Shown here piece by piece: positions 1 through 28,373 of a stretch of DNA of 28,373 nucleotides. The position numbers and the translations under genes were made by a program. The DNA lies in the IMG/VR virus record IMGVR_UViG_3300032220_001749, positions 1 through 28,373 of that record; one strand, written 5' to 3'. Position 1 is the stretch's first letter. Each line of letters starts with the position of its first letter. This DNA comes from a virus. The notes under the pieces were generated by a model. That model saw only the letters and a program-made list of their open reading frames with translations, was not told the DNA's origin and did no database searches.

Positions 1-870
1 CCTGTTATTTCAGCAAATATGGATACTGTCACCGCTGGCGATATGGCTCATGCTATGTCAGAAGGTGGAGCTATTGGAGCTATCCATAGATTTATGGACG
101 TAAATCAGAACGTTCGTGAGTTTGAGTTCGTCCGTGGCAAGTCCAATCCATGTTTTGTTTCTATTGGCGTTAACGAAGAAAGCAAGGATAGAGCAGTAGC
201 ACTATATGATGCTGGTGCCCGTAATTTCGTTATTGATATCGCTCATGGTCATTCCCGTATGATGCGAGATATGACTACTTGGCTTCGTAACAAATATTCT
301 GATGTTTATATTATGGCTGGCAATGTAGCTACGGGTCAGGCAGTAATGGATCTTGTTTCATGGGGAGCTAATGCCGTTAAGGTTGGCATTGGTCCCGGCA
401 ATGTTTGCACCACAAAGAATGTTACTGGCGTCACCGTTCCGCAGTTTAGTGCTGTCAAGGAATGTGCTAACGTTGTCTATGCTATGAATAGCAAACCTCT
501 TATCGTAGCTGACGGTGGTATCACCGAGATTGGTGATATTGCCAAGGCTCTTGGTGCGGGTGCCGATCTTGTCATGTGTGGCAGACTGTTCGCAAGCTGC
601 CGTGAGGCTCCAGGTGAGCGTGTAGGTGGCAAGAAGGTTTATCGTGGTATGGCAAGCCGTGATGCAATGTCAACCATTCGTAATGTTTCTTCTCTTCCTA
701 CCGCAGAAGGTATTTCTACTCTTATTGATGCAAGTGAGCAAAGTGCATCTGATGTTGTTAATCAGATTAAGGGAGGTCTGCAAAGTTCTTTCTCTTATTC
801 AAATGCTCGTAATCTTGAAGAATTCCATCTTAATGCTAAGTTTGGAATTCGTCATACTCAAATGAAGTAA
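1..870 (+). CDS. GMP reductase / IMP dehydrogenase family enzyme (5' end outside window)
   Basis: The frame is open from base 1 ([10 protein letters not shown]), so the N-terminus lies upstream and the first ATG at 19 is internal. This is a TIM-barrel purine enzyme. The catalytic-cysteine loop [11 protein letters not shown] is present with its Cys codon at 406-408, followed by the phosphate-binding ADGGI and [10 protein letters not shown] segments. The start ANMDTV, the lack of CBS domains after it, and a flap (TAEGIST) without the IMPDH Arg-Tyr pair favour GMP reductase (GMP to IMP, NADPH) over IMP dehydrogenase; that choice is an inference. The C-terminal AKFGIRHT tail, however, is IMPDH-like. 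It is GC-richer than the glycan island and sits 6 bases before the nuclease gene, which suggests a nucleotide/DNA metabolism block. In a phage it would shift the purine nucleotide pool. Confidence 0.85.
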
Positions 871-876
871 TATATA

Positions 877-1842
877 ATGACCAAATTTCAACTACCACTA
901 TTTGAAGATCCAACAACCCTACCAACCGGAAAAAATCACGTCTCATATTCGGAGATTTCCGACTGGATGGATTGTTCTTATCGTCACCGACTTAAGCATA
1001 TTGAGAAGATCAATATGGGTAAGCCAAGTATTCATACGGAATATGGTCAGGTAATCCACGACGTTCTTGAGAATTATATTCTTGGTAAGCACGAGCTTAA
1101 TGATGAAACGATTGCTACTGCTACAGATGCTTTTCAAAAGCTATGTGGCGAACTGAAAGAAAAGCACAATATCAACGTTTCTGATAAAGATATCAAAGAC
1201 TTTTCCGCTTCTATTCCAGAGATTGTTAATTCTGTTCCTGCTTTCTTGGACGAAACGTTCCCTGGTTGGACCGGGTTCGCAGCCGAGCACGCTCTATATG
1301 AAAGCGTAGCGGGACAGACTAATAAGTGGTTCAAAGGATTTATTGATACGGTTATTAGAATTCCAAAGAATTCTCGTAAGGGCAAAAAGACTTCTGCGCC
1401 AGAAGATAATGAAGGCGCAACGGTTATGCGTCTTTCAGAACTTGTTAAGCAAGTTAAGCCAGGAGAAGAAAATCAAGAGTTTGGCGATGGCTATGAGTTT
1501 TGGATCATTGACTGGAAGACTACTTCATGGGGCTGGGATGCCATGAAGAAGAGAGATTTCCAGAAGCAACTACAGCTTGTATTCTATAAGCATTATTTTT
1601 GTCGTTTGCTTAATCTACGTCTTGATCAAGTTAAGTGCGGATTTGTATTGCTTAAGAGAACACCTCGTAAGACCGATAATAGTCGTTGTGAGCTTGTAAC
1701 AGTAAGCGTCGGACCAAAGACCGAGACAAAGGCTCTTGAAGTATTGAATAATATGATCAATCAAGTGTCCAGCGGTCGAGCTATCAAAAACCGCAATAGT
1801 TGTAGGTTTTGCGACTATAATGGAACAGAACATTGCACTTGA
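877..1842 (+). CDS. RecB/Cas4-like PD-(D/E)XK nuclease with Fe-S cysteines
   Basis: This 321-aa protein carries the PD-(D/E)XK exonuclease motifs in order: SYSEISDW with Cys33, GQVIH (His61), GFIDT (Asp157), IDWKT (Asp212, Lys214) and QLQLVFY (Gln231/Gln233, Tyr237). Cys33 plus Cys309, Cys312 and Cys320 in the C-terminal CRFCDYNGTEHC segment match the four-cysteine iron-sulfur cluster of AddB- and Cas4-type nucleases. It is expected to be a metal-dependent DNA exonuclease in phage recombination, repair or host DNA breakdown. No cas1, cas2 or repeat array is nearby, so a CRISPR role is not supported. The N-terminus contains QLPLF at residues 5-9, which matches the bacterial sliding-clamp binding pentapeptide. 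It ends just before a terminator, so it closes the left transcription unit. Confidence 0.88.
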   Translation: MTKFQLPLFEDPTTLPTGKNHVSYSEISDWMDCSYRHRLKHIEKINMGKPSIHTEYGQVIHDVLENYILGKHELNDETIATATDAFQKLCGELKEKHNINVSDKDIKDFSASIPEIVNSVPAFLDETFPGWTGFAAEHALYESVAGQTNKWFKGFIDTVIRIPKNSRKGKKTSAPEDNEGATVMRLSELVKQVKPGEENQEFGDGYEFWIIDWKTTSWGWDAMKKRDFQKQLQLVFYKHYFCRLLNLRLDQVKCGFVLLKRTPRKTDNSRCELVTVSVGPKTETKALEVLNNMINQVSSGRAIKNRNSCRFCDYNGTEHCT

Positions 1843-1874
1843 GTTAAACCAAAAAAACCGGCGTGAGATAAACT

Positions 1875-1906
1875 ATCCTGTGAGCTGTATAGCCACAGGA
1901 TTTTTT
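1875..1906 (+). terminator. Rho-independent terminator
   Basis: ATCCTGTG (1875-1882) pairs perfectly with CACAGGAT (1894-1901). Past a single bulged A, GCT (1884-1886) pairs with AGC (1891-1893) around a GTAT tetraloop. Six T follow (1901-1906, the first shared with the stem). It lies 33 bases after the nuclease stop codon and separates that unit from the glycan island. Confidence 0.88.
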
Positions 1907-1987
1907 ATGATTATATTAAACATATTGGTTCTAATGGTCGTTATAGCTGTATTTGTAATGACATTAAGATTAGGAAATAAACAATAA
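1907..1987 (+). CDS. Possible 26-aa single-span membrane peptide
   Basis: An ATG directly after the terminator T-run opens a 26-codon frame. The product is almost entirely hydrophobic (Ile, Leu, Val, Met) up to a short basic tail, Arg-Leu-Gly-Asn-Lys-Gln, as in a minimal transmembrane peptide. The only Shine-Dalgarno-like sequence is AGGA (1897-1900), which lies inside the terminator stem, so translation would depend on how that hairpin folds. No family is recognised. It may be a chance frame in AT-rich DNA. Confidence 0.3.
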   Translation: MIILNILVLMVVIAVFVMTLRLGNKQ

Positions 1988-1995
1988 AATAACAA

Positions 1996-2157
1996 ATGAA
2001 ACATTTAGAAGATAACAATTTTGGATACTTTGAGCATATGAAGAAAGCTATATCATATGCTAAACGTTGTTTTATTGTTATGATTAAGTTGCTAATACAC
2101 GCTATATATCCGGATATATTTCAAGATACTGGATGGAAAGATTTAGGTAAAAGATGA
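1996..2157 (+). CDS. Small protein resembling the DUF6356 type
   Basis: This 53-aa frame runs from ATG at 1996 to a TGA that overlaps the next ATG in an ATGA junction. The middle, YFEHMKKAISYAKRC followed by a hydrophobic stretch and HAIYPDIF, has the layout of short bacterial and phage proteins of the DUF6356 type: an aromatic-x-H segment, an amphipathic/hydrophobic helix and a HAxxP turn. Function is unknown; the hydrophobic helix suggests membrane contact. The stop/start overlap with the methyltransferase gene is the main evidence that it is translated. The family assignment rests on pattern memory and is moderate. Confidence 0.6.
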   Translation: MKHLEDNNFGYFEHMKKAISYAKRCFIVMIKLLIHAIYPDIFQDTGWKDLGKR

Positions 2158-2669
2158 ACATAACGTTTCGCACTCTATTAAAAGAGATTGGTGTTCCTGT
2201 AAATGGAATAATACACGTAGGAACAAATCTTGGTGAGCAAGCAAGAATATATTACGATAATCAAGTTAATCACGTATTGTGGTTAGATCGTAATCGTAGT
2301 AATCTTTCAGAACTCTATAATAAAACCAAGCAATATCCTTTACGTCAACAATATGTTACCGAAACGTTTCTTGATAAAGACGTAAAAGATGTTTCAAAAA
2401 CGTTTGATAATTTTCAAAAAGAAAATATCGCTCGTTTGCCAATTGAATATTATGACACCCTTATCATCGATGTAGATGATGGTAGTGAATTTAAAGTATT
2501 AGCAGGATTTGAAAATAATCTACGGCGCTCACCTGCATTTATTAAAAGAGTTCTTACGAAGGTGAGAGGAACGGGCGATATGGACAAGTATCTGTCCCAG
2601 TTTGGTTTTAAACAATCCCTAAGCTCTCTTAATGAGATAAGCTGGGGTGATGCATTATACACAAGGTGA
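2154..2669 (+). CDS. FkbM-like methyltransferase, short and divergent
   Basis: This 171-aa protein begins the glycan island. GIIHVGTNLGEQ (residues 18-29) is the Rossmann glycine-rich SAM loop and WLDRN (43-47) the acidic end of strand 2. IIDVDDGSEFKVLAGF is the FkbM pattern around the fourth strand, where family members usually show D-V-E-G-x-E. FkbM enzymes O-methylate sugars or polyketides. At 171 residues it is shorter than typical FkbM proteins (about 200-250), and the D-V-D-D-G-S variant departs from the usual acidic motif, so its activity is less certain than its fold. It is joined to the preceding small gene by an ATGA overlap. Confidence 0.7.
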   Translation: MNITFRTLLKEIGVPVNGIIHVGTNLGEQARIYYDNQVNHVLWLDRNRSNLSELYNKTKQYPLRQQYVTETFLDKDVKDVSKTFDNFQKENIARLPIEYYDTLIIDVDDGSEFKVLAGFENNLRRSPAFIKRVLTKVRGTGDMDKYLSQFGFKQSLSSLNEISWGDALYTR

Positions 2670-2676
2670 TTGATAT

Positions 2677-3681
2677 ATGAAAATAAGCGCATACTGCACT
2701 ACTCGAAACTGTGATGAAATGGAATATCCATACTTGGAGTCCATCCGTAGTCATTTAGCATTTGCAGATGAAGTCGTTGTTTATGATACCAGCAATGGTA
2801 AAGATAAGACATTATCAATCTTAAACGCATTGGCTGTTCAAGAACCAAAACTAAAAGTCGTTCATAGCGATAAGATTGATTGGGATGCTCCTAATCATGG
2901 AGTATTTGATGGACAGACAAAGACTTTATCAAGAAAACAATGCACAGGAGATATTCTCTGGCAATTTGATGTAGACGAGATTGTTCATGAAAATCACATA
3001 TCACTAATCAGACCATTAGCTGAAACGTTCATGAAGCAAAATGGTTTTAATCTTATGGCGCTTCCTGTTGTTGATTATTGGGGCAGGGATGGTAAAGCTC
3101 GATTAGATGTAACTGTGTGGAAGTGGCGTTTATCTAAAAATAATCCTGATATTATTCATGGCATTCCAACTCAACTACGCAAATATGAGAATGGATTATT
3201 ATATGCACGTCAGGGAACAGATGGTTGTGATTATATCTCAGCAACTAGTGGCAATGTAATACCATGTGTAGGATATCTTCCGCCTGGATTTGACCAAATG
3301 AAACAAGCTGCTGTTCGTGATGAAAAGCTTGTTGCAAAAGCAGAAAAGTTTTTGAATGAAGTATTATCTCAGTTACCTGGCGTCCATCACTATTCTTGGT
3401 TTAACATTGAACGCAAGATAAGAAACTTCAGAACGTTCTGGAATGCTTCTTGGAAGAGTTTATATAACGAAGAAAGAGACGAGCGTAGTAATCCATTTTT
3501 CCCTGGACTTACATGGTCAGAAATAACAGACGATATGAACAAGCAAAAGGCTATGGAACTTGAAAATGGCACAGGTGGTCATGTGTTTCATCATCCTTGG
3601 GATGGAAGCAGGAATAACTCATATAGGGTTGAAATGGGGCATCCAAACATAGTAAAAGAATGGATTGAGGCTAACAAATGA
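2677..3681 (+). CDS. Glycosyltransferase family 2-like
   Basis: The 334-aa product has a GT-A start (KISAYCTTRNCDEMEYPYLESIR). The donor-binding motif is WQFDVDEI, with Asp98-x-Asp100-Glu101 as the metal/nucleotide-sugar site. The region from 70 to 100 (GQTKTLSRKQ...GDILW) is the usual helix before the DxD motif. It should transfer a sugar from a nucleotide donor onto a glycan or protein; donor and acceptor cannot be read from the sequence. There is no signal peptide or membrane span, so a cytoplasmic enzyme is expected. It overlaps the following dehydrogenase by four bases (ATGA at 3678-3681). Confidence 0.85.
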   Translation: MKISAYCTTRNCDEMEYPYLESIRSHLAFADEVVVYDTSNGKDKTLSILNALAVQEPKLKVVHSDKIDWDAPNHGVFDGQTKTLSRKQCTGDILWQFDVDEIVHENHISLIRPLAETFMKQNGFNLMALPVVDYWGRDGKARLDVTVWKWRLSKNNPDIIHGIPTQLRKYENGLLYARQGTDGCDYISATSGNVIPCVGYLPPGFDQMKQAAVRDEKLVAKAEKFLNEVLSQLPGVHHYSWFNIERKIRNFRTFWNASWKSLYNEERDERSNPFFPGLTWSEITDDMNKQKAMELENGTGGHVFHHPWDGSRNNSYRVEMGHPNIVKEWIEANK

Positions 3682-4517
3682 ATATATCTGTCATAGGAAA
3701 TGGTTTTGTCGGTGGTGCCGTTGCAAATGGTTTCAAACATAGAAAACCTTTAATATACGATGTTGATCCATCTCGTTCGAATTGCTCGTTAAATCAAGCT
3801 TTGGATGCAAATTACATATTCATATGTTTGCCCACACCTATGACTCATGTGGAGGGTGGTCGAGCAAATCTTTCAATATTGTTTAATTTTTTTGAGAACA
3901 TAAAAGCTTTGCAAATTAAAGGAATATTTGTTATCAAATCTACAGTTCCTGTTGGGACAACAAAGAAATTAGCCGAAACATATCCGACATTTAAATTTGT
4001 TCACAATCCAGAGTTCTTAACTGCGGCAAATGCCAATAGCGATTTTATAAATGCAGATCGCACAGTTCTAGGCGGTTCAGAAGACGATGTAAATCACGTG
4101 GCTATACTATACCAAACAGATTTCAAAAATATCCCTATCCTTCGAATGAAGTCTGACGAATCAGAATTGGTCAAATATACTGCAAATTGCTTCTTGGCAA
4201 TGAAGGTTATGTTTTTCAATGAAATAAAGCTTCTAACAGAAGATATTAATGCTGATTATGGTAAAGTTATTGATGGAGTTTCTAGTGATATCAGAATAGG
4301 CAGAGCTCATACTCGAGTTCCTGGACCAGATGGAGACTATGGGTTTGGTGGTACATGTTTTCCAAAAGATATCAATGCATTTATAAACGTTATTAAAGAT
4401 ATCAATGGAAATGCCGGAACAGATATTTTTGAAGCTGTCTGGAAACGAAATAAAGAAGTGCGTAAATATTGGGATTGGGCTAACAGTAAATCTGCTGTGT
4501 TAAAGGATATAGAATGA
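3678..4517 (+). CDS. UDP-glucose/GDP-mannose dehydrogenase family, lacking the C-terminal domain
   Basis: This enzyme class oxidises the C6 hydroxyl of a nucleotide sugar to a uronate with two NAD+. The NAD-binding GNGFVG is at residues 7-12, CLPTPM at 50-55, KSTVPVGTT at 87-95, NPEF at 110-113, the central-helix FLAMK with Lys176, and the catalytic Cys227 in GFGGTCFPKD. The protein ends at 279 aa, about 50 residues after the catalytic Cys, whereas family members are typically about 390-450 aa with a C-terminal nucleotide-sugar-binding domain. That domain is absent here, and the downstream gene starts in an ATGA overlap, so this is not an assembly end. Catalytic residues are intact, so a compact active enzyme is possible. 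Confidence 0.88.
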   Translation: MNISVIGNGFVGGAVANGFKHRKPLIYDVDPSRSNCSLNQALDANYIFICLPTPMTHVEGGRANLSILFNFFENIKALQIKGIFVIKSTVPVGTTKKLAETYPTFKFVHNPEFLTAANANSDFINADRTVLGGSEDDVNHVAILYQTDFKNIPILRMKSDESELVKYTANCFLAMKVMFFNEIKLLTEDINADYGKVIDGVSSDIRIGRAHTRVPGPDGDYGFGGTCFPKDINAFINVIKDINGNAGTDIFEAVWKRNKEVRKYWDWANSKSAVLKDIE

Positions 4518-5365
4518 AAATAGTAACAAATGACTACGGCTGTGGTACTTCAAGTTCAATACTTGATTACAATACGGATAACGTTATTGTAGTGTCCGAA
4601 CAAAATCACAAACACCTATTTGATATTCGTGGAGAGGACTTGTTATTTATTGGGCATGACTTCTTAATGTATCTTTGGGATAGCCCCCTCTATCGCTCTC
4701 ATTGGAAAAACTACAAAGGAAATAAGCACATATATTGTTTCGAAAAAATAGATTGCATAGTTCCAGAATGGCAGAAAAAAAGTCATTATAGCCTTTCCTT
4801 GTGTCAACAGTTTACGAATAGCTTCTATGCCAGCGACGAACAAGATTGCCGCAAGTATGGGATTAAATGGTTGCCTCAATGGGCATCCAGAAGGTTCTAT
4901 GACGAGCGTATGCAGCCGATCCAAGAAAATCGTATAACGTTTAGCGGACAAGCTGGATCTATAGGTTATGAAAAACGAGATGAACTTATGTCGCTTATAG
5001 GAAATGATCCGGATCTTAAAGATAAGTTTTACGTAAGCAATAAGGGCAGAACAAAGAGTTGGGATGATTACATTACCAACTTCTTAAATCATAAAGTAAT
5101 ATTAGCACCATTTGGAAATTTCAAAGGCTTTAATACAAGAACATACGAGGCTCTTACCTCTGGTCGTGTATTGCTTCAGCAGGTCGATAGCGAATATGAG
5201 TGGCATAGTGAATCCATCAGAAAGTTTAAGAATGTAATATTGTTCGAAACATTTGATGAACTTAAACAAACCCTAATGGCTGCTGATCTAGATACATTTC
5301 TTGAGAAAGAACCAATAACTCAATTTGAAGAGAATAATTTTATACAAAGGATGAACAGTATATGA
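4514..5365 (+). CDS. GT-B glycosyltransferase, CgeB-like
   Basis: The 283-aa protein has the C-terminal GT-B signature FNTRTYEALTSGRVLLQ (206-222), the nucleotide-sugar-binding loop of the CgeB/GT4-like group. A Rossmann-like ITFSGQAG strand (141-148) begins the second domain. The N-terminal domain (1-120) is short and lacks an obvious acceptor motif. It is most likely a cytoplasmic glycosyltransferase acting on the same glycan as its neighbours; the substrate is unknown. ATGA overlaps at both ends imply coupled translation with the dehydrogenase before it and the methyltransferase after it. Confidence 0.7.
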   Translation: MKIVTNDYGCGTSSSILDYNTDNVIVVSEQNHKHLFDIRGEDLLFIGHDFLMYLWDSPLYRSHWKNYKGNKHIYCFEKIDCIVPEWQKKSHYSLSLCQQFTNSFYASDEQDCRKYGIKWLPQWASRRFYDERMQPIQENRITFSGQAGSIGYEKRDELMSLIGNDPDLKDKFYVSNKGRTKSWDDYITNFLNHKVILAPFGNFKGFNTRTYEALTSGRVLLQQVDSEYEWHSESIRKFKNVILFETFDELKQTLMAADLDTFLEKEPITQFEENNFIQRMNSI

Positions 5366-6090
5366 ACGAGCAATCATTTTCAATTGGCAATATGCCTTGG
5401 AGCACCGAAGAATTCACCAAACTATTAGAAGAGTTTTATTATTTATATCAAAGAAGACCTATTCGAGATAATGATGGTGGACAACTTGCGGTGCAACTTT
5501 TCTATTCGTGGTTTGTTGCAAAGAAACTCCAGCCGAAGGTTATAATTGAAATTGGAGTTTGGAAAGGGCAAGGAACCTGGGCTTTTGAACAAGCTTGTCC
5601 TGATGCACAGTTGGTGTGTTTAGATCCTTATCCAAAATATTTCAATGGATATGTTTCTAAGAAAGCAATATATCTACATCAAGATTTTAATACTATTAAC
5701 TGGGAAAAAGTCGATAAAGAAAGTGCGTTATGTTTTTTTGATGATCATCAAGATGCTGTGAGTAGATTGAAGGTCTGTAAAAAATGGAACTATAAACACG
5801 TAATGTTTGAAGACAACTATCCTCCCGGTCAAGGAGATTGCAGAAGTCTCAAAAAGCTGTTTGAAACAAACAATCCAGAAGAAGATTTAGATCGCAAAGA
5901 ATTGTTGTCTTACATAAAAGTCTATCAAGAAATGCCTCCAATATATGACATCGAAACAAATCGTTGGGGACTTGATTGGAAAACTTATCGCTCAAATGTT
6001 CCTGTTTTAACAGAAATTAAAGCCCCATGGCAGAATCAATATAAAGAAGATATGCGGCAATATACATGGATAAATTACGTAGAGTTATGA
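5362..6090 (+). CDS. Class I SAM-dependent methyltransferase-like protein
   Basis: In this 242-aa protein IIEIGVWKGQGTW (61-73) is a glycine-rich SAM loop, VCLDPY (85-90) the acidic strand-2 end, and CFFDDHQD (124-131) the strand-4 acidic loop. An FDDHQD motif at that site is reminiscent of the cephalosporin-hydroxylase/CmcI-like and Methyltransf_24 groups, where Asp-Asp-His residues hold a metal. A metal-dependent sugar O-methyltransferase is a reasonable but unproven guess. The N-terminal 50 residues look like a helical cap. It overlaps the upstream gene by ATGA and is followed after one base by the next ATG. Confidence 0.65.
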   Translation: MNEQSFSIGNMPWSTEEFTKLLEEFYYLYQRRPIRDNDGGQLAVQLFYSWFVAKKLQPKVIIEIGVWKGQGTWAFEQACPDAQLVCLDPYPKYFNGYVSKKAIYLHQDFNTINWEKVDKESALCFFDDHQDAVSRLKVCKKWNYKHVMFEDNYPPGQGDCRSLKKLFETNNPEEDLDRKELLSYIKVYQEMPPIYDIETNRWGLDWKTYRSNVPVLTEIKAPWQNQYKEDMRQYTWINYVEL

Positions 6091-6091
6091 T

Positions 6092-6940
6092 ATGAAAAAA
6101 AATATACCGGTAATATTCTTTCATCTTGGAGAACAAGATTATTTTCATTCTGCACTTTATTTGGCAGCTAAAAAAAATGAAGTTATTGTAATTGGCAATC
6201 AATCGACTGCTTTCGCAAAACAGCATCCGGACGTTGTATTTGTAGATCATATGGAATACAGAGATGGTACTGATGATTTTTCTAAAACGTATCAGCATAT
6301 GCATATGAGTGGTGCTGAAATGCAACTCATATGTTATGTCAGATGGATCATAGTTCAAAATCTCTGTAAAAAAAGAAATATCGAGCGTTTTTTCTACGCA
6401 GACTCTGATTTGGCAATATTGTCAAATCTAACAGATGTTTTTTATGCCAACATTAACAGCAATTTTGCCCTCATGACACAATCACACCAGCCGACGCATA
6501 GACTGGTGGCTAGTGCTCATAGTTCATATTGGCATATCAATACATTAAATGCATTCTGCAAATTTATGTTTGATTCTTACAACAACCTAGAAATCAAATC
6601 GAAACTAGTTGAAAAATTTAAATGGCATCAGGAAACCAATAGACCCGGTGGCGTATGTGATATGACACAGTTATATTTATTTTCTCAACAAACTGCTCAC
6701 GTCTCTTTAACAAAAAGCAATAACAAATCATGTTTCGATGATAATGTAAATGCAGCCGAAAATTATGAGCCGGAAGAATATCATGTTGAACATGAAATGA
6801 AAAAAATATTGGTAAACAAAGACCAATTTTATTTTCTTAGTAACAAAGAAGGTCCAATATTAGCTCATGTAATTCATTGTCAGGGCGTAGCTAAAAATCT
6901 CTTGAATTCTATCTGGAAACACGTAAAAGGTTTCAAATGA
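6092..6940 (+). CDS. GT-A fold glycosyltransferase-like protein
   Basis: The 282-aa protein has an N-terminal strand/helix start (IPVIFFHLGEQ) and the donor-site motif FFYADSDLAIL with Asp104-x-Asp106, typical of GT-A enzymes that read a nucleotide sugar with a divalent metal. The preceding helix contains CYVRWIIVQNLC, the usual hydrophobic segment before DxD in GT8/GT32-like proteins. GGVCDMTQLYLF further on resembles the D-Q/D-x-T aspartate that many of these enzymes use in the active site. I cannot place it in one CAZy family. The ATGA overlap with the following GT8-like gene suggests the pair act in succession. Confidence 0.68.
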   Translation: MKKNIPVIFFHLGEQDYFHSALYLAAKKNEVIVIGNQSTAFAKQHPDVVFVDHMEYRDGTDDFSKTYQHMHMSGAEMQLICYVRWIIVQNLCKKRNIERFFYADSDLAILSNLTDVFYANINSNFALMTQSHQPTHRLVASAHSSYWHINTLNAFCKFMFDSYNNLEIKSKLVEKFKWHQETNRPGGVCDMTQLYLFSQQTAHVSLTKSNNKSCFDDNVNAAENYEPEEYHVEHEMKKILVNKDQFYFLSNKEGPILAHVIHCQGVAKNLLNSIWKHVKGFK

Positions 6941-7875
6941 AAAATCTATGTGCAATATCAGACTGTGACTACGCTGTTAAGCTGTTAACATTATTTGATT
7001 CCCTTAAGAACACACAGCAAAAAGCTTTTACTTTATATGTGTTGTGTTTGGATGAAAAGACAGAACAAATAGTTAACGCTCAACATGATGAACGCCTTAA
7101 AGCTTTATCTTTATTGGAAGTTGAAAACCAGGATTTCTTTTTGAAATACTGCAAAGAAACGATGCCTGCTTCCGTTGAGGCAGTTTCAAATGCTAGCAGT
7201 CAAAAGAAGGATCCTAAATACGTTCAATATTGCTGGGCATTAGCGCCTTATCTTTGTTGGTATGCAATCAACTGCCTACACTTGGACGACATAATGTATG
7301 TTGACTCAGACTTGTATTTTTATCGTGACATATCAGGGATATATGAAGAATTGGGCGATAAGAGTGTTGGCATTATCAGACACAGAATTAACTACATACC
7401 ATCAGTCGGAGAATACAACGTTGGTATAGTTTACTTTAAAAACGATTTGGTAGGAAAGTCTTGTTCTAAGCTCTGGAAAGATTTGTTGCTATATCCAAAT
7501 AATCCATATGCAAAAGAATATGGTCAATGCGGTGATCAAAAGTATCTTGAACTATTCCCTATGGCTTTTGGAAAAGATAACATATGCATAATCGATAAAG
7601 CAATTGGTCATCTGGCTCCATGGAGCGTTACATTTCACAAATACAAAGAAGATAAGATTATATGGGAGAATAGAGAGCAGGAATTATATTTCTTTCATTT
7701 TGCCCATTTTGTTCCAGATTTACAAAATAATACATATCGTTCATCATATAGAAATGAATGGGTTTGGGGAGTTCCAGAAAAAACATCGGATATGGTTAAG
7801 AGATTATACGATGAATATTTTGAAGCTACAAAAAACGTTATGTTCAGTAATAAAACTTTGATGGGGAAAAAATAA
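6937..7875 (+). CDS. GT8-like glycosyltransferase
   Basis: The 312-aa protein has an N-terminal AISDCDYAVKLLTLFDSL typical of GT8-type enzymes. IMYVDSDLYF carries the Asp123-x-Asp125 metal site, YNVGIVYFK (160-168) is the post-DxD strand, and CGDQKYLEL (198-206) is the active-site Asp-Gln helix. HFAHF near residue 250 fits the late histidine of the family's donor site. It should be a retaining cytoplasmic glycosyltransferase with unknown donor. It is one base away from the next glycosyltransferase and overlaps the previous one, so the three GT genes from 6092 to 8776 form a block. Confidence 0.78.
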   Translation: MKNLCAISDCDYAVKLLTLFDSLKNTQQKAFTLYVLCLDEKTEQIVNAQHDERLKALSLLEVENQDFFLKYCKETMPASVEAVSNASSQKKDPKYVQYCWALAPYLCWYAINCLHLDDIMYVDSDLYFYRDISGIYEELGDKSVGIIRHRINYIPSVGEYNVGIVYFKNDLVGKSCSKLWKDLLLYPNNPYAKEYGQCGDQKYLELFPMAFGKDNICIIDKAIGHLAPWSVTFHKYKEDKIIWENREQELYFFHFAHFVPDLQNNTYRSSYRNEWVWGVPEKTSDMVKRLYDEYFEATKNVMFSNKTLMGKK

Positions 7876-7876
7876 G

Positions 7877-8776
7877 ATGTTAAAAGTTGCATTCGGTATG
7901 ATTGTATTTGAAGGAGATTACGTTCTTAAAGAATGTTTGGAGTCTGTGTATCCATATGCCAAACAAATTTTAATTGCTGAAGGACCGGTTAAATTTTGGC
8001 AACAAAAAGGTCGCTCTACCTCAACAGACAGAACAAACGATATCATTCATGGGTTTCCAGACCCAGAAAAGAAAATAAAAATTGTTCATGGTCAATTTGA
8101 AGAAAAAGACGATCAATGCAAAGCTTACATGAAAAATATCGATCCGGACATAGATTATATTTGGAATCTAGATTCTGATGAAGTCTTCAAAGGCGAAGAC
8201 ATATTGAAGCTTTATGATATTTTAGAAAAAGAAAAATATACCAGCGTTGGAATTAGAAGCGCCAGCTTCTTTGGTGGTCTTGATAGAGTAATAGGAGGGT
8301 TTGAAGAGAAAAAAGATAACTTCTTAAGAATATTCAAGTATTATCCTGGTGCAACCTGGCTAACTCACAGACCGCCGACTATTAAGCCTCCTCCTGGCAT
8401 ACAAGCATTGCCTGATAAACATTTAGATAGTGATACGTTGTTCTATAAGCATGGAATACAGATGTATCATTATTCTTATGCATTTCCAAAACAAGTTGCC
8501 AACAAAGTCGAGTATTACAAAGCCAAAGTCTCCAGAGAAAATTGTTTGGACAACTATTTTGAAAATGTGTTCATGCCATGGGTAAATGCTAAAAATGATT
8601 ACGAGCGATTTGAAGTAGAAAAGAAGTATTTAGGAGTTCATGAATTTAAACCACAAGTTCGTGGAGAAGCTTTTACTAAAAAATTTACAGTTGATCATCC
8701 GGATTCTATAAAAAATTCTATGGAACAATTGCTTAAAAGATTTGAAGAAGAAGTTGGCATATACAAGAATAAATAA
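7877..8776 (+). CDS. Glycosyltransferase family 2-like
   Basis: The 299-aa protein starts KVAFGMIVFEGDYVLKECLESV, the GT2 nucleotide-binding half. The metal-binding motif is WNLDSDEVF with Asp99-x-Asp101-Glu102. The segment around STSTDRTNDII (48-57) is the GT2 loop linking strand 2 and helix 2, with the Thr-Asp-Arg-Thr pattern common in this family. The second half lacks membrane spans, so it is soluble. Forty-two bases separate it from the next gene, one of the longer gaps in the island; that gap is AT-rich and shows no clear ribosome binding site or terminator. Confidence 0.82.
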   Translation: MLKVAFGMIVFEGDYVLKECLESVYPYAKQILIAEGPVKFWQQKGRSTSTDRTNDIIHGFPDPEKKIKIVHGQFEEKDDQCKAYMKNIDPDIDYIWNLDSDEVFKGEDILKLYDILEKEKYTSVGIRSASFFGGLDRVIGGFEEKKDNFLRIFKYYPGATWLTHRPPTIKPPPGIQALPDKHLDSDTLFYKHGIQMYHYSYAFPKQVANKVEYYKAKVSRENCLDNYFENVFMPWVNAKNDYERFEVEKKYLGVHEFKPQVRGEAFTKKFTVDHPDSIKNSMEQLLKRFEEEVGIYKNK

Positions 8777-8818
8777 AAATATTTTATAGAACAATATCTT
8801 ATTGAGACTCGAGTTAAT

Positions 8819-9724
8819 ATGCATAAAGTATACTACGATTTGTTAGATCGTGATCCAGAAGTTAAATCTGAAACTTATTGGTCACATGATAGTGGTCGGG
8901 AAAAACCTGAATATAATAGATTCATGCATGAAAAGTCTAGACTAATATCGGTGTCTCCTATCGAAATGGCAGATTATGTTATGTTACCAGTTAAATGGTC
9001 TAACAGTCTCAGTTCATTGCAAACCAATACACTATTAGAAGCTAAAAAACATAACAAAAAAATCATAGCATTTTTCAATGATGATTATGATGGTAACATT
9101 CAGACACCAACTGAAAACTTCTATTTATTTCGCACGTCTACATACGCCAGCAAGATAAGGCAAAATGAAATTATAATGCCAGCTTTCTGTGAGGAATTTG
9201 AATACGTAAAGCCTACAGAAAAGGCATTAAAAAATGCTGTAATAAGTTTCTGTGGCAATGTTAGAGATCCACATCGATATCCTATCTTTGGTGAACTAGA
9301 AAAGAACTATAATTTATGCAAAAACTTTTTATATCGTAATGGGTTTTGGGCTCCGGAGATATCAGACAAAACACTAGCAAGAAAAGAATTCGTAGCAAAC
9401 GTTCGCAGTGGACTTTTCGGTATATGCATAAGAGGTAATGGTAATTTCTCATATCGTTTATATGAAACTTTAGCTCTTGGTAGGATACCAATAATAATCA
9501 ACTCTGATTTAAAATTGCCGTTGGAAAAAGTTATAAATTGGCAAAGACAAGCTATTATTTGTGAGTCGCATGAGATTGGTGAGTTACATAATAGAATTGA
9601 GCAATACATTAAAAATTTAAACGTTCTAGATATATGCTATGAGAACAAGTTGATCTATGATGAATATTTTTCACCATATGGATTGATTAAGCATTTAGAA
9701 CTTTATTTGAAAGAAACAACATGA
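8819..9724 (+). CDS. Exostosin-like (GT47-type) glycosyltransferase
   Basis: The diagnostic stretch lies at residues 205-226: RGNGNFSYRLYETLALGR followed by IPIII and then SDLKLP, the exostosin C-terminal donor-binding signature. ISFCGNVRDPHR (142-153) opens the second Rossmann half. In eukaryotes exostosins build heparan sulfate; in bacteria and phages the domain is found in capsule and LPS clusters, where the transferred sugar is usually unknown. The ATG at 8819 has no good Shine-Dalgarno sequence within 15 bases, so initiation may be weak or the start may be wrong. It ends in an ATGA overlap with the aminotransferase gene. Confidence 0.78.
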   Translation: MHKVYYDLLDRDPEVKSETYWSHDSGREKPEYNRFMHEKSRLISVSPIEMADYVMLPVKWSNSLSSLQTNTLLEAKKHNKKIIAFFNDDYDGNIQTPTENFYLFRTSTYASKIRQNEIIMPAFCEEFEYVKPTEKALKNAVISFCGNVRDPHRYPIFGELEKNYNLCKNFLYRNGFWAPEISDKTLARKEFVANVRSGLFGICIRGNGNFSYRLYETLALGRIPIIINSDLKLPLEKVINWQRQAIICESHEIGELHNRIEQYIKNLNVLDICYENKLIYDEYFSPYGLIKHLELYLKETT

Positions 9725-10764
9725 AATTTGTCGATTTATACGCAGAGAACAATTCATTTAAAAAAGAAATTAATGAAGAATTAACGACTGTTTATAATGC
9801 CGGATGCTATTTGCTAGGACCGAAGCTAGAAAGACTAGAAAACGAATTTTCTAAAAAGATTGGCGTTGCATATGGTGTAGGTGTTAAAAATTGCACCGAT
9901 GCAATTACGATGCTTGTAAAGAAGCTTCATAGCAATAATATGCCAATCATACTGCCAAATTTTGGCGCATATCCTACGTCTGTTGCTTGTAGAAATATCA
10001 CAGACAACATTCATTATGTTGATGTAGATGCATCAATGACAATTGATCCGAATAAATTGCCAGATGTAAAAAATGGTATTGTAATCCCAGTTCATCTTTT
10101 TGGAAACAATTGTCAAATCGATAAGATTAAAAAATATTGCAAAGACAATAACCATATTCTTATAGAGGACTGTGCCCAATCTACCGGCTCTGGATGCGGG
10201 AAAGATGGAGACTATTCTGTATTTAGCTTCTATCCAACCAAACCACTAGGTTCGATGGGTGATGGTGGGATGATATGCCTTAACAGTAAGGATGAAGCTG
10301 AATACTTTAAGAAGTATCGCTTCTACGGACAAAACAACGGCGTAGTAGAGTTTGTTGGAATCAACAGTAGAATGGACGAGATGCAGGCTTCTATTGTTTT
10401 AGCTAAACTATCAAAGTTTGAATCTCTTAATGAAAAAAGAAATGAAATTGCCAATCGCTACAAAAAGATCGTAAAAGGATATAGAGTCAATACCAATTCG
10501 GTATATCATCTCTTCACAGTTATGTTTGAAAATCGTGACGATGTAATCAAAGAGATGAATACCAGAGGTATACCTCACATGGTTCATTATAAAGCTCACG
10601 TGACCGACTACACAGCCCTTCAAGGCATAAACAATAACAACGTTGGTGTTCGAGTTTCTGATAAAATTTTATCTATACCTTGTCATCCATATCTAAAGGA
10701 GAACGAAATACAAAAAGTTGAAGAATTTTTGAACTCAGTAAAGGATAAAGAATATGCTATCTAA
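9721..10764 (+). CDS. DegT/DnrJ/EryC1/StrS-type sugar aminotransferase
   Basis: This PLP enzyme transaminates a keto group on a nucleotide-linked sugar. The start FVDLYAENNSF, the GPKLERLENEF helix (33-43), the IEDCAQSTG segment with Asp150 and Gln153 contacting PLP, and the FYPTKPLGSMGDGGM motif with Lys174 as the Schiff-base lysine are all present. Length (347 aa) is slightly below the usual 360-390. The next gene overlaps it by 11 bases and encodes an FdtA-type 3,4-ketoisomerase, the partner of FdtB-type 3-aminotransferases. A 3-amino-3,6-dideoxy sugar is therefore the natural prediction, although GDP-4-keto-6-deoxymannose from the downstream Gmd could also be its substrate (perosamine-type). 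No acetyltransferase is evident. Confidence 0.9.
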   Translation: MKFVDLYAENNSFKKEINEELTTVYNAGCYLLGPKLERLENEFSKKIGVAYGVGVKNCTDAITMLVKKLHSNNMPIILPNFGAYPTSVACRNITDNIHYVDVDASMTIDPNKLPDVKNGIVIPVHLFGNNCQIDKIKKYCKDNNHILIEDCAQSTGSGCGKDGDYSVFSFYPTKPLGSMGDGGMICLNSKDEAEYFKKYRFYGQNNGVVEFVGINSRMDEMQASIVLAKLSKFESLNEKRNEIANRYKKIVKGYRVNTNSVYHLFTVMFENRDDVIKEMNTRGIPHMVHYKAHVTDYTALQGINNNNVGVRVSDKILSIPCHPYLKENEIQKVEEFLNSVKDKEYAI

Positions 10765-11143
10765 GCTAGAAGGTAAGCGTGATAGCAGGGGAGTTTTATA
10801 TCCTTTTGAATTTAAAAAACTTAACTTTGAACCGAAAAGAATGTTCTTTATTAAAGACGTTCCAGAGGGAGATATTAGAGGCGAACACGCACATAAAGAA
10901 ACAGATCAAATAATATTTTGTCTACAAGGCTCTGTAGAAATAAGCTTATTTGATGGTGTTGAAAAAGAAACACATATCCTTATGGAAGGAGATTATGTGT
11001 TTGAAAAGCGAATGACGTGGACGACTTTAAAGTTCGTTAAACCAGAAAGTATATTAATGGTCACATCTTCTAAAGGATATGACCCAGAAGACTACATAAG
11101 AGACTATAGCACATTTATTAACTCAGTAAAAAAGAGAGGTTGA
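10754..11143 (+). CDS. FdtA/WxcM-like nucleotide-sugar 3,4-ketoisomerase (cupin)
   Basis: This 129-aa cupin has the family hallmarks: DSRGVLYPFEF near the start, RMFFIKDVP (29-37), RGEHAHKETDQ with catalytic His45 and His47, LQGSVEISLFDG (57-68), and the closing YDPEDYIRDYSTFI. Members move the keto group of dTDP-4-keto-6-deoxyglucose from C4 to C3 before a DegT enzyme aminates it. The 11-base overlap with the DegT gene supports that partnership. The dTDP-sugar enzymes RmlA and RmlB are not in the window, so the substrate must be made by the host, by phage genes elsewhere, or be the GDP-linked 4-keto sugar from Gmd. Confidence 0.9.
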   Translation: MLSKLEGKRDSRGVLYPFEFKKLNFEPKRMFFIKDVPEGDIRGEHAHKETDQIIFCLQGSVEISLFDGVEKETHILMEGDYVFEKRMTWTTLKFVKPESILMVTSSKGYDPEDYIRDYSTFINSVKKRG

Positions 11144-11144
11144 C

Positions 11145-11759
11145 GTGGATAATTGGCATATAAAGCAACGCAATGCATTTGACAAAATTTGTAAATCTGA
11201 ATGGCATTATGCTGATATTGGAGCTTGTCAAGGAGAAGTATTGAGTTACTTCTACGATAAGCTAAATTTTGGTCATGCATTCGAGCCTGATTTAACAAAT
11301 CATAATTTCTTGTACCAAAAATATATTGCAACTCAAAGGGGCTTTTTTTCAAAGCTTAAACTGAACAATTGCGCCGTTGGAAATATCGATGGAAACGTAA
11401 AGTTTTTCACGGCAGAAAGTCACGTTGGCAATATCATTGGACATGATATGAATTATAGACCATATCAAAACCACGTCGAAGTAGCGTGTGTTAAGTTAGA
11501 CACGTATTTCTCCGATACGAAAGTAGATATAATAAAAGTAGATGTTGAAGGTGCAGAATGGGATCTGTTCGAAGGCGCTCAAAATCTACTTAAGACGAAA
11601 GATATCCTATGGCAAGTAGAATTTCATTTAGATGAAGATTGGCATCGCAGAGAAATTCTGTTTGAGAATGGATATAGCATATACGATTTGGACTTCAGAA
11701 AACTATCAAAAGATGATGCCAGACCATATCAGGCAATTCTTTCAAAAGGAGATCTATGA
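11145..11759 (+). CDS. FkbM family methyltransferase
   Basis: The start is GTG at 11145, chosen because AGAGAGG (11133-11139) sits in ribosome-binding position and the frame lacks an earlier ATG. The 204-aa product has DIGACQGE (24-31) as SAM loop, AFEPD (45-49) as the strand-2 acid, NNCAVGNIDG (74-83) as the FkbM strand, and IIKVDVEGAEWDLF with Asp133, Glu135 and Glu138, the full family motif. It probably O-methylates a sugar of the glycan made by neighbouring genes. Unlike the short FkbM-like protein at 2154-2669 its motifs are canonical. It overlaps the next gene by ATGA. Confidence 0.85.
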   Translation: MDNWHIKQRNAFDKICKSEWHYADIGACQGEVLSYFYDKLNFGHAFEPDLTNHNFLYQKYIATQRGFFSKLKLNNCAVGNIDGNVKFFTAESHVGNIIGHDMNYRPYQNHVEVACVKLDTYFSDTKVDIIKVDVEGAEWDLFEGAQNLLKTKDILWQVEFHLDEDWHRREILFENGYSIYDLDFRKLSKDDARPYQAILSKGDL

Positions 11760-12661
11760 TCGATATATCATTTGAAAATAATCCAAATTTATATTTGAAT
11801 TATTTGGACTGTCTCAATTTTTTACAGTCTATCAATGATAATAGCTATTCTTATCCGGAAGACAAGGTACCTTTTCACATATATTCTGAATTCCGAACTG
11901 ATAAAGAGATAGTGTCTCTAATGTCATATTTTGCAACTCAAAATTTAGAAAAAACAAAAGTGATTGTTTGGTCTGATTATGACATAAGCAATGAGCCAAG
12001 AATTCAAAGATTTAAAGACCTTGTAGATTTTAGAGTATGGGACGCTAAATCTGAAGCTATTGGCACTCCTATAGAAAAAGAGTTGCGTATGTTTAAGGCT
12101 GCTGATGAAAAACATTACTTACAAAGCGATTTACTAAGATTGTTGGTTTTGCATAAATACGGTGGCGTTTGGATTGATATGGATATCATACTCTTAAGAG
12201 ATTTCAAACCTCTGTTAGACCAAGAGTATATGTATATGTGGGGCTCCGAAACCGATTTTAAAAACCAAGGAGCTTGCGCCACGGTCCTTTCACTAAAGAA
12301 GGAATCAGAATTCTCTATAAAGCTTCTAGAAGAAGCCCGTAAAATGACAATCATACCTAATTCCACGTGCTGGGGCAAAGATATGTTTGCTCAACTCTAT
12401 AGGCAATATCAATACACAATTTTTCCATCAACATTTTTTAATACAGAATGGTGTATAAATAAACACACTCCAGGTTTAGGTGATTATATTGAAGCAGGCT
12501 GGTTTAAAAATCGGGCAGATAATAAAAAGTTTTTGTTTACAGAAACGTTTGCTTGGCATTGGCACAATAGCGGTAAAAAGAATTTGATAGTGGAAGACGG
12601 TTCTAAATTTGATCTATTGACCAAGTTAACTGAGGAACGTCTTAAAAAAATAGGAATATGA
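11756..12661 (+). CDS. GT32-like glycosyltransferase (DXD sugar-binding type)
   Basis: The 301-aa protein carries the Gly_transf_sug (capsular polysaccharide) signature: YLQSDLLRLLVLHKYGGVWIDMD at 121-143 (given here with its key residues Ser124-Asp125, Arg128, Gly136-Gly137 and Asp141-x-Asp143). PFHIYSEF (39-46) is the first strand of the GT-A fold. FAWHWHNSGKK near the C-terminus supplies the late histidines common in GT32 proteins. A good Shine-Dalgarno AAGGAG precedes the ATG. It is likely a retaining hexosyltransferase in the cytoplasm. Downstream is the remnant of a methyltransferase gene at 12675-12755. Confidence 0.83.
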   Translation: MIDISFENNPNLYLNYLDCLNFLQSINDNSYSYPEDKVPFHIYSEFRTDKEIVSLMSYFATQNLEKTKVIVWSDYDISNEPRIQRFKDLVDFRVWDAKSEAIGTPIEKELRMFKAADEKHYLQSDLLRLLVLHKYGGVWIDMDIILLRDFKPLLDQEYMYMWGSETDFKNQGACATVLSLKKESEFSIKLLEEARKMTIIPNSTCWGKDMFAQLYRQYQYTIFPSTFFNTEWCINKHTPGLGDYIEAGWFKNRADNKKFLFTETFAWHWHNSGKKNLIVEDGSKFDLLTKLTEERLKKIGI

Positions 12662-12674
12662 CAGGAGAATGAAA

Positions 12675-12755
12675 ATGGTATTTGGTACTTGGAGTATTGA
12701 TAAAGCCGTATTTGACTGGATGATAGAGCACCTTCCAGAAGGAACAACGTCATGA
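12675..12755 (+). pseudogene. N-terminal remnant of a class I methyltransferase gene
   Basis: A 26-codon frame, MVFGTWSIDKAVFDWMIEHL then PEGTTS and a TGA, has a proper ribosome binding site: AGGAGA at 12663-12668, six bases before the ATG at 12675 (an in-frame ATG at 12669 is too close). The text FGTWS...FDWMIEHLPEGTT reads like the first residues of small SAM methyltransferases, in which LPEGxT is directly followed by the ILELGSG SAM loop. Here the frame stops exactly where that loop should begin, in an ATGA overlap with the next gene. I infer that a methyltransferase body was lost by recombination. A leader peptide coupling translation of the next gene is the alternative. Confidence 0.5.
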
Positions 12756-13420
12756 CAAAAAAAAGAGTAGCAATATTATATACTGGAATCGTGCGACCAA
12801 GCCCAGAACGTGTTTATAACAATATATGTAACACTATAAGCTATTTAACTGCTTTAAATTTAGATATATCAAGTTTTTGCTTAACATATGACACCCAAGA
12901 GGCGAACATATTAATTGATCTTTTAAAAGATATTGATATCGCTGTTCACATCATTCCATTTATTAAGGATGCGCCAGGTAATGCAAATGGAAATCAATAT
13001 AGGATGATGAAAACAAATGAATTGTTAGTTTCGAAGATTAACAATTTAATAGATTACGACATTGTATTAAGAATGCGAATTGATTGTGAACTAGCATATA
13101 TAGAAATTCCTGATGCTATAGAACAAAACGTTTTATATGCACCAGTCACTTTATGGAATGATGGAATATTTGACAATTTATCTTTTTGTGTGCCCAGTTT
13201 ATATAGACAAATATGGAATACTGAAATGAATTCATTTTCTTTTATTAATAACGAAAAGATGTTAGAACATAAAATGTTGCTTGCTAATGCGACTAATAAG
13301 CCTTTTAACTTTAAGCTTAATTTATATCAATCATCAGACCCTACATTTATGGGAATTCCGCAATGGTCTAAAGCAAATAGAATATTTGAATACAAAAATG
13401 GTTGGATACGTATAGAATAA
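12752..13420 (+). CDS. WavE-like putative LPS-synthesis/glycosyltransferase protein
   Basis: The 222-aa protein starts RVAILYTGIVRP, a first strand with an Arg-Pro turn. It has NQYRMMKTNELLV (81-93) and then DIVLRMRIDCEL (103-114). This N-x-x-R-x-x-x-T...(L/M)R-x-R-x-D arrangement is that of the WavE lipopolysaccharide-synthesis group, where the Arg-x-Asp takes the place of a DxD donor motif. Identification is moderate; the protein is shorter than typical WavE members. The likely Shine-Dalgarno (AGAAGGA, around 12736-12742) lies inside the upstream methyltransferase remnant, so the remnant supplies its translation signal. Confidence 0.55.
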   Translation: MTKKRVAILYTGIVRPSPERVYNNICNTISYLTALNLDISSFCLTYDTQEANILIDLLKDIDIAVHIIPFIKDAPGNANGNQYRMMKTNELLVSKINNLIDYDIVLRMRIDCELAYIEIPDAIEQNVLYAPVTLWNDGIFDNLSFCVPSLYRQIWNTEMNSFSFINNEKMLEHKMLLANATNKPFNFKLNLYQSSDPTFMGIPQWSKANRIFEYKNGWIRIE

Positions 13421-13426
13421 TGCATT

Positions 13427-14401
13427 ATGACATATCTTATAACAGGTGAAAACGGACTTTTAGGTCATGCTCTCAAAAATATACTAAGAGAAAGAAACAT
13501 CCAATCGATTGGGCTTAGTAAGAGAGTTTTAAATTTGAGCGATTCTGCTGAGACATATAAGTATTTTAGTAAATTCGAAGCGGTTGATGGGCAGGGCTTA
13601 TATAGTAATATATCTTGCGTTTTTCATCTCGCAGCTAAAGTAGGCGGTGTTAAAGCAAACCAAGATTCATTAGGAACGTTTTATCATGAAAATATAATGA
13701 TCAATTCAAACGTATTAGAATCATGTGTAAAGCATAGTATACTAAAAGTAGTTTCCGTATTGTCTACTTGTGTATATCCAGACGCTCCATATGTCTCCTA
13801 TCCGCTCACAGAAGACCAGTTACACCTCGGTCCTCCACATGATAGCAACTTCGGTTATGCTTACGCTAAAAGGATGCTGGACGTGCAAACGAGGGCTTAT
13901 CGTAAGCAGTATGGGGTCAACTATATTACTGTCATTCCAAATAATCTATTTGGAGAATATGACAACTTTCATTTAGAAGATGGACACGTCATTCCAGCTC
14001 TTATGAGAAAGATCTGGGAAGCTAAACTTAATAATAAACCTACTGTAGAAATATGGGGAGATGGTAGACCATTGAGAGAATTTACTTACTCCGGAGATGT
14101 TGCCCGTATACTCCTTAAAGTTTCAGAAGAATATAACGAAGAACAACCGCTTAACATTGGCAACACGGAAGAACATTCTATTTCTTCTGTAGCGATGAAG
14201 CTTGTTGAATTTCTTGAATACGATGGGAAGTTAGTTTTTAATACCGACAAACCATCTGGTCAATTTAGAAAGCCATCTTCCAATAAGAGGCTATTAGAAA
14301 AAACAAGTTGGCGTGCAGAAGACTATACTCCATTTGATATTGCTTTAAAGAAAACCTGTGATTGGTTTAAAGCAACATATCCAAATGTAAGAGGAGTATA
14401 A
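13427..14401 (+). CDS. fcl: GDP-L-fucose synthase
   Basis: This enzyme epimerises and reduces GDP-4-keto-6-deoxymannose (the Gmd product) to GDP-L-fucose with NADPH. The short-chain dehydrogenase fold is clear: TGENGLLG (6-13), [13 protein letters not shown] (66-78), LSTCVYP (112-118), the YAYAK catalytic pair Tyr144/Lys148, and [11 protein letters not shown] (171-181). Cys115 and His187 stand where the family's epimerisation acid/base residues are expected. Length (324 aa) is normal. The gene sits directly before gmd and shares one base with it (TAATG at 14399-14403). The usual order in bacterial clusters is gmd-fcl; here it is reversed. Confidence 0.94.
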
Positions 14402-15384
14402 TGTCAATACAAAAGACTGCGTTTATAACTGGCGTAACCGGTCAGGATGGTTCTTATTTAGCTAAACTTCTTCTTGATAAAGGTTATCGTGTTATTGGAA
14501 TGAAGCGTAGAACTTCTCTTATCAATACAAACCGCCTTGATGATATAGAAGTTTTTAATCATCCAAACTTCAAACTTGAATATGGGAATATGACTGATTC
14601 AATTTCTCTTTATGCTTTGCTCATGAAGCACAAGCCTGATGAAATATATAACCTTGCTGCACAGAGCCATGTACGGGTTTCCTTTGAGGTTCCTGAAGAA
14701 ACCCTAGACGTAGTAGGTGGCGGAACTTTGAAGCTTTTAGAGGCTTATAGGCTAATCTGTCCGCAAGCACGTTTCTATCAAGCATCATCCTCGGAGATGT
14801 ATGGGGATAACATTAATATTCCTCAAAATGAGGAAACACGTATGACCCCGGCGAGCCCGTATGCTGCTGCGAAACTATATGCACATAACCTTTGCCGCAA
14901 TTATCGTGAGAGCTATGGTCTTCATATATCATCTGGCATATTGTTTAACCATGAAAGTCCAGTAAGAGGTGAAACGTTTGTAACTCGCAAGATTACTCTT
15001 GCCGCAGCTAATATAAAGCTTGGCAAACAAGAAACGTTATATCTTGGAAACCTTGATGCGAAGAGGGATTGGGGTTTTGCTGGAGACTATGTTGAGGCAA
15101 TGTGGTTAATGCTTCAGCAACCAAAAGGTGATGATTATGTGATTGCTACTGGAGAAACACATACAGTTGGTGAATTCCTACGTGTTATATTTGATTATGC
15201 CGGTTTAGACGTTAACAAACACGTTAAAATCGATTCACGACTATATCGTCCACATGAAGTTCCAATTTTGCTTGGCGATAGTTCTAAAGCCGAAAGGATT
15301 TTAGGTTGGAAACCAAAGACAACATTTCGTGGTTTAGCTGAGATGATGTATGATGCGGACTATGATAGAGCTTTAAATCTTTGA
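14401..15384 (+). CDS. gmd: GDP-mannose 4,6-dehydratase
   Basis: Gmd converts GDP-D-mannose to GDP-4-keto-6-deoxy-D-mannose using bound [15 protein letters not shown] (10-20) is the dinucleotide loop, NLAAQSHV (84-91) the family signature, Ser130 and Glu132 in QASSSEMYG the dehydration residues, YAAAK the Tyr154/Lys158 pair, and FNHESPVRG (182-190) the GDP-mannose-binding segment. All are canonical and length (327 aa) is slightly below the usual 340-370. Its product can feed the adjacent fucose synthase and possibly the DegT aminotransferase. GDP-mannose itself would have to come from the host, since no ManC or ManB is present in the window. An AT-rich 98-base gap follows. Confidence 0.95.
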
Positions 15385-15459
15385 TTATCATTCATGTCAG
15401 AAAAGATAAACTATTAAATAATTGCTAAATACAAACAATATTAAAATTTTAAAACTTTT

Positions 15460-15467
15460 CATAAATA
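15460..15467 (+). promoter_or_regulatory. Candidate T4-type late promoter element (CATAAATA)
   Basis: CATAAATA differs by one base from the TATAAATA recognised by gp55-type late sigma factors. It lies in the 98-base AT-rich gap between gmd and the nucleotidyltransferase, 15 bases before the ATG at 15483. A late sigma gene is present in the window. Against it: the transcript would start only about 10 bases before the ATG, and such octamers arise often by chance in this AT-rich DNA. Confidence 0.3.
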
Positions 15468-15482
15468 TTTCAAAAGAAAAAA

Positions 15483-16220
15483 ATGGATTCGAATAATATT
15501 AACATTATAATCCCAATGGCTGGACTTGGAAGTAGATTTCAGAATTCTGGGTTTATTGTTCCTAAGCCTCTTATCGACATCAATGGAATTCCCATGATAG
15601 TAAAAGCTATTACCAGTCTTGATATCGAAGGAAATTACTTTTTTATTATAAGTAAGAATAATTACTCAGAAAAAATAAAAGAACTTATTTTAGCAGTTAA
15701 GCCAAAAAGTATTTTTCATGAGATTGATTACACAACTGAAGGTCCGGCATGTAGTGTTTTACTACATAAATCACACATTGACAATGACAATGAATTAATC
15801 ATTGCAAATTGTGATCAAATAATGACTTGGAATAGTGATTATTTTTTGCACAATGTACGTCTTTATGATGGAGCTGTTGTAACCTATCATACGAATACAA
15901 ATAAAAATAGCTATGCCAAGGTTTCAAGAAAAGGCTCAGTATTACAAATAAAAGAGAAAGAAGTTATAAGTAATATAAGCTTGAATGGAATTCATTATTG
16001 GAAAAAGGGTCGATATTTTATATCTAGCGTAGAGGAAATGATATCCAAACAAGATAGAGCAGTTAATGGCGAATATTATATTGGACCCAGCTATAATTAT
16101 ATGATTAAAAATGGATATAATGTTGGTATATATCATATACCAAACGAGTATCATCATTCAGTTGGTGTACCGGAGGATTTACAAAAATATTTAAACTATG
16201 AAAAAAACTCAATTATCTGA
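15483..16220 (+). CDS. Sugar-phosphate-type nucleotidyltransferase
   Basis: The 245-aa protein has the nucleotidyltransferase GT-A core: IIPMAGLGSRF (9-19) as the NTP loop with the trailing KPL (Lys28), TEGPACSVL (85-93), the metal-binding ANCDQ with Asp111, YAKV (144-147), and a C-terminal SVGVPEDL motif. These enzymes join a phosphorylated sugar, polyol or other small acceptor to NMP, releasing pyrophosphate. Nucleotide and acceptor cannot be read by eye. It begins the four-gene cassette with the cupin, RuBisCO-like and phosphodiesterase-like genes, and the cupin start lies 23 bases inside its 3' end. The natural proposal is that it activates the product of the RuBisCO-like step. Confidence 0.85.
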   Translation: MDSNNINIIIPMAGLGSRFQNSGFIVPKPLIDINGIPMIVKAITSLDIEGNYFFIISKNNYSEKIKELILAVKPKSIFHEIDYTTEGPACSVLLHKSHIDNDNELIIANCDQIMTWNSDYFLHNVRLYDGAVVTYHTNTNKNSYAKVSRKGSVLQIKEKEVISNISLNGIHYWKKGRYFISSVEEMISKQDRAVNGEYYIGPSYNYMIKNGYNVGIYHIPNEYHHSVGVPEDLQKYLNYEKNSII

Positions 16221-16521
16221 TATGTATAGGGGATGGTTTATTGGAAATTTTCAACCATCTGTATTCGAAACAAAAGATTTCGAAGTAGGAATCTTAACTC
16301 ATAAAAAAGATGAAATCTGGCCAAAACATTATCATGCTATAGCTACAGAATATAACGTTCTGATTTCGGGTTCAATGACAATCAAAAATGAACTGATTAG
16401 CGCCGGAACAATATTTTCGCTAGAACCTAATGAAATTGCAAATCCAACATTTCATGAAGATTGTATAATAGTTTGTATAAAGATGCCTAGCATACCAGGG
16501 GATAAATATGAAGTTTTTTAA
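16198..16521 (+). CDS. Small single-domain cupin
   Basis: The 107-aa protein is one cupin barrel. KHYHAIATEY gives His44-x-His46 and Glu51, and His86 in TFHEDC completes the classical three-His-one-Glu metal site. LISGSM (55-60) and LEPNEI (75-80) are the usual turn and second-motif strands. Cupins this small act as isomerases, epimerases, lyases or dioxygenases, or as sugar-binding stability domains; the intact metal ligands favour catalysis. It overlaps the nucleotidyltransferase by 23 bases and the RuBisCO-like gene by 14, so all three are almost surely made together. It differs from the FdtA-type cupin at 10754, which lacks this ligand set. Confidence 0.75.
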   Translation: MKKTQLSDMYRGWFIGNFQPSVFETKDFEVGILTHKKDEIWPKHYHAIATEYNVLISGSMTIKNELISAGTIFSLEPNEIANPTFHEDCIIVCIKMPSIPGDKYEVF

Positions 16522-17701
16522 TACGGACATTCTAAAAAAAAAATATTTTGTTGCTACATACCAAATCAAAACAACACCAAAAGGCGATCTTCGTAAAGCT
16601 GCTTGGGAATTAGCTATTGGTCAAAGTGTAGGAAATCCAAACGTAAGAAATCAATGGGAAACTGAAGAAATATTTGAAATGTCTTCATGTGTAATCCTTC
16701 ACGATGAAGGTGAATTGATTGGTAAAACAGATGGAATTGTTAAAATAGGATTCCCAATCATTAATACTGATTGGGAAGGCGATGGAATTAGTCATCTGTT
16801 ATGTCAAGTAATGGGTGGTCAAATGGATATTGAAACATTTGATGCTTGTCGTCTTATCGGATTAGAATTTCCTGATTCTGTAAAGGCGAATTTTTTAGGT
16901 CCAAAATATGGCATTAATGGAATGAGAAAATTCGTTAACAGCTATGAGAAACCTTTTAGTGGCGCAATAATAAAACCAAAGACCGGTATTACTCCAGAAG
17001 TTTTATTAAATATGGTCAAAGAATTGGTTGATGGCGGCGTCGATTTTATAAAAGAAGATGAAATATTAGCAAATCCAAGTTTTTGTACAATTCAAAAACG
17101 TGTTCCATTAATTTCAAATTATCTTCAATCTTGTGGCAGAAAAGTAGTTTATTGTGTTTGTATTAATGGTGATCATGATCATATTTTGAAAAGAGCAAAA
17201 TTAGTGTCTGAACTTGGAGGAAATGGAATTCATATTAATTTCTGGTCTGGATTCGGTGTATATAATGCAGTAAGAAAGCTTAATTTGCCATTGTTCTTGC
17301 ACTTTCAAAAAAGTGGGGATAAGGTTATTACAGATAAGCGTCATGCATTTGGAATTGACTGGTCAGTTATATGTCAATTAGCTGGTATGATGGGAGTGGA
17401 TACCATCCATGCAGGAATGTGGGGAGGGTATTTGAGCGATGATATCAATGAACTTTCTAATGTAATATCTACTCTACATTCTCACAATGTAGTTCCAGCA
17501 TTAAGCTGTGGTATGCATCCAGGATTAGTACAAGCAAATAAAAAACAATTTGGTAATGATTTTATTGCCAATGTAGGTGGAGCAATTCACGGACACCCTA
17601 TGGGCACATTGTCTGGCGCTAAAGCAATGCGACAGGCAATTGATGGAAATCATGATGTTGAATATTATGAAGGCATTAAAAAATGGGGATTGATTAGATG
17701 A
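16508..17701 (+). CDS. RuBisCO-like protein (form IV type)
   Basis: The 397-aa protein aligns by eye along the RuBisCO large subunit, N-terminal domain then barrel. Conserved: GAIIKPKTG with Lys156/Lys158 (spinach Lys175/177), FIKEDE with Lys182, Asp184 and Glu185 (carbamylated Lys201 and metal ligands Asp203/Glu204), IHAG His301 (His327), Ser333 (Ser379) and VGGAIHGHP (phosphate loop Gly403/404). Changed: the loop-6 Lys334 position is Tyr308 in GMWGGYLS, the Asn123 position is Gly104, and the barrel HxHR is HFQK. Carboxylase activity is therefore unlikely. Form IV proteins enolise, isomerise or decarboxylate phosphorylated ketoses and keto-acids. It shares ends with the cupin (14 bases) and the phosphodiesterase-like gene (ATGA). 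Which reaction it catalyses is unknown. Confidence 0.9.
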   Translation: MKFFNTDILKKKYFVATYQIKTTPKGDLRKAAWELAIGQSVGNPNVRNQWETEEIFEMSSCVILHDEGELIGKTDGIVKIGFPIINTDWEGDGISHLLCQVMGGQMDIETFDACRLIGLEFPDSVKANFLGPKYGINGMRKFVNSYEKPFSGAIIKPKTGITPEVLLNMVKELVDGGVDFIKEDEILANPSFCTIQKRVPLISNYLQSCGRKVVYCVCINGDHDHILKRAKLVSELGGNGIHINFWSGFGVYNAVRKLNLPLFLHFQKSGDKVITDKRHAFGIDWSVICQLAGMMGVDTIHAGMWGGYLSDDINELSNVISTLHSHNVVPALSCGMHPGLVQANKKQFGNDFIANVGGAIHGHPMGTLSGAKAMRQAIDGNHDVEYYEGIKKWGLIR

Positions 17702-18162
17702 GATTAATAGCTCATAGAGGGAATTGGGCTGGAAAACAACTCGAGTTTGAGAACAGACCAGATTATATATTATCTGCCGTTAAATACGGATATGATGCCG
17801 AAGTGGATTTGTGGCTACAGAACGATATACAGTATCTCGGCCACGATGCACCAGAATATTCAATTAATGAAATGTTTCTAATAAATCTTAATAAAAATCT
17901 TTGGATCCATGCTAAAAATATTGCCGCCATAGAATGGCTATCTAAAACCAATCTTCATTGGTTCTGGCATGAGAACGATAAAATAACTATGACCAATAAA
18001 GGATACATTTGGACATATCCAGAAGTGTTTATATCAAATAGTATTATCAATCAACCATCTGACAACTCTTTATTTTGGAACGATAAGCTTTGGAAAAATA
18101 CTGACTTTATTGGAATCTGTCATGATGATTTGAACTCATGTAAAACTAAATTTTCGCAATAA
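17698..18162 (+). CDS. Short glycerophosphodiester phosphodiesterase-like protein
   Basis: The 154-aa protein has the GDPD active-site set in its N-terminal half: IAHRG (His6, Arg7), ENRP (Glu18-Asn19), EVDLW (Glu35, Asp37, metal ligands) and LGHD (His49). LWIHAKN (68-74) and GYIWTYP (102-108) are the next barrel strands, also seen in GDPD-like proteins of capsule clusters. It is much shorter than the usual 230-300 aa, so the barrel is probably trimmed rather than broken, as the ligands are intact. It could cleave a phosphodiester intermediate or edit a nucleotide-activated product. It ends the overlapping cassette; 62 AT-rich bases follow. Confidence 0.78.
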   Translation: MRLIAHRGNWAGKQLEFENRPDYILSAVKYGYDAEVDLWLQNDIQYLGHDAPEYSINEMFLINLNKNLWIHAKNIAAIEWLSKTNLHWFWHENDKITMTNKGYIWTYPEVFISNSIINQPSDNSLFWNDKLWKNTDFIGICHDDLNSCKTKFSQ

Positions 18163-18224
18163 CTTAAGTTTTAAACATATGCGTCATTGTTTGTGAAAAT
18201 ATCATATCATCGTAGGAGATAGTA

Positions 18225-19556
18225 ATGTCAGAAGAGAACACATTTCTCACGCCGTTTAATTTTAAGAAGAAGTATAAGGTAATCACACTTTCGGATCATC
18301 CACTTGCACCATCTGGTGTAGGTGTCCAAGCACGCTTTCTTATTGATGGTCTTATCAAGACCGGTCAATGGTCATTCCGCTGCTTAGGCGGCGCTATGAA
18401 GCACGCAAAGTACGATACGATAGCTGTCAACCCTGACTTCATTGTAAAGCCTGTAGACGGCTTTGGAAGCAAGGAGCTCATTCGTCAGCTTCTTATTACG
18501 GAACAACCTGATGCCATATTCTTGTTTACAGATCCACGCCAGTTTACTTGGCTTTGGGAAATGGAAGATGAAATCCATCAAGTATGCCCAATCGTCTATT
18601 GGCACGTTTGGGATAATGATCCATATCCAGCATTTAACTTCCCATGGTATGAGAGTACCGATCTAATCAATTGCCTTTCTTATAAGACATTTGAAATGGT
18701 CAAACCTCATTTCCCAGAGAAGACCAACTATATTCCTCACACGTTCCCGAAGGAGGCATATCATGCTCTACCGGTGGAACAAATTAATCATCTTAAGCAA
18801 CAGAACTTTGGTGCAAAAGCTGACTGGTTTAAGGCTCTTTGGGTTAATCGTAATGCTACACGTAAAATGCCGAATGATGTTCTTCTTGGATGGAAGACCT
18901 TCCTTGATGATCTTGAAAAGAAAGAAGGACACCGTAATGCAGTTCTAATCATGCATACAGATCCAAATGATATGGAAGGTCCAAATCTTCTTGCCGTATC
19001 CGATATGCTTGGATTAAATGAAAATGTTTGGTTCTCAAATGATCGTCTTCAATTTGAGCAAATGAATGTTATGCACAACCTCGCAGACGTTTGTGTTAAC
19101 ATAGCTAAGAATGAAGGGTTTGGTCTTTCTACTCTTATTTCATTGCAGGTTGGTAAGCCAATCATTGCTCTTAAGACCGGCGGCGAAACACGTCAGGTAG
19201 AAGATTATCGTAATGGTTATCAGTATGGCGTTGCTATTGAGCCAGCAAAGCGTTCATTAGTCGGTTCACAAATGGTTCCTTATATCTTCGAAGACTATTG
19301 CACGGAACGTCAAGTGGCAGACGCTTTTATGGAAGTATATAGTTGGACACCAGAGAAGAAGGCAGAGTTCAGAGAGAAGACTACCGAATATCTTGAGCAT
19401 GAATTCAAGTATGAAAACATGGTTCAAAGCTGGCATGATACGATGTTAAAGTGCGTTGAAGATTTCAAGGCAAGAAAAGATGCCGGTGCTCTTAAACGTT
19501 GGAAGCTACAAGGAATAAATCCAGCTCCTGCTAACAAGTTGATCAATATTAAGTGA
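18225..19556 (+). CDS. GT4-like glycosyltransferase
   Basis: This 443-aa protein is a two-domain GT-B enzyme. APSGVGVQARF (28-38) is the glycine-rich acceptor loop near the start of GT4 enzymes, LWVNRNATRKM (205-215) opens the second domain with the phosphate-binding Arg/Lys, and NEGFGLSTL (296-304) is the E-x-G-F-G donor motif with the retaining-type glutamate. The strong Shine-Dalgarno AGGAGA (18214-18219) supports the ATG at 18225. Base composition is clearly higher in GC than the preceding island, more like the left-edge genes, so it may belong to the phage backbone rather than the acquired glycan island. It might glycosylate DNA, a virion protein or a host glycan. Confidence 0.85.
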   Translation: MSEENTFLTPFNFKKKYKVITLSDHPLAPSGVGVQARFLIDGLIKTGQWSFRCLGGAMKHAKYDTIAVNPDFIVKPVDGFGSKELIRQLLITEQPDAIFLFTDPRQFTWLWEMEDEIHQVCPIVYWHVWDNDPYPAFNFPWYESTDLINCLSYKTFEMVKPHFPEKTNYIPHTFPKEAYHALPVEQINHLKQQNFGAKADWFKALWVNRNATRKMPNDVLLGWKTFLDDLEKKEGHRNAVLIMHTDPNDMEGPNLLAVSDMLGLNENVWFSNDRLQFEQMNVMHNLADVCVNIAKNEGFGLSTLISLQVGKPIIALKTGGETRQVEDYRNGYQYGVAIEPAKRSLVGSQMVPYIFEDYCTERQVADAFMEVYSWTPEKKAEFREKTTEYLEHEFKYENMVQSWHDTMLKCVEDFKARKDAGALKRWKLQGINPAPANKLINIK

Positions 19557-19570
19557 TAAGGGATATAGTA

Positions 19571-20749
19571 ATGACAAAGAAAACAGTAATTCTTCGTGGT
19601 CCAGTATTAACCGAGAGTGGTTATGGAGTTCATGCTCGTCAGATAGCTCGTTGGCTATTTGATTTAGCAGATAGAACTGGAAATATTGATGTTGTTACGG
19701 AACCTCTTCCATGGGGTGCAACTCCATGGCACGTAGACGTTTATGCTCATGATGGGCTAATAGGTCGTCTATTACAAGCTGCTGGCAAGCGAGATAAGTA
19801 TGATGTATCTCTTCAGCTTCAGTTGCCAAATGAATGGAACCCTTTCCTTGCAGATTTTAACGTTGGTATTACGGCGGGCGTAGAAGGCGACGTTTGTAAT
19901 CCAGCATGGATTTCAGCTATTAATCGGATGGATCTCCTAATTGTTCCTTCAGAGTTCGTAAAGGGAGTATTTACAAATACTGGCGAAGTTAAAACCAATA
20001 TAGTTGTTATTCCTGAAGCCTTTATTGATGCAGTAGCCAAGCCAGAGTTGCCAGAGCTTGATTTAGAACTTAAGACGGATTTCAACTTCTTATTATTTGG
20101 ACAGATTACCGGCAACAATCCAGAGAATGATCGTAAGAATATTTTCTATGCTGTTAAGTGGTTATGTGAACAATTCAAAGACAGCCCTGATGTTGGAATA
20201 GTTATTAAAACAAATACTGGTAGACATACGGTAGTTGATCGCATGAGAACAACTAATATGTTGGCGCAGCTTACTATGGAAATCAAGAAGGGTGCAGAGT
20301 TTCCAAAGTTCTATCTTCTTCATGGTGATATGACAGACGACGAAGTAGCATCTCTATATCGTCATCCAAAGATTAAAGCCCTTGTAGCTCCTACTCGTGG
20401 TGAAGGATTTGGTCTTCCTATTCTTGAGGCGGCGGCTTCTGGTCTTCCAGTTATTGCTACGGGCTGGAGTGCTCATACAGAGTTCCTTGGTAAAGGGAAG
20501 TACGTAAAGCTTGACTATCGTTTAGAGCAAATTCATCAAACCCGAGTAGATAATCAGATTTGGATGGAAAAAGCCAAGTGGGCAAATGTTAAAGAAGATG
20601 ATTTCAAGCACCGTGTAAAGAAGTTTGTAGAAAGCCCACAAATGCCTCAACAATGGGCTAAAGATTTAGCCGTAACTCTTAAGAAGGAATACTCTTATGA
20701 GGCGGTTGCTACTCAATATACAGAAGCACTTAAGGAAGTATTGGGATGA
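19571..20749 (+). CDS. GT4-like glycosyltransferase
   Basis: I place the start at ATG 19571 because AAGGGA (19558-19563) lies seven bases before it; the frame also allows a GTG at 19553. The 392-aa product is GT-B: TESGYGVHARQ (14-24) is the N-terminal loop, FLLFGQITG the start of domain two, and TRGEGFGLP (275-283) followed by EAAASGLPVIA the donor site with the E-x-G-F-G glutamate. It is a paralogue-like companion of the gene before it, with a similar loop pair and similar base composition. Two tandem GT4 enzymes imply a two-step transfer. It overlaps the membrane-protein gene by ATGA. Confidence 0.85.
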   Translation: MTKKTVILRGPVLTESGYGVHARQIARWLFDLADRTGNIDVVTEPLPWGATPWHVDVYAHDGLIGRLLQAAGKRDKYDVSLQLQLPNEWNPFLADFNVGITAGVEGDVCNPAWISAINRMDLLIVPSEFVKGVFTNTGEVKTNIVVIPEAFIDAVAKPELPELDLELKTDFNFLLFGQITGNNPENDRKNIFYAVKWLCEQFKDSPDVGIVIKTNTGRHTVVDRMRTTNMLAQLTMEIKKGAEFPKFYLLHGDMTDDEVASLYRHPKIKALVAPTRGEGFGLPILEAAASGLPVIATGWSAHTEFLGKGKYVKLDYRLEQIHQTRVDNQIWMEKAKWANVKEDDFKHRVKKFVESPQMPQQWAKDLAVTLKKEYSYEAVATQYTEALKEVLG

Positions 20750-21153
20750 TTATACTTGGATTAACAACTCTGGTAATATTATTTCTATTAATTACGTCAA
20801 TATTTTATCTAATTCGTTTTGCACGGATTATTATGATTATTGAAGATGATTTTTCTGATGCTGTAGAGGCATTAGAGGATACCGAACAGGCATTAGAGAA
20901 AATCTTAGAAATGAGATTATTCTTTGATAGCAAAGAAGTTCAAATGGTTGTTCATGAAGCCATGGCAGAGATTAAGAAAAATAAAATGGCTGTTAATCGT
21001 GTGGCTCTTAAATTTGTTGATCGTAGCAAACAAAAATATAATATGGTTGTTGAAGAAGAACCTAATATTCGTGAATTGCAAGAGAGAATAATGAGAGAGC
21101 GTATACTCCGAGGAGAAATGTTAGATGAGAATACGCAAGACTTCAACCGTTGA
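20746..21153 (+). CDS. Membrane-anchored coiled-coil protein
   Basis: This is a 135-aa protein with one strongly hydrophobic segment at residues 1-23 (Ile/Leu rich), then basic Arg24 and Arg27, then long charged helices. The stretch 35-60 (AVEALEDTEQALEKILEM) shows heptad-like spacing. The N-out or N-in orientation is unclear, but the positive residues after the span favour a cytoplasmic C-terminus. I recognise no family. It overlaps the late sigma gene by 29 bases and the GT4 gene by four, so it is co-translated with both. A scaffolding or envelope-associated role in infection is possible but unsupported. Confidence 0.75.
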   Translation: MIILGLTTLVILFLLITSIFYLIRFARIIMIIEDDFSDAVEALEDTEQALEKILEMRLFFDSKEVQMVVHEAMAEIKKNKMAVNRVALKFVDRSKQKYNMVVEEEPNIRELQERIMRERILRGEMLDENTQDFNR

Positions 21154-21964
21154 TATATCAGCAGAAATTAATGATATTGGTGACTTATTAACGGTAGCTC
21201 CACGTACCGATTCTATACCTCCAATTGGTAGTCCCGAAAAAAAAGGTAGAAGGAAGATTAAACGTAAAGGCGATCAACCTACCCTTATCAATTATTTTAC
21301 AGATAAAACACAAGAACAAATTATAATCTATCAGCAGGAAGCCGATACGGAAAAAAAGAAAAAGGTTTACGTGAAGGAGATACTTCCTGCCTTTGATAGC
21401 CTTGTAGAAAATCTGATAAACGTCTATGGCTTTTCAGTAATATATGAGAGTAAGCAAGACCTTAAGCATGAGTGTTTACAGTTCCTATATTCAGCGGTAG
21501 AGAAGTTTAACGCTGAAAAGGGTAGTAAAGCATTTTCTTATTTCAACGTTGTAGCTAAAAACTGGTTAACCATTAAGAGCAAACAGAACATCAAACGTGT
21601 TCAAAGTTATATCTCAATGGATGATCGTGATAATTTATCTAAGGAAGATGTTGAGCAGATTGAGACGCAACAGTTTCAACCTGGATTTGAAGAACTTTAT
21701 ACCATGGTTAATACTCATGATTATCTGATTAAGCTTGTTGCGGCTATAGAGGACAAGACTAAGACAGATAATGAAAAAATGGTAGTTAATGCCATTAAAG
21801 TACTTATTAGCAATCTTGAAGACGTTGATCTTTTAAGTAAGAGGGCGATACTACTCTATGTAAGGGAACTCACAACTTTAAGTTCTAAACAGTTATCGAT
21901 TGTACTGAGTTCTCTTAAGAGACATTATCGTGATGTAAAGAACACCGACGAGTTTAGCATATAG
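21125..21964 (+). CDS. gp55-like late-transcription sigma factor
   Basis: This 279-aa protein is longer than T4 gp55 (185 aa). The core from about 85 to 160 matches sigma region 2: IYESKQDLKHECLQ, LYSAVEKFNAEKG, SYFNVVAKNWLTIKSKQ. This resembles gp55's helix-loop that contacts the polymerase clamp and the -10 element; no region 4 is visible, as expected for gp55. T4 gp55 directs host RNA polymerase to TATAAATA late promoters and is activated by the sliding clamp. Here the N-terminal extension holds QPTLINYF (51-58), a match to the PIP-box pattern Q-x-x-h-x-x-aromatic-aromatic. The Shine-Dalgarno AGGAGA (21111-21116) lies eight bases before the ATG, inside the upstream gene. Confidence 0.75.
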   Translation: MRIRKTSTVDISAEINDIGDLLTVAPRTDSIPPIGSPEKKGRRKIKRKGDQPTLINYFTDKTQEQIIIYQQEADTEKKKKVYVKEILPAFDSLVENLINVYGFSVIYESKQDLKHECLQFLYSAVEKFNAEKGSKAFSYFNVVAKNWLTIKSKQNIKRVQSYISMDDRDNLSKEDVEQIETQQFQPGFEELYTMVNTHDYLIKLVAAIEDKTKTDNEKMVVNAIKVLISNLEDVDLLSKRAILLYVRELTTLSSKQLSIVLSSLKRHYRDVKNTDEFSI

Positions 21965-21986
21965 AGCTTCTCTAATTGGTAGGGTT

Positions 21987-22022
21987 CCACTTATCAATAT
22001 ATTTGTTTATAGAAATAAGTGG
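21987..22022 (+). repeat. Inverted repeat in the leader of the 22046 gene
   Basis: CCACTTAT (21987-21994) and ATAAGTGG (22015-22022) are perfect 8-base arms with a 20-base AT-rich loop, in the 81-base gap after the sigma gene. No T-run follows the right arm, so it is not a standard terminator. It may be an operator, an RNA hairpin in the leader, or a transcript-end structure. Confidence 0.6.
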
Positions 22023-22045
22023 TATACCTTTATATATTTAGGGAT

Positions 22046-22528
22046 ATGGCAAAGAAAAATATACCTGTTTATCAACCCGCCGCTCCATCATTTGAGCTAC
22101 CCACTCCTCCAGAAGAACCTGACACAACTGGATTAGAGGTTGGATTTCGGCGTCCAAATATAGATGAATTGGACAATAAGATTAATCAACAGCTCCATGA
22201 TTTCTCTTCTCTTCTTAATCAGATATCATCTGTAGAAGACAAGCAGAAGGCGCTCTGGAAGCAAATCTATGAGAACTCGGTGCAAGACCGTAAGAATGCC
22301 TACATCATGTGGATAGACCTTTATGGTTATGTCCATGCGAACCCTAATGAGCACGCTATTCATGGTCAAAACTTATCTCGTTACATGGAACGTATGAGTA
22401 AGGCAAATGATCAAATACTTAAGTTAACTGAATTGGTATCTAAGGCAAGCGAAGAAGACTTAGATGATATGATGTCTGAAGAAGACATATATGACAAAAT
22501 TCAAAAAACAACAGGCATGAAACAATGA
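22046..22528 (+). CDS. Coiled-coil hypothetical protein
   Basis: The ATG at 22046 is preferred over the GTG at 22019, which lies inside the inverted repeat. The 160-aa product begins with a Pro-rich low-complexity arm (YQPAAPSFELPTPPEEP, 9-25), then long charged helices with heptads (DELDNKINQQLHDFSSLLNQ and after), a central WIDLYGYV segment, and an acidic C-terminus (EEDLDDMMSEEDIYDK). I recognise no family. A small phage structural or terminase-associated protein would fit this composition and place, but nothing specific shows it. The gene overlaps the ligase-like gene by ATGA. Confidence 0.7.
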   Translation: MAKKNIPVYQPAAPSFELPTPPEEPDTTGLEVGFRRPNIDELDNKINQQLHDFSSLLNQISSVEDKQKALWKQIYENSVQDRKNAYIMWIDLYGYVHANPNEHAIHGQNLSRYMERMSKANDQILKLTELVSKASEEDLDDMMSEEDIYDKIQKTTGMKQ

Positions 22529-23817
22529 GCTCAGTAAAAAGACAAAAGGTTATCAAGCAGATAAAAGATGTTTTACTTCCTACCATTCTCGAACAGATAG
22601 CCGAGGGCGGTCTTGGTGGGCATATGTCTCACGTCCATGAGGATTACAATCTAACCTTTGGAGAAATAAAAGCTATATTTCAGCAAGCCAGCAAGGGTAA
22701 GTTAGAGAACGTGTCAGAAAAACTTGATGGACAAAACGTATTCTTTACGTTTACTCCAGCAGAAGGATTAAGATTTGCTCGTAATACCGGTCATATTAAA
22801 ACAAATGGAATGGGGGCAGATGAGATTGAAACAAGATGGGCAGACAAGCCACGGGTCGCTGCTGTATTTGGAAAAGCCTATAAGGTGCTATCAGCCGCTA
22901 TAGCATCGTTATCTCCAGCAGATAGAGCCGCTATCTTCAATGATGGCAAGATTTGGTATTCAGCAGAGATAGTAGGCACCCTTAATCCTAATGTTATAAA
23001 CTATGATCAAGATGCCGTTGTGTTTCACGAAAGTGGAAATGTATATGATGAAAATGGTCAACCATTAAACATAGACACCAGCAAAAATTTTGCAAAGCTT
23101 GTTGCAACTACAAATCGTATGCAAGCTGCAATAAAAGATAGTGGCTGGAAAGTGTCCGGACCGGTTATGGTTTCATTGCAAAAGCTATCAAATAATGAGC
23201 CATTAGAAATGGCTATTGCCGGATTAAATGGCGTCATGAACAGTTATAGTATGACCAATGACAATACTCTTGGCGAAATGTTTGAAGAATATGTTATTTC
23301 TGAACGGATGAAAGATATTATAGCTGATGACGATACCAAAAGTTATCTTGCTGAACTTGTATCAGATTTTGAAAAAAATCTTACCAGCAAAAAGCCAATA
23401 TTAGAAGATTTAGTTAAAGAGGGATTGGTGCAAAAGGAACAAGTTAAAGATATTGTTGACCTTATAAGAAATGGCACCGTTCTTTATAATGAAGCGACCG
23501 ACACAGTAAGATTTATAATAAAAAATTTCGCTGAAGATATTTTAAAAGGCGTTGCAAGTTATCTTATTATAAATCCGGACAAGGAAGTTCAACGCCTAAG
23601 AGGCGAAGTTGAAAAGTCTATAGAAACCATTAGAACTGCTGGGACAGAACATTCAAATGAAGTAATGAAAAAAGAATTGTCCCGTTTAGGAAATGTTGAT
23701 AACATTACAAGTTCCATGGAAGGTATTGTTTTTAAATACGGCGGCAAGGTATATAAGTTAACCGGGGCATTTGCTCCAGTTAATCAATTGCTTGGAATAG
23801 CCAAATATGGTCGATAA
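22525..23817 (+). CDS. Ligase/nucleotidyltransferase-fold protein (RNA-ligase-like motifs)
   Basis: The 430-aa protein shows the ordered motifs of covalent nucleotidyltransferases: SEKLDGQN with Lys66-x-Asp68-Gly69 (motif I nucleophile), RFARN (83-87, motif Ia/Arg), WYSAEIVG with Glu148 (motif III/IIIa type), MEGIVFKY with Glu399-Gly400 (motif IV), and YKLTG with Lys411 (motif V). A large helical insert, about 160-390, separates III from IV, far longer than in T4 RNA ligases or DNA ligases. HMSHVHEDYNLTFGE (33-47) is a conserved-looking N-terminal segment, and related proteins are, as I recall, found in T4-like cyanophages without assigned function. It may seal RNA or DNA, or be a fold reused structurally near the baseplate genes. 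Confidence 0.7.
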   Translation: MSSVKRQKVIKQIKDVLLPTILEQIAEGGLGGHMSHVHEDYNLTFGEIKAIFQQASKGKLENVSEKLDGQNVFFTFTPAEGLRFARNTGHIKTNGMGADEIETRWADKPRVAAVFGKAYKVLSAAIASLSPADRAAIFNDGKIWYSAEIVGTLNPNVINYDQDAVVFHESGNVYDENGQPLNIDTSKNFAKLVATTNRMQAAIKDSGWKVSGPVMVSLQKLSNNEPLEMAIAGLNGVMNSYSMTNDNTLGEMFEEYVISERMKDIIADDDTKSYLAELVSDFEKNLTSKKPILEDLVKEGLVQKEQVKDIVDLIRNGTVLYNEATDTVRFIIKNFAEDILKGVASYLIINPDKEVQRLRGEVEKSIETIRTAGTEHSNEVMKKELSRLGNVDNITSSMEGIVFKYGGKVYKLTGAFAPVNQLLGIAKYGR

Positions 23818-23864
23818 TAAAGAAGTCATATTTTAAAAACTGTTTTAGGTTATATCTATAGAAT

Positions 23865-25580
23865 ATGCCCAGAGCCGGAACAAATATAGCCCGTAGTTTG
23901 ATGGGTGCAGCAGGTATTAATGCTGCGTTAACAGCGCAAACATTAACTTCCGGTCAAACTCCAACATTACAAAGAGCTGTTGTTGTAGATGTTATAACCG
24001 ATTTATCTCTTATAACTGAAGAATACAAAGAAGCATTAACCGCAACCATTAACAATGCGGAGTTGCTTGATGTTATGTCTGTTAATTGTATTATTGCGAG
24101 ATTGGTGTCATCTAATGACGGCAACGGTTCAAATTCTAATACAATATTATTCCCATTTTATTCTTCTCATTTCATGTTGCCTGTTATGCCTGGGGAACAG
24201 GTATATGTCATATATGAAGATATGCAAGGATCGGGAACAAAGGTTGGTTATTGGATGTCCAGAGTATCTGGATATGGAACTTATGAGGATCCAAACTACA
24301 CTCATCATGACAGAAGATTTGATCCTACTATTAATGAAGGCACATATACCACAAGGGAGATAACTAACAGAAATGCAGGCAACGGTCCTGAGACGTTTCA
24401 AAATGGCGGCAATAGTATAGATACTGCGACATTACCAGTCAACGAAAGAAACATGGCAGAAAATCCTTATGATGCCATATTCAATGAAGCCCGTGCAACT
24501 GCATTTGTTACGCCAGAACCGGTTCCGAGATGGAAGAAACGCCCTCAAGAGTTGGTGTTACAAGGAGCCAACAATGCATTGATAATGTTAGGCGAAGATC
24601 GTAATGGACCAATTGATGGTGCTATTAACGACAATCCTGTTGACATTATAAAGTTGGGCGGAGCTCCAAGACAAGCAGCCGCAATTGATATTGTAGTTGG
24701 ACGAGGCAGATATCTGCCAGAAACTGGAGCTGATCCCAAAGCACCTGCGGTTAGCAATCCTTCTGGTGCTTCTTCAAATGCACCATTAATAATAGATAAT
24801 ATACGTGGTTATAAAGAAACGGATAAAAATCCTTTTAGAAACTCACGTGAATCTATAGCTAATACCAATGAAGGAAATCCTAATCCAATATTTGATGCTG
24901 CGAGAGTATATGTTGTTCAGCAAAGTCGTGTTGATGAAAATTATGGGTTAGTTTTCAACGGAACTCGAGGAATATCATATCCTCCAGAATGTCTTGCAAA
25001 TGAGCAGCCGGTTGAGAATGGAACATTAGGTAGAAGCTATGTTGTTAATAAGGCAGATCATATACGTATGATTGCTCGCCGTGAACCACAAACTGCTGCC
25101 AGCGAAAACATTCCTGGGACTGTTCTTATAATTCGTGAAGGAAAGCTTAACTCTAATAGTATATCAGCAGATCCAGATACATTACCAACAGTTCCGGACG
25201 GAAACTTGGCTTACATATATCTTAATAAAGAGGGTAAGCTTCAAGTTGAGGCAAATGAAATATATCTTGGAAGAGCAGGAGATTTATCACAGCCATATGT
25301 TAGATACTCTGTATATAAACAAACGATAGAAACGTTACAAGATCAAATCAATTCTTTAAGAGATCACATAAAAACTCTTGAAGAAACTTTAGAAACTGCT
25401 TTTCAAACTGCAATTGCGGTTCCATATTCAAACATACCATCACTTTATGCTTTGGCTAACAATGCATTAAGGGATCAGGTGCAGTTTTCTAATTTGGATC
25501 AAACCATAACAGAAGCTGATGATAAAATTAAGAATACGTATAACAATACGGTCAAATCTACAAAAATATATGGAGAATGA
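23865..25580 (+). CDS. gp5-like baseplate hub protein
   Basis: The 571-aa protein sits just upstream of gp25 and gp6, where T4-superfamily phages of water habitats keep the hub gene. The segment 95-135 (LFPFYSSHFMLPVMPGEQV, IYEDMQGSGTKVGYW) is the OB-fold domain of gp5-type proteins, with the P-G-E-x-V turn. The centre is Asn/Gly/Pro-rich. The C-terminal part has KEGKLQVEANEIYLGRAG followed by a coiled coil (about 485-513). No lysozyme catalytic motif or long beta-helix repeat is evident, so it appears to be a hub without the lysozyme domain. The upstream gap (23818-23864) is AT-rich with no clear Shine-Dalgarno sequence. Confidence 0.7.
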   Translation: MPRAGTNIARSLMGAAGINAALTAQTLTSGQTPTLQRAVVVDVITDLSLITEEYKEALTATINNAELLDVMSVNCIIARLVSSNDGNGSNSNTILFPFYSSHFMLPVMPGEQVYVIYEDMQGSGTKVGYWMSRVSGYGTYEDPNYTHHDRRFDPTINEGTYTTREITNRNAGNGPETFQNGGNSIDTATLPVNERNMAENPYDAIFNEARATAFVTPEPVPRWKKRPQELVLQGANNALIMLGEDRNGPIDGAINDNPVDIIKLGGAPRQAAAIDIVVGRGRYLPETGADPKAPAVSNPSGASSNAPLIIDNIRGYKETDKNPFRNSRESIANTNEGNPNPIFDAARVYVVQQSRVDENYGLVFNGTRGISYPPECLANEQPVENGTLGRSYVVNKADHIRMIARREPQTAASENIPGTVLIIREGKLNSNSISADPDTLPTVPDGNLAYIYLNKEGKLQVEANEIYLGRAGDLSQPYVRYSVYKQTIETLQDQINSLRDHIKTLEETLETAFQTAIAVPYSNIPSLYALANNALRDQVQFSNLDQTITEADDKIKNTYNNTVKSTKIYGE

Positions 25581-25582
25581 TT

Positions 25583-25846
25583 ATGTCAAAAGCGGCAATG
25601 AAAAATACAATTAAAGCAATATTGCAATCTGAACTTGGTAAAGCTGAAGGTAATACGGGAGCCGGTAATGCACAGATAGACATGATATCAACCGCCATAT
25701 CTGAAGCAGTTGCGTCTTACGTTATTAATGAGCTAACAATATTGAAAACGTTTTTGGTAACGCCTGGAGCATTTACAGGAGCAGGGACCGGGGTTGTTGT
25801 AGTAACAGCACCAGGAATAGCTCCATATACTCCTGGGATTCCATGA
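25583..25846 (+). CDS. Small phage structural protein, baseplate region
   Basis: I take ATG 25583 as the start because GGAGA (25572-25576) is six bases before it; ATG 25577 overlapping the upstream stop is the alternative. The 87-aa product has a helical N-terminal half (KNTIKAILQSEL, then ISTAISEAVASYVINEL) and a Gly/Thr/Val/Pro-rich tail (TGAGTGVVVV, PGIAPYTPGIP). Short proteins with this helix-plus-Gly/Thr tail layout occur among phage tail and baseplate genes. A specific role is not readable. Position between the hub and gp25 genes supports a virion protein. Confidence 0.7.
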   Translation: MSKAAMKNTIKAILQSELGKAEGNTGAGNAQIDMISTAISEAVASYVINELTILKTFLVTPGAFTGAGTGVVVVTAPGIAPYTPGIP

Positions 25847-25866
25847 AGACATATATTTAATCCAGT

Positions 25867-26334
25867 ATGGCGAGATTATCTTTTAAAGATGTTGGGATAC
25901 AGAATTCAATTGAACGTAGTATAGTTGCGTCAGTTGCTCCCACGCCATTTGGTATCAAAACTCCATTAGAATTAGATGAAGGGAATTCTGTATCGATATT
26001 CAAGATGAACTATAGTCTTCTTGAACAAATGAGCGATAATTTAAGAAATATCATCCTAACTAATCATGGAGAAAGATTAGCAATGTATGATTTTGGAGCT
26101 AATCTTCGTCCTCTTTTAACTGATTTTAGCAATAAAGACAACTTTGATCAGGAGGCGATGCGTAGAATTAAGACAACTGTTGGAAAATATATGCCATTTG
26201 TTAACTTATTAGGGTATGAATCCAAAGTTGAAAGAACGCAAAACGTATATACTGGTGTTATATACATCATACTTGCGTATAAAGTCTCCACTTTTCCGGA
26301 GCAATTATTAGAAATAAGTTTATTTATAACGTGA
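25867..26334 (+). CDS. 25: Baseplate wedge protein gp25
   Basis: The 155-aa protein is a GPW/gp25-family wedge component, slightly longer than T4 gp25 (132 aa). IILTNHGERLAMYDFGANLRPLL (62-84; key residues Asn66, Glu69-Arg70, Gly77, Leu80) is the family core in which a conserved Glu-x-R-like motif binds the gp6 wedge and seeds the sheath. The C-terminal strands (VYTGVIYIILAYKV) match the gp25 beta-sheet. It lies directly before gp6, its structural partner. The leader contains ATATATTTA at 25851-25859, also found before the 22046 gene. Only a weak ribosome binding site is visible. Confidence 0.88.
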   Translation: MARLSFKDVGIQNSIERSIVASVAPTPFGIKTPLELDEGNSVSIFKMNYSLLEQMSDNLRNIILTNHGERLAMYDFGANLRPLLTDFSNKDNFDQEAMRRIKTTVGKYMPFVNLLGYESKVERTQNVYTGVIYIILAYKVSTFPEQLLEISLFIT

Positions 26335-26341
26335 TATTAAT

Positions 26342-28183
26342 ATGGCTGAAGATAATAAAAAAAATGCATTAAAACAAGTAAGACAGCGCCGGTATCTTAA
26401 TAAAGATTTCGATGCGTTACGTAATGATTTATTAGATTACGCCAGAAGTTACTTTCCTAATAATATCAGAGATTTTTCCGAAGCGAGTTTAGGCGGCTTG
26501 CTTTTAGATATGGCTGCTTATGTTGGTGACGTTCAAAGTTATTATTTGGATCATCAATTTCACGAATCGTTTCCAGAGTCTTCTGTTGAACCAAATAATA
26601 TAGAAAGACATTTAAGGAAGGCGGGAGTTCCAATCGTAGGTGCTGCTCCTGCCGTTGTTAGTGTTACTTTTTATATAAGAGTTCCTACTGATGGAACAAA
26701 TACTGGAAATCCAGACATCACATCGTTGCCAATAATAAAAGAAGGCACGATTATAAGATCAACAAGCGGTATCGAGTTTGAATTAACAGAAAATCTGGAT
26801 TTCTCTTCTCGTCGTGTTGATGGTTCATTAGCCGCATCCGTAGCGGTCGGCACTACTAACGCAAATAACATTCCACAAAATTATATTCTTAGTCTTAATG
26901 GAATATGTATATCTGGTAAAAGAATTACTGAATCATTTTCGGTTGGCACTTTCATTCCCTATAGAAATATTGCATTGACAAACCCAAATGTAACTGAAGT
27001 TATAAGCGTTTCAGACGTGTTGGGTAATGAATACTATGAAGTTGAATCTTTAACTCAAGATACAATATATAAAAGAGTTACAAATCTAAGTTATGATAAC
27101 AAGCTTGTTCCGGAAAACATCGTTCCAATTCCGGCTCCATATCGTTTTACAAAAAACACTGCGCTTCAAACAAGAACAACGACATTGATATTTGGAGGCG
27201 GTTCTGCAAGCACCATTAATGATGATATAATCCCAGATCCAAGTGAATACTCTCTACCTCTTTACGGTAAGAAAACATTTGCCAGATTTAATTTAAATCC
27301 TGGCAACTTGTTGCAGACAACAACCTTTGGAGTAATATCAGAAAATACAACATTAAACATCACGTATCGATTTGGCGGTGGCTTAGAGCACAATGTTGAT
27401 GCGGAAACAATTACTTCGTTATCTACTCTTAATATATTTTTTCCGCAAAATCCAAATCCAACTGTTGCAGCTTACGTAAGAAACTCAATTGACGTTATAA
27501 ATCTTGAAGCTGCTTCTGGTGGGGAAGACCCTCCAACTACCAATGAACTCAAGAGTAAGATACCTGCATTCCAAGGAATGCAAAATCGTATTGTCTCTAA
27601 ACAAGATTTGCTCGCTCGTGTTTATACGCTTCCATCAAATTTTGGTCGTGTATTCAGAGCTGCTATAGAACCAAATCCAAATAATCCTATGTCTTCTCAG
27701 CTTTTTATTATTTGTAGAAATCAAGATAATCAGTTGATTGTGGCTCCAGATACTCTTAAGAAAAACTTAGCCAGTTATCTAAATGAATATCGTCTTATAA
27801 GTGACGCTATAGACATCTTAGATGCCAGAATAATTAACGTCACGGTCAAATATACCGTTGTTATAGATCCAACACAAAATAGAGAATTGGTTCTTCGCAA
27901 TACCTTAAATAAACTAAAAAACTACTTTAACATTAAAAACTTTGAAATCGATCAACCAATTGTAATAAATGACATACAAAATATTATATTCAACACAGAA
28001 GGAGTTGCTTCTGTAACCAACTTAGAAGTCGGCAATGTTTATAATGTTTTGGATGGAAGACTGTATTCCGATCAACAGTTTGATATTAGAGCCAATACCA
28101 GTCGTGGCATTGTGTTTGGACCTCCAGGTTCAATGTTTGAACTAAAATATTCCGATTATGATCTTGTCGGCACAGCCGTTTGA
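26342..28183 (+). CDS. 6: Baseplate wedge protein gp6 (gpJ-like)
   Basis: The 613-aa protein has the gp6/gpJ N-terminus: RRYLNKDFDALRNDLLDYARSYFP (17-40; key residues Asp23-Phe24, Leu31, Tyr38-Phe39) then FSEASLGGLLLDMAAYVGDVQSYY, a helical signature shared by T4-like baseplate wedge proteins. The central part is beta-rich (residues 100-400), and the C-terminal third contains the KQDLLARVYTLP and RNTLNKLKNYFNI segments found in gpJ-like proteins. T4 gp6 is 660 aa. It forms the inner wedge ring with gp7, gp25 and gp53. The complete frame is present, with the next structural gene 11 bases downstream. Confidence 0.9.
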   Translation: MAEDNKKNALKQVRQRRYLNKDFDALRNDLLDYARSYFPNNIRDFSEASLGGLLLDMAAYVGDVQSYYLDHQFHESFPESSVEPNNIERHLRKAGVPIVGAAPAVVSVTFYIRVPTDGTNTGNPDITSLPIIKEGTIIRSTSGIEFELTENLDFSSRRVDGSLAASVAVGTTNANNIPQNYILSLNGICISGKRITESFSVGTFIPYRNIALTNPNVTEVISVSDVLGNEYYEVESLTQDTIYKRVTNLSYDNKLVPENIVPIPAPYRFTKNTALQTRTTTLIFGGGSASTINDDIIPDPSEYSLPLYGKKTFARFNLNPGNLLQTTTFGVISENTTLNITYRFGGGLEHNVDAETITSLSTLNIFFPQNPNPTVAAYVRNSIDVINLEAASGGEDPPTTNELKSKIPAFQGMQNRIVSKQDLLARVYTLPSNFGRVFRAAIEPNPNNPMSSQLFIICRNQDNQLIVAPDTLKKNLASYLNEYRLISDAIDILDARIINVTVKYTVVIDPTQNRELVLRNTLNKLKNYFNIKNFEIDQPIVINDIQNIIFNTEGVASVTNLEVGNVYNVLDGRLYSDQQFDIRANTSRGIVFGPPGSMFELKYSDYDLVGTAV

Positions 28184-28194
28184 TAGGTGATATT

Positions 28195-28373
28195 ATGTAT
28201 AGATTATTATCAGCAAGCAAAGACACATATATCACAAATAAAATAATTGCAGGTTCTCCTTCTACTACATCTAACGTAGGACAAGCTGGAACGTTGGATC
28301 TGTTTAAACTTTATGATGAAACAACTGTATATAGCGGTTCAACTCGAGTAAGTGGCGTAATTGAATTAAGTCG
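28195..28373 (+). CDS. Phage structural protein, N-terminal part (3' end outside window)
   Basis: An ATG at 28195 with AGGTGA (28185-28190) four bases upstream opens a frame that is still open at the window edge, giving 59 codons. The start MYRLLSASKDTYITNK and then NVGQAGTLDLFKLYDET resemble the beginning of DNRLRE-type phage structural proteins, in which D-T-Y-I-T opens the domain; such genes follow gp6 in T4-like phages of aquatic bacteria. It is probably a tail or baseplate surface protein. Identification from so short a piece is tentative. Confidence 0.7.
   Translation, partial: MYRLLSASKDTYITNKIIAGSPSTTSNVGQAGTLDLFKLYDETTVYSGSTRVSGVIELS

Follow-up and report, generated by a model that had tools for sequence, protein, structure and literature searches.

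A RuBisCO-like protein and its nucleotidyltransferase partner in a glycan biosynthesis module of phages

What might a bacterial virus do with a RuBisCO-like protein (RLP) that is encoded in one chain with a nucleotidyltransferase (NT)? To our knowledge, the form IV RuBisCOs are mostly without a known reaction. The window, by which we mean the whole stretch of DNA analyzed here, is a 28,373-base record of a T4-like phage with T4-like baseplate genes (phrog_219). The baseplate protein in the window is only ~31% identical to those of Flavobacterium and Microcystis phages.

Four overlapping genes in a glycan island

Four genes, all on the + strand, form a cassette at 15483-18162 in which consecutive genes overlap by 23, 14 and 4 bases, an arrangement of open reading frames that matches the original prediction exactly. 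The first gene (15483..16220) encodes an NT of 245 aa from a GT-A-type nucleotidylyltransferase family, a relative of PDB 4evw. It is followed by a small cupin of 107 aa with an HxHx4Ex6G motif (16198..16521), by the RLP itself, a PF00016 protein of 397 aa (16508..17701), and by a ‘mini-GDPD’ of 154 aa, a shortened glycerophosphodiester-phosphodiesterase barrel (17698..18162). Alignments of homologues back the start codons of all four genes. Upstream on the same strand lie a 222-aa protein without assignment (12752-13420), an NAD epimerase (13427-14401) and, directly before the cassette, a member of the GDP-mannose dehydratase family (14401-15384), while GT4-type glycosyltransferases follow from 18225. 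The cassette sits within a glycan island made of a long series of glycosyltransferases and nucleotide-sugar enzymes, and the glycan-biosynthesis context first proposed for it stands, as enzymes of these two kinds flank it. There is good support for the cassette as a genuine module of glycan biosynthesis.

A separate branch of the RuBisCO superfamily

The RLP belongs to the RuBisCO superfamily by both profile and fold. It matches PF00016 with E=5.6e-42 and 144.5 bits (cut-off 30.1), and its AF2 model (pLDDT 91.2) has the RuBisCO fold. The best structural match is a form III archaeal RuBisCO (2cwx_E; Z 44.1, 2.4 Å, 382 residues), which ties with MtnW (2oem; Z 44.0); identity to form III is ~26%, and the carboxylation residues are lost in the RLP. 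Against the equivalog models for MtnW, OiaX and form III, the RLP scores far under the cut-offs. In a midpoint-rooted maximum likelihood tree of 62 rows, in which some reference rows are partial and from which the R. rubrum RLP sequences and IV-GOS references are absent, the cassette-type RLPs form one clade (support 100/100, stem 1.03) that is separate from MtnW, from an MtnA-linked RLP (L104), from 3qfw, from the OiaX/3nwr-like RLPs and from the form I/III RuBisCOs.

These results bear on the two better known activities of RLPs. OiaX, a 3-oxo-isoapionate-4-phosphate decarboxylase, offers the likeness of a RuBisCO-superfamily enzyme acting on a sugar-acid phosphate, but OiaX-like rows have Ser at K177 and keep K334, whereas the phage clade has Lys at K177 and Tyr at K334. 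With 152.7 bits against a cut-off of 700, and a position apart from the 3nwr-type RLPs, we rejected an identity as an isoapionate enzyme. A phage auxiliary gene for methionine salvage, with the RLP as DK-MTP-1P enolase or MTRu-1P isomerase working beside the cupin, has a genuine precedent in Rhodospirillum rubrum, where the RLP Rru_A1998 (MTRu-1P isomerase) and the cupin Rru_A2000 belong to the MTA-isoprenoid shunt (PMC4958253). The likeness is that an RLP and a cupin together process a pentulose phosphate through enolate chemistry, but the partners there are those of methionine salvage, with neither a nucleotidyltransferase nor a GDPD. The cassette RLP reaches 131.7 bits against the salvage_mtnW cut-off of 513.6, no mtn gene was recognized in the recurrent neighbor families of >100 RLP loci, and MtnA was recognized (by eye) solely beside the outgroup L104. 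The cupin profile finds no match under E=10 to a structure named as the MTXu-5P methylsulfurylase, the cupin that accompanies the DeepYkr-type RLP in R. rubrum. We rejected the MtnW assignment and hold a salvage role to be very improbable, and the tight grouping with a methionine-salvage clade that would have counted against the original prediction did not appear in the tree. The clade may coincide with the uncharacterized IV-GOS group of environmental marine RLPs (PMC10173188) or with unassigned GOS RuBisCO groups, of which 65 GOS sequences cluster with no known RuBisCO (Yooseph 2007, PMC1821046); compared by description, these groups are linked to no phage, NT, cupin or GDPD in the accessible parts of the two papers.

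We compared the active sites of 22 clade members in RuBisCO numbering, giving window residues as equivalents. The window RLP retains K156/K158 (K175/K177) and K182-D184-E185 (K201/D203/E204), and K175, K177, K201, D203, E204, S379, G381 and G403 are invariant in the 22 members. Fixed in 22/22 are the changes of T65 to N, W66 to P, H294 to Q, K334 to Y and G380 to C, which in the window are N43, P44, Q267, Y308 and C334, and the N123 position or region is altered in all 22 rows. Together, an intact metal and base set and a fixed new signature indicate, at the level of residue conservation, an active enzyme with a single conserved, non-carboxylating chemistry. A phage RuBisCO that fixes CO2 in infection would be in keeping with the fold and with the intact carbamate lysine and metal triad. 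CO2 fixation is nevertheless very unlikely because every clade member sampled has Tyr in place of the carboxylation lysine K334; H294, the N123 region, T65 and W66 are changed in all members checked as well, and phosphoribulokinase was not seen within the module. We rejected a carboxylating RuBisCO of forms I-III on these residues, and the probability we leave to CO2 fixation is close to nil. The glycines of the P1 phosphate site are retained, and the P2 site is changed (R295 to K/S, H327 to H/Q), which suggests that the substrate may be a monophosphate.

Partners of the RLP in viruses and cells

RLP relatives are encoded by at least 225 viral contig stretches, the best 80 of which are 57-74% identical, and by none of 50,697 cultured phage records. 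Cellular copies are rare, with 24 loci in 84,980 species genomes, a pattern-limited scan in which some of the 24 are outgroups or probable phage contigs. Sampled surveys found RLP carriers in the SAR11 family (2/297), the genus Legionella (4/22) and the class of Azospirillum (1/337), and single RLP-bearing genomes in a Bacteroidota class, Verrucomicrobiota and Elusimicrobiota; matches of E 1e-50 to 1e-62 in an archaeal phylum survey were excluded from the clade and taken as ordinary form III. One SAR11 copy (L085) lies on a 232-kb contig and is thus chromosomal.

Among 58 viral loci sampled with 3 kb on either side of the RLP, NT was present in 57; the cupin and GDPD were each found in 49, and 39 loci had all three. 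The exact order NT-cupin-RLP-GDPD was found in 38/58, and nine loci read GDPD-NT-RLP without a cupin. Dereplication at 90% identity left 23 viral loci, with NT in 22, the cupin in 21, GDPD in 19 and all three in 16. The RLPs of bacterial and archaeal modules are only 37-47% identical, and their gene order differs: GDPD-RLP-cupin-NT in Azospirillum and Elusimicrobia, GDPD-NT-RLP-NT in SAR11 and NT-GDPD-RLP-NT in Verrucomicrobia. Two cellular loci add, by eye, to the glycan context: genes that read as CysD and CysN/C (PAPS synthesis) come after the Azospirillum module, and an ABC transporter with GmhA-like and HldE-like genes after the Elusimicrobia one. Four Legionella species have the RLP and NT with a LicD gene placed divergently beside them (PF04991, 3e-43). 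This trio is constant while the flank past NT varies, and among the RLP loci collected LicD was not found outside Legionella. LicD adjoins the Legionella operon and is not part of it. The four families predicted to be inherited as a unit do recur as one in the viral loci, and the co-occurrence search recovers them in several cellular phyla, rearranged. We also considered a WavE/DUF7796-type gene as an RLP-specific fifth member and rejected it, as it occurs in 44/71 NT loci without RLP versus 7/15 with.

The association of the RLP with NT, cupin and GDPD is real and old. These are not chance neighbors, because the same families adjoin the RLP in viruses, bacteria and archaea, and a partnership that is kept while the order shifts speaks strongly for a common pathway. 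Genes are shuffled heavily in phage glycan islands and the NT and GDPD pair is widespread without RLP, so that independent enzymes under compatible regulation could in principle serve separate pathways here. The RLP is almost always with NT across viruses, Alpha- and Gammaproteobacteria, Elusimicrobia, Verrucomicrobia and archaea despite the differing orders, and we regard such a loose neighborhood as improbable.

The cupin has a weak Pfam match (Cupin_7) and belongs to phrog_24762 (2.3e-31); its metal motif 1 is present and the usual motif-2 His is missing. The original prediction had placed the RLP and cupin together as the converting core. This part did not hold, as the cupin is missing from the GDPD-NT-RLP loci and Legionella retain RLP and NT alone; the cupin is dispensable, so the smallest core of the module is RLP and NT rather than RLP and cupin.

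For NT, the match to NTP_transf_3 is weak (1.8e-4, under the Pfam cut-off) and that to phrog_3980 is strong (1.7e-57). In profile searches PDB 4evw is the nearest solved relative (5.5e-35), with sugar-1-phosphate nucleotidyltransferases next. The family motifs GxGxRF, PKPL, D111 and E158-K159 are conserved, with G14, G16, R18, K28, D111 and E158-K159 invariant or almost so, and by its sequence NT carries the motif set expected of a GT-A sugar nucleotidyltransferase (GxGxR, Lys, Asp, EK). The RmlA-type second metal Asp is absent at its expected place in the NT alignment, where 4evw reads GVP (by eye). Nucleotidyl transfer by NT is an assumption on our part, because the family and 4evw both lack this Asp.

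The mini-GDPD escapes Pfam, with none of 37 members matching PF03009; the profile does match L095 and L090, full-length partners from deep branches, and full-length PF03009 GDPDs occur in the Verrucomicrobia and Nanoarchaeia loci. In its AF2 model (pLDDT 93.5), the 154 residues cover the entire GDPD barrel. VIA-align places it on 7e0v with Z 11.3 (148 residues, 3.2 Å rmsd), the best 38 VIA rows, with Z from 11.3 to 7.5, all belong to GDPD/PLD-type barrels or to GDPD-like domains, and Foldseek pairs it with 1zcc at a probability of 1.00. Conserved positions are H6-R7, E18-N19, E35/D37, H49-D50 and H71-x-K73. Of these, H6, H49, E35, D37 and K73 are invariant, which covers both catalytic His, the E-x-D and the Lys; the Glu position of ExK is apparently His (H71) in all members. 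As modeled, the mini-GDPD is shown to be a compact GDPD barrel that retains most of its predicted catalytic residues.

A hydrolytic GDPD is what a catabolic or scavenging cassette would use: the mini-GDPD would cut a host phosphodiester, the cupin and RLP would degrade the sugar phosphate, and NT would be incidental. OiaX-type RLPs are known to be catabolic and the cupin weakly resembles KdgF. We consider scavenging quite unlikely, for NT is the most constant partner, extending to Legionella, archaea and SAR11, GDPD and cupin can be missing, and the surroundings are biosynthetic.

A proposed route to an activated sugar unit

Clues to the pathway come from cultured cyanophages, which are without RLP yet carry NT and GDPD proteins of the families found in the cassette and, in some cases, its cupin family too. 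In these phages NT is fused to other enzymes. An NT-RpiB fusion (PF02502, 3.9e-32) occurs on 49 contigs and in Bellamy, mostly within one cyanophage lineage (68-100% identical), so that it represents few independent events; the SynMITS9220M01 fusion was assigned to this type by length and similarity. S-SKS1 has an NT-DHBP synthase fusion (PF00926, 5.4e-65) and S-CAM9 an NT-HAD phosphatase fusion. Near the fusions are PfkB-like kinase, aldolase and GmhA-like genes, and RLP-less cyanophages with fusions mostly retain GDPD and often the cupin. Ribulose-5-phosphate is acted on by RpiB and by DHBP synthase. Because these two are fused to NT where RLP is missing, the RLP seems, by analogy, to stand in the place of a pentulose-phosphate enzyme that supplies NT. 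The Bellamy and S-SKS1 systems share the NT family with the cassette, and Bellamy-type phages also its GDPD and cupin families; they differ in having an RpiB or RibB domain, a kinase and HAD where the cassette has the RLP.

A rival reading points toward heptose. The RLP would then replace or supplement GmhA, and a heptose or heptulose phosphate would become NDP-heptose through an HddC-like NT. The NT profile does match 6jq8, an HddC-like ‘6-deoxy-D-mannoheptose pathway protein’, though weakly (7e-8), GmhA-like genes lie near NT in several cyanophages, NT is fused to HAD phosphatases, and the Elusimicrobia locus has GmhA-like and HldE-like genes (by eye). The GmhA-like genes are mostly in RLP-less loci, however, the RpiB and DHBP-synthase fusions indicate pentulose phosphates, and the RLP has no heptose kinase as a constant neighbor. 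We judge a heptose route unlikely.

The best reading, which draws on association and residue conservation, is that the RLP would supply NT with a phosphorylated ketose-derived unit. As an isomerase or epimerase rather than a carboxylase, the RLP would enolize a ketose monophosphate, probably of pentulose or tetrulose type, bound via the P1 glycines. NT would then link the phosphorylated product with a nucleotide, for which CMP is the most likely candidate, and a transferase would move the unit onto the glycan, perhaps via a phosphodiester. Candidates for this transferase are LicD in Legionella and WavE-type, DUF7796-type or glycosyltransferase proteins elsewhere. LicD-family enzymes transfer phosphorylated alcohols from CDP carriers, and LicD beside RLP and NT in Legionella favors CTP and a phosphodiester product. 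The mini-GDPD may cut a phosphodiester within the route or release the precursor, and the cupin would be an accessory isomerase or epimerase that some lineages do without. The Lic-type (LicC/LicD) and CDP-ribitol-type routes are alike in that a nucleotidyltransferase activates a small phosphorylated unit ahead of transfer to a glycan, and they share LicD with the Legionella loci; they contain no RLP, and the cassette NT is nearest to 4evw. We put the chances at about even that the task of the cassette is to form an unusual small phosphorylated sugar unit and to activate it for a surface glycan.

Neither a phage RLP nor an RLP paired with a nucleotidyltransferase was found in the searchable literature, outside which the main RLP reviews lie, and the novelty claimed for an NT-linked RLP agrees with this absence. 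Tentatively, and with a little less than even confidence, we propose a mainly viral, undescribed branch of the RuBisCO superfamily whose new enolate reaction would supply a C4/C5 ketose in nucleotide-activated form, or a unit made from one, for cell-surface glycans. The constant NT partner in viruses, bacteria and archaea makes the function of the RLP a direct two-enzyme question. If the proposal is true, glycan biosynthesis would gain its first RuBisCO-fold enzyme, and RuBisCO chemistry would reach beyond carbon fixation and catabolism into glycan building. It would also suggest that phages carry new sugar chemistry for remodeling host or virion surfaces.

Genes elsewhere in the window

The 5' end of the window carries a purine-metabolism gene in this phage stretch, a 5'-truncated member of the IMP dehydrogenase/GMP reductase family (1-870; PF00478, 1.9e-72), followed by a PD-(D/E)XK nuclease-type protein (877-1842; PF12705, 2.8e-16) whose C-terminus is Cys-rich. 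Further along, a DegT aminotransferase precedes an FdtA-type ketoisomerase (9721-11143), possibly forming a 3-amino-deoxyhexose pair. The FdtA-type protein is itself a cupin, distinct from that of the cassette. At 22525-23817 we observed a weak RNA_ligase match (PF09414, 9.5e-4), which falls below the cut-off; the KLDG motif is present.

Partners and fusions of RuBisCO-like proteins

Among the compared loci that encode a RuBisCO-like protein (RLP), those of SAR11, Verrucomicrobia and Nanoarchaeia (L088-L094, L090, L095) have a second nucleotidyltransferase, NT2, alongside the GDPD. In one viral subgroup (L020, L022, L026 and L036-type loci), the genes downstream of the RLP encode an APH-like kinase, a DHQ-synthase-like cyclase (PF01761, 5.2e-37) and an SDR. 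In the gammaproteobacterial locus L117 (1498-3279), a single protein combines an RLP with a class II aldolase domain (PF00596, 4.9e-36). It places with the methionine-salvage branch, MtnW, in our tree, and is probably an MtnW-MtnB fusion.

The cassette and related modules in other genomes

The bin of a Crocinitomicaceae MAG includes a 3.3-kb contig (L082, DORI01000002.1) that shares 99.6% identity with the window cassette across 3.07 kb. This is probably a phage contig inside the MAG, and its binning is possibly a hint to the phage host. In cyanophages (L156-L161, L242-L292), the nucleotidyltransferase is fused with RpiB, DHBP synthase or HAD domains, and these fusions adjoin a mini-GDPD of the cassette's family. 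Together they look like parallel sugar-activation modules.
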